Part shown: in pieces, positions 1-64,000 of the stretch | Numbering within the stretch: the stretch's first letter is position 1 | Layout: every line of letters starts with the position of its first letter | Origin: Methanocaldococcus sp. FS406-22 | Lineage (GTDB): Archaea; AGJL01; Methanococci; Methanococcales; Methanocaldococcaceae | Direction of reading: 5' to 3' | NCBI RefSeq assembly: GCF_000025525.1 | Contig: NC_013887.1 | Location: 1,002,729 to 1,066,728, forward strand | Length of the DNA: 64,000 bases | The notes under the pieces: generated by a model | Told to the model about the DNA's origin: nothing | What the model saw: only the letters and a program-made list of their open reading frames with translations | Database searches by the model: none | Program-made: the position numbers and the translations under genes

Positions 1-956
1 TCTGTATAACTATGAAGGGTAGGGATGTTCCATACAAGAGGTTTAAAGTTGCTGATAAATTTATATACGTTGATAACTTCTCTGACATAAAGAATGAGGA
101 AATTCAAGAGAAGTTGAGAGAGTTAAATGCTATTGTTGTGCCTCACGGCTCTTTTATTGCATACTGTGGTTTGGACAATGTGGAAAACAATTTTTTAGTC
201 CCAATGTTTGGGAATAGAAGAATATTAAGATGGGAGTCTGAGAGGAGTTTAGAAGGCAAGTTGTTGAGAGAAGCAGGGTTAAGAGTTCCTAAGAAGTATG
301 AAAGCCCAGAAGATATTGATACAACAGTAATTGTTAAATTCCCTGGAGCAAGAGGAGGAAGAGGCTATTTTATAGCATCATCAACAGAAGAGTTTTATAA
401 AAAGGCTGAAGATTTAAAGAAGAGAGGAATATTAACCGATGAAGATATAGCTAATGCCCATATAGAGGAGTATGTTGTTGGAACTAACTTCTGTATACAT
501 TATTTCTACTCCCCACTGAAAGATGAAGTTGAGTTAATGGGAATGGATAGAAGATATGAGAGTAATATAGATGGGTTGGTTAGAATTCCAGCAAAAGACC
601 AATTAGAGATGAATATAAACCCAAGCTATGTTATTACTGGAAACATCCCAGTTGTCATTAGAGAGAGCTTATTACCTCAAGTATTTGAGATGGGAGATAA
701 GCTGGTTGCTAAGGCTAAAGAGTTAGTCCCTCCTGGTATGATAGGGCCTTTCTGCTTGCAAAGCTTGTGTAATGAAAACCTTGAGTTGGTTGTATTTGAA
801 ATGAGTGCAAGGATTGATGGTGGAACGAACAGCTTTATGAATGGTAGTCCTTACTCCTTCCTATACAACGGTGAGCCGTTGAGTATGGGACAGAGAATAG
901 CAAGAGAGATAAAAATGGCTTTACAGTTAGATATGGTTGATAGGATTATTTCTTAA
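1..956 (+). CDS. purP: FAICAR synthetase PurP (5' end outside window)
   Basis: This is the ATP-grasp formate-dependent enzyme that converts AICAR to FAICAR in archaeal purine synthesis. The glycine-rich stretch GARGGRGYF and the acidic metal-binding run ending in MSARIDGGTNSF are typical of the family. The reading frame is open to the window edge (first full codon at 3, reading C-I-T before the Met at 12), there is no ribosome binding site before that Met, and the family is about 360 residues long, so roughly 45 N-terminal residues lie outside. The partner PurO, which closes the ring to IMP, is encoded at 36671. The stop codon is followed within a few bases by the CRISPR leader. Confidence 0.95.
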   Translation, partial: CITMKGRDVPYKRFKVADKFIYVDNFSDIKNEEIQEKLRELNAIVVPHGSFIAYCGLDNVENNFLVPMFGNRRILRWESERSLEGKLLREAGLRVPKKYESPEDIDTTVIVKFPGARGGRGYFIASSTEEFYKKAEDLKKRGILTDEDIANAHIEEYVVGTNFCIHYFYSPLKDEVELMGMDRRYESNIDGLVRIPAKDQLEMNINPSYVITGNIPVVIRESLLPQVFEMGDKLVAKAKELVPPGMIGPFCLQSLCNENLELVVFEMSARIDGGTNSFMNGSPYSFLYNGEPLSMGQRIAREIKMALQLDMVDRIIS

Positions 957-1322
957 ATATTATCTTACTGAATAGAGGTATAATTAAAAATAGCTAATTA
1001 AAAACCTTTATCTTTTTGCTTAAAAGATTTTTATTTAATTTCTAAGGGTCTGTTGGTTTAATCATTTGGAATATTTATGTTTATTGAATTATTTGGATTT
1101 TTAAAATTTAAGATTGGATAATAAGTTAAATAAAAATTCCCCAACCAATAAGTTAAATCTTCAAATTTAGAAAAATAAAAATACTTAATTTAACTAAAAG
1201 AGAAAGATTTAAATATTAGTGGGTTTATAAATAAAAATAGCCATCTACCCTTAGAAAAATATAGTGCCGAAAAGTATAAATATTAGAAAAATAATAAAAA
1301 ATAGATTGTGAATGATTGCCCT
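957..1322 (+). promoter_or_regulatory. CRISPR leader (long repeat), copy 1
   Basis: About 365 bp of AT-rich noncoding DNA that is close to identical to the segment before the second array (18576-18943), including the shared runs AATTAAAAATAGCTAATTAAA and GATTGTGAATGATTGCCCT directly before the first repeat. It contains a BRE/TATA promoter, GCCGAAAAGTATAAATAT, at 1266-1283, about 55 bp before the first repeat, which would start the pre-crRNA near the end of the leader. It corresponds to the long repeat (LR) that precedes short-repeat arrays in M. jannaschii. Confidence 0.9.
1266..1283 (+). promoter_or_regulatory. BRE/TATA promoter of CRISPR array 1
   Basis: GCCGAAAAGTATAAATAT. The same box occurs in leader 2 and, nearly unchanged, before tRNA-Met, so it looks like a strong stable-RNA promoter. 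Confidence 0.75.
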
Positions 1323-1894
1323 GTTAAAATAAGACCGATTCGGTATGGAAACGTTCAGACAATTGCGGGTTGGAAATGAGTGCGGGTGTGGTTAAAATAA
1401 GACCGATTCGGTATGGAAACTTGCAAGAAGCAATTCCAGACAACTCTTCATTTGCATCTTTGGTTAAAATAAGACCGATTCGGTATGGAAACTGGCTATC
1501 TCTTTTAGTTCGTCTTCAGTATATGTGTTAAAATAAGACCGATTCGGTATGGAAACTGGCTATCTCTTTTAGTTCGTCTTCAGTATATGTGTTAAAATAA
1601 GACCGATTCGGTATGGAAACTGCATAGACCCATACCCAACAGTCTTTATTCGCCTTAAATGGTTAAAATAAGACCGATTCGGTATGAAAACTTTATTGTA
1701 TAGTTTTTTTTAATTTACCTCTCGTCGTAGGTTAAAATAAGACCGATTCGGTATGGAAACGCAAAGTGTTTCAAAATCTTTAATACCATTTTTAATTAGT
1801 TAAAATAAGACCGATTCGGTATGGAAACTTGTATTTGAATGATTTTCTAAATCCAATGCTTGTGAGTTAAAATCAGACCGATGCGGTATAGAAC
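1323..1894 (+). CRISPR. CRISPR array 1: 9 repeats, 8 spacers
   Basis: The 30-bp repeat begins GTTAAAATAAGACC and ends CGGTATGGAAAC, with the palindrome ACCGATTCGGT at its centre. Repeats start at 1323, 1391, 1463, 1527, 1591, 1662, 1731, 1799 and 1866. The repeat at 1662 has one substitution near its 3' end (TATGAAAAC), and the last (1866-1894) is degenerate, as expected at the leader-distal end. Spacers are 34-42 bp. Spacers 3 and 4 (1493-1526 and 1557-1590) are identical. The array is transcribed left to right from the leader promoter. Confidence 0.98.
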
Positions 1895-2023
1895 TCCTGA
1901 TATATTCAAAAAATGAATGGATTTATTATTTCTAAAACACATTTTATTGATTTAACTATGAAAAATAGTTTAAAAACTTTTTTCAGAATTTATTAAAAAA
2001 TTATTTTAAAAGAAGATGTTGAA

Positions 2024-3214
2024 TTAGAACTTTTTAAACATTTCTTCCACAATTCTTGCAAACGCAGGTCTTGTTATAAATATACCTATTAAAACCCCTG
2101 CTATTGTAGTTATTGCAAATCCTTTTAGCATCCCTACCCCAAGAAAGAATAATGGTATCATAGCAGCTATGGCTGTTGATGCAGAGGCAAATATTATAAA
2201 GAAAGCCCTTTTAATGCTTGCTTTTATTTTACCAGCTCCTCTTTTTAATGCCTCATCTGTCATAACAATCTGGTTATCAACTCCAGTCCCCACAGCGGCA
2301 ATAATCCCAGCTATTGAAGGTAAATCCAATTTCCAATCTATTAAAGATGCAAAGCCCAATATTATGATAACTTCAGATATACAGGTGATTAAAATTGGGA
2401 CGATTATTTTTGGTTGTTTGTATCTTATACTAACAATTATTCCAACAGCTATAAATGCCAATAATAAAGCGATTGCTGTCCCTCTTAAAAATTCTTTACC
2501 AAATTCTGGAGAAATTGTAGAGACATATTCAACTTTCAACTTTACAGGTAAAGCCCCTGACTTTAAAGCTGTATATATTGCCATTGCTTCCTCGATTTCT
2601 TCTTTAGTAGGAGGATAATCGCCAAGTGTAATGACTTGCTGTGGATGAGGTTTTCCATCTGCCAAATCTGGAGATAAGACAGGAGCTGAAATTAGCTTTC
2701 CATCCATATACATCTCAACTTTATGATATGCCTTACCTTTAGCAACTTCAGCAAACTTTTTAGCCCCCTCTAATGTTAATTCAAAAGGAACTCCATAAGC
2801 CCATTTATCCCCTTGTGGAATTTTTGTTGGAAGTTCAACATTCTGCACATCACTTCCAGTGTAAGCAATTATGCCATCTATCTTTGCTACAAAAACCCCC
2901 TGTTGTTCTAATATTTTTATTATTCTATCTGCATCACAGCTTTTTGGAATCTCTACAACAATCTCATCATTACCTCTTGGATAAACTGTTACCCCACTTA
3001 ATCCATTATAATTTAATCTCTCAGTAATAATTTTAACTGTTGCCTCTATTTCTTTATCGTTCATCGGCTTCTCTGCTTTTAAAACAATAATTGTTCCTCC
3101 ACTTAAATCGATTCCATAATCAAGTCTCTTGAATAATATTAGAAATATGGATAAAGTAACAAATATTACCAATAGCAGTATTCTTTTATCTTTCAGTAGT
3201 TTTGATATATCCAT
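2024..3214 (-). CDS. secD: Protein translocase subunit SecD
   Basis: SecD helps the Sec translocon pull proteins across the membrane. The 396-residue protein has an N-terminal membrane segment (about 10-29), the family motif DYGIDLSGGT just after it, an external P1-type domain (about 50-230), and five further membrane segments at the C-terminus including the LDLPSIAGIIAAVGTGVDNQ signature of RND-related SecD/SecF proteins. No secF gene lies next to it or elsewhere in the window, although the two are usually paired in archaea. It converges on CRISPR array 1. Confidence 0.95.
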   Translation of the reverse strand: MDISKLLKDKRILLLVIFVTLSIFLILFKRLDYGIDLSGGTIIVLKAEKPMNDKEIEATVKIITERLNYNGLSGVTVYPRGNDEIVVEIPKSCDADRIIKILEQQGVFVAKIDGIIAYTGSDVQNVELPTKIPQGDKWAYGVPFELTLEGAKKFAEVAKGKAYHKVEMYMDGKLISAPVLSPDLADGKPHPQQVITLGDYPPTKEEIEEAMAIYTALKSGALPVKLKVEYVSTISPEFGKEFLRGTAIALLLAFIAVGIIVSIRYKQPKIIVPILITCISEVIIILGFASLIDWKLDLPSIAGIIAAVGTGVDNQIVMTDEALKRGAGKIKASIKRAFFIIFASASTAIAAMIPLFFLGVGMLKGFAITTIAGVLIGIFITRPAFARIVEEMFKKF

Positions 3215-3252
3215 TCATCCCACCTATATTCATCTACATTGGTAAGTTTTAA

Positions 3253-3342
3253 TAGGACTTTTGCATGAATAAATGTTTATTGCATTATTGACATCCTCTG
3301 GGTATCTCTTTAGCAAATATATATAAAACTGCAAAAGTTCTA
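3253..3342. repeat. Palindromic MITE-like element A, copy 1
   Basis: About 90 bp with imperfect terminal inverted repeats TAGGACTTTTGCA and TGCAAAAGTTCTA, and no coding capacity. Related copies lie at 7447-7537 and 43096-43190. It sits between the divergent secD and SemiSWEET genes. Confidence 0.65.
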
Positions 3343-3385
3343 TTTAACAAACTCTTTTAAAATTTATAACATTTGTGGTGATAGT

Positions 3386-3658
3386 GTGGATTTTGACATA
3401 ACAATAATAGGTTATATAGCTGGAACTTTAACTACCTTTGCATCCCTCCCACAGTTAATAAAGTCGCTGAAAGAGAGAGATATGAGTAACATCTCATTGG
3501 CTTTTGTTATAACATTCACAACTGGATTGACACTTTGGCTGATATATGGGATATTAAGAAATGATTACCCAATAATAGTATTTAACATTTTGTCTTTAAT
3601 GTTTTGGATACCAATAACTTATCTAAAAATAAAAGATGAAATGAAAAAAGCATCTTAA
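3386..3658 (+). CDS. SemiSWEET / PQ-loop (MtN3-type) small transporter
   Basis: A 90-residue protein with three membrane segments (about 6-24, 37-58, 62-82) and the PQ motif in FASLPQLIKSLKERD, the size and pattern of prokaryotic SemiSWEET half-transporters, which dimerise to move sugars. It starts with a GTG at 3386 preceded by GGTGATA. It stands alone just before the inositol monophosphatase gene, and its substrate is unknown. Confidence 0.85.
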   Translation: MDFDITIIGYIAGTLTTFASLPQLIKSLKERDMSNISLAFVITFTTGLTLWLIYGILRNDYPIIVFNILSLMFWIPITYLKIKDEMKKAS

Positions 3659-3725
3659 TATTCAATGTGTTATACTCACTATATAATTAAAACAATACTT
3701 AAATAACAAAGGATGAGATGAGAAA

Positions 3726-4484
3726 ATGAAATGGGACGAGATTGGGAAAAATATTGCAAAAGAAATTGAAAAAGAAATTTTACCATATTTTGGTAGAAAA
3801 GATAAATCTTACGTTGTTGGAAAATCTCCGAGTGGAGATGAAACAGAGATTTTTGACAAAATAAGTGAAGATATTGCCTTAAAATATTTGCAGCCGTTGG
3901 ATGTTAATATTGTGAGTGAAGAGTTGGGGATTGTAGATAATGGTAGCGAATGGACTGTAGTAATAGACCCAATAGATGGTTCATTTAATTTTATAAACGG
4001 AATTCCATTTTTTGCATTTTGCTTTGGAGTATTTAAAAATAATGAGCCATATTATGGTTTAACTTATGAATTTTTAACTAAAAGCTTTTATGAAGCTTAC
4101 AAAGGGAAAGGAGCTTATTTAAATGGAAAAAAGATTAAAGTTAAAGACTTCAACCAAAATGATATAACTATAAGCTATTATCCAAGCAAAAAAATGGACT
4201 TAGAAAAATTAAGGAATAGAGTTAAAAGAGTGAGAATATTTGGGGCTTTTGGATTAGAGATGTGTTATGTGGCTAAAGGGACTTTAGATGCTGTTTTTGA
4301 TGTAAGGCCTAAGGTTAGGGCTGTTGATATCGCCTCATCATATATAATTTGCAAAGAAGCTGGAGCTTTAATAACGGATGAGAATGGAGATGAGCTGAAA
4401 TTTGAACTAAATGCAACGGATAGGATAAAGATTATTGTAGCAAATAGCAAAGAAATGTTGGATATAATTTTAGACCTATCATAA
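3726..4484 (+). CDS. suhB: Inositol-1-monophosphatase / fructose-1,6-bisphosphatase (dual IMPase/FBPase)
   Basis: 252 residues. It carries the metal-binding EELG motif, the DPIDGSFNF signature and the second motif AVDIASSYIICKEAGA of the Li-sensitive phosphatase family. The M. jannaschii homologue has both inositol monophosphatase and fructose-1,6-bisphosphatase activity, so it may serve inositol-lipid synthesis and gluconeogenesis. The ATG follows GATGAGATGAGAAA. It converges on pyruvate kinase with only 10 bp between them. Confidence 0.93.
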   Translation: MKWDEIGKNIAKEIEKEILPYFGRKDKSYVVGKSPSGDETEIFDKISEDIALKYLQPLDVNIVSEELGIVDNGSEWTVVIDPIDGSFNFINGIPFFAFCFGVFKNNEPYYGLTYEFLTKSFYEAYKGKGAYLNGKKIKVKDFNQNDITISYYPSKKMDLEKLRNRVKRVRIFGAFGLEMCYVAKGTLDAVFDVRPKVRAVDIASSYIICKEAGALITDENGDELKFELNATDRIKIIVANSKEMLDIILDLS

Positions 4485-4494
4485 TATTTTATTT

Positions 4495-5826
4495 TTAAAT
4501 ACTCTCAACTTTTATAGTGTTGGTTTTCTTTTGACCCATTGGATGACCCAATGTTATTAAATAAATTCCTTTTTCAATTTCTTTTTTAGCTATTTCTCTA
4601 CAAGCATTGATTATATTTTCAACATCTTCAAATTCTTTCATCAAACAGCTTTCAACTCCCCAAACTAACCTCAACCTTTTTAAAGTTTTTATATTTGGCG
4701 TTGGAGCTATTATTTTACTATTTATCCTTAATTTAGATACTAACTTAGCAGTTCTACCAGAATACGTTGGAGCTATAACTAATTTAGTATTTAGCTTCTT
4801 ATATAGCTCATAAACAGCATATACTAAACCCTCGTCAATGCTCTCAACTTCTAAACAAACCATATCTCCAAACTCCTCATAATATCTATCTGCTACTTCA
4901 GCAACCTTATTTAATACTTTTATTGCCTCTATTGGGTATTTTCCAATAGTTGTTTCGTTGGAAAGCATTAAGCAGTCAGTTCCATCGTATATGGCATTAG
5001 CTATGTCTGTAACCTCAGCCCTCGTTGGAAATGGATTATTTATCATAGAATCCAATATCTGTGTGGCTGTTATTGACAAAATCCCATATCTATTAGCTAT
5101 TCTCAATATATTCTTTTGCTCAATTGGGATATTTTCTATTGGAACCTCTACACCCAAATCCCCTCTTGCTACCATCACTCCATCACTTTCTTTAGCAATT
5201 CCTTTTATATTTTTTAGCCCTTCTTTTGTCTCTATTTTTGATATTATCTCACAATCTCCCTTGTATTCAGCTATAATATCTTTTAATTCCTTAACATCTT
5301 CTTTATTTCTAACAAATGATAGGGCAATATATTCAAAGTCCTTTTCTACAGCGAATTTTATATTTTTTGAATCAATTTCATCAATTATTGGTAATTCTAT
5401 CCTTGTATCTGGAAGATTAACTCCCATTCCCTCTTTAACTTCCCCACCAACTTCTACAACAGCAATAATTTTATCATTTTTCTCTATAACTCTTAATTTA
5501 ATTTTTCCATCGTTGATTAGAATAAAATGCCCTTCTTCAATTGTGTCTATGTTGTAATTAAACTTTATATCCTCTCCAATAACAATTCTCTCCCCCACTT
5601 TCAATATTTTATTTTTTAATCTAACCTCCTTAATCCTAATCTTTATTCCCTTCAAATCCATAACTTTAGCAATGTTATTTTTTTCCAATATATCCAAAAA
5701 TTTTTCACAATAATCTGTTGTGGCATGAGACATATTAAATCTAACTCCATCTATTAAATTTATTGCCTCACTTAATCTCTTTTCTAAGGACGGGCCTAAG
5801 GTAACTAAGATTTTAGTTTTTCTCAT
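4495..5826 (-). CDS. pyk: Pyruvate kinase
   Basis: It converts phosphoenolpyruvate and ADP to pyruvate and ATP. Visible motifs are TLGPSLEKR at the N-terminus, the metal-site Glu region (KIETKEG), ARGDLGVEVP, and SNETTIGKYP. At 443 residues it lacks nothing obvious, though the family's usual N-terminal TKIVCTIGPAS is changed to TKILVTLGPSL. I place the start at the ATG at 5826, which shares its A with the TAA stop of the upstream DHPS-like gene and has GGTGGGAAT before it, so the two genes are translationally coupled. Confidence 0.95.
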   Translation of the reverse strand: MRKTKILVTLGPSLEKRLSEAINLIDGVRFNMSHATTDYCEKFLDILEKNNIAKVMDLKGIKIRIKEVRLKNKILKVGERIVIGEDIKFNYNIDTIEEGHFILINDGKIKLRVIEKNDKIIAVVEVGGEVKEGMGVNLPDTRIELPIIDEIDSKNIKFAVEKDFEYIALSFVRNKEDVKELKDIIAEYKGDCEIISKIETKEGLKNIKGIAKESDGVMVARGDLGVEVPIENIPIEQKNILRIANRYGILSITATQILDSMINNPFPTRAEVTDIANAIYDGTDCLMLSNETTIGKYPIEAIKVLNKVAEVADRYYEEFGDMVCLEVESIDEGLVYAVYELYKKLNTKLVIAPTYSGRTAKLVSKLRINSKIIAPTPNIKTLKRLRLVWGVESCLMKEFEDVENIINACREIAKKEIEKGIYLITLGHPMGQKKTNTIKVESI

Positions 5827-7409
5827 TATTCCCACCAAAATTCATTGTAGAACAAATCAAAATCTTGATTGTATTTTTTACCTATCCTTAAAGCTATCTC
5901 TGCCTTAGCTAACTCTCTACCAAAATAAGCTGCATGGTCTAATTTCTTTATCAAATTTAATCTTATCGCGGTTTCATAAATCTCTTTTGGTTTCTTACCT
6001 CTAATAATTAAAACAGGCTCTCTCCTTTTATTAAAGTATATTGCTACAATTTCCTTATTTTTCCTATCAATTTCAATTTTAAAACTTCCTTCATCCAATA
6101 TCTGCCTTTCATCTTCTTCAGCTTTAATTATTGGGACGTTGTAACTATTGAAGGTTATTTCTTCTTCAAATCTCTTATCTTTATAATTTATCAAATTGTA
6201 ACCAACATCCTTTGGCAAAGAATTCCTTTTTTTAGCCAAAAACATCATTTTTGAGGCAATCTTTAACTCTTTTATTGAGAATTTGCATTTGGCACTTGCT
6301 TCTGGTGTAAATAAAATATTAGCCCCTATCTCTGCACCAATAGCTGCCAACAAAGCATTGACTCCATTACTATCAGCATCAAAAAGCTCTGTAACGTTTC
6401 CAACGCCAAAAAATAGTGGCAATTTATTTCTTTTTTTAAATTCTTTGCAGGCAATAACGCTCTCTATAAAACTACAACCACTGTTATTTATTGGCTCCAA
6501 TATTGGGTCGGCAACTATCTTTTCAATTCCAGCATCAATCAGCTTTTTTATATTCTCTTCTAAAGATTTAATCTTTCCTTCAATTGTTTCTGGAATATAA
6601 TTTGTTTTATAATTTGTTGGCAATACAACAACTGCTGTTTCTGAATCTTTTAAATAGGGAATTAGCTCATCCAAATTTCCTGCATCAGCACTTAAAATCA
6701 TATCTGCATCTAATTTTATAGCCTCAATCAACTCTTTTGTGTTTAGAGTATCCACGCTAATTGGATTGTCTGTTATATCTCTCGCTATTTTTAACATCTC
6801 TTTAATTTTATCTACATTATTTTCATTACTAACCATTCCTAAATCAATCATATCAGCCCCACTCTCTAAATAATAAATTATTTTCTCCTCCAACTCTTTC
6901 TCTTTTAGCCATGGAGCATGGACTATCTCTCCCAAAACTCTCATTGGAAATTTATCTCCAACCTTTAGCTTGCCTATCTTTATATCTCCCTCTCCCAGTT
7001 CTTGCTCTTCTGCCTTTTTAATCTCTTCCTCACATCTCTTTTTAATGATTTCTAATAACTGTAAGTCAGCATATTCTTTAGTTGATAACTCTACCTTATC
7101 CAAATTTTCAATTAGTATTGGAATGTCAGAAGCTTCTCTCGTAGATTTAAAGCATTTTATTCCCGTTTCTTCCTCAACCTTCTTTAAATCATGCCTTATC
7201 AATCCAGTTACCAAAACAAAGTCATAAATATCCTTTAATTTTTTTCCAAATTTGTCTTCTAATTTTTTAATTTCTTTAATTATTAGATTTGGTGTTAAAA
7301 AAGCTGCTACTGAAATGTTTGCTACGTGCACATCCACAAAACTGTATTTTTCCACAGCTTTTTTAACTTTCTTTTCAGCCAATTTTCCAGTGATTATTAG
7401 AATTTTCAT
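5826..7409 (-). CDS. Dihydropteroate synthase-related protein
   Basis: 527 residues. The middle (about 160-380) is a TIM-barrel DHPS-like domain (ESGADMIDLGMVSNE, ISVDTLNTKEL, the LEPINNSGCSF region and FGVGNVTELFDADSNG); the N-terminal ~150 residues form a separate Rossmann-like domain and the C-terminal ~100 residues are specific to this archaeal family (TIGR00284-type). A role in joining pterin to the arylamine in methanopterin synthesis has been proposed for such proteins, but the sequence alone does not prove it. The ATG at 7409 follows GGGGGAGATT. It forms a two-gene operon with pyk. Confidence 0.85.
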   Translation of the reverse strand: MKILIITGKLAEKKVKKAVEKYSFVDVHVANISVAAFLTPNLIIKEIKKLEDKFGKKLKDIYDFVLVTGLIRHDLKKVEEETGIKCFKSTREASDIPILIENLDKVELSTKEYADLQLLEIIKKRCEEEIKKAEEQELGEGDIKIGKLKVGDKFPMRVLGEIVHAPWLKEKELEEKIIYYLESGADMIDLGMVSNENNVDKIKEMLKIARDITDNPISVDTLNTKELIEAIKLDADMILSADAGNLDELIPYLKDSETAVVVLPTNYKTNYIPETIEGKIKSLEENIKKLIDAGIEKIVADPILEPINNSGCSFIESVIACKEFKKRNKLPLFFGVGNVTELFDADSNGVNALLAAIGAEIGANILFTPEASAKCKFSIKELKIASKMMFLAKKRNSLPKDVGYNLINYKDKRFEEEITFNSYNVPIIKAEEDERQILDEGSFKIEIDRKNKEIVAIYFNKRREPVLIIRGKKPKEIYETAIRLNLIKKLDHAAYFGRELAKAEIALRIGKKYNQDFDLFYNEFWWE

Positions 7410-7446
7410 AATCTCCCCCATAAACTTTCATAACCAATACAAAATT

Positions 7447-7537
7447 TAGGACTTTCGCAGGAATAAATGTTTTATTGAATAATGATGCCCAAAGGGCATT
7501 CAAATGCCTTTTAATATATAATACTGCGAAAGTCCTA
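7447..7537. repeat. Palindromic MITE-like element A, copy 2
   Basis: 91 bp with perfect 14-bp terminal inverted repeats (TAGGACTTTCGCAG and CTGCGAAAGTCCTA) and an inner hairpin ATGCCCAAAGGGCAT. Noncoding, in a divergent intergenic region. Confidence 0.75.
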
Positions 7538-7613
7538 AAATGAAAACTATAAATGTAATTAAGTTAAAAAATTATTTTATGAAATTTTATATTTAGCTAA
7601 ATTGGTGGATAGT

Positions 7614-8318
7614 ATGAAGTTCGTTGAAAAAGCAAAAATAGAGTTTGAAAATCCAATAGTCATTGAAGCATTTCCCGGTACTGGGTTAGTGGGTAGTATT
7701 GCTGCCTATCAAATAATAAGGGAACTCAACCTAAAATATTTTGGATACTTTGAGATTGACGGAGTTTTTCCACTCACAACTATTGAAAAAGGCATTCCCT
7801 ACCCTCCAGTGAGAGCGTATGCAAATAAAGATTTCATTGTGTTATTTTCAGATATAATAATTCCTCCATTTAAGATTAATGGATTGGCTGAATTTATAGT
7901 TAAGACATTCTCAGACAAAAATCCAAAATTATTTGTTTCTCTCGGGGGAATAATGGCAGGAAAATCAGAAAAAGTATTTGGAATAGCAAATAAAGAAGAA
8001 TTAATAGAGGATTTAAAAAATTATGTTGAAATATTTGATTTTGGAGTTGTGGGAGGAATTGGAGGAAATTTAATGATAAAATGCCAAGATAATGGGTTTG
8101 ATGCTATCGGCTTGTTAGCTGAGACCGTTGGAATTAGACCCGACCCAAGGGGAGGGGCTAATCTATTGGAAGTTCTGAATAAAATGTTCAATCTAAACAT
8201 AAATGTTGAGGGACTGATTAAAGAAGCTGAAGCTATTGAAAGCAAACTTAAAGAACTGGCAGAACAGCAGTTAAAGATGATGTCAAAGAGTAGGAAGGAA
8301 TATCCAATGTACATTTGA
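7614..8318 (+). CDS. PAC2-family protein (proteasome assembly chaperone-like)
   Basis: 234 residues starting at the ATG at 7614 after GGTGGATAGT. It has the PAC2 hallmarks AFPGTGLVGSIAAYQII near the N-terminus and VVGGIGGNLM in the middle, and a C-terminal amphipathic helix. Archaeal members are ATP-grasp-independent homologues of proteasome assembly chaperones, and the exact role here is unknown. DUF473 follows 23 bp downstream and is probably co-transcribed. Confidence 0.85.
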   Translation: MKFVEKAKIEFENPIVIEAFPGTGLVGSIAAYQIIRELNLKYFGYFEIDGVFPLTTIEKGIPYPPVRAYANKDFIVLFSDIIIPPFKINGLAEFIVKTFSDKNPKLFVSLGGIMAGKSEKVFGIANKEELIEDLKNYVEIFDFGVVGGIGGNLMIKCQDNGFDAIGLLAETVGIRPDPRGGANLLEVLNKMFNLNINVEGLIKEAEAIESKLKELAEQQLKMMSKSRKEYPMYI

Positions 8319-8341
8319 ATAATTTTATTTTTGGTGATATT

Positions 8342-8686
8342 ATGAAGGTATATGGGTTATTTGGGATTAATGAAAGTGCGATTGATGATTTTATTGAAAA
8401 TCATGTTAAAACTTTCACTATAATAAATGCTTTAAACTTGGAGACAGTTAAAAATCTAAAAGAGGGAGATTTGGTTTTTATAACATCAACACTTAGGGAG
8501 GACTTGAGGAATGGAACTGAAGGGGTTTTAGGGAGAGTTATAAGCGTTAGCTTAGTTCCTCAAATGATAAATGGCTTTGAAGAGAAGGAGATTATAGCTG
8601 GAAGGGTTCAAGTAGAGATGTTGGGCTTTGCTAAGTGTGTTAAGATTGAATCTATTTATGTAGAGATAGCTTTTAGGATGTATTAA
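8342..8686 (+). CDS. DUF473 family protein
   Basis: 114 residues from the ATG at 8342, chosen because TTTTTGGTGATATT precedes it; an upstream Met at 8315 has no ribosome binding site. A small alpha/beta protein with the conserved stretch EGDLVFITSTLREDL and a Gly-rich middle. It matches the methanogen family DUF473, whose function is unknown. It follows the PAC2 gene closely. Confidence 0.8.
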   Translation: MKVYGLFGINESAIDDFIENHVKTFTIINALNLETVKNLKEGDLVFITSTLREDLRNGTEGVLGRVISVSLVPQMINGFEEKEIIAGRVQVEMLGFAKCVKIESIYVEIAFRMY

Positions 8687-8917
8687 ACTGTTTCTTTAAA
8701 TTTTACTTATTAAAAGCTTTAATAAATCTCTTTTTATAATTTACTAAGTTGTTAAAGGTTGTTACAAAAAACGCAACTACTTAGTAATGTTTAAATATTA
8801 AAAATTTAAGATGAAATTATCAAATGATTGGAAAATATAACTTTATAAAAGTAAAGTAAAAATAGTTGGTGATGATGCCTTAGAAGGTAGAGCCAAACTA
8901 AAGGAGTTGGTGAGAGT

Positions 8918-10129
8918 ATGAGAAAACTCTTGATTTTAATATTAGTTATATTAGGGATTAATGTAGCTTTTGGAGGGGGCGTTATTTCGGGAGTGGATAT
9001 TAGCCCAAAATACTCAACATTTTATGATGACTATGGAAATATAACAAAGATATCTATAATTCCAAAATACAAGTACATAAGACTACAACCTGGAGATTCT
9101 GAAATTATAACTGTCAAACTCAAAAATAAAAATAATAAAGAAGTTAAGATAACTCCAAAAGTTGTAACTCTACCTTATTCAGAAGATGAAATAGACGAAA
9201 GTTGGGTTTCATTTGATAAAACTGGCTTTATATTGAAGCCGAATTCATCAGAAACAATAAAAATAACAATAAAAGTTCCAAAGGATGTAGAAAAAGGATT
9301 TTATTCAGGAATGATTGTTTTTACAGAGGATAAAACCCAGATGCCCTATGGTATGCCAATGTACGTGAATTCGTTTATGCTCTCCTTAGATGTCTGGATT
9401 CCTCCAAGTGTCTATATATATCCAAAATATATCTACGATGATGTTGAACCAGGAAAAACTATAACATACAACATCACAATAAAAAATTTGGGGAATAAAA
9501 CCTTTACCATAAATCCAAAAATTGATAATCAGGATTTTTTTGCATATGGTGAAAAACCAGTGATGCAACTTGATAAAAGCATGGTTGAGATTGAAGCACC
9601 AAAGACCATCCCTCCAAAGTCAGAAGAAATCGTTAAAATCAAAATAAAAGTTCCTGAGAATGCAAAAGGGAGTATTCATGGAACAATTAATTTAGGTATA
9701 AATGACCCAGGATTGGATGATTTTCAACAAAGCATTGATATAAATTTGAGAGTTTATAGTAAGCCAAAAGAGCCATTTGTAAAAGAAATTCTAATAAACA
9801 ATGCAAGTAAATTAACCATAAAAGTAAAAGCAAGCTCATACTCTTGGAAATACAACAATAAAATGAGAGATGTTGATGCAAACGTTGTTATTGAATCACC
9901 AAAAGGAGTTTTAAACATAAAACCATCAAAAGTTACTGAAAACTTCAATGTATATATCTCAGATTGGAAACTACCGCCGTGGGAGATGGATTCCGAGGGA
10001 ATATACAATATAGGGGAATATTCAAAAACAAAGGAATATATCATAGAAAATCCAGTAAATGGAATTTGGAAAGTTAAGATACTTCCAAATTGTGAATCCT
10101 TCAATGTAGAGATTGAAATAGAACAGTAA
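8918..10129 (+). CDS. Exported Ig-like surface protein, function unknown
   Basis: 403 residues. The N-terminus MRKLLILILVILGINVAFG is a signal peptide. The rest is beta-rich, with two repeated Ig/NEW1-like modules (about 45-150 and 170-275), each ending in motifs such as KITIKVPKDVEKGFYSG and KIKIKVPENAKGSIHG. There is no C-terminal membrane anchor. The start follows GGAGTTGGTGAGAGT. The downstream lipoprotein gene begins 12 bp after the stop, so the two likely act together at the cell envelope. Confidence 0.8.
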   Translation: MRKLLILILVILGINVAFGGGVISGVDISPKYSTFYDDYGNITKISIIPKYKYIRLQPGDSEIITVKLKNKNNKEVKITPKVVTLPYSEDEIDESWVSFDKTGFILKPNSSETIKITIKVPKDVEKGFYSGMIVFTEDKTQMPYGMPMYVNSFMLSLDVWIPPSVYIYPKYIYDDVEPGKTITYNITIKNLGNKTFTINPKIDNQDFFAYGEKPVMQLDKSMVEIEAPKTIPPKSEEIVKIKIKVPENAKGSIHGTINLGINDPGLDDFQQSIDINLRVYSKPKEPFVKEILINNASKLTIKVKASSYSWKYNNKMRDVDANVVIESPKGVLNIKPSKVTENFNVYISDWKLPPWEMDSEGIYNIGEYSKTKEYIIENPVNGIWKVKILPNCESFNVEIEIEQ

Positions 10130-10141
10130 AGAGTGGTAACG

Positions 10142-10687
10142 ATGAGAATAAAAGTAAAATCCATTTTTATTTTTTTATCTATTCTTTTAATTTTTGTATC
10201 TGGATGTTTAACTCCAAAGAAGTTCGATAAGAACTCTATTTCAGATAAAGAAGCAGACAATAAAGTTAAAGATATTAAAGACGACTTAAAGGAATGGTTA
10301 ATTCCTTTTAATGGATATAAATATGATAATATAACTATTTCTAAGATAAATGATGAGATTGTGGTGCATGCAACATCAAAAGATTTAGATGGGGAAGATA
10401 TCTATGTGTTTATTTATAAAAATGACACGCTTATGCTAAAATCTTACTCACTTGAAGCACTTCCAAAAGATGTGAAAGAAAAAGCTATAAACATTGCTCT
10501 AAGAAATGAAGAAATTTACAAAAACGCTGAAGGTTATGTTACAGTTAAAAGAATACTTCCTCAAACGTCTAAAAAATTTTATCTACCGAAGATTTTATTT
10601 AGTGTAACTTGGCATTCTAAGGATAAAGTTGTCTCTGCACTGATAGATTTAGATGAAGAAAAGGTTGTTAAAACTTACATTGGATAG
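10142..10687 (+). CDS. Putative lipoprotein with PepSY-like C-terminus
   Basis: 181 residues. A signal peptide ends in the lipobox-like VSGC (Cys near residue 22 from the ATG at 10142), followed by a charged linker. The C-terminal half has a weak PepSY-like pattern (AINIALRNEEIYKNAEGY, then a strand pair ending ALIDLDEEKVV). The start is preceded by GAGTGGTAACG. It lies in an operon with the exported Ig-like protein. Function unknown. Confidence 0.72.
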   Translation: MRIKVKSIFIFLSILLIFVSGCLTPKKFDKNSISDKEADNKVKDIKDDLKEWLIPFNGYKYDNITISKINDEIVVHATSKDLDGEDIYVFIYKNDTLMLKSYSLEALPKDVKEKAINIALRNEEIYKNAEGYVTVKRILPQTSKKFYLPKILFSVTWHSKDKVVSALIDLDEEKVVKTYIG

Positions 10688-10708
10688 AAATATAATAGAA
10701 CTCAATAC

Positions 10709-12652
10709 CTATTTATGCTCTTTCTCAACCTCCCTTGCCCATTTAATCATCTCATTATAAACTTTATCTTGCTTTAACAAATGCTCATTACCTATCAAAA
10801 TTAACTTCCTCTTAGCCCTTGTTATGGCAACATTCAGCCTCCTCAAGTCCCTTAAAAATCCAAAGTTTTTTGTTCTTACAAATGAGATAACTATAGCCTC
10901 ATTCTCCCTTCCTTGAAATCCATCCACTGTATTAACCTCTATATCTATATTATGCTCTTCAAACATCCTCCTCAAATATCTAACTTGGGCATCGTAAGGG
11001 GTTATAACGTTTGTTGGTATCTTATACTTTACAAGCTTCTTAACAACCTCTAAAACCTTCTCTGCCTCCTCTATGTTGTAGTAAGAAGGAGATTCTTTGT
11101 CTTTCCTTTCAACTCCCTCAACGTGGATAAATTGAACTGGGATTTCATTTATAATATCTCTATCAGCTTCATCAATCTCTTCCTCTTTAACCAAATCTAA
11201 TAAGGTTATGTTTTTAACGCTTTCATCTGCCTTCAATTTATTGTCATAGAACATTTTATTTGGGAATTCCATGATTTTTTCATTCATTCTATATTGAATT
11301 TCCAATATTGAAGAGAACTCTGGATATTTTTTGATTAACCTCTCAAATAGTGTCTTTTTTAACTCTTCATTCTCACTCAATACAGTTGGTGGCAGTTGCT
11401 TATGGTCTCCAGCCATAATTAGTTTTTTTCCTTTAACAATTGGAATTAAGCAAGATGGCTCCATAGCTTGACTTCCCTCATCAATAACAACCACATCAAA
11501 CTCCCATCCTTTTAAGATTTCAGAACCAGCCATTGAATTTGTTGATACAATGACATCAGCCTCACTTAAAATCTCATTCATAATTTTTTCTGTTATTTCA
11601 TCTAAGTTATTGATAATTCTCTTAATCTTCCTATTTCTTATAATCCACTCTGCCATGCTGATGATTTTTTCTTTAGGAATTCCTCTGTAGGATTTTTTTC
11701 TTTTAGCTACCTTTAAAATCTGCTCATCACTCATTCCTCTCCTCCATCTTGGAGAGGGTTTTAAAAATTTATCTCTCTGCTCCTTAATTTCTTTGATTTT
11801 TTCTCTTAGGGAGAGGATTTCTTGATATTTCTCATGGTTTTCAATTAAATATGGTAGAGAGTGCTGTATCAAATCCTTTGAAATTCGTGTTGGATGCCCT
11901 ACCCTGACAACCTTTAAATCGGGATATTTTTTGATTAGATATTCTAAGATGTTATCTGCCGCTATATTTGAATCAGCAGTTGCTAAAACCTTATGCTTAT
12001 TAAATCTGACCTCTTGGACAATAACCTCTGTTATAGTTCTTGTCTTTCCAGTTCCCGGAGGGCCGTGGATGAGGTATAAGTCCTTGCTTAAAACTGCCTT
12101 TTTGACAGCTATTTTTTGAGATTCGTTTAGATTTTTATCATAAAACTCTAATTTGATGTTCTCTCTTAGAGGTTTTTCTGGATGTTCAATGCCTAATATT
12201 ATATAAGCTAACTTATCCCTCTTTCTTGCAAATTCTCTTAAAGCTTCTTTCATTCTTTTAAATGTTATATCATTAACGTATAAATCAACCCTAACTCTTT
12301 CTTTATAAACCCATTTTGGAACATCCACATCAAAAGCCACATCTATAAAGTTTTTTCCTACATAAATGACGTTAGCATACAAATCACTCTGTAATGGATT
12401 TTCTTTACTAATTAAAACAACATCTCCGGGAGATATTTCTGTTTTGAAGGGCTTTTTTCTACCAAATCTTACAATGGTGCAACCTAAGCTCTCTCCTAAA
12501 AATTTCCCTTTTAAATTTAAAATTGCTCTTCCAACATTTTCTCTCTTTTTGCCTAACTTTATAATCTCATTTTTGTGGAAATCCATTTCACATCTTCTTT
12601 CAATCTCAATCAAATCCATAAATTTTTTCACATATAAATCAACTAAATTCAA
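10709..12652 (-). CDS. SF1B (UPF1/Dna2/IGHMBP2-like) DNA/RNA helicase
   Basis: 647 residues. Motifs in order: an N-terminal barrel-like domain (about 30-125), Walker A GPPGTGKTRT (about 195), VVIDEGSQAM (motif II), GDHKQLPPT (motif III), EIQYRMNEKI (motif IV), VDGFQGRENEAIVISFVR (motif V) and RRLNVAITRAKRKLIL (motif VI). The probable start is a TTG at 12652 with GGTGATAGC just before it. It follows the radical SAM gene by 11 bp and is probably in one operon with it. The closest eukaryotic relatives unwind 5'-3'; the archaeal role is not settled. Confidence 0.93.
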   Translation of the reverse strand: MNLVDLYVKKFMDLIEIERRCEMDFHKNEIIKLGKKRENVGRAILNLKGKFLGESLGCTIVRFGRKKPFKTEISPGDVVLISKENPLQSDLYANVIYVGKNFIDVAFDVDVPKWVYKERVRVDLYVNDITFKRMKEALREFARKRDKLAYIILGIEHPEKPLRENIKLEFYDKNLNESQKIAVKKAVLSKDLYLIHGPPGTGKTRTITEVIVQEVRFNKHKVLATADSNIAADNILEYLIKKYPDLKVVRVGHPTRISKDLIQHSLPYLIENHEKYQEILSLREKIKEIKEQRDKFLKPSPRWRRGMSDEQILKVAKRKKSYRGIPKEKIISMAEWIIRNRKIKRIINNLDEITEKIMNEILSEADVIVSTNSMAGSEILKGWEFDVVVIDEGSQAMEPSCLIPIVKGKKLIMAGDHKQLPPTVLSENEELKKTLFERLIKKYPEFSSILEIQYRMNEKIMEFPNKMFYDNKLKADESVKNITLLDLVKEEEIDEADRDIINEIPVQFIHVEGVERKDKESPSYYNIEEAEKVLEVVKKLVKYKIPTNVITPYDAQVRYLRRMFEEHNIDIEVNTVDGFQGRENEAIVISFVRTKNFGFLRDLRRLNVAITRAKRKLILIGNEHLLKQDKVYNEMIKWAREVEKEHK

Positions 12653-12663
12653 GCTATCACCAT

Positions 12664-13965
12664 TTATATTTGCTCAGCAACAATTATATTATCCTTATTT
12701 CTCAAAATTCTCACTTTAACAGTCTTTCCTATCAAATTTTGCTCATTATTGCAGTTAATTATCTGAATTACTCTATCTTTAGCAACTCCTAAAACCTCTC
12801 CTTTAACTCTCCCATCTAAAACAACTTTTACTTTTGTTATCTCACCAACTTTAAACGGATATGGCAACCTCTTCCTTTTATGCGTTCCAAAATCCTTTGG
12901 TGAAGTTATGAGTTTAACTTCAATACCTCTCTTCTTGTATTCTAACTCATATTTCCTTAACAAATCATAAAACTTCTCAAAATCCCAAACTTTCATTTTT
13001 TTAGGTCTTCTACCTAACTGATAAACCCTACATAATTGACAACCTAAAATAGGGTCTTTTTTACCAGTTAAAGGATTTATAATATTCTGCTTAACTCTTA
13101 AATCTAAATCAACAGCATAGTCAATAACTCTCTTAAATTCTTCATCATTTATATTTGGTAGTAGGAGAGGGGCTATCAATAGATGAATCTTAGAGTTCTT
13201 TATATATTCGGCAATATCTAAAATCTTCTCAATATCATAATCTCTCCTACCAGAAAGCATTTTAGCCATTCTTTCATCTAAGGCATTGATAGATAAGTTT
13301 ATCCTATGCAATCCTGCCTCCGCTAACTCATCTATTAATTTATAATTTAAAACCGTCCCATTAGTTTGCATGGAAACAATGCCGTTACCTTTTTTATTTA
13401 TCTCTGCCAACTCCTGGACTAAATCAACTAATGGATAATAAAGGCTTGGCTCTCCCTGTCCGTCTAAGTGTGCCTCAATAAATTTATTTTCCTTAAAATT
13501 AACAATTTTTTTGTAATTTTCAATTAAATAATCTAAATCAACGTAGTAATCATTCTTTCTTGTTTTAGAAAACTCTCCCTCATCTACAGAACAAAAAATG
13601 CAGTTTAAATTACAGCCACAATGTCCTCTAACCTGAATTATATTCCTCCCTCTTTCAATTAAACCAAAAGCAGTATGCCCAATCAAAGGAATTGGCTCAT
13701 TTATATATATAGTTTTTCTTTTTGTTATCTTACTCTTTAAATTGTTGGCAATGCTGTAAGAGATTAAGTTTAGAATCCCAACCTTTATATTTTCAGCTCT
13801 TTTTGGATGAGCATTAATTTTTATTATTGAACCATCAATTTCTACTTCTTTATAAGGAATTTCAACCTCAACCTCATAAATTTTGTTTATTTCAAGGATT
13901 AAAGTGTTATCTTTGTTTTTAACATCTGTTATCATCCTATATTGTGATAAATCTAAGCTTATCAT
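12664..13965 (-). CDS. Radical SAM protein with C-terminal TRAM domain
   Basis: 433 residues. The radical SAM cluster motif is CNLNCIFC (Cys at CxxxCxxC near residue 120), followed by HLDGQGEPSLYYP. A group of Cys near residue 315 (LGCQLCRVYQLG) may hold a second cluster. The last ~65 residues (FKVGEITKVKVVLDGRVKGE onward) form a TRAM domain, which usually binds RNA, so an RNA-modification role is plausible but unproven. The start is an ATG with GTGAGATT before it. Confidence 0.9.
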   Translation of the reverse strand: MISLDLSQYRMITDVKNKDNTLILEINKIYEVEVEIPYKEVEIDGSIIKINAHPKRAENIKVGILNLISYSIANNLKSKITKRKTIYINEPIPLIGHTAFGLIERGRNIIQVRGHCGCNLNCIFCSVDEGEFSKTRKNDYYVDLDYLIENYKKIVNFKENKFIEAHLDGQGEPSLYYPLVDLVQELAEINKKGNGIVSMQTNGTVLNYKLIDELAEAGLHRINLSINALDERMAKMLSGRRDYDIEKILDIAEYIKNSKIHLLIAPLLLPNINDEEFKRVIDYAVDLDLRVKQNIINPLTGKKDPILGCQLCRVYQLGRRPKKMKVWDFEKFYDLLRKYELEYKKRGIEVKLITSPKDFGTHKRKRLPYPFKVGEITKVKVVLDGRVKGEVLGVAKDRVIQIINCNNEQNLIGKTVKVRILRNKDNIIVAEQI

Positions 13966-14100
13966 AATCTCACAATATTTGAATATTTACATTAATTTAA
14001 ATAAATGGACATTCTCAATTAGAGGAGTTATTTAATTATTCAAAATTGACTAATTTGTGTGTATATTGACTAACATGTGTTTTTAAAATAGCTTAACAAA

Positions 14101-14188
14101 TGGTGCGGGGGACGGGATTTGAACCCGCGAACCCCTACGGGACCAGACCCTCAATCTGGCGCCTTTGACCTGGCTTGGCGACCCCCGC
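14101..14188 (-). tRNA. tRNA-Leu (GAG)
   Basis: A type II tRNA with a long variable arm. The acceptor stem GCGGGGG pairs with CCCCCGC, the anticodon loop TTGAGGG gives GAG, the T-loop is GTTCAAATC, and the CCA end is encoded (14101-14103). Upstream on the minus strand a TATA box (GTTTATAAAT) lies about 30 bp from the 5' end. Confidence 0.97.
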
Positions 14189-14235
14189 CCTTAATAGGCA
14201 TAGTTTATTTATAAACTTCCCTATATAAAGATTAC

Positions 14236-14254
14236 GCCGAAAAGTATATATATA
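14236..14254 (+). promoter_or_regulatory. BRE/TATA promoter of tRNA-Met
   Basis: GCCGAAAAGTATATATATA, about 45 bp before the mature tRNA; it is almost the same box as in both CRISPR leaders. Confidence 0.75.
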
Positions 14255-14280
14255 GGTTTCTAATTATAATGATGTTGCGT

Positions 14281-14391
14281 GCCGAGGTGGCTTAGCTGGT
14301 TATAGCGCCCGGCTCATACGGATATCCCAGCCCTACGGCTGGGTCCTGGGAAACCGGGAGGTCGAGGGTTCGAATCCCTCCCTCGGCACCA
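14281..14391 (+). tRNA. tRNA-Met (CAU), elongator, with intron
   Basis: The acceptor stem GCCGAGG pairs with CCTCGGC (14381-14387), the T-loop is GTTCGAATC and CCA is encoded at 14389-14391. The anticodon loop CTCATA is interrupted after the base 3' of the anticodon by an intron of about 34 nt (roughly 14319-14352), after which the anticodon stem resumes with ACCGGG. The intron can fold on itself (CCCAGCC/GGCTGGG) into the bulge-helix-bulge that the archaeal splicing endonuclease cuts. Boundaries may be off by a base or two. Confidence 0.95.
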
Positions 14392-14532
14392 TTTATTATT
14401 TTATTATAGAGATTTATATTTGTATATTTGGATTTATAAAAATATGAGGATTCTTAACTAACTTATATTCATATAGTATTTATTTAGCTTCAATATATTC
14501 AAAATTCAAAATACTAAGGCTATGGTGAATCC

Positions 14533-15087
14533 ATGAAGATTATTGTTTGTATAACTGGAGCAAGCGGAGCTGTTTATGCAAAAAGATTATTAGAAGTTTT
14601 AAAAGACAAAGCTGAAATAAATTTAATTATATCAAATTCGGCCAAAAAAATAATTAAAGAGGAACTAAATATTGATTGGAAGGAAATAAAAAAATTAGCA
14701 ACGAACTATTATGAAAATGATGATTTTTTCTCTCCAATAGCATCTGGTTCAAACAAATTTGATGCCGTTATTGTCATACCTTGCTCAATGAAAACGTTGT
14801 CAGCCATAGCTAATGGATACTCAGCAAATTTAATAGTTAGAGTCTGTGACATAGCATTAAAAGAGCGAAGAAAATTAATAATTATGCCGAGAGAAATGCC
14901 ACTAAATAGCATACATTTAGAGAATATGCTTAAATTATCAAATTTGGGAGCCATAATAATGCCTCCAATTCCAGCTTTTTACCACAAACCAAAGAGTATT
15001 GATGATATAATTAATTTTGTTGTAGGAAGAGTTTTAGATATTTTAGGAATAGAAAATAGCTTATTTAAAAGATGGGGAAATGTTTAG
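14533..15087 (+). CDS. ubiX: UbiX-family flavin prenyltransferase
   Basis: 184 residues. It has the N-terminal flavin-binding motif ITGASGAVYAKRLL and the conserved PCSMKTLSAIANGYSANLIVR and REMPLNSIHLENMLKL stretches. UbiX makes the prenylated FMN cofactor used by UbiD-type decarboxylases; no ubiD gene is in the window. The ATG follows GGTGAATCC. It precedes SRP54 on the same strand by about 90 bp. Confidence 0.94.
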   Translation: MKIIVCITGASGAVYAKRLLEVLKDKAEINLIISNSAKKIIKEELNIDWKEIKKLATNYYENDDFFSPIASGSNKFDAVIVIPCSMKTLSAIANGYSANLIVRVCDIALKERRKLIIMPREMPLNSIHLENMLKLSNLGAIIMPPIPAFYHKPKSIDDIINFVVGRVLDILGIENSLFKRWGNV

Positions 15088-15180
15088 GACAAATCCTAAA
15101 AAATTTTAAGAGGGATAAACTTTTAATTTGAGGAAAAATATAATATTTTGTTAAGTGTTAGGAGTTTAGTTGGTGATATC

Positions 15181-16536
15181 ATGCTCGATAAATTGGGAGA
15201 AAACTTAAACAAAGCTTTAAATAAATTAAAAACCGCTGCTTTTGTCGATAAAAAATTAATAAAAGAAGTTATAAAAGATATTCAAAGGGCTTTAATACAG
15301 GCGGATGTCAATGTAAAACTAGTTTTAAAGATGAGTAAGGAGATAGAAAGAAGAGCCTTAGAGGAAAAAACACCAAAAGGGCTATCAAAGAAAGAACATA
15401 TCATAAAAATTGTTTATGAAGAATTGGTTAAGTTATTGGGAGAAGAGGCAAAAAAATTAGAATTGAACCCAAAAAAACAGAATATTATTTTATTGGTAGG
15501 GATTCAGGGTAGTGGAAAAACAACAACTGCCGCAAAATTAGCAAGATATATCCAAAAAAGGGGACTAAAACCTGCTTTAATTGCTGCTGATACTTATAGG
15601 CCTGCTGCTTACGAGCAATTAAAACAGTTAGCTGAAAAAATCCACGTGCCAATATATGGGGATGAAACAAGAACAAAATCACCTGTAGATATTGTTAAAG
15701 AGGGAATGGAGAAATTTAAGAAGGCGGATGTTTTAATCATAGATACTGCTGGAAGACATAAAGAGGAAAAAGGTTTATTAGAAGAGATGAAACAAATTAA
15801 AGAGATAACAAATCCAGATGAAATTATTTTGGTTATAGATGGAACTATAGGACAACAAGCTGGAATTCAAGCTAAAGCGTTTAAAGAGGCGGTTGGAGAG
15901 ATTGGAAGTATTATAGTTACAAAGTTAGATGGTTCTGCTAAGGGAGGGGGAGCTTTAAGTGCAGTTGCTGAGACAAAAGCTCCTATAAAGTTTATTGGTA
16001 TTGGGGAGGGGATAGATGATTTAGAACCATTTGACCCTAAAAAGTTTATATCTCGACTGTTAGGGATGGGAGATTTAGAGAGCTTATTAGAAAAAGCAGA
16101 AGATATGGTTGATGAGAAAACTGAAGAAAGTATAGATGCAATAATGAGGGGAAAATTTACTTTAAATGAATTGATGACTCAATTAGAAGCAATTGAAAAC
16201 ATGGGTTCAATGAAAAAAATCCTTAGTATGATTCCTGGATTTGGAGGGGCAATGCCTAAAGAGCTTTCTCATTTAACTGAAGCAAAGATAAAGAAATATA
16301 AAGTAATTATAAGCTCAATGACTAAGGAAGAGAGAGAAAATCCAAAGATTATCAAAGCTTCAAGAATTAGAAGAATTGCAAGAGGTTCTGGAACAACAGA
16401 AAATGATGTTAGAGAGGTTTTAAAGTATTACGAAACTACAAAAAATGCTATAGATAAGCTGAGAAAAGGTAAAATGCTAAGAATTGGAGGACCATTAGGG
16501 CAAATAATGAGGCAGTTAATGTTTAAGGAAGGATAA
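15181..16536 (+). CDS. srp54: Signal recognition particle 54 kDa protein
   Basis: 451 residues from the ATG at 15181, chosen because GGTGATATC lies directly before it. N domain (about 1-95), G domain with [15 protein letters not shown] (P-loop), DTAGRH and [11 protein letters not shown], then the M domain (about 300-450), which binds signal peptides and 7S RNA. Its RNA partner is encoded at 35652-35975 in the same window. A GTPase of the co-translational targeting pathway. Confidence 0.97.
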
Positions 16537-16659
16537 TTCCTTTTTTGTTCTCTATTTACCATATAATAATTTAATTTTGAATACTTTAAAACTTTAAAAT
16601 TTTTATATCTCTTTTTCCATATTTCATGGATTACCCAAAAATTTGTAGAGGTTATGATT

Positions 16660-18183
16660 ATGAAAACAATCAAAGAGATTAATGAAAAAATTAAAAAAGG
16701 AGAGGCTGTTGTTGTGACAGCGGAAGAGATGATAAAAATTGTTGAAGAAGAAGGAGCTAAGAAAGCAGCTGATTATGTTGATGTTGTTACAACTGGAACC
16801 TTTGGAGCCATGTGTTCATCTGGTGTGTTTATAAACTTTGGACATGCAGACCCACCAATAAAGATGCTAAAAATTTACTTAAACAATGTTGAAGCCTATG
16901 GAGGTTTAGCTGCTGTTGATGCTTATATAGGAGCTGCACAACCAAACGAAGACCCAGATGTAGATATTGACTATGGAGGGGCACATGTTATAGAGGATTT
17001 GGTTAGAGGGAAGGAAGTTGAGCTTTATGCTGAGGGTTACACAACAGATTGCTATCCAAGAAAGGATGTTAATGTTAGAATAACGTTAGATGATGTTAAT
17101 CAGGCAATTATGGTTAATCCAAGAAACTGCTACCAAACTTACGCTGCAGCAACAAACAGTAGGGAAGAGAAGATATACACATACATGGGTATTTTGCTTC
17201 CTGAATATAATAACGTCCATTACTCAGGAGCTGGGCAGTTAAACCCTCTTCAGAACGATTACAACCCAGAAACAAAATCATTTAACACAATAGGCATTGG
17301 AACAAAGATTTTCTTAGGGGGAGGAGTTGGATATGTAATTGGAGAGGGAACACAGCATAACCCACCATTTGGAACATTGATGGTTAAAGGAGATTTAAAG
17401 CAGATGAATCCTAAATTTATAAGAGCTGCTACAATGCCAAGGTATGGAAGCACGTTATATGTTGGTATAGGCATTCCAATTCCAGTTTTAAATGAAAAGA
17501 TAGCTGAGAGATGTGCTATTAGGGATGAAGATATAGAAGTGCCAATCTATGATTACGGAGTTCCAAGAAGGGATAGGCCGTTAATAGCAAAAACAAACTA
17601 TAAAGTGTTGAGGAGTGGAAAAATAACTTTAAGGGTTAATATAGATGGGAAAGATGTTGAAAAAACTGTAAAAACTGGCTCTGTCTCAAGTTATAAGATG
17701 GCAAGAGAAGTTGCTGAAACTCTCAAACAGTGGATTTTGGATGGAAGATTTTTATTATCTGAGAGAGTTGATAATCTTGGTAAAGCTGAAAACAAGCCAA
17801 TGAAGTCGCCAATAACATTGGTTAAGGATATTTTAAGCAAGCCACCAATAACTGCCCAAAGCAATATATCCATTATGGAAGCTGCTAAAATTCTGATAAA
17901 GCATAATATAAATCATCTCCCTATAGTTGATGAACATGGAAAGTTAGTGGGGATAATAACATCGTGGGACATAGCTAAAGCCCTTGCTCAAAACAAGAGA
18001 ACAATTGAAGAGATTATGACAAGGAATGTTATAACTGCCCATGAAGATGAACCAGCTGACCATGTGGCAAGAAAGATGAGCAAAAATAACATTTCAGGAG
18101 TTCCTGTGGTTGATGACTACAGAAGAGTTGTAGGGGTTGTAACATCTGAAGACATCTCAAGATTATTCGGAGGGAAAAAATGA
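16660..18183 (+). CDS. Homocysteine-forming sulfur-transfer protein (DUF39/COG1900) with two CBS domains
   Basis: 507 residues. The first ~370 residues are the DUF39 domain with conserved Cys in TFGAMCSSGVF and in VNPRNCYQTYAA; the last ~120 residues are two CBS domains (ITAQSNISIMEAAKIL and VITAHEDEPADHVARKM). Homologues in Methanosarcina, with the adjacent ferredoxin, are needed to make homocysteine from aspartate semialdehyde and sulfide. The CBS pair suggests control by an adenosyl ligand, which is inference. I chose the Met at 16660, after GAGGTTATGATT. The stop overlaps the next start (ATGA). Confidence 0.9.
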   Translation: MKTIKEINEKIKKGEAVVVTAEEMIKIVEEEGAKKAADYVDVVTTGTFGAMCSSGVFINFGHADPPIKMLKIYLNNVEAYGGLAAVDAYIGAAQPNEDPDVDIDYGGAHVIEDLVRGKEVELYAEGYTTDCYPRKDVNVRITLDDVNQAIMVNPRNCYQTYAAATNSREEKIYTYMGILLPEYNNVHYSGAGQLNPLQNDYNPETKSFNTIGIGTKIFLGGGVGYVIGEGTQHNPPFGTLMVKGDLKQMNPKFIRAATMPRYGSTLYVGIGIPIPVLNEKIAERCAIRDEDIEVPIYDYGVPRRDRPLIAKTNYKVLRSGKITLRVNIDGKDVEKTVKTGSVSSYKMAREVAETLKQWILDGRFLLSERVDNLGKAENKPMKSPITLVKDILSKPPITAQSNISIMEAAKILIKHNINHLPIVDEHGKLVGIITSWDIAKALAQNKRTIEEIMTRNVITAHEDEPADHVARKMSKNNISGVPVVDDYRRVVGVVTSEDISRLFGGKK

Positions 18184-18575
18184 GAAAGAGAATATACTAC
18201 TGGACAGATTCAGAGCATATAAATAAACCAGTTATCTCTGACACTATATTAAATACAGGAGTTAAAATAAATATATTAAAAGCCAAGGTAGAGCCACAGG
18301 AAGCATTTTTAATATTAGAATTGTTTGGTAGTAAAGAAACAATAGAGAAAGCTTTAGATTATTTATCAAAATTTGGAGAAGTTGAAGAAATTTCTAAAGT
18401 TATAAAAAGGGATTTGGATAAGTGTGTGCATTGTGGCTGTTGCATAACCCAATGTCCAATTAATGTGATTTATATGGATGAAGAGTATAATGTTGTATTC
18501 AAAGAGGAGGATTGTGTTGGTTGTAAAAACTGCCTAAAAGCTTGCCCATTCAAAGCAATTGAGATTTTTGAATAA
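18180..18575 (+). CDS. NIL-domain ferredoxin (2x[4Fe-4S]), partner in homocysteine synthesis
   Basis: 131 residues: an N-terminal NIL domain (about 1-75) and a C-terminal pair of cluster motifs, CVHCGCCITQCP and CVGCKNCLKACP. It overlaps the DUF39 gene by 4 bp, so the two are co-translated; the pair matches the two-gene module for sulfide-dependent homocysteine formation. Its stop codon is followed at once by CRISPR leader 2. Confidence 0.93.
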   Translation: MRKRIYYWTDSEHINKPVISDTILNTGVKINILKAKVEPQEAFLILELFGSKETIEKALDYLSKFGEVEEISKVIKRDLDKCVHCGCCITQCPINVIYMDEEYNVVFKEEDCVGCKNCLKACPFKAIEIFE

Positions 18576-18943
18576 TTTATTTATCTTACTAGATAGGGGC
18601 ATAATTAAAAATAGCTAATTAAAAATCTTTATCTCTTTGTTTAAAGGATTTAAATTTAATTTCTAAGGATTTATTGGTTTAATTATTTGGAATATTTAGG
18701 TTTATTGAATCATTTAGATTTTTAGAAGTTAAGATTGAATAATTAGCTAAATAAAATTTCTCTAACCAATAAGTCAAATCTTCAAATTTAGAAAGATAAG
18801 AATACTCAATTTTGTTAAAAAAGAAAGATTTAAATATCAGTGGGTTTATAAATAAAGGTAGTTATTTACCCTTAGAAAAATATAGTGCCGAAAAGTATAA
18901 ATATAAGAAAAATAATAAAAAATAGATTGTGAATGATTGCCCT
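18576..18943 (+). promoter_or_regulatory. CRISPR leader (long repeat), copy 2
   Basis: Close to identical to leader 1 (957-1322), with scattered substitutions, and likewise beginning within a few bases of a stop codon. Its promoter GCCGAAAAGTATAAATAT is at 18887-18904, and it ends in the same GATTGTGAATGATTGCCCT just before the first repeat. Confidence 0.9.
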
Positions 18944-20009
18944 GTTAAAATCAGACCGATTCGGTATGGAAACTCTTATGCAAATGAGGACAAAACAAAT
19001 CCTTACCAACGTTAAAATAAGACCGATTCGGTATGGAAACTAGTGATAAGGTAGGAAAATTGAGATTAAAAAAAAAGTTAAAATAAGACCGATTCGGTAT
19101 GGAAACTAATCGGAAACACCAAAACCTCCGGAGGGGTAACTCTACATGATGGTTAAAATAAGACCGATTCGGTATGGAAACTAGTGATAAGGTAGGAAAA
19201 TTGAGATTAAAAAAAAAGTTAAAATAAGACCGATTCGGTATGGAAACTAATCGGAAACACCAAAACCTCCGGAGGGGTAACTCTACATGATGGTTAAAAT
19301 AAGACCGATTCGGTATGGAAACTAGTGATAAGGTAGGAAAATTGAGATTAAAAAAAAAGTTAAAATAAGACCGATTCGGTATGGAAACTAATCGGAAACA
19401 CCAAAACCTCCGGAGGGGTAACTCTACATGATGGTTAAAATAAGACCGATTCGGTATGGAAACTTCTTTCTAATTCAATTAGCTCTGTCAAATCTTTTTT
19501 TAAAATAGTTAAAATAAGACCGATTCGGTATGGAAACTGGTTTTAGGAACCGACAAAGAACTAAAAGAATTAGAAGAGTTAAAATAAGACCGATTCGGTA
19601 TGGAAACACTTTATCTAACGTGCTTAATGGCCCTTCTTCAGCGTTAAAATAAGACCGATTCGGTATGGAAACGACATCTTAGAATTAGATGCAATGTTGA
19701 GTTATAATGGTTAAAATAAGACCGATTCGGTATGGAAACAACATTCTACCAGTTGTTGTGTATTTTTTAACTCTCAGTTAAAATAAGACCGATTCGGTAT
19801 GGAAACTCTATTTCTTCTATTATCTTTATTATTTCCTTCTCCAGTTAAAATCAGACCGATTCGGTATGGAAACAAGCCCACAGCAACAAATAGATTGACA
19901 AACTTATCATGGTGTTAAAATCAGACCGATTCGGTATGGAAACTTCTCTATTTTCTCCAAATCCAAAATAAATAACTCGTTAAAATCAGGCCTCTTGGAG
20001 GATGGAAAC
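18944..20009 (+). CRISPR. CRISPR array 2: 16 repeats, 15 spacers
   Basis: Same 30-bp repeat as array 1. Repeat starts: 18944, 19011, 19077, 19152, 19218, 19293, 19359, 19434, 19508, 19578, 19643, 19710, 19777, 19844, 19914, 19979. The first and the last few copies read AAAATCAG instead of AAAATAAG. The terminal copy (19979-20009) has a wholly different centre (GGCCTCTTGGAGG) but keeps both ends. Spacers 2, 4 and 6 are identical (36 bp) and spacers 3, 5 and 7 are identical (45 bp), so a 141-bp unit of two repeats and two spacers is present three times. Confidence 0.98.
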
Positions 20010-20039
20010 TTTTTTAAATAAAAAATAAAGATAAAAACT

Positions 20040-20852
20040 TCAGTAATAAACTTTACAAACAATAGGACTTTTTAAAATAGATATGGCATCCTCTAAGGTT
20101 TCTTTTTTTGAAATGCAGAATAATGTGTTTCCCAACATAGATTGAGATGCTCCAACTGTAAATTTTAAGTCATTACAAACATCTAAAATTCTATCATCTA
20201 TCAATTCAGTATTTACAGCAAACTCATAAGAAAGCCTAACAAAATTCTCCAACGTTGGATTTTTCAAAAGCTCATTTAAACATTTATTGCCAAATTCATT
20301 TATCTTTTTAATCCATTTTTCATTGGTAATTATCTCTTTTGTCTCTTTCTTTCCAAAAATCTCAATTATAACATAGTAATCATCACCAACAACTATTTTT
20401 TCAACGTCTATAGGAAAGCCAGGAGCTTTTCTTATAACAAAGCCCTTAACATATTGAGCTATGACATCCCCTAACCCAGTTCCACACTCTACTTCACTTA
20501 TATGAGCTATCTCCACATAATTATCATTTAGATTTAACATTTCATTTAGTTTTTTAGCTAATACCAAAGCACAAGCTCCAGACATTCCCAATCCACTACC
20601 TAAAGGAAAATTAGATGAAAAGATGATATCATAATTCTCATTGTAACCAAATTTTTTATAATGCTCAACAACCTTTTCAACGGCACAGATATCTACTCTC
20701 TCATTGTTATAAAAAACATTTCCTCTTCCTTCTTTTAATTCTAAACTCACACCATTATCTACAGTAATTCCGGCTCCTGTAGAACCTGTTTTTAATTTAT
20801 CAGAGTGTTTATAAATTGTAAAAAATCCTGTTATATGCCCTGGAGCAAACAT
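20040..20852 (-). CDS. Pantoate kinase (GHMP family)
   Basis: 270 residues. It begins FAPGHITGFFTIY, followed by GSTGAGITVDNGV and the ATP-binding GHMP loop GSGLGMSGACAL. These match archaeal pantoate kinase, which with phosphopantothenate synthetase replaces the bacterial route to coenzyme A. The ATG follows GAGGTTGAAGT. The 3' end abuts the end of CRISPR array 2. Confidence 0.9.
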   Translation of the reverse strand: MFAPGHITGFFTIYKHSDKLKTGSTGAGITVDNGVSLELKEGRGNVFYNNERVDICAVEKVVEHYKKFGYNENYDIIFSSNFPLGSGLGMSGACALVLAKKLNEMLNLNDNYVEIAHISEVECGTGLGDVIAQYVKGFVIRKAPGFPIDVEKIVVGDDYYVIIEIFGKKETKEIITNEKWIKKINEFGNKCLNELLKNPTLENFVRLSYEFAVNTELIDDRILDVCNDLKFTVGASQSMLGNTLFCISKKETLEDAISILKSPIVCKVYY

Positions 20853-21000
20853 ACTTCAACCTCCTTTAATTTAAGGACAAAAAAGCTAAAATTTTATATT
20901 ATTGATTAAATTTTAATCTTTATTGTTAATGATAAAATAAAAAATAAAAATTTTTAATTCTTAAGTTTATCTCTCAAAGTTTTATCAACAATTATTATCT

Positions 21001-21028
21001 ACCCATAGGACATCGTTCTTATTGGCAC
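21001..21028 (+). repeat. Short palindromic repeat, copy 1
   Basis: Reads ACCCATAGGACATCGTTCTT then ATTGG; it is a degenerate copy of the unit at 54016-54048 and of the inverse of 22961-22990. Confidence 0.5.
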
Positions 21029-21084
21029 AGTTTAAGCTAACGCTTGTAAGCTTTATATATTGTAATACTCAATATGAATATTTC

Positions 21085-21258
21085 GAAAATGACTATCCTT
21101 CCAATGAAGTCGATGAGCTAAGCGAGGTGGAGGGGGATAGGATTCCAGTGAGTGTTCGGGGAACTCGTCCCCTATAGACGGGGTAACCTGGGCACTCACT
21201 GTCGACAGGGGGATGAAATAGCATGTGTGCTCACAAAAGCACACATACTATAGACCCC
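21085..21258 (+). ncRNA. GC-rich structured ncRNA candidate
   Basis: A GC-rich island in AT-rich intergenic DNA, 25-30 bp downstream of a TATA box (CTTTATATAT, 21051-21060). A 9-bp stem joins CAGTGAGTG (21146-21154) with CACTCACTG (21193-21201) and encloses smaller helices (CGGGGA...TCCCC, GACGGGG). A second hairpin at the 3' side, ATGTGTGCT...AGCACACAT (21223-21246), is followed by CCCCTTTT, a likely terminator. No open frame of note spans it on the + strand. High GC in such genomes marks structural RNAs. I do not recognise the family; the ends are approximate. Confidence 0.6.
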
Positions 21259-21260
21259 TT

Positions 21261-21704
21261 TTATCTCCCAAACGCCCTATCGATAATAATATCAACTATT
21301 CTATCATCAGCACCTATTGGCTCTCTATAGATAATTTCAACACCATCTGGAATCTCTAATTTTTCATGTTCGTGATGATGGTGGTGATGATGGTGATGTC
21401 CATGGCTGTGTTCATGCTCATGATGATGTTCATGGTTATCTTCAATCAACCCCAACAATCTTGGAATATCTCTTGTTGTATGGATACCATGAGCTAAGAA
21501 AACAGGAACAACAATGATTTTTTTAGCTCCTTGCTCTATAGCTTTTTTAACTGCTTGAGGGATTGTTGGTTCATTAAACTCCATTAAACCAATCTCAACA
21601 ATTGGGAATATGTTCCTTTCCTTGACCTTTTCAGCCAACTTTACTAAAAGCTCTTTGCTGTATGGTAATCTGCTTCCATGTCCTACCAACACTAATGCTT
21701 CCAT
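21261..21704 (-). CDS. cfbA: CfbA/CbiX-short sirohydrochlorin Ni/Co chelatase with His-rich loop
   Basis: 147 residues with the chelatase start ALVLVGHGSRLPYSKELL and the metal-site motif VPVFLAHGIHTTRDIPRLLG. The short form is a homodimeric enzyme that inserts nickel for coenzyme F430 or cobalt for cobamides. A His-rich insertion near residues 93-116 contains a run of nine His and several HEH/HGH triplets, probably a metal store or delivery loop. The ATG follows GGTGAGTTC. It converges with the ncRNA candidate on the opposite strand. Confidence 0.93.
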   Translation of the reverse strand: MEALVLVGHGSRLPYSKELLVKLAEKVKERNIFPIVEIGLMEFNEPTIPQAVKKAIEQGAKKIIVVPVFLAHGIHTTRDIPRLLGLIEDNHEHHHEHEHSHGHHHHHHHHHEHEKLEIPDGVEIIYREPIGADDRIVDIIIDRAFGR

Positions 21705-21814
21705 GAACTCACCATTATTATTTTATGGTGTAGGATTCATACCAACTATTATATATAGTCTTCGTTTTTATTTTTAATTTAAAGTTTATAAAGCTATAAC
21801 ATGGAGGATATAAC

Positions 21815-22906
21815 ATGGATACATCTAAGCTTATATTAATTATAGCTATAATTATCTGGCTGATTTTATATGGAATCAGAGATTCAATAAATTTAAAAAC
21901 ATATGGAGGAGTTTTTGGAATCTTAAGAACCAAAATAGGAATGAAGACTATAGAAAAACTTGGAAAATATAAAATTTGGCAGAAGATTGGAATTATATCA
22001 ATACCAATATGTGTAATACTTGGATTTTTAATGCTTCTAAATCTCATAAGCATGAGTATAAAGCTATTATCTGGAACTTTACCAAAGGAGGCAGCTAAAC
22101 CCGTTGTGTTTTTGTTTGGAGATGTAATCCCATGGATTCCGGGAATTATAGCTCTATTAATAGCCATTTCTGTGCATGAGTTAGCTCACGGCATATTTGC
22201 TAAATCCTTTGGAATTAAGGTTAAAAGCTCTGGAATTTTGCTATTATTAGGATTACCATTAGGAGCTTTTGTTGAGTTGGGAGATGAGTTCAAAACTGCA
22301 GAGAAAAAGGTTAGGGGAGCTATTGCTTCAGCAGGACCTATGGCCAATTTATTGATTTTTTTGATATCCATTCCTTTACTATCATTTAGCTATACTTTAC
22401 CAACAGAGCTAAAAATCATTGATGTTAAAGAGCCAGCATCAGAGTTTTTACAGAAAGGAGATATCATTTATGAGATTAATGGTAAAAGAATAAATTCATT
22501 GGAAGATTTTAGAGAGTTTGCAAAAACCATAGAGCCAAATAAAGAGTATGAGATAAAAGTTTTAAGATATAATAAAATACTGACATATAAAATCATTAGT
22601 TCTGATGAAGGGAAGATAGGAGTTATGGTTTCCCCAACAGAAGGTACGGCATTATTTATAAATACAATATACTGGACATACTGGTTCAATTTCTTATTAG
22701 CTTTATTTAACTTACTCCCAGCAATGCCTTTGGATGGCTTCCATGTATGGAATGCATTTCCAGAGCTATTAAAAGAGAGAAAAAACAGATTTATTGCAAA
22801 AATAGGGAAAATATTGGAGCTATTTATAAATGAAAAAACCTTAGGTTCAATAACCCTTCTAGTTTGGTGGATTATTTTAGGAAGTATTTTATATTCTATG
22901 TGGTAA
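21815..22906 (+). CDS. Site-2 protease family (M50) membrane metalloprotease
   Basis: 363 residues with several membrane segments, the zinc motif HELAHG (near residue 123), a PDZ-like domain (about 210-275, EPASEFLQKGDIIYEINGK) and the second catalytic-site motif LLPAMPLDGFHVW. Such proteases cut other proteins within the membrane. The ATG follows GGAGGATATAAC. The tail of the gene is partly duplicated downstream (see the insertion at 22909-22989). Confidence 0.92.
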   Translation: MDTSKLILIIAIIIWLILYGIRDSINLKTYGGVFGILRTKIGMKTIEKLGKYKIWQKIGIISIPICVILGFLMLLNLISMSIKLLSGTLPKEAAKPVVFLFGDVIPWIPGIIALLIAISVHELAHGIFAKSFGIKVKSSGILLLLGLPLGAFVELGDEFKTAEKKVRGAIASAGPMANLLIFLISIPLLSFSYTLPTELKIIDVKEPASEFLQKGDIIYEINGKRINSLEDFREFAKTIEPNKEYEIKVLRYNKILTYKIISSDEGKIGVMVSPTEGTALFINTIYWTYWFNFLLALFNLLPAMPLDGFHVWNAFPELLKERKNRFIAKIGKILELFINEKTLGSITLLVWWIILGSILYSMW

Positions 22907-23021
22907 ATTTAACCTTCTTTATTATGAGGCATTGCCGAGCGTAGCGAGGCAATGCATCCTGGGTATCCCAATAGGGCGAAGCCTTATGGTTTAGGAGTAT
23001 TTTGTATTCTATGTGGTGAAA
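22877..23021. repeat. Duplicated gene tail flanking an 81-bp GC-rich insertion
   Basis: The last ~32 bp of the protease gene (22877-22908) recur with three differences at 22990-23021, with 81 bp between. The inserted part holds a hairpin (GCATTGCC...GGCAATGC) and an inverse copy of a short palindromic repeat (22961-22990). The second copy carries the GGTGA that serves as marC ribosome binding site. Confidence 0.7.
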
Positions 23022-23024
23022 TAT

Positions 23025-23657
23025 ATGGATATTCTCAACTTCTACATCTATGGATTTGTCTCTCTCTTTATCACAATAGACCCAATTGGTTTAATCCCTA
23101 TAGTGCATTCCCTAACCTATCCTTACCCAAAAGAGCAAAGAATTAGGATTATTAAAAAAGCTATCATCTCATCAACGATAGTTTTATTGTTATTTGCGTT
23201 ATTTGGGAACTATATATTTAGCTACTTTGGGATTACAATAGATGCGTTTAGGGTAGCTGGAGGGATTTTGCTCTTTAAAATAGCTTGGGACATGCTTCAT
23301 GCAGAGATTCCAAAGACAAAGCACAAACCAGATGAGAGATTAGACCTTGAAGATATTGACAGCATTGTTTATGTTCCTTTGGCTATTCCTTTAATCTCCG
23401 GCCCCGGTGCGATAACAACCACTATGATTTTAATTAGCAAATCTCAAACATTTTTAGAAAAAGGAGTAGTTATCCTCTCAATATTATCAGCTATGCTCGT
23501 TTCTGGGATTATCTTATCATTAACTGACTTTATAATTAGGAGAGTTAATATTTATGGCATCAATGCCTTTGTAAGGATTATGGGGTTGTTGTTAGTTGCT
23601 ATATCAGTGCAAATAATATTTACTGGAGTCGTTGGGCTATACAACAGCATGCATTAA
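23025..23657 (+). CDS. MarC family membrane protein
   Basis: 210 residues with six membrane segments and the family motifs ITIDPIGLIPIVHSL and PLAIPLISGPGAITT. The family has no firmly established substrate. The start is the ATG at 23025, after GTGGTGAAATAT; an in-frame GTG at 23013 is part of that ribosome binding site. Confidence 0.9.
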   Translation: MDILNFYIYGFVSLFITIDPIGLIPIVHSLTYPYPKEQRIRIIKKAIISSTIVLLLFALFGNYIFSYFGITIDAFRVAGGILLFKIAWDMLHAEIPKTKHKPDERLDLEDIDSIVYVPLAIPLISGPGAITTTMILISKSQTFLEKGVVILSILSAMLVSGIILSLTDFIIRRVNIYGINAFVRIMGLLLVAISVQIIFTGVVGLYNSMH

Positions 23658-23659
23658 TT

Positions 23660-24892
23660 TTATTTATTTTTGCTTTTTAGCAATTTCTTTAGTTCTTTCA
23701 TTTTTGGTGGCAATTCTTTCCACCTCCAAAAGCCTCTTAAAATCTCATCCTCATCATAGCCAAATCTTTTCAAAACATTAGCCCATCTATTAAACAACTC
23801 TGGATAAAGTTCTTTAACTCTCAAAAACTCTACATTTAACGCAGAGGGACACATATAACAGCCAATCCTTTCAAATCCCTTATCATAGAGCTCATTATAA
23901 ATGATATCATTTAGATATATCCAGCTCCAGACATCAGTCCCTCTCCAATCCAATATTGGAAAGACATTTATCTGATTATTTATAAAGCCACTTTTTCTTT
24001 CATATCCTAATTTTTCTCGTGTAAAGCTTTCATATCTCCTTGAGCCATCGATTGTATAAACTCTCTTATATTTTTCTAAATATTCCTTTAAAGGCTCTAA
24101 TTTGCAGACACTGTTGCACCATCTACAATCTTTTGTAGGAATGCCTTCTTTTTCCAAATATTCCCAAAAATTCTTACCTTTTAAAACAACTAAGTTTAAA
24201 TCATACTTTTTAGCAAATTTTTTTACAAAATTTATGGTATCTTTAAATTCTAAGCCAGTATCTATAAATATAACCTCTAAGTCGTCTATAACCTTGTTGG
24301 CTAATAGAGTAGAGACGGATGAATCTTTTCCACCACTAAAAGAGGCATTTATGGCATAGCCTTTATCTTTGCAGATTTCGTAGTATTTTTTTATGATTGA
24401 GAGGGATTTTTTCTCTAATTTTTCAATCCTTTCATGATTTTTTCTTAAATAGTCATCAATTTTTTCAAATTTAAGCTCTTTTTTTAATGTTAAGTCCTTA
24501 ATTTTTATGGTATCTCCTTTTTTAATAGCAACTCCAACGTAGTTTCCTACTTCAACTCCAACATAATCATTTTCATCAATATCTTTTAGCTCTTCAGCAT
24601 TTTCAATTAAATCGACTGGCACTTTTTTGCCTTTTAACCTTCTTTTTGTGGGCTTTATTTTAATCTTTGGCTCTTCTATTAGATAATAAGAGGCATAGGG
24701 GTGAAATTTCCAATCCAAATCAATTAAATCAAATTCTAAGATGCCTATGCACTCTCCATTAATAAAAACTTTCTTTCTGTAATCTAAGCCACCAATCTTT
24801 TTTAAAATTATTGCCAAATCATAAGAGAAGTTTTTATTAAGCAGTTTATTTAAAGTATCTATCTCAAACTTAGAGGCAAATTTATCATCCAT
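23660..24892 (-). CDS. PAPS reductase/adenylyl-transferase-like protein with PUA-like N-terminus
   Basis: 410 residues. The centre holds an N-type ATP-pyrophosphatase (PP-loop) domain with SFSGGKDSSVSTLLA (near 188) and Cys-rich signatures DCRWCNSVCKLEP and GCYMCPSALNVEF, which could bind a cluster or zinc. The N-terminal ~130 residues look like a PUA-type RNA-binding fold. Annotated widely as phosphoadenylylsulfate reductase, but the RNA-binding-like N-terminus and Cys pattern suggest tRNA thiolation as an alternative. The ATG follows AGTGATAGA. Confidence 0.8.
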   Translation of the reverse strand: MDDKFASKFEIDTLNKLLNKNFSYDLAIILKKIGGLDYRKKVFINGECIGILEFDLIDLDWKFHPYASYYLIEEPKIKIKPTKRRLKGKKVPVDLIENAEELKDIDENDYVGVEVGNYVGVAIKKGDTIKIKDLTLKKELKFEKIDDYLRKNHERIEKLEKKSLSIIKKYYEICKDKGYAINASFSGGKDSSVSTLLANKVIDDLEVIFIDTGLEFKDTINFVKKFAKKYDLNLVVLKGKNFWEYLEKEGIPTKDCRWCNSVCKLEPLKEYLEKYKRVYTIDGSRRYESFTREKLGYERKSGFINNQINVFPILDWRGTDVWSWIYLNDIIYNELYDKGFERIGCYMCPSALNVEFLRVKELYPELFNRWANVLKRFGYDEDEILRGFWRWKELPPKMKELKKLLKSKNK

Positions 24893-25093
24893 TCTATCAC
24901 TCTAAATTTAATTATTTTAAAACAGCACGTAGCAAAATTTTATAGTTGTGAAAATATTTAAAGGTTTGATTAAAATTTTTAAAATTTGGGCATAACTTTT
25001 ATAAATCAATGTGTTAGAAAAATCAATCTTAGAGAAATAATTTTATTATTTTTTAATTTAAATATTATTGAAGATAGATTTTTCAGTGAAACT

Positions 25094-26503
25094 ATGGAAA
25101 ATTGGGCAGAGTTAAAAAAAGGAGCTAAGGTATTGCAAAACAACAAAAACAGCAAAATTTTAATAGTTACCCACATAGATACTGACGGGCTAACATCGAG
25201 AGTTATTTTACAAAAATTGGCTGAGAGATTAAACTTAGATGCTGATTTCATGTTTTTAAAGCAAATTACCATAGAGACAATAGATGATATTCCATTTAAA
25301 GACTATGACTTAATAATCTTTGCTGATTTAGGTAGTGGGCAGTTAAAGATGATTAAAGAGAAGTTAGATGAACTCAACTTATCAGATAAAAGGGATAAAA
25401 TCATCATCTTAGACCACCACCAGCCAGAGGAGATAAAGATTCCTAAGACCATTATCCATATAAACCCCCTAACTATTGGAAAAAGTGGAGCTGAAATTTG
25501 TGGGGCTGGAGTTTCCTATCTATTTGCAAAAGCTATAAACAATGAATGGATTGATTTGGCTAAATATGCTGTTTTAGGAGCTGTGGGGGATGTGCAAAAC
25601 ATAGAAGGGAAATTAATTGGCTTAAATAGAAAAATACTATGCGATGCCATTATGAGTGGAGATATTAAGGTAAAGACAGATTTACAGATGTATGGTAGGC
25701 AAACAAGGCCGTTATTTGTATCTATGAGATATTGGGCAGATGTTAGAACTGATTTGCTAAACAATGACTCAAAGATAATAAAATACATCCAGAGTATCAA
25801 TAAAAAGTATGATATTGAGATAAATCCAACAATGAGGTTAGCTGAGATTCCATTTGAGCATAAGAGGATTATTGGAAATGAGCTTTTAATAAAATGCTTA
25901 AATTATGTTCCAAATCATTGGACACCCTACGTTCCAAAGGTTATATTTGGAGAGGTTTATGAATTTAGAGGGGAAGAATTTGGCTCTCCATTGAGGGATT
26001 TGGAGGAGTTCTCAACCTGTATAAACGCATGCTCAAGATATGGAGATTATGAAACTGCTTTAAATGTGTTGATGGGAGATAGGGATAAATACTATAGAAA
26101 AATGCTTTCAAATTTGAGAAAGCATAGAAACAACTTAAGAGAAGCTTTAGAGCATGTAAAGAATGATGTTGAGATAATTCAAAAGGATAACTTCCAATAC
26201 TTTGAGACAGATAAAATTATGCCAAATATTGTTGGAATCGTGGCTGGGATGAGCTATTCTATAGAGGAAGTGGATTGGATGAAGCCAATTTTTGCAATAA
26301 CAGAGGATGATAATGGTTATAAGGTTTCTGCACGATGCCCTAAGTTGTTATGCTTTGCTGAAGATGTGAATTTAGCTAAAGCAATAAAATATGCCTCAGA
26401 GAAGGTTAATGGTAGTGGGGGAGGGCATAAGTTTGCTTGCGGGGCATATATTCCAGATAATAAAAGAGAATTTATAAAATACCTTGAGATTGCTTTAAAG
26501 TAA
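25094..26503 (+). CDS. RecJ-like single-strand exonuclease (DHH/DHHA1)
   Basis: 469 residues from the ATG at 25094 (GTGAAACT before it); the frame is open further upstream but without a ribosome binding site. DHH-family motifs: [26 protein letters not shown], and the C-terminal DHHA1 motif [15 protein letters not shown]. The M. jannaschii homologue has thermostable ssDNase activity related to RecJ. The next gene, the Cas6b-like endonuclease, starts 26 bp after the stop and is probably co-transcribed. Confidence 0.92.
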
Positions 26504-26529
26504 AGGTTTAATATTTTATGGTGGATATT

Positions 26530-27195
26530 ATGCAGATTCCAATTTTAATGTGCCGTTTAAAGACAAACAAACCACTTAAAAAATCACAGACACCATTTTT
26601 GAGAGGGTATATTTTAAACAAGTTTGGTAAAGAGGATTATGTGGAATTGCATAACCATAGTGGAAATGGGTTTGTATATACTTACCCAAAGATACAGTAT
26701 AAGGTTATTGGTGGAGATGCTGTTTTAGTTGGGATAAGGGAGGGAATAAACATTTTGGGGGAGATTATTTTAAATATTAGAGAGCTGAATTTAAAAGGGG
26801 AGGTTTATAAGGTTGTTAATGGCTATGCAAGGGTGAAATTTGAAGAGTTTGGAGTTTCTGATGATATGATTAAGTATAAGTTTATTTCTCCATGGATTGC
26901 TTTGAATGAGAGGAATTATTTAAAGTTTAAAGAGTTGGATGAGAATGGGAAAAAAGAGTTATTAGAGAGGATTTTAGTTGGGAATATTTTATCCATGAGC
27001 AAGTATTTGGATTATACTGTTGATAAAAAGTTAGAGGTGGAAATTTTAGAATTTAATGATTTTGTTGTCAAATATAAGGGGAATAAGTTTATTGGCTTCT
27101 GGGGAGAGTTTTTAGTTAATTTCAACATTCCAAATTATTTAGGCATTGGTAGGAAAGTTTCCAAAGGATTTGGAAGTGTTGTAAAGATTGAATAA
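26530..27195 (+). CDS. Stand-alone Cas6b-like CRISPR RNA endonuclease
   Basis: 221 residues from the ATG at 26530 (GGTGGATATT before it). The N-terminus resembles the Cas6b N domain (FLRGYILNKF, then ELHNHSGNGFVYTYPKIQYK), and the C-terminus ends in the Cas6 glycine-rich loop GIGRKVSKGFGSV. Candidate catalytic residues are His41 and His43 with Tyr50; the spacing H-x-H-x6-Y matches what I recall for the Methanococcus maripaludis Cas6b active site. No cas1, cas2, cas3 or effector genes are in the window, so this would be an orphan processing enzyme serving arrays that share its repeat. It sits in an operon with the RecJ-like gene. The alternative is a Cas6-fold RNase with a non-CRISPR role. Confidence 0.72.
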   Translation: MQIPILMCRLKTNKPLKKSQTPFLRGYILNKFGKEDYVELHNHSGNGFVYTYPKIQYKVIGGDAVLVGIREGINILGEIILNIRELNLKGEVYKVVNGYARVKFEEFGVSDDMIKYKFISPWIALNERNYLKFKELDENGKKELLERILVGNILSMSKYLDYTVDKKLEVEILEFNDFVVKYKGNKFIGFWGEFLVNFNIPNYLGIGRKVSKGFGSVVKIE

Positions 27196-27318
27196 ACATT
27201 TAAACTCTTATTTTTCAAAATCTCCAATCTCTTTTTGTAATTCAATAAAACTATAAGTTCAGTGTATATAAAAGTTCTATAGTTGCCAATATCTCTTTCG
27301 ATTTTTCTAATTCATTAG

Positions 27319-27345
27319 GTTTCTATCCTTATTTTAATGGACTGC
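27319..27345 (-). repeat. CRISPR-like repeat remnant, second family, copy 1
   Basis: On the + strand it starts GTTTCTATCC and ends TTTTAATGGACTGC; it differs in three positions from the copy at 29663-29689. It lies left of the IS605 element. Confidence 0.55.
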
Positions 27346-27550
27346 TTTTTTGTTAAAATAGGCAAATAAAAAATTAAGGATTAAAGATAAAATAACAGTT
27401 TTTACCATTAATTGTCGCTAAGAAAGCACCGCCCTTTAGGGCGGTGATGAATTAGGGGAGGCGGGTGGGCAAAACTATACATTAGATATTAAACAACAAT
27501 ATAGTAAAATTAATATATAAGTTCATTATATATAATATTCGGTGATAGTT

Positions 27551-27970
27551 GTGGAATTGAAGTCCCCACCAAAGAAATATCACCACAACAAAAATAAGCA
27601 CATCGTGTATAGTTGTCAATATCATGTAGTATTCTGCCCGAAATATCGGAGACCAGTTCTAACTGGTAAGATAAAAGAACGATTAGAAGAATTAATTTTA
27701 GAAAAATGCAAAGAACTAAATACTGAAGTTTTAGACATGGTTATCGCACCAGACCATGTTCATCTGTTGTTAGATGCCGACCCAACAATCGGAATAAATA
27801 AAATCGTTACACAAATAAAAGGATACACTTCGAACAAACTTAGAAACGAATTTCCAGAGCTAAGAAGAAAACTGCCTACACTATGGACTCGAGGAAGATT
27901 CATTTCAACCGTTGGAACTGTGACCCTCGATGTTATTAGACAATACATAGATAGTCAAAAAGGTGTCTAA
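27551..27970 (+). CDS. tnpA: IS200/IS605 transposase TnpA (HUH/Y1)
   Basis: 139 residues. It has the HUH motif in APDHVHLLL (His69 and His71) and the nucleophile Tyr132 in VIRQYIDS, so it looks intact. It cuts and joins single-stranded ends of the element. The GTG at 27551 is chosen because GGTGATAGTT precedes it. It overlaps tnpB by 8 bp. Confidence 0.94.
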   Translation: MELKSPPKKYHHNKNKHIVYSCQYHVVFCPKYRRPVLTGKIKERLEELILEKCKELNTEVLDMVIAPDHVHLLLDADPTIGINKIVTQIKGYTSNKLRNEFPELRRKLPTLWTRGRFISTVGTVTLDVIRQYIDSQKGV

Positions 27971-29189
27971 ATTGGAAGTAACTCGAGTTCTAACAATAAA
28001 CCTAACGAGAAAACTAACGAAAGAACAATGGATTATTCTTAACCATTTAACTTACTCTGCATCAAAATTGTGGAACGTGGCTAACTATCAAATAATACAA
28101 GGTAATGTTAAATTATCTGAATTAGAAAAGAAGTTAAAGGATAACTTCTGGTATAAAAATCTCCATTCACAATCGGCTCAAGCAGTTCTACAAAAACTAA
28201 AAATTGCATGGATTAACTTTTTTAAACAACATGCTAAGAGACCAAGATTCCAACCGAAAGATGGGCATTTTCCAGTCAAATGGAAGAAAGATGGGTTTAG
28301 AATTATTGGTAACATGCTAAGATTATCCTTATCTAAGCAGACAAGAAACTATCTAAAAGAAAGGCACGGCATCGAGTCCAAGTATTTATGGGTAGGGCTT
28401 CCGAAAGCTCTACCGCTCGATGCCGTGCAGGTTAAGGAAGTTGAAATAGTTCCACACGATATTTATGGAGAAAGATTTTATGTTTTGCACTTGATTTATA
28501 AGAAGGAAGTTAATCCTCATAAGCCAAAGGAAGAAAAAGTAATGGCTATCGATTTGGGGGTGAGGAATTTAGCAACGGTTGTTGTCGAAGGGGAGAAACA
28601 GCCAGTGATTTTTGACGGGAGAATTTTATTATCTAAGTTAAGATGGTTTGCTAAGGAGACTGCAAGGATTAAATCGATAATTGCAGAGCAGGGGTTAAAG
28701 AGTTGTAAGCGATTAGCAAGATTAGCAGTAAAGGAGAGAAATTACGTTAAGGATTATATTCATAAAATTAGTAGGTGGATTGTAGATTTGGCTAATAATA
28801 ATGGAGTTTCAAGAATTGTTATCGGTGATTTAAGTAAAAGTATAACTAAAATCGATATCGGGGATAGAGTTAATCAGCAATTGCATAAAATTCCATTTGG
28901 CAAGCTTATTAATATGATAATGTATAAAGCAGAAGAGTTAGGAATTAAAGTAGAACAAATCGATGAAAGCTATACTTCTCAAAAGTGTAGTATATGCGGA
29001 ATGATAAGGAAATCGAACAGGAAATATAGAGGTTTGTATGTTTGCTCTAAATGCGGAACAGTAATTAATGCTGATGTTAATGGTGCAAGGAATATTTTGT
29101 TTAAGGTAGTCCCGAACCCCGAAAGGGGTAGGGATAGTGGGCTTGGCAACCCATGGAGGGTGAGGGTTTTAAACCCTCTGCTCTCCTAA
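27963..29189 (+). CDS. tnpB: TnpB (RNA-guided nuclease, RuvC fold), variant RuvC-II site
   Basis: 408 residues, GTG start at 27963. RuvC-I is MAIDLGVRNLA (Asp197), the zinc ribbon is CSICG...CSKCG, and RuvC-III is NADVNGARNI (Asp371). At RuvC-II, where the canonical protein has Glu (IxxEDL), this one reads IVIGDLSKS with Gly288. A Glu at 335 in QIDESYTSQKCS, just before the zinc ribbon, might stand in for it. The protein is full-length and has no stops. Its 3' end is GC-rich and can fold, as expected for the guide (omega) RNA scaffold. Confidence 0.92.
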   Translation: MSKLEVTRVLTINLTRKLTKEQWIILNHLTYSASKLWNVANYQIIQGNVKLSELEKKLKDNFWYKNLHSQSAQAVLQKLKIAWINFFKQHAKRPRFQPKDGHFPVKWKKDGFRIIGNMLRLSLSKQTRNYLKERHGIESKYLWVGLPKALPLDAVQVKEVEIVPHDIYGERFYVLHLIYKKEVNPHKPKEEKVMAIDLGVRNLATVVVEGEKQPVIFDGRILLSKLRWFAKETARIKSIIAEQGLKSCKRLARLAVKERNYVKDYIHKISRWIVDLANNNGVSRIVIGDLSKSITKIDIGDRVNQQLHKIPFGKLINMIMYKAEELGIKVEQIDESYTSQKCSICGMIRKSNRKYRGLYVCSKCGTVINADVNGARNILFKVVPNPERGRDSGLGNPWRVRVLNPLLS

Positions 29190-29216
29190 AGAAACTCCGC
29201 CCTTTAGGGTGGAGAG
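29085..29216 (+). ncRNA. Putative omega RNA scaffold at the tnpB 3' end
   Basis: Overlaps the end of tnpB and the right end of the IS. It contains hairpins ACCCCGAAAGGGGT, GGGCTTGGCAACCC and GAGGGTTTTAAACCCTC, and the terminal hairpin of the element, all GC-rich against the AT-rich surroundings. In this family the scaffold spans this region and the guide is read from the flanking DNA, here from about 29217 on. Confidence 0.5.
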
Positions 29217-29356
29217 TATGTCATTGATACATGAATACCCTCATCTGTATCTTTATTTATCACAGAAGCAGATATTGTAAGCCATGGGAGGAACAAGGCG
29301 ATAATTCCTATAACAACGAGGGATATTTTTATATAGTCAATCTTCTTTGGTACCAT
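29204..29356 (-). pseudogene. Small membrane-protein gene truncated by the IS605 insertion
   Basis: Starts at an ATG at 29356 with a strong GAGGTGAG ribosome binding site. The first ~46 codons give a charged N-terminus (MVPKKIDYIK) and a membrane segment (about 11-28, SLVVIGIIALFLPWLTIS). The frame then runs into the IS right end and stops four codons later at 29204. The rest of the gene is not evident beyond the left end, where in-frame sequence ends at a stop after about 15 codons. Probably a once longer membrane or secreted protein. Product unknown. Confidence 0.7.
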
Positions 29357-30160
29357 TTTCTCACCTCACTTTACTTTTTTAAATTTTGATTATATAGTAA
29401 ACACTACTCTTTTTGTGTATGGGTTTATGCTTTATCTAAGTAATGCAAAAAGTAAAGCTTCTCTAATAATGAAAAACTCATATTTATACTTTACGGTTTT
29501 AGTTTAGTTAAAAATATAGAAATATTTAATTTTATGGATTAATGTTTTAAAAAAGATTTTTGATTGTTATTTGTAGACATAAAAAAGAGTAGTTTATCCT
29601 TGTTTTAATGGACTAAGAATTCAAACAAAAGTGAAAAAAATTATCTAAAGACTAGATTGAAAGTTTCCATCCTTGTTTTAATGGACTACCGACTCAAACC
29701 CTACACTTTGTCCTTATTATATGCCTAAACTCCTATATATATCTTTCTATTTTTGTCCTAATTTTCTTACTACATGATTATTGAATCATTTATAAGATTA
29801 AGAAAGGTTGTGCATATACATATATAAATAACACACACAACCATAAACAGAAATTTCAATAATTAGCTAATTTTTACTATAAAATAAGTATTATTTAATC
29901 TTAAAACCTACAAAACAAACTTAAACTACCAAAATCTAACAAAAACAAAACCTTAAAATTTAAAAAATTAGTATTACTTTTCATCAATTTTCTAATACAA
30001 AATTCCAACAGAGAGTACATAAAAGCAAGAACACAAAATTAAAAACTCCAATATAGACATTAAAAATTTTAATATATTGCTAAAACAAAAAATGTTTAAC
30101 TTAAAAATCAAATATTTACTTAAGAAATTATATTTTTGCAAAACTATCGAAGGTGAAAAT
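29357..30160. other. Gene-free AT-rich region with two CRISPR-like repeat remnants
   Basis: About 800 bp without a supported gene. It holds the promoter side of the truncated gene and two CRISPR-like repeat copies; the remainder (29700-30160) is low-complexity AT-rich DNA leading to the fumarase gene. Confidence 0.6.
29592..29689 (-). CRISPR. Decayed two-repeat CRISPR-like remnant, second repeat family
   Basis: Two copies of a unit that on the minus strand starts GTAGTCCATTAAAAC and ends AAGGATGGAAAC: 29663-29689 (intact) and 29592-29615 (two bases deleted). They are separated by 47 bp and contain a TCCAT...ATGGA palindrome. The GGAAAC end is typical of archaeal CRISPR repeats. A third copy is at 27319-27345 on the other side of the IS. 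The repeat differs from that of arrays 1 and 2. Confidence 0.5.
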
Positions 30161-30748
30161 TTGGAATATACCTTTAACAAATTAACTAAAAGGGATGTTA
30201 AAAAGTTGAGAGTTGGAGATATAGTTTATTTGAACGGTAAAATATACACTGCAAGAGATGAAGCACATTTAAAGATTATTGAGATGATAAAAAATAAAGA
30301 AAAACTTCCTTTTGATTTGAACGAGGCTATTATCTACCATGCTGGCCCAATAATGAAGAAAGTAAATGATAACTGGACTTGTATCTCTATAGGCCCAACG
30401 ACATCTGCACGAATGAACGATGTTGAAGAGGAATTTATAAAATTAACAAACATCTCTGCAATTGTAGGAAAGGGAGGGATGAAAAAAGAGTTATTGAAAA
30501 CTTTTGAAGATTTTGGAGTAGTTTATTTAGCAGCTCCTGGAGGTTGTGCAGCTTTATTAGCTAATTCAGTAAAAAAAGTTAATAATGTGTATTTTTTAGA
30601 AGAGTTAGGGATGCCAGAGGCTGTTTGGGAGTTGGAAGTTGATAATTTTGGCCCTTTAATTGTTGCTATGGATTGTTTTGGAAACAGCATTTATGAAGAA
30701 GTAAATAAGAAAGTTTATGAAAAGCTGAACGAATTAACAAAGCTATAA
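30161..30748 (+). CDS. Fumarate hydratase class I, beta subunit (C-terminal part)
   Basis: 195 residues. It contains IIYHAGPIMKKVNDNWTCISIGPTTSARMNDVE-type conserved stretches (here seen as HAGPIMKK and GPTTSARMN) and KGGMKKELL, AAPGGCAALLA. Two-subunit fumarases of methanogens work in the reductive incomplete TCA branch; the alpha subunit is not in this window. The frame is open upstream to 30077, but the TTG at 30161 has GAAGGTGAAAAT before it and fits the family N-terminus. Confidence 0.92.
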   Translation: MEYTFNKLTKRDVKKLRVGDIVYLNGKIYTARDEAHLKIIEMIKNKEKLPFDLNEAIIYHAGPIMKKVNDNWTCISIGPTTSARMNDVEEEFIKLTNISAIVGKGGMKKELLKTFEDFGVVYLAAPGGCAALLANSVKKVNNVYFLEELGMPEAVWELEVDNFGPLIVAMDCFGNSIYEEVNKKVYEKLNELTKL

Positions 30749-31039
30749 ATACCTTTTTAATATTTCAATGGCTTCATCTTTTTTAATATCCTTTACCAAT
30801 ACAGTTTTTTGTGGATTTAGCTTTCCAGCTACTATTTCAACATCCTTTTTAAAAATATCTTTTAAAAATTTAATTATCTCCTTGTTTGCTTTCCCTTCTG
30901 TCGCAGGGGCTTTTATTTTTATAGTCAATCTCTTTCTCCATTCGTTTATACCAATAATTTCATTTTTCTTAGCATTTGCTTGAACATCAATATCAATTAA
31001 AACTCCATCTTTGTTCTCTCTAATAATCTTCTCTATCAT
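30743..31039 (-). CDS. DUF167 / UPF0235 (YggU-like) protein
   Basis: 98 residues with the family pattern IDIDVQANAKKNEI and APATEGKANKEIIKFLKDIF. A small alpha/beta protein of unknown function found in all domains. It overlaps the end of the radical SAM gene by about 20 bp, suggesting one operon, and converges on the fumarase gene with a 6-bp overlap. Confidence 0.92.
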   Translation of the reverse strand: MIEKIIRENKDGVLIDIDVQANAKKNEIIGINEWRKRLTIKIKAPATEGKANKEIIKFLKDIFKKDVEIVAGKLNPQKTVLVKDIKKDEAIEILKRYL

Positions 31040-32537
31040 CCTCTCCCATTTTATGTCTTCGTTTCCATTCCTCTAATGGTATTGAGAACTTCTCCTCAAC
31101 CTCTTGCCTGTATATTGTGTTGTATGTACAGAATGGGATTATCCTATCGTCAGGGGTTGCGTAGTGGATACAACATCTCATCACTCTTTTAACATCAAAG
31201 TTATAAGCATCCATGAAGTGCATACAGCTAATCATCAACATGTGGTAGTGGAGTTCAGCTAAAGCTCTATAATCGCTCTTTAAAACACTTAAGATTAAAT
31301 CAATTATCTTTTTTATACTTACTGATTTTGGTGCTTTATCTAAATCAATTAAAGATGGCAATTTTAAGGCAATTTCTCCTAAAACTTTAACATCATGTAT
31401 TTTTGATTTTCCAATTTCCTCAATTTTCTCTTTAACAATTTCTAAAAATCCTTCAACATCTATAAATCTTGTGATTGGAATTAATTTTCCATCCTCATCA
31501 ACAAATACATATGTTGATGCACCACAGTGTTGGTGAGAACTTAAAGTTGGTTTTTTATCGTTTGTGATTTTTTCAACTAGCACAGAGATTGGAGCTACTG
31601 CAGGAACTGGATAAAAATCATCTTTGCAAATCTCCCCATCTGTCTGCTCTTCCACTAACTTTATAAAGTCAGGAATCGTTATTCTCCCCTCTAAAAGTGT
31701 TTTTTCATCAACCCTTCCAGTAAATGAAACTGGTTGAAAATTAACTCCCCTAACAATATCTACATTTTCAGCGGCATATCTTATAATTCCTCCAACCTCG
31801 TTATCATTAACCTCCCTGACTAAAGTTGGAACTAAAACAACACTATCAAACCCTACTTTCCTACAATTTTCAATAACTTTCTGTTTTATAGGTAGGAGAT
31901 TTTTACCTCTTGCAATTAAATATGGTTTTTCAGAGATTCCATCAAACTGTAAGTAGATTGTTGATAGACCTGCCTCTTTTAGCTTTTTAAGATAATTTAT
32001 ATTTTTTAATTTTATACCATTTGTTGCAACCTGAACATGCAAAAATCCCATATCTCTAGCTAATTTTATTAATTCTGGTAAATCACTTCTAACAGTTGGT
32101 TCTCCCCCTGCAAATTGAATAGCCGGTGTTGGAGGTATTTCTTTTCTCAAATTTTCCATCATCCTCTTTATATCTTCAAAAGATGGCTCATAAACTTTTC
32201 CAGATTTGTTGGCATTGGCAAAACATATAGGGCAGTTTAAGTTACATCTATTCGTTACATCTATATTAGCCAGTATAGTTGTAGATTTGTGGTTAGGGCA
32301 AAGACCACAGTCATAAGGGCAGCCATTCTTTACCTTTGTATTTGTTACTTCAATCTTTCCAATAAACTCATAATTCTCAAATTTTTTGTATAACTCAGCA
32401 TCCCCCCAATAGATGTCTTTAAATTCTCCGTGTTCTGGGCAGGTTTTTTTAATAATAATTTTTCCATCTTTCTCTAAAATTGTCGCAGGAATTCTTTTTA
32501 AACATATAGGACAGAGTGATAACGTTTTTTTCTCCAT
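31020..32537 (-). CDS. Radical SAM methyltransferase of methanopterin synthesis
   Basis: 505 residues. It has two Cys-rich sites: CPYDCGLCPNH (near 80) and CNLNCPICFANAN (near 100), plus N-terminal CPIC and CPEHGEF motifs. The M. jannaschii homologue puts the C7 and C9 methyl groups on the pterin of tetrahydromethanopterin. The ATG at 32537 follows GGTGATGGA; an upstream Met at 32579 lacks a ribosome binding site. It is divergent from mptN, another gene of the pathway. Confidence 0.88.
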   Translation of the reverse strand: MEKKTLSLCPICLKRIPATILEKDGKIIIKKTCPEHGEFKDIYWGDAELYKKFENYEFIGKIEVTNTKVKNGCPYDCGLCPNHKSTTILANIDVTNRCNLNCPICFANANKSGKVYEPSFEDIKRMMENLRKEIPPTPAIQFAGGEPTVRSDLPELIKLARDMGFLHVQVATNGIKLKNINYLKKLKEAGLSTIYLQFDGISEKPYLIARGKNLLPIKQKVIENCRKVGFDSVVLVPTLVREVNDNEVGGIIRYAAENVDIVRGVNFQPVSFTGRVDEKTLLEGRITIPDFIKLVEEQTDGEICKDDFYPVPAVAPISVLVEKITNDKKPTLSSHQHCGASTYVFVDEDGKLIPITRFIDVEGFLEIVKEKIEEIGKSKIHDVKVLGEIALKLPSLIDLDKAPKSVSIKKIIDLILSVLKSDYRALAELHYHMLMISCMHFMDAYNFDVKRVMRCCIHYATPDDRIIPFCTYNTIYRQEVEEKFSIPLEEWKRRHKMGEDDREDY

Positions 32538-32709
32538 TCCATCACCATAAAATACTATTCTGTTATAACTAATAACCATATTATTGATAATAGTTTATTT
32601 AATAGAAAGGTTATAGTAACTAATACTTAATAATTGCTATTGCAACAGTTAAATTTTATTAATTATTAATTATTGTTTATTATTGTTATTATAAAAACCC
32701 TTTAAATTA

Positions 32710-32816
32710 TATAGTGTTTTTCAAAATACTTTGAATAACTAAGGCACTGATGAATGCTTTCCTTTGGAAGGCATTCAAATCTTCCTTATTAATTAATAAG
32801 TTTTGAAAACACTATA
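32710..32816. repeat. Palindromic MITE-like element B, copy 1
   Basis: About 107 bp with terminal inverted repeats (TATAGTGTTTTTCAAAA and TTTTGAAAACACTATA), an inner hairpin (GAATGCTTTCC...GGAAGGCATTC) and no coding capacity. It shares the core AACTAAGGCACTGATGAA with the copy at 55867-55975. It lies directly before mptN. Confidence 0.75.
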
Positions 32817-32833
32817 TATGGATGAGGGATAGC

Positions 32834-33709
32834 GTGAAGCTTGGCATAATTACAATAGATAGAGATGAAGTTATTAATGATTTAATAAAATCTTGTGAAA
32901 AACTTGAGGTTGATTACAAAATTATAAACCCTACAAATATTTCAGCAGGATTTAATTTGGATTTCAAACTAAAATATTATAAATCATTTTTAGATGAATT
33001 GGATTGCTGTTTTGTTAGAAATCTTGGCTGGGATAGTTTTTTTAGATTTGATGTTTTAAAATATTTAAATCACTATGTTCCAGTTATAAATCCTCCAGAT
33101 GGAATAGATAAAGCATCAAATAAATTTTTAACCTCCATATTTCTTGAATTAAATAATATTCCGCAGCCAAAGACTGTTGTTACAGAGAGCATAAACGAAG
33201 CGATAGTTTGGATAGATAAATTTGAAGATGCTGTTTTAAAACCAATGTTTGGATGTGGTGGAGAAGGCATTATAAGGGTTAAAAAAGAAATGTCGATATC
33301 TACTAAGTTAAAGATTTTAAATGAATTTAAAGAAAAATATAGCACATTCTATATTCAAAAGTTTATAAAACCATTGGGGAATGAACATAAAGATATAAGA
33401 GCTTTTGTTGTTGATGATGAGGTTGTTGCAGCAATGTATAGAATTGGGGGAGAAAATTGGAAAAACAATGTTTCTCAGGGTGGAAGAGTAGAAGAATGCG
33501 AAATAACTGAAGAAATTGAAAAATTAGCTTTAAAAGCAAAAGATGCACTTGGATTATTTTATGCAGGGGTTGATTTAATTGAGTCAGAAAATGGACTAAA
33601 AGTTTTAGAAGTTAATTCAACCCCATCTTGGATAGGGCTATCTAAGGTTTCTAAGGTCAATATAGCTGACAAACTGTTAGAAAAAATAATCCAGTATATT
33701 AAATCCTAA
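32834..33709 (+). CDS. mptN: Tetrahydromethanopterin:alpha-L-glutamate ligase (RimK-type ATP-grasp)
   Basis: 291 residues from a GTG at 32834 (an in-frame ATG at 32822 is the alternative). ATP-grasp features: VLKPMFGCGGEGIIRV, the FIKPLGNEHKDIRAFVV stretch and VDLIESENGLKVLEVNSTPSW. It resembles MptN, which adds the terminal glutamate in tetrahydrosarcinapterin formation; the close paralogue CofF acts on F420. Assignment to MptN rather than CofF rests on its neighbourhood with the methanopterin methylase. Confidence 0.85.
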   Translation: MKLGIITIDRDEVINDLIKSCEKLEVDYKIINPTNISAGFNLDFKLKYYKSFLDELDCCFVRNLGWDSFFRFDVLKYLNHYVPVINPPDGIDKASNKFLTSIFLELNNIPQPKTVVTESINEAIVWIDKFEDAVLKPMFGCGGEGIIRVKKEMSISTKLKILNEFKEKYSTFYIQKFIKPLGNEHKDIRAFVVDDEVVAAMYRIGGENWKNNVSQGGRVEECEITEEIEKLALKAKDALGLFYAGVDLIESENGLKVLEVNSTPSWIGLSKVSKVNIADKLLEKIIQYIKS

Positions 33710-33711
33710 AG

Positions 33712-34230
33712 CTATTCATTTATTTTCTTTGCAATTATTTCTAAAGCTTTCATAAACGCATCTTTCTCTGGAATAATAACAGCAACAGGAACATTAACAA
33801 TTTTTTCAATAGTTGCACTAACAATAGGAGCACAAACAATGCCCTTAACTCCTTCTCTTTCAGCTCTAACAGCGGCAACAATACACTCCTCTAAAGAACC
33901 AGCAGGATATTCCTTTATTAAATAACTTTTCCCATTAATTTCTATTTTTCTTGTTGTAATTTTATTTAAGGCTGGTCTTGCAGCTATAATTGCTATTGTA
34001 TCAATATCTTCATCTTTCTCAAAAGACCTTATTGTCTTTAAAATCTTTATAAGTGTTGAAACCCTAAAATCTTTCCCTTGAACAACTTTATATAATGTGC
34101 TGTAAGGAATTCCGGAAATTTCAGAAAATTCTTTTAAAGTTAAACCTAATTCGAGCAAAATTCTTTTAAATTCTTCTACAAATTTTTCTGGTGACTCAAT
34201 TTTCAATAACAATCTTTCACATGCCTTCAT
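33712..34230 (-). CDS. HTH transcriptional regulator with C-terminal conserved domain
   Basis: 172 residues. The N-terminal helix-turn-helix (about 28-80, LTLKEFSEISGIPYSTLYKV) is of the Cro/XRE type. The C-terminal domain has IAARPALNKITTRKI and EECIVAAVRAEREGVKGIVC, typical of an archaeal regulator family (COG1709-like). It lies just upstream of ftsZ on the same strand and converges on mptN. Targets unknown. Confidence 0.85.
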   Translation of the reverse strand: MKACERLLLKIESPEKFVEEFKRILLELGLTLKEFSEISGIPYSTLYKVVQGKDFRVSTLIKILKTIRSFEKDEDIDTIAIIAARPALNKITTRKIEINGKSYLIKEYPAGSLEECIVAAVRAEREGVKGIVCAPIVSATIEKIVNVPVAVIIPEKDAFMKALEIIAKKINE

Positions 34231-34299
34231 AAACGACCCCTAATCATTAAAATTTAAAATAAAGAAAATAAAGAGTTAAAGTTAAAAATTATTTAATAT

Positions 34300-35400
34300 T
34301 TATACTATAAAGTCAATGCCTCCTATTTTACGTTCTTTTCTTTGACTTTGTTCTTTTGAAATCTTTGGAATTATTCTCTTTGGTTTTGAATCTTTTCCTA
34401 CGATGTTTGGTGACTTAACTCCTGTAATTATCGCCATAACTCTAATACAGCCTTCCATCTCTGGGTCTATTCTTGCTCCCCATATAACATTTGCCTCTGG
34501 GTCTAATTCTTTTGTAATTCCTTCTCCAATATCGTTTGCCTCTTTTAATGTTAAATCTGGCCCTCCAGTTATATGGATTAGAGCCCCTTTAGCTCCTCTA
34601 TAATCAACATCCAATAATGGACAGCTTAAAGTTTCCCTAACTACATTTTGAACCCTATCTCCTCTATCACTGCTATCAACTTCCCCAACACCAATCATCG
34701 CTACTCCACCACCACTCATAACCGCCTTAACATCTGCAAAATCAATATTTATTAAACTTGGAACAGCTATAGTTTCAGTTATCCCTTTTACTGCCTGAGC
34801 AATAATCTCATCTGCCACTTTAAACGCATCATTTATTGGGAGGTTAGGAACCAAATCTAAAAGTTTATTGTTATCTATGATAATTACAGTATCACAAACC
34901 TCTGACATTCTTGCAATTCCTTCATCTGCCTTTTTCATTCTTGCTCTCTCAATCTTGAATGGGTATGTTACAACTCCAACAACTATAGCTCCATTTTCTT
35001 TAGCTACCTCAGCTACAACTGGAGCTGAACCTGTTCCAGTTCCTCCACCCATTCCTGCAGTGACAAATACCAAATCAGCTCCTTTTAACTGCTCTTCCAA
35101 TATATTTTTTGCCATTTCTGCAGCTTTCCTCCCAATTTCTGGATAACCACCAGCTCCTAAACCTCTTGTTAATGTAGCTCCAATTAAAATTTTCTTATCT
35201 GCCTGTATTACTTCTAAGTGTTGCTTATCTGTGTTGATTGCAATTGTTTCTGCTCCTTGAATACCAATCTCCATCAGCCTATTAATTGTGTTATTTCCAG
35301 CTCCACCACAGCCAACTACTACGATTCTTGCTTCCCCAAACTCATCCTTTAAATATCTGGTTGTGTCACTTCTTGATAAGGCATCTTTTACGAGTTTCAT
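34300..35400 (-). CDS. ftsZ: Cell division GTPase FtsZ
   Basis: 366 residues starting at the ATG at 35400, after AAGGATGATAATT. Tubulin-type signature GGGTGTGS at residues 118-125, GCGGAGNNT near 31, and the T7-loop region [11 protein letters not shown]. It polymerises to form the division ring. The genus has a second FtsZ, not in this window; this one fits the FtsZ2 type by its position beside the HTH regulator and the SRP RNA, which is inference. Confidence 0.97.
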
Positions 35401-35651
35401 AATTATCATCCTTCATTTTAATTTATAAATTATCTCTACACTCTTCGCTTAAATTACACATAATAACCTTACAAACTAAAAGTTAAGGTTAAATCAATAC
35501 CATTAGATGGTTTAGTTGTAAAAAACTATAACAAATTTACTCTATATTTTTCAATTATATATATTTAACTTTTTAACTTAAAAATTAATGTGATAAACTT
35601 CTAATGCACTACCACAAACTATATATAAAAAATCCTATTATATTACTAATT

Positions 35652-35975
35652 GGTGTGCATGGCTAGGCCGGGGGGTTGGGCGTCCCCTGTAACCCGAAAT
35701 CGCCCTTATGCGGGGGCCGAAAACTTGGGGGCGGCATGCTCTCCAGCCCTTCCTTCCTAGACTCCTCGATGAAGTCTCGTCCCGTGGGGCTCGGCGGTGG
35801 GGGAGCATCTCCTGTAGGGGAGATGTAACCCCCTTTGCCTGCCGAACCCCGCCAGGCCCGGAAGGGAGCAACGGTAGGCAGGACGTCGGCGCTCACGGGG
35901 TAGCGGGGCTGAGAAGGAGTCTGGGGGCGAGGAAGGGCTGGAGGGCATGCCCACCCCAAGGAAGCCATGCACACC
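35652..35975 (+). ncRNA. 7S signal recognition particle RNA
   Basis: About 324 nt. The 5' end GGTGTGCATGGC (35652-35663) pairs with the 3' end GCCATGCACACC (35964-35975). The helix 8 core is present: GCCAGGCCCGGAAGGGAGCA with the GGAAG loop. Very GC-rich. A TATA box (CTATATATAAAA, about 35619-35630) lies upstream and ACTTTTTTTATTTT follows as terminator. Partner of SRP54 at 15181. Confidence 0.97.
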
Positions 35976-35999
35976 ACTTTTTTTATTTTAGGTGAGATT

Positions 36000-36476
36000 A
36001 TGCTCATTGGTGTTATATCTGACACCCATCTTTATGATAGAGCCAATGAATTACCAAAATCTGTTTTTGATGAATTTTCAAATGTAGATTTAATTATCCA
36101 TTGTGGAGATATAACTGATAAAGAGATTTTAGACTTACTAAAAGATTTAGCTAATGTTGTAGCTGTTAGAGGAAATATGGACTATTTAAATCTACCAAGA
36201 AAAGAGATTTTAGAGGTAAATGATATCAAGATGGGAGTTATTCATGGAGATGTAGTTTATCCAAGGGGGGATAGATTAAAATTAAGATTGTTGGGCAAAG
36301 AAATGGGAGTTGATGTTTTAATATCTGGACACACTCACACACCATTTATAGATGATTGTAAAGATATCTTATTGTTAAATCCTGGGTCTCCAACAGTTCC
36401 AAGATGCCCTCTAAAATCTATCATGAAGCTAAGTATTGAAGATAAATTAGAGGCTAAGTTAATTCCAATAGAATAA
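36000..36476 (+). CDS. YfcE/MJ0936-type metallophosphoesterase
   Basis: 158 residues from the ATG at 36000 (GGTGAGATT before it). Metal-site motifs in order: ISDTHLYD, HCGDITD, RGNMDYL, IHGD and SGHTHTPF. A small phosphodiesterase of unknown physiological substrate. The ferredoxin gene starts 10 bp downstream. Confidence 0.93.
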   Translation: MLIGVISDTHLYDRANELPKSVFDEFSNVDLIIHCGDITDKEILDLLKDLANVVAVRGNMDYLNLPRKEILEVNDIKMGVIHGDVVYPRGDRLKLRLLGKEMGVDVLISGHTHTPFIDDCKDILLLNPGSPTVPRCPLKSIMKLSIEDKLEAKLIPIE

Positions 36477-36486
36477 GGTGCTATAA

Positions 36487-36657
36487 ATGGGGATAAAAAT
36501 ATTGGAGAAATGTGTTGGTTGTGGAAATTGTGTTGTATTTTGCCCAAAAAAGGCGATAAAAACTTATGGAATTGCTATAGTTGATAAGAATAGATGCTCA
36601 AACTGTGGGATATGTGTAAGATATTGCCCAATTAATGCAATTAAAATAGAGGTATAA
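36487..36657 (+). CDS. Small 2x[4Fe-4S] ferredoxin
   Basis: 56 residues, too short for most gene finders. It begins [20 protein letters not shown] and has a second cluster motif [12 protein letters not shown]. The ATG at 36487 follows AAGGTGCTATAA. It lies between the phosphoesterase and purO genes on the same strand; a general electron carrier. Confidence 0.92.
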
Positions 36658-36670
36658 AGGAGGGATTTTT

Positions 36671-37279
36671 GTGTATATTGGTAGATTCTTAGTTGTTGGG
36701 AAAACTAAGGGAGGAAAGGTATTTGGTGCCTATAGAGTTTCAAGTAGAAGCTTTCCAAACAGAGAGGCAAAGAAAATTAATGATAACACAGTAGCAATAA
36801 TCCCAAAGGATTTAAATGAGATGTTTAAAAACCCATACATCACTTACAACTGTATAAAGGTTGTTGATAAAACCGTTGTTGTATCTAACGGCTCACATAC
36901 TGACTTTATAGCTGAAAAATTGCATTTTGGAAAGAGGGATGCCTTAGCTTATGTATTGGCAGTTATGGATTATGAAAAAGATGATTATAAAACTCCAAGA
37001 ATTGCGGCTATTTTAGATGAAAATGAATGTTATATGGGTTATGTTGCTCATGATGACATTAGAGTTAAGAAAGTTGAGTTAAAAGAGGGTAAAGGTTACT
37101 ATTTAGGAGTCTATAATGCTTGCAAAATAGATGAAAGCCAAGTTATAGAGATTGAAGGAGAGACAGCTGAAGAGATAGCTGATTATATCTTAAATTATGA
37201 GGAGTTTGAGCATCCCGTTGCATGTGCTGTAGCAGTTATTGACGAAGATGAGATAAAAATAGCTACTAAGAGTAAATAA
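36671..37279 (+). CDS. purO: Archaeal IMP cyclohydrolase PurO
   Basis: 202 residues starting at a GTG with AAGGAGGGATTTTT before it. The family N-terminus [20 protein letters not shown] and the conserved [10 protein letters not shown] are present. It closes FAICAR to IMP, the step after PurP (encoded at the left edge). Confidence 0.93.
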
Positions 37280-37318
37280 CAATTTTTTTAGTTTATTTTA
37301 TTATATTTTGGTGGGATT

Positions 37319-37672
37319 ATGGAGATTGATGTTAAAAGTCCGAATTTAATTACCAATGCCATAAGAGGCAATGAGAAAATATATTTTGATAAATCAATAT
37401 TTGAAGAGAAGTTGGATAATAAGTTTGAAGTTATCCAATACCTTATGAAAATTCTTGAGAAATTTTTGAAAATCTATGATAATCATATAAAAGAGATAAA
37501 ATTACTTATAGATTCTGAAAATCATCCAGAACCACATCTAATAGTTGTTATAAAATTTAAAAACAAAGAAAATATCTTTAAAATTTCAGAACAGATTGAA
37601 AACAAAATATATGAAAGTCAAATATCTAAAAATGTTTTAGTTTATCCTATCATAGGTGGAATAGATGTTTAA
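37319..37672 (+). CDS. Small protein of unknown function paired with a HEPN-like protein
   Basis: 117 residues, alpha then beta (helices about 28-60, strands LKLLIDSE, HLIVVIKFK and VLVYPIIGG). It has none of the GSxxxG or DxD residues of the minimal nucleotidyltransferases that usually accompany HEPN proteins, though its fold order could match. The ATG follows GGTGGGATT. It overlaps the next gene by 8 bp. Function unknown; a toxin-antitoxin style pair is one possibility. Confidence 0.75.
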   Translation: MEIDVKSPNLITNAIRGNEKIYFDKSIFEEKLDNKFEVIQYLMKILEKFLKIYDNHIKEIKLLIDSENHPEPHLIVVIKFKNKENIFKISEQIENKIYESQISKNVLVYPIIGGIDV

Positions 37673-38156
37673 TCCCTTAGATTTTATAGATGTTGCTGAA
37701 TTCTTAGAAGAATCAAAATTGGATAAAAAAGAGGCAAAAAATCGAACAATTATTGGGAGATATTATTATGCATCATTTTTATTTTTAAGAGAAATTTTAA
37801 AAGAAAATTTAAAGAATTACAACTCAAAAGAGGTAAAAGAATTTTTATATTTAATTGAACTATCTAATTCTCATAAAATTATTTTAGATTTTCTCAACGT
37901 GCTTAAAAAAGAGGATGGAAAATTTAGAAGAGTTTATAATGCCTTATCTATTTTGAGAGATTTAAGAAATGCGTCAGATTATGAATTAGAAAATCCAGCA
38001 AGAATTAAGTCTATTAAAGAAATGGTTGATTTTAATAACAATTATTATGTTGGATTATCTAAAAATAAATACAGAATTATTGTAAATTCAAAATCAGACA
38101 TTGAGAATATTTTAAAAGATATAAGTAAAGTGAATAAAATCTTAAGAGAAATCTAA
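37665..38156 (+). CDS. HEPN-like all-helical protein
   Basis: 163 residues, mostly helical. It has the HEPN-type patterns RTIIGRYYYASFLFLREIL and, later, ILRDLRNASDYELENP, which resembles the R-x-x-ADY version of the HEPN motif; the His of the RNase motif RxxxxH is not present at that spot, so RNase activity is doubtful. It overlaps the upstream partner gene. Such pairs often act in stress response or phage defence, but here it lies amid housekeeping genes. Confidence 0.7.
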   Translation: MFNPLDFIDVAEFLEESKLDKKEAKNRTIIGRYYYASFLFLREILKENLKNYNSKEVKEFLYLIELSNSHKIILDFLNVLKKEDGKFRRVYNALSILRDLRNASDYELENPARIKSIKEMVDFNNNYYVGLSKNKYRIIVNSKSDIENILKDISKVNKILREI

Positions 38157-38170
38157 AATGGAGTGATATC

Positions 38171-38800
38171 ATGTCTATTTTTTTATTTGAGAGGGATGAT
38201 GAGAAAGGAGTAATTGACAACCTTAGGCTATTAATACAGATGTCTCTGAAAAGCATTGAGTTATTAAAAGAGTATATGGATTCAAAAGATGAAAAAATAT
38301 TGAAAGAGATTATAAAAATAGAAGAGGAAGGGGATGAGACAACAAAAAATATAAGAATAACCTTAGAAAAGGCATTTTTACCAAATATGAGGAGGGAGTT
38401 ATCAAGGTCTGCAGAGCTTTTAGATGAGACATTAGACAGCTTAAAGCATGCTGCTATGTTATATGAGTTATTAAAAGGAGAGTTCGACAAATACTTAAAA
38501 GATGAAATAGACCTCGTTTTAATGATTACTGTGGATATGTTTGAACACTTAGATAGAGTTTTGGATGTTATTGAAAAAGGTGGGGACTTAGACCCAATTA
38601 TCAAAGAGATTAAAGATAAAGAAAAATTTATTGATGACATCTATCAAAATAGAATTTATAAATACTTAGTAAATCTTAAAGTTAGCTCTTTCTGGGAAGG
38701 CAAAATTTTGTGCGACTTCATAGATAACATAGTTAATATTAGTGACTATATAGAGGATGTGGCTGATGAATTACATATAATCTACCTCCACACAAAATAA
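38171..38800 (+). CDS. PhoU-like DUF47 protein
   Basis: 209 residues, all-helical, with two PhoU-like three-helix repeats (KIEEEGDETTKNIRITLEKAFL, then IKDKEKFIDDIYQNRIYKYL). DUF47 proteins are encoded next to PiT phosphate carriers, as here, and are thought to regulate them. The ATG follows GGAGTGATATC. Confidence 0.92.
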   Translation: MSIFLFERDDEKGVIDNLRLLIQMSLKSIELLKEYMDSKDEKILKEIIKIEEEGDETTKNIRITLEKAFLPNMRRELSRSAELLDETLDSLKHAAMLYELLKGEFDKYLKDEIDLVLMITVDMFEHLDRVLDVIEKGGDLDPIIKEIKDKEKFIDDIYQNRIYKYLVNLKVSSFWEGKILCDFIDNIVNISDYIEDVADELHIIYLHTK

Positions 38801-38838
38801 AAAAATAGACATAGATTAAGTTTTATCTATTATAATAG

Positions 38839-39723
38839 GTGGTTATTATAGAGATTTCTATAAATTTAGAGCTAATCATAAGTTTTTATTTATTGTTTAT
38901 TCTAGGGGCTAACAACGTTGCCAACGCTATTGGCACTGCTTATGCATCAAGAGCAACAACATATAGAAATTTATTGATTTTATTTAGCATTTCTGTTATA
39001 ATTGGCTCTCTCTTTGCTAAAAATGTTGGAAATACGGTTAATAGCTTATCTTCTGATGCATTAACTGCTTTAACAATCTCAGCGTTGGTTATGACGCTCT
39101 CAACGTATAAAAAAGTACCAATATCACTACATACAGTTATTATCTGCTCACTAATTGGGTTAAATTTTAGTTCATCAAATTTAACTGTATTTGCTGAAAT
39201 TCTATTAAGTTGGATATTATCGCCAATTATTGCTGTTATCATTGCTTATATATTGTATTTAGCTTATGAAAAGGTAGAAATCCCAATTCTTAAAAAGATA
39301 ACTATGATTAAATATCTCCTATTGATAAGTGCTGGGGTTGTTGCATTTAATTTGGGAAGTAATGACTTACCAACTGTGTTAGGAACATTTACAACATCTC
39401 AAATAATTTATATTATTGGAGCTATTTTTTTGTGCTTAGGGGCTTACTTATATGGAAATAGGGTTTCAGAAACGTTATCTATGATAACAAATTTGAGTGT
39501 TAGCTCTGCATTTATAGCCCAACTTTCAGGAGGTTTAGCAGTTACAATATTCACTGCTTTAGGAATGCCAGTTTCAACAACTCAGGCAATAGTTGGAGGA
39601 ATCTTAGGAGTTGGTTTAACTAAGGGGATAAAAACTGTAAGATGGAATATTTTAAAAAATATTATTTTTTGGTGGATAATAGCCCCTATAATAGCTTTAA
39701 TAATAGGTTTTGTAATAGGATGA
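38839..39723 (+). CDS. pit: PiT-family inorganic phosphate transporter
   Basis: 294 residues with about ten membrane segments and the family repeats GANNVANAIGTAYASRA and GMPVSTTQAIVGGILGVGL. It imports phosphate with a cation. The start is uncertain: the GTG at 38839 is part of a GGTGGT ribosome binding site, and the true start could be a non-ATG codon slightly downstream. It follows DUF47 and precedes the hydrogenase protease gene by 4 bp. Confidence 0.9.
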   Translation: MVIIEISINLELIISFYLLFILGANNVANAIGTAYASRATTYRNLLILFSISVIIGSLFAKNVGNTVNSLSSDALTALTISALVMTLSTYKKVPISLHTVIICSLIGLNFSSSNLTVFAEILLSWILSPIIAVIIAYILYLAYEKVEIPILKKITMIKYLLLISAGVVAFNLGSNDLPTVLGTFTTSQIIYIIGAIFLCLGAYLYGNRVSETLSMITNLSVSSAFIAQLSGGLAVTIFTALGMPVSTTQAIVGGILGVGLTKGIKTVRWNILKNIIFWWIIAPIIALIIGFVIG

Positions 39724-39727
39724 TAAA

Positions 39728-40237
39728 ATGAAGGAAATGTTATTGGATAAACTAAAGAACTGCAAAAAATTGGTTATTATGGGTATTGGAAATGAGTTGA
39801 AGGGAGATGATGCTGTTGGAATATATGTAGTTAAAAAATTGATGAGACATTTTGGGGAAGAAAAAGAGTTTGTAAATGCCAAAAATCTCTATTTAATAAA
39901 TGCTGGAACTGTCCCTGATTTTTTTACAGATATTTTAAAAGAGATAAAACCTACTCATATTTTAATAATTGACTGTGCATTAATGGATAAAAATGCTGGA
40001 GAAGTTAAGATTATAAAAGAGGATGAAATAATAAATTACAGTTTCTCAACTCATACATTACCCTTATCTATAATAGTTAAATATTTAAAAAAATTTATAA
40101 ATGCAGAGATAATTATTTTAGGAATTCAACCAAAAATAATAGATTTCTGCCCAATATCTGAAGAGGTTAAATTATCTGGGGATAAATTAGTAGATATGCT
40201 TATTAAGATTATAGAAGAGCTAAAATTAACAGAATAA
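39728..40237 (+). CDS. Hydrogenase maturation endopeptidase (HycI/HoxM family)
   Basis: 169 residues with GIGNELKGDDAVGIYVVKKL at the N-terminus (nickel-contact Asp/Glu), NAGTVPDF, and the C-terminal ILGIQPK. It trims the C-terminus of NiFe-hydrogenase large subunits after nickel insertion; which hydrogenase cannot be told from the window. The ATG follows GGATGATAAA. Confidence 0.9.
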   Translation: MKEMLLDKLKNCKKLVIMGIGNELKGDDAVGIYVVKKLMRHFGEEKEFVNAKNLYLINAGTVPDFFTDILKEIKPTHILIIDCALMDKNAGEVKIIKEDEIINYSFSTHTLPLSIIVKYLKKFINAEIIILGIQPKIIDFCPISEEVKLSGDKLVDMLIKIIEELKLTE

Positions 40238-40278
40238 TAAAAGCTAAAATAAAAATAAACAAAAAGGATGTGATGGTT

Positions 40279-43098
40279 ATGATTGACTTTAAAGAAATAG
40301 AGAAAAAATGGCAAAAAAGATGGGAAGAGGCAAAGATATTTGAAGCAAATCCAGATGAGAGAGAGAAGTTTTTCATTACAGCGGCATTTCCATATTTAAA
40401 TGGAGTTTTACACGCTGGGCATCTTAGGACTTTCACAATCCCAGAAGTTGTTGCAAGATTCCAAAGAATGAAAAATAAGAATGTTTTATGGACTTTTGGT
40501 TATCATGTTACTGGAACACCAATTTTAGGTTTAGCTGAGTTGATAAAAAATAGGGATGAAAAGACAATATGGGCATATACTGAATTGCACGGCATTCCAA
40601 AAGAAGAGTTATTAGAATTAACAACACCAGAGAAGATTGTTGAATACTTCTCAAAGAAAGCTGAAGAGGCATTTAAAAGAATGGGATTCAGCTTAGATTG
40701 GAGAAGGAACTTTAAAACAGATGATAAGGTCTTTAACAAATTTATAGAATGGCAGTTCCATAAATTGAAAGAAAAAGGGTTAATTGTTAAAGGTTCTCAT
40801 CCCGTAAGATATTGCCCAAGATGTGACAACCCTGTAGAAGACCACGACATATTAGTTGGAGAAAACGCAACTTTGGTTGAATACATCTTAATAAAATTCA
40901 CAACAGAAGATGGCTGTATAATGCCAATGGCTACTTTGAGACCTGAAACTGTGTTTGGAGTAACAAACGTTTGGGTTAATCCTGAAGCTACCTATGTAAA
41001 AGCAAAGGTCTATTTAGAGAAAGAAACTGAAAATGGAATTGAATTAATTGATAATGGTATTTGGATAATGGCAAAGGAGTGTGCTGAAAAATTAAAACAC
41101 CAAGATAGAAAGATAGAGATTATTGAGGAATTTAGAGGAGAGAAACTTATAAACAAAAAGGTAAAAAACCCAGTAACAGGAAAAGAAGTTCCAATATTAC
41201 CAGCTAAATTCGTAAAAACAAATATTGGAACTGGTTGCGTTATGAGTGTTCCAGCACATGCACCTTACGACTACATAGCGTTGAGGGATTTAGGCTTAGT
41301 TGATGAAATTGGTTTAATTCCATTAATTAAAGTTCCTGGTTATGGGGAATACCCAGCAAAAGAGATTGTTGAAAAGATGGGTATTAAAAGCCAAGAAGAA
41401 GAGGATAAATTAGAGGAGGCAACCAAAAAAATCTACAAGGATGAGTTCCACAAAGGAATTTTAAATGAAAACTGCTTAGATTATGAAGGAATTCCTGTTA
41501 GAGAGATTAAAGACAAATTAACAAAGGATTTAATTGATAAAGGTTTAGCTGAAATTATGTATGAATTCAGTGAGGAAAAGGTTGTTTGTAGATGTGGAAC
41601 ACCATGTATAGTTAAGATGGTTAAAGGGCAGTGGTTTATCAAATATTCAGATGAAAAATGGAAAGAGTTAGCCCATAAATGTGTAGATAAAATGAAATTC
41701 ATCCCAGAGAATCTAAGGCAAGTATTCCATGAAAAAATTGATTGGATGAAGGATAAAGCATGTGTTAGAAGAAGAGGTTTAGGAACAAAGTTCCCATTTG
41801 AAGAGGGATGGGTTATTGAATCTTTATCTGACTCAACAATATATCCTGCATATTATACAGTTGCAAAATACATCAATGAGCACAACATAAAGCCAGAGCA
41901 ATTAACTTTAGAGTTGTTTGATTATGTATTCTTAGGAAAAGGAGATGTTGATAAAATTGCTGAAGAGACAGGTATTCCAAAGGATATTATTGAAGGTATG
42001 AGGAAAGAGTTTATCTACTACTACCCAGTTGATTGGAGATGTTCTGCCAAGGATTTGATTCCAAACCATTTAACATTCTACATCTTTAACCACGTAGCAA
42101 TATTCCCAGAGGAGTTCTGGCCAAGAGGTATTGTAGTTAATGGTTATGTCACAATTGAAGGTAAAAAGTTATCTAAATCAAAAGGTCCTGTATTGCCAGT
42201 TTTAGAAGTTGCTGAGAAATTTGGAGCTGATGTTGGTAGGTTTTATATAACAACATGTGCTGAATTGCCTCAAGATGCTGATATCAAGTTTAAAGAAATG
42301 GAAAATACAAAGAAGGTTTTAGAGAGGTTGTATTTATTTGCAAAAGAAATTGCTGAAAGAAAAGAAGAAAAAGGTAATGAGCTGAATTACATTGATAAAT
42401 GGTTATTGAGTAGATTGTATAGAGCTGTTAAGCAGTATGATGAATACATGGAGAATTTTGAGCTAAGAAAGGCTGGAATTTTGCTCTATCAGTTGTTGGA
42501 TGACTTAAAGTGGTATAGAAGAAGAGGAGGAAACAATATAAGAGTTTTAGAAGAATTCTTAGAGGTTTTAATAAAATTGATGGCTCCTTTCACACCACAT
42601 ATATGTGAAGAGATGTGGGAGATTTTAGGAAAAGAAGGGTTCGTTTCATTAGCTAAATTTCCAGAAGTTAAAGAAGAGTTTATAAATGATGAGATTGAGA
42701 AGGGCGAAGAGTATTTAAAATCAGTAATGGAGGATATTAAGGAGATAATAAACGTTGCTAAGGTTCAGCCAAAGAAGATTTATCTATATACAGCAGATGA
42801 TTGGAAATATGAAATATTAAAGATTATTAAAGAAAATGAAGGAAAGACAATTAAAGAGTTAATGCCAATCATTATGAAAAACCCAGAATTTAGAAAGTAT
42901 GGTAAGGAGATTTCAAAGTTAGTCAATCAATTAATAAAACTCAATGCAGAGATTATTAATGAAGTTGAGGTCTTAGAAAATGCCAAAGAGTTCTTAAAGA
43001 GAGAGTTCGGTGTTGAAGAAATTATAATTAATGGAGAGGATAAAGCCAACAAAAAGAAGGTTGCTATTCCATTTAAACCAGCTATCTACTTAGAATAG
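40279..43098 (+). CDS. leuS: Leucyl-tRNA synthetase
   Basis: 939 residues. Class I motifs HAGH (in PYLNGVLHAGHLRTF) and KLSKSKG, with the editing (CP1) domain between and a long archaeal C-terminal extension. I use the Met at 40279 preceded by GGATGTGATGGTT; Mets at 40270 (GTG) and 40273 are alternatives. The TAG stop at 43096-43098 is also the first three bases of palindromic element A copy 3. Confidence 0.96.
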   Translation: MIDFKEIEKKWQKRWEEAKIFEANPDEREKFFITAAFPYLNGVLHAGHLRTFTIPEVVARFQRMKNKNVLWTFGYHVTGTPILGLAELIKNRDEKTIWAYTELHGIPKEELLELTTPEKIVEYFSKKAEEAFKRMGFSLDWRRNFKTDDKVFNKFIEWQFHKLKEKGLIVKGSHPVRYCPRCDNPVEDHDILVGENATLVEYILIKFTTEDGCIMPMATLRPETVFGVTNVWVNPEATYVKAKVYLEKETENGIELIDNGIWIMAKECAEKLKHQDRKIEIIEEFRGEKLINKKVKNPVTGKEVPILPAKFVKTNIGTGCVMSVPAHAPYDYIALRDLGLVDEIGLIPLIKVPGYGEYPAKEIVEKMGIKSQEEEDKLEEATKKIYKDEFHKGILNENCLDYEGIPVREIKDKLTKDLIDKGLAEIMYEFSEEKVVCRCGTPCIVKMVKGQWFIKYSDEKWKELAHKCVDKMKFIPENLRQVFHEKIDWMKDKACVRRRGLGTKFPFEEGWVIESLSDSTIYPAYYTVAKYINEHNIKPEQLTLELFDYVFLGKGDVDKIAEETGIPKDIIEGMRKEFIYYYPVDWRCSAKDLIPNHLTFYIFNHVAIFPEEFWPRGIVVNGYVTIEGKKLSKSKGPVLPVLEVAEKFGADVGRFYITTCAELPQDADIKFKEMENTKKVLERLYLFAKEIAERKEEKGNELNYIDKWLLSRLYRAVKQYDEYMENFELRKAGILLYQLLDDLKWYRRRGGNNIRVLEEFLEVLIKLMAPFTPHICEEMWEILGKEGFVSLAKFPEVKEEFINDEIEKGEEYLKSVMEDIKEIINVAKVQPKKIYLYTADDWKYEILKIIKENEGKTIKELMPIIMKNPEFRKYGKEISKLVNQLIKLNAEIINEVEVLENAKEFLKREFGVEEIIINGEDKANKKKVAIPFKPAIYLE

Positions 43099-43190
43099 GA
43101 CTTTCGCAGGAATAAAATGTTTTTATTGTACATTGATGCCTTTTAGGCATCCAAGTTCCAAAGTTTAATATATAAACTGCGAAAGTCCTA
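43096..43190. repeat. Palindromic MITE-like element A, copy 3, overlapping the leuS stop codon
   Basis: 95 bp with terminal inverted repeats TAGGACTTTCGCAG and CTGCGAAAGTCCTA, and an inner hairpin (GATGCCTTTTAGGCATC). Its first TAG is the leuS stop codon. A solo end of the same family (TAGGACTTTTGCAAG) is at 43623. Confidence 0.8.
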
Positions 43191-43229
43191 TTAGAATAAA
43201 TTTTTATTTTTCTTTTAAAATGCATATAT

Positions 43230-43475
43230 GGTTTTATCGACAACCGTTTCCCGTTTCCATAGCTTACTATAGCATTTAATAACTTATCATACAAAACGAT
43301 AAGCTATGGAAACGGGTTGTCCTCAACCTATAGTCTCATCGGGAACACCGTTCCCTCAACTATAGACTCATTGGACTCCGGGCTGAACGGAGACAGCCCC
43401 ATAAAACCTTTTATCAAATTGAATACAATTACATTAGTCTCGAAGGCAGAGCCTCCTCATCGACCATAATATAAA
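43230..43475. ncRNA. Structured GC-richer intergenic island, ncRNA candidate
   Basis: A 17-bp perfect stem (43250-43266 with 43300-43316, CCCGTTTCCATAGCTTA and complement) over a 33-nt loop, then two imperfect direct repeats (43321-43342 and 43353-43374, CCTCAACCTATAGTCTCAT type) and hairpins GGGAACACCGTTCCC and CTCCGGGCTGAACGGAG. On the minus strand a TATA-like box (ATATAAATACTT, about 43491-43502) lies upstream, so transcription right to left is favoured. No open frame. Family not recognised. Confidence 0.45.
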
Positions 43476-43808
43476 AATAATGCTACGACTAAGTATTTAT
43501 ATGTTATGGTATGCTACAAAAACTAAGAAACTGTTCCAAACCCTAAATAAATAAAAAAATTTTTATATGATTATCAACATTATTGATATGAAAAAAATAC
43601 TGATTTTTAAAGGCTCTAAGTTTAGGACTTTTGCAAGAATAAATTAGTGCCTTTAATAGCTAAAGGGGTTTTCCTATTTTTTATTTAAAGATGAGGTAAT
43701 TTTCAATAGAATCCCTTTATTTATTAACAAAAAATAGTTTATGAAGAAATTTGGAGGCTGTTAATAGAATATCAAATTATTTAAATTAAATGCTATAGAG
43801 GTGAAATT
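43476..43808. other. Gene-free AT-rich stretch before kamA
   Basis: No supported gene. It contains the solo element-A end at 43623 and AT-rich DNA up to the kamA ribosome binding site (GAGGTGAAATT). Confidence 0.6.
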
Positions 43809-45671
43809 ATGACAATAAAATCCATGACTGAGTATGAAACCATCAACTATAAAACATTTTTGGATATATTTTCCCCACTTCCAGAGATTGGGGAGATTTT
43901 AGAAGAAAGTGAGAGTGTAGAAGAAGCAAGAGAAAAATTATTTGAATTTTGTAAAGAATTGGAATGGAAAATTAGAATGGGAAGGATGAAGTTTAAAAAT
44001 GAAGTAGATAGATGGCTATCTTTAAAGGCAATTGAGGTATTTTTAAACATAATATCCAAAGATAATGAGAGATTGGCCGGTTTCAGCACACTTAAATATT
44101 TATGGAAGGCTTATAAAGGAGATGAAGAGGCATTAAAAGAAATTGGAGAAGGATTTATTGAAGAATTTAAGCATTTATTCTTAGCAATGTCTGGGAAGGC
44201 TGATTATTCATTAGGATTTTTAGGAGAGAGATTATTAGAAGAAGGGGCTAAATTTGTAGATTTTAGTGAAATAAAAGGTAGAGAGGCTGGAATAGCAAGG
44301 TCTAATTTCTTAGACAAAGTTTATGAGATTATGAGAGAATATATAAGCAGATATCCAAGTGGATTGGATAAGAGAATTATCTTAAAAAGAAAAAAGAATA
44401 GAGAAATCTTAGAGGAATTTTTCGGAATAACTGATGAGGAATGGTTTAACTACAAATGGCAATTTAAGAATGTATTGAGAGGATTAAAAGGAGTTAAAAT
44501 TTTGAGAGAGCTTAGAGAAGAGACGAACTTTAAGATATCAGATGAAGACTTAGAGATTATTGAAAAAGCTGTTAAGAATGGCATACCATTTGGAATAACT
44601 CCTTACTATCTCCACTTATTTGACTTTGAAAATCCTTACGTTGAAGATTTAGCTGTAAGAAGGCAGGTTATCCCTCCAGAGTGGTATGTTGAAAAGATGA
44701 TTGAACATAAGGAAGATAGGAACATAGCATTTGACTTCATGGGAGAGCATGACACTTCTCCAATAGATTTGGTAACAAGGAGGTATGTAACTATAGCTAT
44801 CATTAAGCCTTACGAATCATGCCCACAGATTTGTGTCTATTGCCAAAGAAATTGGATGGTTCAAGATTTCAGCGAGAAAGCATTCCCAGGATGGGAAAAG
44901 GTTGAGAAAGCTTTAGATTGGTTTGCTGAACATGATTCAATGATTGAAATCTTAATTACAGGAGGAGATCCATTCAGCTTAAGCGATAAAGCTATTGAAA
45001 AAATGCTAAATAGAATATCTGAAATGAACCATGTTGTAGGGGTTAGGTTTGGAACAAGGACAATAGTAACTGCCCCAATGAGGATAACAGATGAATTAGC
45101 TGAGTTATTGGGAAGCTTTGAAAAGAGTGTAATGATTTCAACCCACGTAGAGAACTGTTATGAAATTACTCCAGAAGTTAAAGAAGCTGTTAAAAAATTG
45201 AGAACAAACAACATTTATGTCTATAACCAACATGTATTCCATAGATATGTAAGCAGGAGGTTTGAAAACGTAGCTTTAAGAATTGCATTGAAGAAGGTTG
45301 GAATTATCCCTTACTATACATTCTATCCAAAAGGAAAGATGGAACATAAAGATTACTTAGTTCCAATTGCAAGATTGGCTCAGGAGGTTAAGGAAGAGGC
45401 AAGATTGCTTCCAGGTTCATTTAGAACAGATGAACCAATATTCAATGTCCCAAGAATGGGGAAAAACCACTTGAGGGCATGGCAGGATAGGGAGTTAATA
45501 GCAATAAAACCAAATGGAAGTAGGGTTTATTTAATGCACCCATGGGAGAAGGGAATTTACCCAACTAAACTCTACACCTATGAAGATGTGCCAATTAAGG
45601 ATTACTTAGATAGCTTAAAAGAGATTGGAGAGAATATTGAGGAGTATAAAACAATTTGGTATTACTACTAA
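43809..45671 (+). CDS. KamA-family radical SAM aminomutase-like protein
   Basis: 620 residues. The C-terminal ~300 residues carry the aminomutase radical SAM motif CPQICVYC and EILITGGDPFSLSD, with GTRTIVTAPMRITDEL following. The N-terminal ~320 residues are an extension not found in lysine 2,3-aminomutase (~415 residues). It belongs to the KamA family, but the substrate (lysine, glutamate or another) cannot be read from the sequence. The ATG follows GAGGTGAAATT. Confidence 0.85.
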   Translation: MTIKSMTEYETINYKTFLDIFSPLPEIGEILEESESVEEAREKLFEFCKELEWKIRMGRMKFKNEVDRWLSLKAIEVFLNIISKDNERLAGFSTLKYLWKAYKGDEEALKEIGEGFIEEFKHLFLAMSGKADYSLGFLGERLLEEGAKFVDFSEIKGREAGIARSNFLDKVYEIMREYISRYPSGLDKRIILKRKKNREILEEFFGITDEEWFNYKWQFKNVLRGLKGVKILRELREETNFKISDEDLEIIEKAVKNGIPFGITPYYLHLFDFENPYVEDLAVRRQVIPPEWYVEKMIEHKEDRNIAFDFMGEHDTSPIDLVTRRYVTIAIIKPYESCPQICVYCQRNWMVQDFSEKAFPGWEKVEKALDWFAEHDSMIEILITGGDPFSLSDKAIEKMLNRISEMNHVVGVRFGTRTIVTAPMRITDELAELLGSFEKSVMISTHVENCYEITPEVKEAVKKLRTNNIYVYNQHVFHRYVSRRFENVALRIALKKVGIIPYYTFYPKGKMEHKDYLVPIARLAQEVKEEARLLPGSFRTDEPIFNVPRMGKNHLRAWQDRELIAIKPNGSRVYLMHPWEKGIYPTKLYTYEDVPIKDYLDSLKEIGENIEEYKTIWYYY

Positions 45672-45776
45672 ATACTTTTTTTATGATTTTTATCAATTGC
45701 AAACCCTTTTTTAGTTTTTTTTGCAAAAAACTATTGTTTATCTCATTATATTTATATAGTTAAATTAATTTATAAA

Positions 45777-45793
45777 CGAAAAGTTTATATATT
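45777..45793 (+). promoter_or_regulatory. BRE/TATA promoter upstream of lipoprotein gene
   Basis: CGAAAAGTTTATATATT, a strong archaeal promoter about 135 bp before the next gene, leaving a long 5' leader. Confidence 0.6.
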
Positions 45794-45928
45794 AGTAGTG
45801 TAAATCTGTAAGGCTTCACAAATGGAGGTGGTAATATGAAGAAATAAAATAGTATTACTCAAAAGGTACATATTCGATAAGAAATTTATTCCTACGAAAG
45901 TTCAATAAGGATGTTGGAGGTGAAATTT

Positions 45929-46771
45929 ATGAGAATAGTTGGAATATTGGCTATTTTATTAGCTATAATTGTAGGAACTTCGTTATGTGGGTGTGTAAAA
46001 GACAGCAAAAGTGAAGCTAATGAATTAATCAAAATGGTACCAAGTGATTATAAGGGATTTATATATGTAAATTTTAAAAATATTGAAAATAGCAAATATG
46101 CATCAGAGTATCGTTCAAAAATTCTAAACTCTTTAGGATTGAGAAATGCAAACGGTGAAAAAACAGGAATATATATTAATAAAACAAAAAGAATGCTTAT
46201 ATCAGAAAATAGATATGACAGGATAATTTTTATTATTGAGGGAGATTACGACTTTGATAAGTTTAAAAATCATCTTAAAGAAATTGGAATGAAGCCAGTA
46301 GAAGAATATGAAGGATTTAAGATATATACAAAACCCAGTGATGATAGGCTCGCATTAACATTCTATAAGGATATGATAATTGCAGGGACTAAGCAGGGAG
46401 TGTATGATTGCATAAATGTAATTAAAGGAAAAAGAGATTCTTTATTAAAAAATCAAGAAGTTATGGAAATATACGACAAACTCCCATCAGATGCCTGTGT
46501 TATGTCAGTAGCGATAGGTTATAATCCATGGTATAAAACAATAGGGGAAGGAATGTCAATTACTCTTAAAAATGACCATAGGGTTAAAGTTGTTAGAGTA
46601 GAAAAATATAAAGATGAAGAAACTGCAAAAGAAAAGTATGAAGAGCTATTAAAAGAAAAAGAAAAGCATGAAGAGGAAATGAAGAAAAAAGGAATTAGTG
46701 GGGATATAAAATTAGATGGGCAGTATTTAATTATTACGGTAGAAGGTCCAGAAGAAGAAATTAACCTTTAA
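45929..46771 (+). CDS. Putative lipoprotein, function unknown
   Basis: 280 residues from the ATG at 45929, preceded by TTGGAGGTGAAATTT. The signal peptide ends in a lipobox-like GTSLCGC. The mature part alternates strands and helices (MVPSDYKGFIYVNFKNIENS, LALTFYKDMIIAGTKQG), resembling DUF3352-type envelope proteins, and ends in a charged helical segment (about 230-255). It has its own promoter and lies between unrelated enzymes; it converges on a gene fragment with which its stop overlaps. Confidence 0.72.
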   Translation: MRIVGILAILLAIIVGTSLCGCVKDSKSEANELIKMVPSDYKGFIYVNFKNIENSKYASEYRSKILNSLGLRNANGEKTGIYINKTKRMLISENRYDRIIFIIEGDYDFDKFKNHLKEIGMKPVEEYEGFKIYTKPSDDRLALTFYKDMIIAGTKQGVYDCINVIKGKRDSLLKNQEVMEIYDKLPSDACVMSVAIGYNPWYKTIGEGMSITLKNDHRVKVVRVEKYKDEETAKEKYEELLKEKEKHEEEMKKKGISGDIKLDGQYLIITVEGPEEEINL

Positions 46772-46926
46772 TTTTTTGTAGTAATCTTTTTAAACTTAAA
46801 TAAGCAGTATCCATTTTCCTTTTTTAAGAAAAAGTTATTTTCCCAGTTTTCTAATTTGTAGTTTTTTCCAAGTCTATTTAGTGCAGACACTAATACTGAA
46901 GGAATCGGACCCACCTTACGAAACAT
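46768..46926 (-). pseudogene. Possible C-terminal gene remnant
   Basis: A minus-strand frame of 52 codons beginning MFRKVGPIPSVLVSALNRLG and ending in a Lys/Phe-rich tail. Its composition looks protein-like, but there is no ribosome binding site and a stop lies about 10 codons upstream of the Met. It is more likely the surviving 3' end of a lost gene than a working small gene. Family not recognised. Confidence 0.35.
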
Positions 46927-47027
46927 TAATAAAAATTCAAATAATTTTTGAAAGAGATAAAATTAACTTTAAATTAATGTAATAATTATTATATAAACTT
47001 AACTTCATTTATTATGGGGTGAAAAAT

Positions 47028-48203
47028 ATGACAGTAAAAATAGCTGTTGTTGGAGGAGGACCAGCAGGAAGAACATCGGCTATGTATTTGGCAAAAAATG
47101 GATTTGATGTCGATTTATTTGAGAGGGATAAGATAGGAGGAACTTGCTTAAATTATGGATGCACTTATATAACGGGGCTTAGAGAGATGGCTGACATTGT
47201 AAATAATTTGAGTATTTTAAATGGAAAAAAAGTTCATTTGGAAAAAATAATATCATTTAAAGAGCTACAGGAAAAGATAAACAAAATCCAAAATAGAATT
47301 AGGAACAAATTAGAAGAAGAAACAAAAAATTTAGGAGTAAATATAAAATACAGAGTATTTAAAGAAAAAGATAGAGAAAATTATGACTATATTGTTTATG
47401 CAACTGGAAGGAATTATCCAACTTCTTATAATGGATATGAGGTTTTAACTCACAAAGATATTCCAAATTTAAGAGAACTGCCAGAAGATATTTTAATTAT
47501 TGGTGGTGGGACAGTAGGGGTTGAATATGCCTCAATATTTTCTGATTTTGGCTGTAATGTTGTTTTATATACAAGGTCCAAGATTCTGAAGGAGATTAAG
47601 GATGAGGAAATTAGAGATTATCTTATGAAGAAAGTTATAAACTTTAAAATAACTAATGATGAAGAAGAACTTAAAAAGCTCTTAAAAAATGAGGATTATA
47701 CAAAAATCTTAGCTATTGGTGGAAAAGGTAGATTTGAGACGGATGAATATTTAAGAGTTTTAAATGAAGAGAAGGTTTATGCCTGTGGGGATTGTGTAAT
47801 AAATAAAGGAGGAAATACACCAATCTCAAGAATGGAGGGGAGAGTAGTAGCTCAGAACATCTACAATGAGATAAACAATAATTCCCTAATAAAGCCAAAT
47901 TATGAACTAATTCCAAAAACTATAAGGCTGTCTCTCACTATCTCTTATGTAGGAAAGCAAACAAATGAGTATAAAATAATAAGAAGCTGTGTTGGAAAAG
48001 GCAATTTCTTCAAAGTTTTACATGGAGTAGGGATAAATAAAATCTACTATGAAGATGGAAAGATTGTTGGGGCTATAATTATGACACCTTGTGCTGAGAT
48101 TCTTCCATATTTCACCCAGTTAATTAAGGGGATAGATGTTTATAACAACTTCATGGAGGTTCATCCATCAACTGACATCTTTTACAAAGAGTTTAGAGGT
48201 TAA
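47028..48203 (+). CDS. FAD-dependent pyridine nucleotide-disulfide oxidoreductase
   Basis: 391 residues from the ATG at 47028 (GGGGTGAAAAAT before it). FAD site VVGGGPAGRTSAMYLAKNG, redox-active disulfide GGTCLNYGC, NAD site LIIGGGTVGVEYAS and YACGDCV. The dihydrolipoamide dehydrogenase type, but about 60 residues shorter than usual; the physiological substrate is unknown. It overlaps the end of pheA by 4 bp (convergent). Confidence 0.9.
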   Translation: MTVKIAVVGGGPAGRTSAMYLAKNGFDVDLFERDKIGGTCLNYGCTYITGLREMADIVNNLSILNGKKVHLEKIISFKELQEKINKIQNRIRNKLEEETKNLGVNIKYRVFKEKDRENYDYIVYATGRNYPTSYNGYEVLTHKDIPNLRELPEDILIIGGGTVGVEYASIFSDFGCNVVLYTRSKILKEIKDEEIRDYLMKKVINFKITNDEEELKKLLKNEDYTKILAIGGKGRFETDEYLRVLNEEKVYACGDCVINKGGNTPISRMEGRVVAQNIYNEINNNSLIKPNYELIPKTIRLSLTISYVGKQTNEYKIIRSCVGKGNFFKVLHGVGINKIYYEDGKIVGAIIMTPCAEILPYFTQLIKGIDVYNNFMEVHPSTDIFYKEFRG

Positions 48204-49018
48204 TCAAAAACAGGATACCTTCCTAAAAGAATAATAAAGGTTGTATGCCTTTCTAAAGCATTTAAAATATCTTCTAACTTTTCCTTGCTATCTTCAAAGT
48301 CAATGTAAAATATATAAGCTCCCAATCTCTTTTTTGAAGGTCTTGACTCAATTCTTGTTAAGTTTATATTTCTATCAGCAAACTCCTTCAAAATATGATA
48401 CAAAGCTCCTGGTTTATCTTCTTTTAATTCAAAAACAATTGAAACCTTATAACTTTTTGGAAGTATTTTGAATTTCACATCTCTGCCAATTAAAATAAAT
48501 CTCGTTCTATTATTTTTATAATCCTCAATATTTTCATCTAATATTTTTAAGTTATAATATTCTGCTGACTCTTTTGAACCGATAGCCCCTAAAGTTTCAT
48601 CTTTACTTTCAGCAACAATTTTCACGGCCTTAGCTGTGCTTTCCACTGCTTTAACATCCCAGCCATGTTTTTTTATGTAGTTTCTGCATTGAGCCAATGC
48701 CTGTGGATGGGAAATAACAGTTTTTATTTTATTTTTATCATAGCCAATTAAATTGTGGTGTATATCTAAAGCCAATTCCCCCAATATCTTAATATCTTTA
48801 AATTGCAATAACAAATCTTGAGTTAGAGATACAGATCCTTCAATAGAGTTTTCTATTGGAACTACTCCTAAGCCATTGTTATCTACCTTTTCAAACACAT
48901 CATATATGGAATTGCAGTAATCTATTTTGTAATTGCCATCAATGTAGTCTAAAAATTTCTTTGTGGCTATCTCGCTATAAGTTCCTTTTGGTAATGTATA
49001 GATTATCGTTTTATCCAT
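48200..49018 (-). CDS. pheA: Prephenate dehydratase
   Basis: 272 residues. It has the catalytic TRF in NNRTRFILIG and VESTAKAVKIVAES, then a C-terminal ACT domain with GALYHILKEFADRNINLTRI and the ESRP motif that binds phenylalanine. It makes phenylpyruvate, so feedback by phenylalanine is expected. The ATG follows AGAGTGATAGA. Confidence 0.95.
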   Translation of the reverse strand: MDKTIIYTLPKGTYSEIATKKFLDYIDGNYKIDYCNSIYDVFEKVDNNGLGVVPIENSIEGSVSLTQDLLLQFKDIKILGELALDIHHNLIGYDKNKIKTVISHPQALAQCRNYIKKHGWDVKAVESTAKAVKIVAESKDETLGAIGSKESAEYYNLKILDENIEDYKNNRTRFILIGRDVKFKILPKSYKVSIVFELKEDKPGALYHILKEFADRNINLTRIESRPSKKRLGAYIFYIDFEDSKEKLEDILNALERHTTFIILLGRYPVFD

Positions 49019-49031
49019 TCTATCACTCTTA

Positions 49032-49709
49032 TTATTCTTTCACCATCTCAATAATTAAGAACTGCCCTTTATTTTTAAAAATTTTTGAGAGTTTTTTATC
49101 CATAGGTTTCCAATATCCTATAATTTTTGATAAAATTATTGGTGGGAATATCTTAAAAATTGAAGGTAAAAAATATACTGAATTTGAATAGACAATTTTA
49201 AATCCATTTACCTTAAAATCTTCAACAGATAACGGCTTATGAAAGATTTCAAAATCATTAAAAATCTCTTCTTTAATTAAGCTGTCTCTATTTATAACAA
49301 CAACTATTAAATGCCCATTATTTTTTAAAACCCTTTTTATTTCATTTAGAGCTTTTAAATAATCTACATGCTCCAACACATTTATACATAAAACTAAATC
49401 AAATGTGTTATCTTTAAAAGGCAAATGTAAGATATTAGCACAAATCTTTCTCTCTTTGAGTTTAAATTTTTTAAGTAAATTTAACGATATATCTAAATAT
49501 ATAGCATTAAAATCTTTTGTTAGATTATAAAAAGCTCCAAAGCCACATCCACAATCTAAAACCAAAAAATCTTCTTTATTTTCAAATTTTTTTAATAATT
49601 TTTTAAGTTCATCAAAAATTAGCTCATCAGCAAAATTCATAAGAAGCTTTATATAATTTGGGAAATCTTCTGGTTTCCATTTATCATAAAAATCTTTAAC
49701 TTCCCTCAT
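49032..49709 (-). CDS. SAM-dependent methyltransferase (class I, type 11)
   Basis: 225 residues with the SAM-binding motif LVLDCGCGFGAFYNL, the acidic residue in IYLDIS, and LVLCINVLEHVDYLKALNEI. Substrate unknown. It overlaps the upstream gene by 4 bp, and pheA starts 13 bp downstream, so the three lie in one operon. Confidence 0.88.
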   Translation of the reverse strand: MREVKDFYDKWKPEDFPNYIKLLMNFADELIFDELKKLLKKFENKEDFLVLDCGCGFGAFYNLTKDFNAIYLDISLNLLKKFKLKERKICANILHLPFKDNTFDLVLCINVLEHVDYLKALNEIKRVLKNNGHLIVVVINRDSLIKEEIFNDFEIFHKPLSVEDFKVNGFKIVYSNSVYFLPSIFKIFPPIILSKIIGYWKPMDKKLSKIFKNKGQFLIIEMVKE

Positions 49710-49993
49710 AATACCTCACATGTTAGTGTGTATATTATCTCATCTTCAAACAGCTTTTTTATTTTTTCTTTAATCTTTTCAATCTCTTCTCTGTCTAATT
49801 CTTCTTTTAGCTCTTTATCAAGCATAAATCCGCATCTGTAATAATAGCTATCCTCTGAAATTAAGGCTAATTCTGGATACTCAATAGATAAGATTTTCAC
49901 ATCTTCTCCCAAAATTTTTAAAACCTCTTTAAATGCTTTTTCAAAGTTAAATCCTTCTCTTACATAAAAAACAGCATCTACAGCTAATTTCAT
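49706..49993 (-). CDS. Small conserved protein of unknown function
   Basis: 95 residues from the ATG at 49993, preceded by TTGGGGGATAAT. Alpha/beta with YPELALISEDSYYYRCGFML. No known motif recognised. Co-translated with the methyltransferase. Confidence 0.75.
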   Translation of the reverse strand: MKLAVDAVFYVREGFNFEKAFKEVLKILGEDVKILSIEYPELALISEDSYYYRCGFMLDKELKEELDREEIEKIKEKIKKLFEDEIIYTLTCEVL

Positions 49994-50085
49994 ATTATCC
50001 CCCAATTTCTTTTAATATTTTATTTTCTCTTCAATGTTTGTCACTATCTTATCTAAAACTTAAAAAAACTAAGATTTATTAAAAA

Positions 50086-51060
50086 TCAACAGCCACAGAT
50101 AAACTCTTTCTCAAAATCAAAAATAAGCTCTTTCTTTTCACCATCAGTAATATACAATTTCTTTTCAGCTATAACTTCTCCACAAATCTCTGCTGTCATC
50201 TCCACATCTTCAAAAATATCTCTAATCTCTTTGAAGTTCTCTTCCTTTGCAGTTAAAACATATCCACTACCTGGATAAACCTTAAGCCAGTGGATTAAAT
50301 CAATCTCCTCTGGTTTAGGGATTTTAGTTATATCAACAACTCCCCCTTTCCTTGAAACCTCTAACAACATACCCAAAGTTCCAATAGCTCCTGGATTACT
50401 GATATCTTTACATGAGTTAGCTAACTTATTCTCTGCAATATAAACTAAAGCATCCATCTGGGCTTTAACTAATTTCTTTGATTTCATGGTTGTTGTGTCC
50501 CAATTTAATGGAAATGATTTATAAATCTGCCCAACCAAGTCATAGGCAAAGATTATTTTATCTCCAATTTTTGCATTATCACTTCTCAATATACAATCTT
50601 TTTTAGCAATTCCAGTTATAGAAACATCTAAAACATTACACATAGCATCTGGATGTGTGTGCCCTCCAACCATTGGCACGCCAAACTTTTTTACTCCATC
50701 TTTAACTCCTTTTAAAACCTCTCTGCAGATATCTTTATCTCTTATGCTGATTATATTGGTCATCCCTATGCACTTTCCTCCCATTGCCGCTATATCCTTA
50801 CAATTAACTAAGACAGAGCAGTAACCAGCCCACCACGGGTCTGCTTCTAAAAGCTTTCCCCAAATACCATCGGCAGCTAACAAAATGGCGTTATCTCCAT
50901 CTATGCCTATAACTGCAGCATCATCACCAAAATCAACAATAATGTTGAATTCGTAATCCTCATCATCAAAATCAAACGTTTCAACAACATCTTTAATAGC
51001 TACCTTTCTTAAAATCCCTTCAAAGTTTCTTATCTCATCAACAACCCTTTTTAAATCCAT
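50086..51060 (-). CDS. Methanogenesis marker protein 2 (AIR synthase-like)
   Basis: 324 residues. The PurM/ThiL-type ATP-binding features are FGDDAAVIG near 50 and GGHTHPDAMCNVLDVSI in the middle. This family is restricted to methanogens and has no proven reaction; the similarity to AIR synthase and ThiL suggests an ATP-using phosphotransfer. The ATG follows GGGGATTCT. Confidence 0.85.
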   Translation of the reverse strand: MDLKRVVDEIRNFEGILRKVAIKDVVETFDFDDEDYEFNIIVDFGDDAAVIGIDGDNAILLAADGIWGKLLEADPWWAGYCSVLVNCKDIAAMGGKCIGMTNIISIRDKDICREVLKGVKDGVKKFGVPMVGGHTHPDAMCNVLDVSITGIAKKDCILRSDNAKIGDKIIFAYDLVGQIYKSFPLNWDTTTMKSKKLVKAQMDALVYIAENKLANSCKDISNPGAIGTLGMLLEVSRKGGVVDITKIPKPEEIDLIHWLKVYPGSGYVLTAKEENFKEIRDIFEDVEMTAEICGEVIAEKKLYITDGEKKELIFDFEKEFICGC

Positions 51061-51217
51061 AGAATCCCCTTTCTTTTTGGTAATATCACTTACTTAATTT
51101 TTAATACCATTTCTTTTAAAACTTTCGATTTGTTCTTATTTCAAATATTTCCAATTCACTCAAACACTAAAAATTATAACAATTTAGAATTAAAAAATTA
51201 GAATTAATCTATTGATT

Positions 51218-52465
51218 TTATCGCCCCTTATACTTCTTATATGATTCCTTAAGCATCTCAATTACTGGCAACTTTTCTCCAGCTAAGAAATCTAAGGTAG
51301 CTCCACCTCCTGTACTGACATGGTCTATTTTATCAGCAATGCCAAATAACTCAGCTGCAGCAGATAAATGCCCTCCTCCAATAACAGAAAATCCTTTTGA
51401 GTTAGCTATTGCTTTCAACAACTCTTCAGTACCTTTTGCAAATGCCTCTTTCTCAAACACACCAGCAGGACCGTTAGCTACAATGGTATTTGCCTCATTA
51501 ATAATTTCACTGTAAAGCTTAATAGTTTTTTCTCCAATATCATTAATTAAATGCTCTACTTTTTCATCTTTATTTAAATCAGCTTCAACTCTCTCCTCAT
51601 CAATATTTAGAGCTACATCAATAGGGACAACAATTTTATCTTCAAATTTATCTAACAACTCTTTAGCAATCTCTATCTGGCTTTTCAATCCAAGATTTTC
51701 AATAACTTTTTCATTAACTCCTAAATCATACCCCATAGCTACAAGGAAGATATTAGCAACAATTCCTGAGGTTAAAACCTTATCTGCTGTTCCATTCTCT
51801 AAAACATTTTTCATAACTCTTATTGAGTCATCTGCTTTAGCTCCACCTAAAACATAAACGCAAGGCCTTTCTGGATTCTCTAAAACTTTTGATAAAATTC
51901 CTACTTCTTTCTCCATCAATCTTCCAGCAATCATTGGCATATAATAGGAAAAACCAACTAATGATGGTTGAGCCCTGTGTGCAGCTGCAAAGGCATCATT
52001 AACAAAATAATCGAAAAGAGGAGCTAATCTTTTAATTAAATTTGTCTCTGCCTGTTTTTTTGGTGTAATGTCCTTCCATTTTTTCCAATCACTTAAAACT
52101 TCTTCAGAATAAAACCTAATGTTTTCTAATAAAATGACATCTCCACATCTCATATTAATTATTGCTTCTCTCGCTGTAGAGCCTATAACTTCATCAATAT
52201 ACTCAACCTCTTTTCCAATAACCTCTGACAACACTTTGGCATGATTTTTTAATGTTGTGAAATCTTTCTTCCCTGGCCTACTTTGGTGGGCTAAGATAAC
52301 AACCTTAGCATTTTTGTTTATAAGCTCTGTAATTGTGTTCTTAATCTCCCTAATCCTCTTATCATCTAAAATCTCTCCTGTATTTGGGTCTATTGGACAG
52401 TTTATATCTACTCTCAAAACTACTCTTTTCTCATCAAAATTAAAGTCATCCAACGTCAAAAACAT
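51218..52465 (-). CDS. pgk: Phosphoglycerate kinase
   Basis: 415 residues. Conserved stretches: [10 protein letters not shown] (N-domain substrate site), [31 protein letters not shown] and [18 protein letters not shown] at the nucleotide site. It interconverts 1,3-bisphosphoglycerate and 3-phosphoglycerate. The ATG follows GAGGGATAGTC. Confidence 0.97.
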
Positions 52466-52533
52466 GACTATCCCTCAAAAATCTGTAAGTGATATGTTGG
52501 GTATTTTTTATTTTAATAGGAAGTTTATAAATT

Positions 52534-52839
52534 TTATCCAACAACATCCTTTAGCCATTTTATATACTCCTCATTCACATCTTCAACATCCATCTTCATA
52601 ATTAAGGGGGTTGAGTAAGGGTGCAATTCCTTAATAACATTTTTTACCTCTTCCCATTTATCATCATCTGTCTTTAAAATAGCTCCTATTTCATTATCTT
52701 CCTCAATCTTCCCTTCCCACCAATATAATGCCTTATGCTCTCTTAAATTTGCACATGCTATTAGCTTTCTCTCAAGAAGAGCATTAACTACTTTTTCAGC
52801 ACTTTCCCAATCTGGAAATGTTGTATATATAACAATCAT
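52534..52839 (-). CDS. cutA: CutA family protein
   Basis: 101 residues from the ATG at 52839 (GGTGATTATC before it). It has the family stretches TTFPDWESAEKVVNALLERK, ACANLREHKALYWWEGKIEE and HPYSTPLI. A trimeric, very stable protein linked to divalent metal tolerance; its role in archaea is unproven. Confidence 0.95.
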   Translation of the reverse strand: MIVIYTTFPDWESAEKVVNALLERKLIACANLREHKALYWWEGKIEEDNEIGAILKTDDDKWEEVKNVIKELHPYSTPLIMKMDVEDVNEEYIKWLKDVVG

Positions 52840-52953
52840 GATAATCACCAAAATTTAATAAATAACTCTCACTTATAATTTAACTAATTTTAACTTTTAT
52901 AAATTAATTTTTTAAATATTTTATGTGAAAAATAAAAATTAAGGTGAGTGTTA

Positions 52954-53922
52954 ATGTTAATAAGACCAAGGAGATTAAGAAAAAACCAAAAAATTAGAGA
53001 TTTAGTTAGAGAAACAGTCTTAACAAAAAATGATTTAATAATGCCAATCTTTGTAGATGAACATTTAAAAGGGAATGAAAAAAAGAAGATTAACTCAATG
53101 CCGAATCAGTATAGGTTTAGTGTGGAAGGAGCCATAGAAGAAGCTAAGAAGATAGCTGATTTAGGCATTCCAGCTGTAATATTGTTTGGTATTCCAAAAT
53201 ATAAGGATGAAATAGCAAGCTCTGCCTATGACAAAAATGGGGTTGTGCAGAGAACTATAAGGGGAATTAAAGAGGAGTTAGGAGATGAACTTTTGGTTAT
53301 TGCTGACTGCTGTTTGTGTGAATATACAAGCCATGGACACTGCGGAATAGTTAAAAATGGAAAGATATTAAATGATGCTACCCTCCCTATATTGGCAAAG
53401 ATAGCTTTATCCTATGCCGAGGCTGGGGTTGATATCGTTGCTCCTTCAGACATGATGGATGGAAGAGTTAAAGCTATAAGAGAGGTTTTAGAGGAAAATG
53501 GCTATGATGATGTTGCTATAATGAGCTATTCTGCCAAATATGCATCATCGTTTTATGGGCCTTTTAGGGAGGCTGCTGAAAGTGCTCCAAAGTTTGGAGA
53601 TAGAAAGAGCTATCAGATGGACATTGGAAATGCAAGAGAAGCAATGAAAGAGATTGCCTTGGATATAGAGGAGGGGGCTGATTTGATTTTGGTTAAGCCG
53701 GCTCTACCATACTTAGATATAATAAGGATGGCTAAAGATAGGTTTGATGTGCCTATTGGTGGTTACTGCGTTAGTGGGGAGTATGCAATGGTTGAAGCAG
53801 CAGCAAGAAATGGATGGTTAGATAGGGAAAAGGTTATTTATGAAATACTGCTAAGTATAAAAAGGGCTGGAGCTGATTTTATCATTACATATTGGGCTAA
53901 GGAGGTTGCTGAAAAATTATAG
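52954..53922 (+). CDS. hemB: Delta-aminolevulinic acid dehydratase (porphobilinogen synthase)
   Basis: 322 residues from the ATG at 52954 (AAGGTGAGTGTTA before it). The zinc-site Cys are in [14 protein letters not shown], the Schiff-base lysines in [14 protein letters not shown] and [11 protein letters not shown]. It feeds tetrapyrrole synthesis, including F430 through CfbA. Its TAG stop (53920-53922) is also the first three bases of palindromic element C. Confidence 0.96.
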
Positions 53923-54108
53923 TTTTGCAAAAGTTATCAAATTAAAAATGAAGATTTGAACGCCTTCCCAAAGGAAGGTGTTCATAAATACCTTATTGTA
54001 TTTCAAAATGTTTTAACAACCCATAGGACTTCGTCCTATTGGGATACCTAATAAGTTTTTGATGAAACTTTTCCTAAAAGTTTCTTTCAAAATGTTTTGC
54101 AAAAACTA
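53920..54108. repeat. Palindromic MITE-like element C, overlapping the hemB stop codon
   Basis: About 189 bp with ends TAGTTTTGCAAAAG and TTTTGCAAAAACTA, an inner hairpin (GAACGCCTTCC...GGAAGGTGTTC), and a short palindromic repeat nested inside (54016-54048). The initial TAG is the hemB stop codon. Noncoding. Confidence 0.7.
54016..54048 (+). repeat. Short palindromic repeat, best copy
   Basis: ACAACCCATAGGACTTCG followed by TCCTATTGGGATACC; the core TAGGACTTCGTCCTA is a perfect stem with a TTCG-type loop. Other copies at 21001-21028 and, inverted, 22961-22990. Confidence 0.65.
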
Positions 54109-54125
54109 TATTATAAGGGAGATTT

Positions 54126-54716
54126 ATGAACATCTTAAAAAATTTTTCAGTCCCTAACTTATGTGATGCTGGAGCTAAGCCGTTAAAGGGCATTAAACCT
54201 ATTTTAGATAATCAAAAGATTGTTTTTGGTGAGGCTATAACTGTAAAAATAAGCTATAATGACTGGGGGACTTTAATTAAAGCTATAAGCTTTGCTAAAA
54301 ATAAAATTATTGTTGCAGAGGTTGTTGGAGAAGGAAAATATGAAACAGCAGTTTGGGGAGGTTTAGCTTCACTAAATGCCAAAATTAAGGGAGTTAGAGG
54401 GGTTGTTATAGACGGATGTGTTAGGGATGTTGAGGATATAAAAGCTCTAAAGTTCCCAGTTTTTGCAAAAAATTTCTGCCCAAATGCAGGAAAACCTTTA
54501 AATCTTGGAGAGATAAATGTTGCTGTGAATTGTGGTGGAGTTGTGGTTGAGCCAGGAGATATAGTTATTGGAGATTGCAATGGAGTGGCAGTTATAAAAA
54601 AATCCTCTCTTCAAGAGGTTATTGAGAATGCTAAAAATATAAAGGAGAAAGAAAGAAAAATTAAAGAAAGGATATTAAGAGGGCAAGATTTAAGAGATAT
54701 CTTAAACTTAGAATAA
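54126..54716 (+). CDS. RraA-like / 4-hydroxy-4-methyl-2-oxoglutarate aldolase family protein
   Basis: 196 residues. It shows VPNLCDAGAKPLKG, WGGLASLNAKIKGVRGVVIDGCVRDVEDI and the PGDIVIGDCNGVAVI signature of the RraA fold. The member may be an aldolase or decarboxylase of 2-keto acids; the reaction is not known here. The ATG follows AAGGGAGATTT. Confidence 0.88.
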   Translation: MNILKNFSVPNLCDAGAKPLKGIKPILDNQKIVFGEAITVKISYNDWGTLIKAISFAKNKIIVAEVVGEGKYETAVWGGLASLNAKIKGVRGVVIDGCVRDVEDIKALKFPVFAKNFCPNAGKPLNLGEINVAVNCGGVVVEPGDIVIGDCNGVAVIKKSSLQEVIENAKNIKEKERKIKERILRGQDLRDILNLE

Positions 54717-54785
54717 ACAGAATAAATAAATATATATAAATATTGAATATAAAGATTATAACAATAAAAATCTGCAGGGTGATAT

Positions 54786-55361
54786 GTGTTGAGAGTTCCG
54801 CGTAGTCTGAAACCTATACTAAATAGAATAAACGGAGAGGCAGAAACGAGATACATAGTTAGAGGGCTTATTGATGGTTCTCTATCGGCTCTTGGGGTTG
54901 TTATTGGTGCGAGTGGTTCAGCTGATGCATCTGTTATTATTGCAGCAGGATTGGGAGGAGGTATAGCCAACGGTTTATCAAATATCCTTGGGGCATTCAC
55001 TGCTGAAAAGGCATCATTAGAAAGGGAAAGAATACAGAAAGAAAAAAGCCTTTTAAAAAAGAACGGCTATTTAAAGAAGTCAATAATTTACAAAAAAGCT
55101 ATTAGAGAGACGATGATTTGTGGACTTATTGATGGAATATCAACAACTATTGGTTCAGCACTTCCAGTAGTACCGTTCTTTTTATTTGATATAAAAACAG
55201 CTCTATATGTGGCTATAGGTATAACTATAGCCATACTGTTTATATTGGGAGTGTTTATAGGAAAGATTTCTAAGGAGAATGTTGTAATTTCAGGAATAAA
55301 GATGGTTGCTGGAGCTTTAATTGTAGCAGTTCTATGCTTTATGGTAGAGAGGGCTTTTTAA
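54786..55361 (+). CDS. VIT1/CCC1-related membrane protein (DUF125-like)
   Basis: 191 residues with about four to five membrane segments. The N-terminal segment LIDGSLSALGVVIGASGSAD and the inner repeat MICGLIDGISTTIGSALPV are typical of the iron/manganese carrier VIT/CCC1 group; this archaeal branch is uncharacterised. The start is GTG at 54786 or TTG at 54789, both just after GGTGATAT. Confidence 0.85.
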   Translation: MLRVPRSLKPILNRINGEAETRYIVRGLIDGSLSALGVVIGASGSADASVIIAAGLGGGIANGLSNILGAFTAEKASLERERIQKEKSLLKKNGYLKKSIIYKKAIRETMICGLIDGISTTIGSALPVVPFFLFDIKTALYVAIGITIAILFILGVFIGKISKENVVISGIKMVAGALIVAVLCFMVERAF

Positions 55362-55371
55362 TGGGAAGATT

Positions 55372-55869
55372 ATGAAGGCAAAAGAATTATTTGAAAAATT
55401 AAAGAAAGAGCTCGATAATTTTAGCATATATGATATAATGATGATTAGAAGCTTTATTGAGAGGGATGCTAAATTTCTTCCAGAAAAATACAAAAATCAT
55501 TATATTGAGGCAATGATGAAGTATTTAATTGAGACATTTAACGAGATTAAAAAGAAAAGAGTTGAAGAAATCAAAGATGAAGAAATTGACGAGAAGAAGT
55601 TAAATGAGATGCTTAATAGGATTGAGAGGTTTAGAAAATATTATACTCCAGATGAGGAGAGATTTATAAACCTTTCAAAAATTCTTTGCCCATACTTAGC
55701 TTTTATTGCTAAAAAGCCATTACATCCGGAGTATTTGACATTTCCCGGAAATGTAAGAATTATTAAAAAAGGTAATAGTTATTACTGCCCAGTTAAGAAT
55801 AAACAGCTTAACGAATACTCCCTCTGTGAGTTCTGTGTTGCTAAAAGTATTGACGAATTGCAGAATTAG
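55372..55869 (+). CDS. UPF0305 (DUF2115) protein
   Basis: 165 residues; helical N-terminal two-thirds and a C-terminal Cys cluster (ILCPYLAF, YYCPVKNKQ, SLCEFCVAK) that could bind zinc. The family is known from methanogens and has no assigned function. It begins 10 bp after the membrane protein gene. Its TAG stop (55867-55869) is the start of palindromic element B copy 2. Confidence 0.88.
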   Translation: MKAKELFEKLKKELDNFSIYDIMMIRSFIERDAKFLPEKYKNHYIEAMMKYLIETFNEIKKKRVEEIKDEEIDEKKLNEMLNRIERFRKYYTPDEERFINLSKILCPYLAFIAKKPLHPEYLTFPGNVRIIKKGNSYYCPVKNKQLNEYSLCEFCVAKSIDELQN

Positions 55870-55975
55870 TGGTTTTTCAAAATATTTTGAGATAACTAAG
55901 GCACTGATGAACACCTTCTTTTAAGAAGGTGTTCAAATATTTCTTATAATTTTAATAAGTTTTGAAAAACCACTA
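55867..55975. repeat. Palindromic MITE-like element B, copy 2, overlapping a stop codon
   Basis: 109 bp with ends TAGTGGTTTTTCAAAA and TTTTGAAAAACCACTA, an inner hairpin AACACCTTCTT...AAGAAGGTGTT, and the core AACTAAGGCACTGATGAA shared with the copy at 32710. The first TAG is the stop of the DUF2115 gene. Confidence 0.8.
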
Positions 55976-56004
55976 TAAAACAAAAAATTAAGTAAAAAAT
56001 TAAG

Positions 56005-56169
56005 TTAAGCTTCTTTTTCGTTAATTTTACTTTTTAGATAATTTATTGCCTCTTCCTTAGTAACTTCTATCCAAATTCCTGACATCTCAATATATATCCT
56101 CCTCCCCTCTGGAAGAGATTTCAAGAAGTTAATTACTTCCTGAAACTCATTATTCACTGTTTTTTTCAT
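56005..56169 (-). CDS. Small protein overlapping gamma-prefoldin gene
   Basis: 54 residues from the ATG at 56169, which overlaps the prefoldin gene by 20 bp in another frame. Sequence features: a helix (NNEFQEVINFLKSLPEGRR), a strand pair (IYIEMSGIWIEVT) and a C-terminal helix. Translational coupling to the prefoldin gene suggests a linked role, but nothing more can be said. Confidence 0.7.
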   Translation of the reverse strand: MKKTVNNEFQEVINFLKSLPEGRRIYIEMSGIWIEVTKEEAINYLKSKINEKEA

Positions 56170-56593
56170 TTTCTTCCTCTTCTGCTTTTTCTTCCTCAGG
56201 TGTTTGCTGAGCTTCTGCAATTAAATCCTCTATTTTTGCATACAATTCAGCAATTGCCTGCTCTAAGACTAATCTAAATGCCAACAGCTTTTTAATTTCA
56301 TCTTCAATATATTTCAATGCCTCTTCATACTCTAACTCTGCAGATATATTCTGCCCAACTGAAACAACAACCTTGTCCATTTTTTCAACTTTCATCTCTA
56401 CTTGAGCTATACTACCGACAGGGACTAAGACAGTTTTTCCCTCTCCTAAGGTTTTTAAACCTTTTAATGTTGCTAATGACTGTCTCAATGTCGCTATTGT
56501 CGCATCCAATCTTCCAATTTCAGCTCTTAGACCTTCAATCTGAGCTATGTATGCTCTAACGGCTTCATTTATGTCTAAGACTTCATTTGCCAT
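56150..56593 (-). CDS. pfdA: Gamma-prefoldin (filament-forming alpha-class prefoldin)
   Basis: 147 residues: two coiled-coil helices (about 5-50 and 90-135) around the beta hairpins LGEGKTVLVPVGSIAQVEM and VVSVGQNISAELEY, with a Glu-rich tail. It is nearly the sequence I remember for M. jannaschii gamma-prefoldin, which assembles into long chaperone filaments rather than the usual hexamer. The ATG follows GGGGGTATAAT. Confidence 0.9.
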   Translation of the reverse strand: MANEVLDINEAVRAYIAQIEGLRAEIGRLDATIATLRQSLATLKGLKTLGEGKTVLVPVGSIAQVEMKVEKMDKVVVSVGQNISAELEYEEALKYIEDEIKKLLAFRLVLEQAIAELYAKIEDLIAEAQQTPEEEKAEEEENEKNSE

Positions 56594-56815
56594 ATTATAC
56601 CCCCTCTTTTTGTTATTTATTCTATTTTTCTATTTTTAAGTTATTTTTAATATTTCATAGGAAATTTACTTCACAATTATTGTATTAGTTAGAAGTTCTA
56701 TAAAAACTTTTTGGTGAAGTTCATATTTGTGACATAACTATAATCATCAAAAAGAATATAAAAGAAACTACTTAATAGAAAGCTTAATATCCTCACAAAA
56801 AAAGATGGTGAGTAA

Positions 56816-58159
56816 ATGAGAGCTGTAATTATAGGAAGTGGAGCTGCTGGATTAACAACAGCATCAACGATAAGAAAATACAACAAAGATATGGAAATTG
56901 TTGTAATAACAAAAGAAAAAGACATTGCCTACTCACCATGTGCAATTCCCTATGTTATTGAAGGGGCAATAAAAAGCTTTGATGACATAATTATGCACAC
57001 ACCAGAGGACTACAAAAGAGAGAGAAACATCGATATATTAACTGAAACGACAGTTGTAGATGTTGATTCAAAAAATAACAAGATAAAATGCATAGATAAA
57101 GATGGAAATGAGTTTGATATGGATTACGATTACTTAGTCTTAGCAACTGGGGCTGAGCCTTTTATTCCTCCAATTGAAGGTAAAGATTTAGAAGGAGTTT
57201 TTAAGGTTAGAACTATTGGAGATGGTAGAGCTATATTAAAATACATTGAAGAAAATGACTGCAAAAAAGTTGCAGTTGTTGGAGCTGGGGCTATTGGATT
57301 AGAGATGGCCTATGGTTTAAAATGCAGAGGTTTAGATGTATTAGTTATTGAAATGGCTCCGCAAGTGTTACCAAGATTCTTAGACCCAGATATGGCAGAG
57401 ATAGTTCAAAAGTATTTGGAGAGAGAAGGAATTAAGATTATATTATCAAAACCATTGGAGAAGATTGTTGGTAAGGAGAAAGTTGAAGGAGTTTGTGTTG
57501 ATAAAAAGTTATATGATGTTGATATGGTTATTATGGCTACTGGTGTAAGGCCAAATATTGAATTGGCTAAAAAAGCTGGCTGTAAAATAGGAAGATTTGC
57601 AATTGAGGTAAATGAGAAGATGCAAACCTCTATCCCAAACATATATGCTGTTGGAGACTGTGTAGAGGTTATAGATTTTATAACTGGAGAGAAAACACTA
57701 TCTCCATTTGGAACAACTGCTGTAAGGCAGGGTAAAGTTGCCGGTAAGAACATAGCTGGAGTTGAGGCAAAGTTCTACCCAGTTTTAAACTCTGCTGTTA
57801 GTAAAATAGGAGAGTTAGAGATTGGAGGGACTGGATTAACTGCCTTCTCTGCCAATTTAAAAAGAATTCCAATAGTTATTGGTAGAACCAAGGCATTAAC
57901 AAGGGCAAGATACTATCCAGGAGGAAAGGAGATTGAGATAAAGATGATATTCAATGAAGATGGTAGAGTAGTTGGATGCCAAATTGTTGGTGGAGAGAGG
58001 GTTGCTGAAAGGATAGATGCTATGTCCATAGCAATATTTAAAGGAGTTACTGCAGAGGAGCTTGCAAATATGGAGTTCTGTTATGCTCCACCAGTTTCTA
58101 TGGTGCATGAGCCATTGTCTTTAGCTGCAGAAGATGCTTTAAAAAAGCTTGAAAAATAA
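56816..58159 (+). CDS. NADH oxidase / CoA-disulfide reductase family flavoprotein
   Basis: 447 residues. FAD site VIIGSGAAGLTTASTI, single active-site Cys in SPCAIPYVIEG, NAD site VAVVGAGAIGLEMAYGL and second FAD site IYAVGDCVEV. It reduces disulfides such as CoA-S-S-CoA or oxygen/sulfur species, and may help protect this anaerobe from oxygen. The ATG follows GGTGAGTAA. Upstream is 220 bp of AT-rich DNA. Confidence 0.92.
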   Translation: MRAVIIGSGAAGLTTASTIRKYNKDMEIVVITKEKDIAYSPCAIPYVIEGAIKSFDDIIMHTPEDYKRERNIDILTETTVVDVDSKNNKIKCIDKDGNEFDMDYDYLVLATGAEPFIPPIEGKDLEGVFKVRTIGDGRAILKYIEENDCKKVAVVGAGAIGLEMAYGLKCRGLDVLVIEMAPQVLPRFLDPDMAEIVQKYLEREGIKIILSKPLEKIVGKEKVEGVCVDKKLYDVDMVIMATGVRPNIELAKKAGCKIGRFAIEVNEKMQTSIPNIYAVGDCVEVIDFITGEKTLSPFGTTAVRQGKVAGKNIAGVEAKFYPVLNSAVSKIGELEIGGTGLTAFSANLKRIPIVIGRTKALTRARYYPGGKEIEIKMIFNEDGRVVGCQIVGGERVAERIDAMSIAIFKGVTAEELANMEFCYAPPVSMVHEPLSLAAEDALKKLEK

Positions 58160-58184
58160 ATTTTTATTTTTTAGGTGATGAGAA

Positions 58185-59342
58185 ATGTATCAGTGGTTAT
58201 ATCCCATTATAACAGCAGTTGAAGCATTTTTAATAATCATATTTTTTAATAACCCTATAAATTTCAATTTTTTATTTGTAAATTTATACCTTAGAATTTC
58301 AGTAATATTTATTATGCTTTTGTTAATAGTTATAAGTCCTTATATTGTAGAGTGGTTTCTTAGTAGGATATCCTGTATATTTAAAAATACTAAAAATGAT
58401 ATAGACCGTTATTTGCAATTACTTGAGTTGTTTGCAGGATTGATTATTCTACTCAACATTTCGATATTTACTCTATTAGTATACTTAATATGGACTAACA
58501 GCACAAGCTTTGAAGTAGTTTCAAATATCCTAGATGCGATATATAACCAAAAATCTGAGATAATAGCACAAATTAGTAGACTATTGATTAATAGTTATAA
58601 AAATGACTTAAGATTGTGGATGTTTATTGTCTATTTTGTTTCATCTATTTACTTAGCTATTAAAAAACCGTTGAGAATACTTAACTACAGTATTACCGAA
58701 GTTAAAATAATCGGGATGTTGTATCTTCCTTTTATGTTAGGAATTCTTTTTTTCATACTTGCAGGTATATGCATTATAAAAAATTTTTCATTTTTACTAT
58801 TTTTTTCGATTCCTGTTTTCTTTATCATGGGATTGTCTGGTAAAATATACAATAAATATAAAAAGATTATAAGCAATTATGAAAATGTTGAAAGTCTCTG
58901 GAAGAGGTTAACTGATAATCAAAATAATAATTTTAAAAATGTTATTGATGAAATATGTGCGGGAGGAACAACATTACACATATTCTTATGGTCTTCTGCT
59001 ATAATGTTGTTAATTATGTCATTTTTAGATAGTTGCTGTACAATTATAATTTATATCTTCTTACTGTCTATCATTTTATATCTTCACTGGGCAGTCGCAG
59101 TTTTCTTTAACCCTATTCAAAAAATAGAAGAAATTAAAATTATTGGAGAAAATAATGGCCAATATAGTTTAATAAAAGACGCTTACCTTATAGAAGAAAC
59201 AGATAAAGAATATTCTATAATTTATAAGGATTTTCTTAAAAATAAAAGCAATATCTTGAAAGTCCCAAAAGATTCTTGTATCTTAAAGAATATAAAAACC
59301 CCATTAGATGAAATTAATGATAATGAAAATTCAGCTCAATAA
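58185..59342 (+). CDS. Multi-pass membrane protein of unknown function
   Basis: 385 residues with about seven to eight membrane segments (near 5-22, 32-53, 82-105, 150-168, 185-207, 210-226 and a double one at 268-312) and a soluble C-terminal ~70-residue beta-rich tail. The ATG follows TTAGGTGATGAGAA. It lies directly after the CoA-disulfide reductase gene and converges on sppA with a 12-bp overlap. I recognise no family; codon composition is more AT-rich than the neighbours, so it may be a recent arrival. Confidence 0.75.
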   Translation: MYQWLYPIITAVEAFLIIIFFNNPINFNFLFVNLYLRISVIFIMLLLIVISPYIVEWFLSRISCIFKNTKNDIDRYLQLLELFAGLIILLNISIFTLLVYLIWTNSTSFEVVSNILDAIYNQKSEIIAQISRLLINSYKNDLRLWMFIVYFVSSIYLAIKKPLRILNYSITEVKIIGMLYLPFMLGILFFILAGICIIKNFSFLLFFSIPVFFIMGLSGKIYNKYKKIISNYENVESLWKRLTDNQNNNFKNVIDEICAGGTTLHIFLWSSAIMLLIMSFLDSCCTIIIYIFLLSIILYLHWAVAVFFNPIQKIEEIKIIGENNGQYSLIKDAYLIEETDKEYSIIYKDFLKNKSNILKVPKDSCILKNIKTPLDEINDNENSAQ

Positions 59343-60275
59343 CTCAACTCTTCCATTAATTTTTTCCATTCCATATAAAACTTCTCCAATTCCTTTTCCA
59401 ATTCCATAGCCTAAATAGTATGCAATATAGTCAAGTCCAAATAGTCCCCTATTTTCCTCTAAACCATACTCAACAATTTCAGGATTTGAGACATTGGCAA
59501 GTTCTTCCAATTTTTTCAAAGCAGTTTCTTCAGTTCCAACCTCATCAACCAATCCAACTTTTTTAGCATCCTCTCCAGTGTATATTTTCCCATCTGCTAT
59601 TTTTAAGGTGTAATTTATGCTTAAATGCCTATGCTCTGCCACCCATTTGACAAAATCCATGTATGTTTCATTTATCATCTTTTGCAAATATTCCTTTTCT
59701 TCTTTAGTCATTGGTCTAAATGGAGAACCAATATCCTTATACTTCCCAGCTTTTATTGTAGTTACATTTATTCCAAGTTTTTTCATTAATCCATAGTAGT
59801 GAATTAAATCCATCCTAACTCCAATACTTCCAACTATTGAGTGTTTTTCAGCAACTATATAATCTGCAGGAGCTGAAACCATATAAGCCCCAGAAGCATC
59901 TAAACCCTCAACATAAACAACCACTGGCTTTTTCTTTGCCAATTCTTCAACTTTCCTTGCTAATTTTTCACTTGCTATAACTTCCCCTCCAGGAGAATTA
60001 ACAATTAATAAAACACCTTTAACTGAATCATCTTTTTCTAATTTATCTAATAAATTTATATAATACCTTGCATCTTTTTTAGTTTCTGGGAAGAGGCTAT
60101 CATCTTGATTATAGTCAAAATAGATTTCATTGCATAAATAAACCTTGGCTATTTTTTCCCCACCAAACAAATCAATATTTTCTCCTGATAAACTTATAAC
60201 TAACAATATACTTACTCCTACTAAACTAATTAAAATTATAAAAAGAATTAGAAGGATGATATAGATTTTTTTCAT
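59331..60275 (-). CDS. sppA: Signal peptide peptidase SppA (S49)
   Basis: 314 residues from the ATG at 60275 (GAGGGAGATA before it). One N-terminal membrane segment (about 3-28). Catalytic Ser in GLDASGAYMVSA and Lys in TIKAGKYKDIGSPFRPMT, plus NSPGGEV of the oxyanion region. It cleaves signal peptides and other membrane fragments. It is coupled to the upstream YhbY gene (16 bp apart). Confidence 0.94.
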   Translation of the reverse strand: MKKIYIILLILFIILISLVGVSILLVISLSGENIDLFGGEKIAKVYLCNEIYFDYNQDDSLFPETKKDARYYINLLDKLEKDDSVKGVLLIVNSPGGEVIASEKLARKVEELAKKKPVVVYVEGLDASGAYMVSAPADYIVAEKHSIVGSIGVRMDLIHYYGLMKKLGINVTTIKAGKYKDIGSPFRPMTKEEKEYLQKMINETYMDFVKWVAEHRHLSINYTLKIADGKIYTGEDAKKVGLVDEVGTEETALKKLEELANVSNPEIVEYGLEENRGLFGLDYIAYYLGYGIGKGIGEVLYGMEKINGRVELLS

Positions 60276-60291
60276 TATCTCCCTCAATTAT

Positions 60292-60681
60292 TTATTCTTT
60301 AATTGCCTTCTTCTTAAACTTCTCAAATAATTCAATAATTTTCTCATCCTTTTTAACCTTTTTCTTTGGTTTTTTAGCTAAATACTTTTTCCACCCTTCC
60401 CTTGGTCTAAATAAAGTTATGACATGCCCAACTACACTAACAACCTCGGCATCACATGCCTTAGCAAGCTTTTCAGCAATTTCATATTTATCTTCATATA
60501 ATAAGGCAGCTTTTCTTACTTTAACTTTTATCAAACCTCTTTCTTTCAACTGTCTATCAACCTCTTTAATAACCTTCTCACTTCCTTCCTTTCCAACCCA
60601 TACAACAGGTTCTAAGTGATGAGCTTTAGCTCTAAGCATTCTCTTCATTTTTCCAGTAAGTTTTCTTTTTTGTTCTTCCAT
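60292..60681 (-). CDS. CRS1-YhbY RNA-binding protein
   Basis: 129 residues from the ATG at 60681 (GGTGATATTT before it). It has the CRM-domain features KRMLRAKAHHLEPVVWVGKEG and the C-terminal Lys-rich tail. In bacteria YhbY binds the large ribosomal subunit; an RNA-binding, ribosome-linked role is likely. Confidence 0.92.
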   Translation of the reverse strand: MEEQKRKLTGKMKRMLRAKAHHLEPVVWVGKEGSEKVIKEVDRQLKERGLIKVKVRKAALLYEDKYEIAEKLAKACDAEVVSVVGHVITLFRPREGWKKYLAKKPKKKVKKDEKIIELFEKFKKKAIKE

Positions 60682-60804
60682 AAATATCACCAAAATAGTT
60701 TTTAATTTTATTACTGTAAATTTTTATTATTTATGTTATAAAGATTAAAAATAGTTAATGCAAGATATGGGTTTTAAACTATATAAATCTTAATGTTATC
60801 CTAT

Positions 60805-63800
60805 TTATTTCTTTCCTTTTTCTTTCATCGAAATGAATTCCATAACCTTTCTATGCAACTCTTCAATCATTTTCTTCTTATCTTCCATAAACACAACATC
60901 TGATGAGGCAGAAACAACCAAATTAAATGCAAATGGTGAAGGTGAAGGCAACTCTAAATAATAAACCTTCCTCTTCTTAATTTTTTCAAAGTAATCTAAG
61001 GCATTATCAATATCTAAGCTATCCTCTAAAATCTCCCTCAATGTTTCTCTATATAAGGGATGATTAACCTCTTTGCAGTATTTTAAAAGCATCTCAGCAT
61101 TAAACTGCTGTCTATCAACACTTATCCTCCTATTCATATACTTTCTCAAAATCATAAACCCTCTTGTAGCAACATGCCTAAACCTTCTTTTTAAAATTTC
61201 ACTCCTCTCAATACTTTCTTTCACATTTTTAACAATATCTAAGTTAAAAAGCTCAACAATATCTGCCCTCTTTATCTTCCTATTTTTTGGGAGTATTAAA
61301 GCAAATCCATAATCATTCACTGAAATTCTAACATTACATTTCTTTATTTTTGATATATAGTTGGCAAATGCCCTTGCTAATGCCTCATTAGCTCTCCTTC
61401 CAGCTACAAAGTGGAAGATGTAATATCTTCTCTTCTCCTCCTCAAAGCTCTCTATTAGCATTTTTTCATCATCTGGAACTACAGCAAATTTATCCTGCTC
61501 ATCTATATAGCTTTTAATTGCCTTAGCTGTCTTTTCATCGACCTCATATTTTTCTTTAATATCTTTAATATCTGAAGATAAAACTTCTTTCCTAAATCTT
61601 TCAATATCTAATGCTAAGTCATAAGCTAAAGGCAACTGCTCTGAAAACCATGCTGGAATAGTTGGTCTTTCATCAAAAACTTCTTTAACCCTAATTTTAT
61701 TTCCTCTACCTCCCAAATATTTATAAGTTCTTCCTCCTAATACGAAGATATCTCCTTTCATCAACTTCTCAGCAAACTCCTCCTCAACTTCTCCAACATA
61801 TTTTCCATCTGCTATAACATCAACTGCTGTCTCATCAGGAATAGTTCCAACATTCATATAATATATAGCTCTAACTGTCTTTCCTCTCTTTCCAAATTTA
61901 TTATCTTTAAGCCAGATTTTTGCATAGACATTTTTTTCTTCAATTCCACCAGCTAAATAATTTAAGACATCTAAGAAATCTTCTTTACTCAAATCTTTAT
62001 AAGGATAGGCTTTTTTAATTAGGTTGTATGCTTCATCTACATCCCAAACCTTCTCTAATGCCATTCCAACTAAATGTTGAGCTAAGACATCCAAACAGTT
62101 TTTTGGAATATGAACTTTATCTATTCTCCCAATTTTTGCATCATAAGCGAGAACAACATTCTCTACCAAATCATCCCTATCAAATGGAATTATTATCCCT
62201 TTACTTTTCTCATGCAACCTATGTCCACTCCTACCAATCCTCTGCAAAGCTCTCGAAACACTCTTTGGTGAGCCGAGAAGAATAACCAAATCAATACTTC
62301 CAATATCAACTCCAAGTTCAAGTGATGTCGAACTATTTTTTGAAATAAAGTTATTTACAATGTAATTTCCTGTTTTTGAGTTTATAATTCCATAAACTTT
62401 TTTAAGCTTTATAGATTTTATTTCTTTTATTCTATCAAAGAATATATCGCCTTCAGCCAATCTTAATAAGGACTCAATCTCTTCTATTACTTCTTTATTG
62501 TTAGTTTTTTTAGCATAATCTAAATATTTGTTCATGAGTTTTATTAAATTCCTTCTACTTATCTGCCTCTCTCCAACTTCAACTCTTTGTGGATTATAGA
62601 ATTTTTCTTTCTGAAGCTTATATGTGCTTATTCTCAATTTCTCTCTAATTTCTCTCAATTTCTTTCCAATGTTTGGGATAATATCTATATTACAATAACC
62701 CGCTGAAAATGCCTTTTTTATTAACTCCCTATCTTTTGTTCTCCAAATGTCCAATATATTAATAGCTTTTTCTAAATACTCTCCTCCTAATATTGATACA
62801 GTGTAAGAAACTCCTCTTTTCTTTATAATCCTCCCATTTAATTCATTTTCATAATTTATTTCTTGTTTTCTTACAGATGACATAATCCCAAAATACAGCA
62901 ATAAATCCCTTATTCCTTCAGCAAACCTCTTATTAAATGTTGAAAATCCAATTGAGTATAGTTTATTATCTTTTTTTATTTCTAAAAACCCGTCACCATC
63001 AAAATAACCAGATAAAAATGCCTTTTTATGCTCTAATGGAAGTTTATATAAAATCTCTGGAAACATTCCATTTTTTGATTTTCTCTTTTTATTACCTACC
63101 AAATTTTTAAACATGGTTTCTAAAACTGATGAAGATATTTCTAAGCAGTAGGTTGATTTATTAGCTCTCCTATAATGTGGTTTCATATTTAATTCTTCTA
63201 TTATTCTTTTTTCATATTCTTTTAATAGTTGCAAATCAGAGGAAAATAATCTTAAACATCCTGAAGTCCAAGAACCATCAGCCATCCAAAATCCAAGTAA
63301 TCTGGCTAAAAATGGTGTAAATGTTTTTATTTCCATGGGATATTTTTTCTTATTTGTTCTTATTATCTCAATATCCTCACTCTCAATTTTTATACTCAAT
63401 ATTTTTTCAATTTCTCTCAATACTTTTAATTTAAATGGACTTTCTCCTCTTAACTTTGCATTAAAATGACTTTTTTCCATCCCAATAATCTTTGAGAAGT
63501 TTTTTGAAGTTCCATATTTTTCTTTAATCTTCATCCTAATTTTTTCGAGAGTTGATTTTTTTAATCCAACATAAGCGTTATCTGGCAATAAATCCAGTAT
63601 ATTAATTTTCTCTCCATCATTCGGATACTTTCTTAATACTGCAATATAGTCTCCAACTTTTAAAGTTCTGCTTTCAACCCATTTTAATTCTCCATTAGCA
63701 ATAGTTAAAAACCTATGTTCCTTTGTGCATTTAATTTCAAAACCAAGATTGGTTTTTATTAAAAATCCGTCATTGTTGTAATCTCTTATATGTGGTTTAT

Positions 63801-64000
63801 CAAATTCAGTAAATTTTCCCTTAAAGTTATCAATTCCCAAGATTTTGTTATTGCTTTTTAAATCTTTTATTTCTATAAGCCCATTATTGGTTAATATCTT
63901 AGTATCTGGTGATACACAAACAACTACCTTAAGTTCTCCTTTTTTTAATTTCTCTTCAACTTCCAACCTATGTTCTCTACTTAAAGATGAGTGATGAGTT
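60805..64000 (-). CDS. Lhr-type DEAD/H helicase (5' end outside window), contains an intein
   Basis: Only the C-terminal part is present. The frame is open to the edge: before the TTG at 63966 it reads THHSSLSREHR, the usual Lhr sequence, so the gene continues beyond 64000. After removal of the intein (62335-63918), the extein joins KVVV to SSTSLELGVDIG (motif V region), followed by QRIGRSGHR (motif VI) and the winged-helix and C-terminal Lhr domain (to residue 1053 of the visible frame). Lhr acts in DNA/RNA unwinding and repair. Confidence 0.95.
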   Translation of the reverse strand, partial: THHSSLSREHRLEVEEKLKKGELKVVVCVSPDTKILTNNGLIEIKDLKSNNKILGIDNFKGKFTEFDKPHIRDYNNDGFLIKTNLGFEIKCTKEHRFLTIANGELKWVESRTLKVGDYIAVLRKYPNDGEKINILDLLPDNAYVGLKKSTLEKIRMKIKEKYGTSKNFSKIIGMEKSHFNAKLRGESPFKLKVLREIEKILSIKIESEDIEIIRTNKKKYPMEIKTFTPFLARLLGFWMADGSWTSGCLRLFSSDLQLLKEYEKRIIEELNMKPHYRRANKSTYCLEISSSVLETMFKNLVGNKKRKSKNGMFPEILYKLPLEHKKAFLSGYFDGDGFLEIKKDNKLYSIGFSTFNKRFAEGIRDLLLYFGIMSSVRKQEINYENELNGRIIKKRGVSYTVSILGGEYLEKAINILDIWRTKDRELIKKAFSAGYCNIDIIPNIGKKLREIREKLRISTYKLQKEKFYNPQRVEVGERQISRRNLIKLMNKYLDYAKKTNNKEVIEEIESLLRLAEGDIFFDRIKEIKSIKLKKVYGIINSKTGNYIVNNFISKNSSTSLELGVDIGSIDLVILLGSPKSVSRALQRIGRSGHRLHEKSKGIIIPFDRDDLVENVVLAYDAKIGRIDKVHIPKNCLDVLAQHLVGMALEKVWDVDEAYNLIKKAYPYKDLSKEDFLDVLNYLAGGIEEKNVYAKIWLKDNKFGKRGKTVRAIYYMNVGTIPDETAVDVIADGKYVGEVEEEFAEKLMKGDIFVLGGRTYKYLGGRGNKIRVKEVFDERPTIPAWFSEQLPLAYDLALDIERFRKEVLSSDIKDIKEKYEVDEKTAKAIKSYIDEQDKFAVVPDDEKMLIESFEEEKRRYYIFHFVAGRRANEALARAFANYISKIKKCNVRISVNDYGFALILPKNRKIKRADIVELFNLDIVKNVKESIERSEILKRRFRHVATRGFMILRKYMNRRISVDRQQFNAEMLLKYCKEVNHPLYRETLREILEDSLDIDNALDYFEKIKKRKVYYLELPSPSPFAFNLVVSASSDVVFMEDKKKMIEELHRKVMEFISMKEKGKK
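62335..63918 (-). other. Intein in the Lhr helicase, 528 residues, with LAGLIDADG endonuclease
   Basis: It begins with Cys (CVSPDTKILTNNG, N-terminal splicing block) and ends GNYIVNNFISKN before a Ser at +1. Block B is visible as CTKEHRFLT. The homing endonuclease dodecapeptides are LLGFWMADGSW (near intein residue 208) and LSGYFDGDGFLEI (near 305), both with their Asp. The penultimate residue is Lys instead of the usual His. It sits in a conserved helicase motif, the usual type of intein insertion site. Confidence 0.93.

Follow-up and report, generated by a model that had tools for sequence, protein, structure and literature searches.

The DNA analysed here, referred to as the window, is a stretch of 64,000 nucleotides (G000:C1:1002729-1066728) from a Methanocaldococcus genome of 1.77 Mb in two contigs. 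On its + strand, a candidate RNA gene occupies positions 21085-21258, flanked by a GHMP-kinase gene (20040-20852, - strand) and by cfbA, a gene of the CbiX family (21261-21704, - strand), whose stop codon overlaps the T-run found 3' of the RNA. The initial annotation had described this stretch as a GC-rich island, and its GC content is indeed 51%, vs. 31.6% window-wide. When all 174-nt stretches of the window are compared, it is the second strongest GC peak, the SRP RNA alone being higher. Elsewhere in the window, Rfam finds a tRNA match of 108 nt at 14281-14388 (+), which ARAGORN misses; it is oriented divergently from tRNA-Leu and probably carries an intron.

A TATA box had been announced upstream of the RNA, and the sequence AAGCTTTATATA was found at 21048-21059 (+). 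It lies at the expected distance, ~25 nt before position 21085, and is kept in both copies of the RNA present in this genome. Just 3' of the TATA box, comparison of the two copies reveals an imperfect dyad, AATACTC-AATAT-GAATATT (21064-21082), which is perfect (AATACTC/GAGTATT) in the second copy. Judging by its sequence, it is a possible operator, this function being a guess.

The + strand of the RNA stretch folds at -78.7 kcal/mol, vs. -55.2 ± 4.5 kcal/mol for shuffled sequences (z -5.2, with none of 200 shuffles as good), while the - strand fold is weaker (z -3.4). Three hairpin domains make up the predicted scaffold (21085-21258, +). Domain 1 (21094-21140), defined from alignment A4 and its pair counts, has a stem pairing 21094-21102 with 21132-21140, which encloses TGAAGTCGATGAGCTAAGCGAGGTGGAGG, the most conserved segment of the RNA. 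Domain 2 (21146-21201) consists of a stem (21146-21161/21186-21201) with an inner hairpin, and is 25-31 nt longer in the homologues. It contains the 9-bp stem with inner helices that had been proposed earlier, CAGTGAGTG (21146-21154) pairing perfectly with CACTCACTG (21193-21201). Domain 3 (21207-21259) corresponds to the predicted 3' hairpin, and combines a GGGG/CCCC stem, a kink-turn-like loop formed by GATGAA (21212-21217) and AGA (21252-21254), and a long hairpin (21218-21251). The kink-turn pattern GAUGAA/AGA is found in four of the six RNA sequences compared, the loop of the second copy being deviant, and both sides are changed in 7 of the 12 pairs of the upper stem. The conserved end of the RNA is the CCCC at 21258, precisely where the initial annotation had placed it. 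The T-rich end, previously cited in favor of a discrete RNA, is not supported as a conserved terminator: its TTTT overlaps the cfbA stop codon and is not preserved in relatives outside the own genome, the T-run being flanking DNA that leads into this stop codon.

Searching the own genome yielded one further copy (C1:774116-774316), 89% identical to the first. This identity starts at the TATA box (21048-21059), which forms the left border of the shared segment; copy 2 thus begins at the promoter, and it stops just past the scaffold end, between flanks unrelated to those of copy 1. The copies differ at 17 positions (window 21085-21261 vs. L004 6141-6317), all of them transitions, which is notable because the background at the cfbA locus is only about 2:1 transitions. 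Copy 2 folds at -80.7, better than 99.5% of randomized versions of copy 1 that carry as many transitions (P 0.005). A 63-aa open reading frame on the - strand was considered and rejected as coding, since the copies are 75% identical as protein vs. 89% as DNA, and it has no other match. Copy 2 is located within a 3.95-kb insertion (L062 11573-15521, equivalent to L004 3573-7521; G000:C1 about 771572-775520) that is absent at the colinear loci of three other genomes (G007, G012, and G005). In addition to the RNA, this strain-specific island encodes a TnpB, a NAL1/trypsin-like protein, for which none of the 13 other genomes in the genus gave a match, and small open reading frames. Its TnpB gene, 0.5 kb from copy 2, is of a different subfamily and comes with a structured 3' region of its own. 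Copy 1 is solo, with no adjacent tnpB.

The site of copy 1 bears traces of other repeats. A decayed remnant, made of a duplication of the cfbA 3' end and a REP-like repeat, covers 20966-21047. At the same place, the M. jannaschii-like genome G007 harbors a REP-like repeat between perfect 31-bp direct repeats of the cfbA 3' end (L010 about 1381-1411 and 1498-1528); G012 has a shorter version of this arrangement, and a decayed version is seen at 20966-21000 of the window, left of the promoter. With a REP remnant beside its promoter, the RNA therefore sits in a spacer that earlier took up other repeats. Its position adjoining cfbA looks like an insertion site rather than a functional link. The genus also has an intergenic repeat in dispersed locations, AATTTACACCTCCGAGCGTAAGCGAGGAGGTGTTAG, in many cases with a CCCATAGGG..CCCTATTGG hairpin; there are 19 matches in the present genome (L029-L044) and 38 in G007, and it also occurs in G012 and others. 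The likeness between the RNA and the REP repeat of the genus is confined to a short motif, GAGC(G)TAAGCGAGG.

The two local copies served to build a covariance model, which was run on 36 Methanococcales genomes, then on 394 archaeal genomes. Among the Methanococcales, the 35 others, including the 13 congeners, gave no match, and the RNA is therefore not of an hgc type common to the genus. Strong matches were obtained in four of the 394 archaeal genomes: G246 (7.9e-24), G263 (4.6e-22), G062 (1.5e-18), and G210 (1.8e-7). The first three belong to one family (f7), presumably Thermococcales, and G210 to a different one (f25). The RNA comparison thus covers six sequences in all, and the association with tnpB described below comes from two lineages. 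Two weak matches, in G321 and G358 (E 0.005; L067 and L068), are without the domain-3 end and have no tnpB match nearby; they look like chance. No match to the RNA was found in plasmids, phages, and viral contigs, nor did exact or purine/pyrimidine patterns of it appear in genome contigs.

In alignment A4, which was based on sequence only, both sides are changed in 15 of 56 pairs, a count equaled by 2 of 500 shuffles, and 93% of the cells are paired, vs. 37-50% when the partners are slid. When the structure is taken solely from the two local copies, each homologue keeps 39-43 of 47-48 pairs and shows 10-11 double changes, of which 8-10 are compensatory. Non-Watson-Crick cells on the + strand comprise 46 G-U and 10 A-C, an excess that indicates an RNA on the + strand, even if the G-U count is somewhat biased upward by the choice of the structure with RNA energies. 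The unpaired loops are highly conserved as well. Covariation in relatives, which had been suggested as a check, was found in distant archaea in the form of compensatory changes; the other Methanococcales provide no homologue. Rfam returned no match for the RNA, either in the window or in the loci L063-L066, at gathering or permissive thresholds, RAGATH-18 included, in agreement with the initial annotation, which could assign no family. Together with the promoter kept in copy 2, the covariation in homologues strongly supports the earlier proposal of a discrete + strand RNA gene: 21085-21258 is very probably a real structured RNA gene of a family absent from Rfam.

Besides homology and a shared structure, the homologues display a divergent linkage to TnpB and a scaffold that ends where the element ends. 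All four strong homologues are transcribed divergently from, and lie upstream of, a TnpB-family gene (L063 1876-2958; the G263 gene in L071; L065, where a frameshift or stop interrupts the gene; and L066 1817-2830), and this linkage is found in at least two lineages, since G210 is outside the f7 trio. TIGR01765 is matched by the proteins of G246 and G210, which also have weak matches to TIGR01766 and NF040570. In an alignment inspected by eye, the three acidic positions of RuvC are retained in these two proteins, and the zinc finger is missing; a comparison of the TnpB-like proteins with solved structures gave no sequence match. A small open reading frame separates the RNA from tnpB; by eye, its product is RHH-like in all f7 loci, while that of G210 is AbrB-like. 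G246, G263, and G062 have 1.39-1.45 kb in common between unrelated flanks, with abrupt borders; they therefore qualify as mobile elements, and the RNA 3' end forms one of their borders. The borders lie at GGGGTC, which corresponds in reverse complement to GACCCC, the end of the RNA, and at TAGGC just after tnpB. No transposase was seen in these ~1.4-kb elements, and no shared target-adjacent or flank motif is visible among the three loci.

As the homologues, from distant heat-loving archaea, travel with TnpB genes in small mobile elements, a guide RNA scaffold is the most likely identity of the RNA, and the locus is probably a TnpB-type (omega-RNA/reRNA-like) scaffold that stands alone here and carries its own promoter. 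In TnpB systems, scaffold and element share an end, and the guide is transcribed from the neighboring host DNA (e.g., PMC8612924, PMC11061315). In the related elements, the RNA would run outward from one end, divergently from the small DNA-binding-protein reading frame and the TnpB gene. With the scaffold ending precisely at the border of the element, transcription would proceed into host DNA, of which the next ~16-20 nt would constitute the guide. Transposing the homologues' element borders to the present locus, the putative guide would be TTTTATCTCCCAAACGCCCT (21259-21278, +), at the 3' end of cfbA, a sequence for which no second match was found in the window. In this reading, the RNA would be transcribed and bound by TnpB, with the flank used as a guide. 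Solo copies would either act in trans or be relics, copy 1 perhaps being served by another TnpB, such as that encoded by the canonical zinc-finger TnpB gene at 27963-29189 (+), 6.7 kb from the RNA. Counting against this assignment, the RNA is divergent from tnpB, copy 1 is without adjacent tnpB, and the TnpB near copy 2 comes from a different subfamily. The RNA of known TnpB elements is encoded on the tnpB strand and either overlaps the 3' end of this gene or follows it.

The omega-RNA of IS200/IS605 elements such as ISDra2 resembles the present RNA in being a structured scaffold that ends at the element border, from which a flank-derived 3' sequence is expected, and in having a TnpB-family gene within the same element, as is the case for the four homologues, copy 1 being solo (PMC8612924). 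Nevertheless, IS200/IS605 omega-RNA overlaps the tnpB 3' end, whereas the present RNA is divergent and has its own promoter, and the TnpB-like proteins of the present elements are without zinc finger, unlike IS200/IS605 TnpB (PMC8612924). The reRNA of IS607 TnpB, derived from RAGATH-18, is about 184 nt long and is reported to contain a possible kink-turn, with G-rich element ends (PMC11061315). Size, possible kink-turn, G-rich element ends, and a TnpB-related partner are common to both RNAs, but RAGATH-18 RNA is found immediately 3' of tnpB, while the present RNA is divergent and has no Rfam match (PMC11061315).

Among the alternatives, the one that survives best accepts a guide RNA elsewhere, and regards both copies of the present genome as dead relics, or copy 1 as no more than an RNA antisense to the 3' end of cfbA. 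This would fit with the lack of an adjacent partner from the same TnpB subfamily, the antisense extension of copy 1 into cfbA, and the departure of the copy 2 loop from the kink-turn pattern. However, both copies retain promoter and fold despite 10% divergence, whereas loss of stability would be expected in a relic; this explanation is less probable than the main one. Rather improbable is a role of the hairpins as DNA, namely as the subterminal recognition end of a TnpB element (IS605/IS607-like), with MITE-like solo copies moved in trans and an RNA appearance that is incidental or secondary. While the conserved block extends exactly to the element border, IS605-type elements typically have hairpin ends, and there are two dispersed copies without tnpB, several features argue for RNA instead: G-U cells exceed A-C cells (46 vs. 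10, though in a structure chosen with RNA energies), the + strand folds better than the - strand, as expected of RNA, unpaired loops are highly conserved, and a TATA box is found at the expected distance in both copies.

Some hgc RNAs of hyperthermophilic archaea, namely HgcE, HgcF, and HgcG, turned out to be H/ACA guides (PMC4652768). The present RNA shares with hgc RNAs the GC-rich island, the TATA promoter, and the AT-rich genome, but it shows no clear H/ACA signature and no significant match, HgcF at only E 0.5 in the Rfam search being due to chance. H/ACA guides have a guide pocket, an 8-11 bp GA stem leading to a kink-turn, and an ACA located 14-16 nt from the pocket; all folds retrieved by a loose descriptor scan conflict with the covarying structure, and copy 2 has AUA in place of the domain 2 ACA of copy 1. 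CTGA, looked for as a test for box C/D sRNAs (C box RUGAUGA, D box CUGA), was found in neither copy. In spite of the GC island, the TATA box, and the kink-turn-like loop, an ordinary archaeal stable RNA unrelated to transposons (hgc type: H/ACA, C/D guide, or other L7Ae-binding RNA) is thus highly implausible, given that the present RNA is missing in the other 35 Methanococcales, without Rfam match or CTGA box, predicted to fold without an open guide pocket, and accompanied by tnpB in its homologues.

Returning to the guide RNA scaffold, a bolder and still doubtful proposal is that these loci represent a separate archaeal class of TnpB systems, combining an independent, divergent guide-RNA gene, a repressor-like reading frame, and a zinc-finger-less TnpB, in which promoter-bearing solo copies would leave the element, gain a guide from the host, and could act in trans. 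Cas12 arose from OMEGA (TnpB) systems. If the assignment is true, an RNA family new to Rfam would be added to these systems, along with a new gene order, its newness being judged against published systems such as those of PMC8612924 and PMC11061315. The elements would also supply heat-stable candidates for testing, and genetics exist for the Methanocaldococcus strain FS406-22 (PMC8809328). Finally, a promoter-bearing guide RNA that is separable from the nuclease gene would be a natural intermediate step from guides embedded in transposons to CRISPR-like guides acting in trans.
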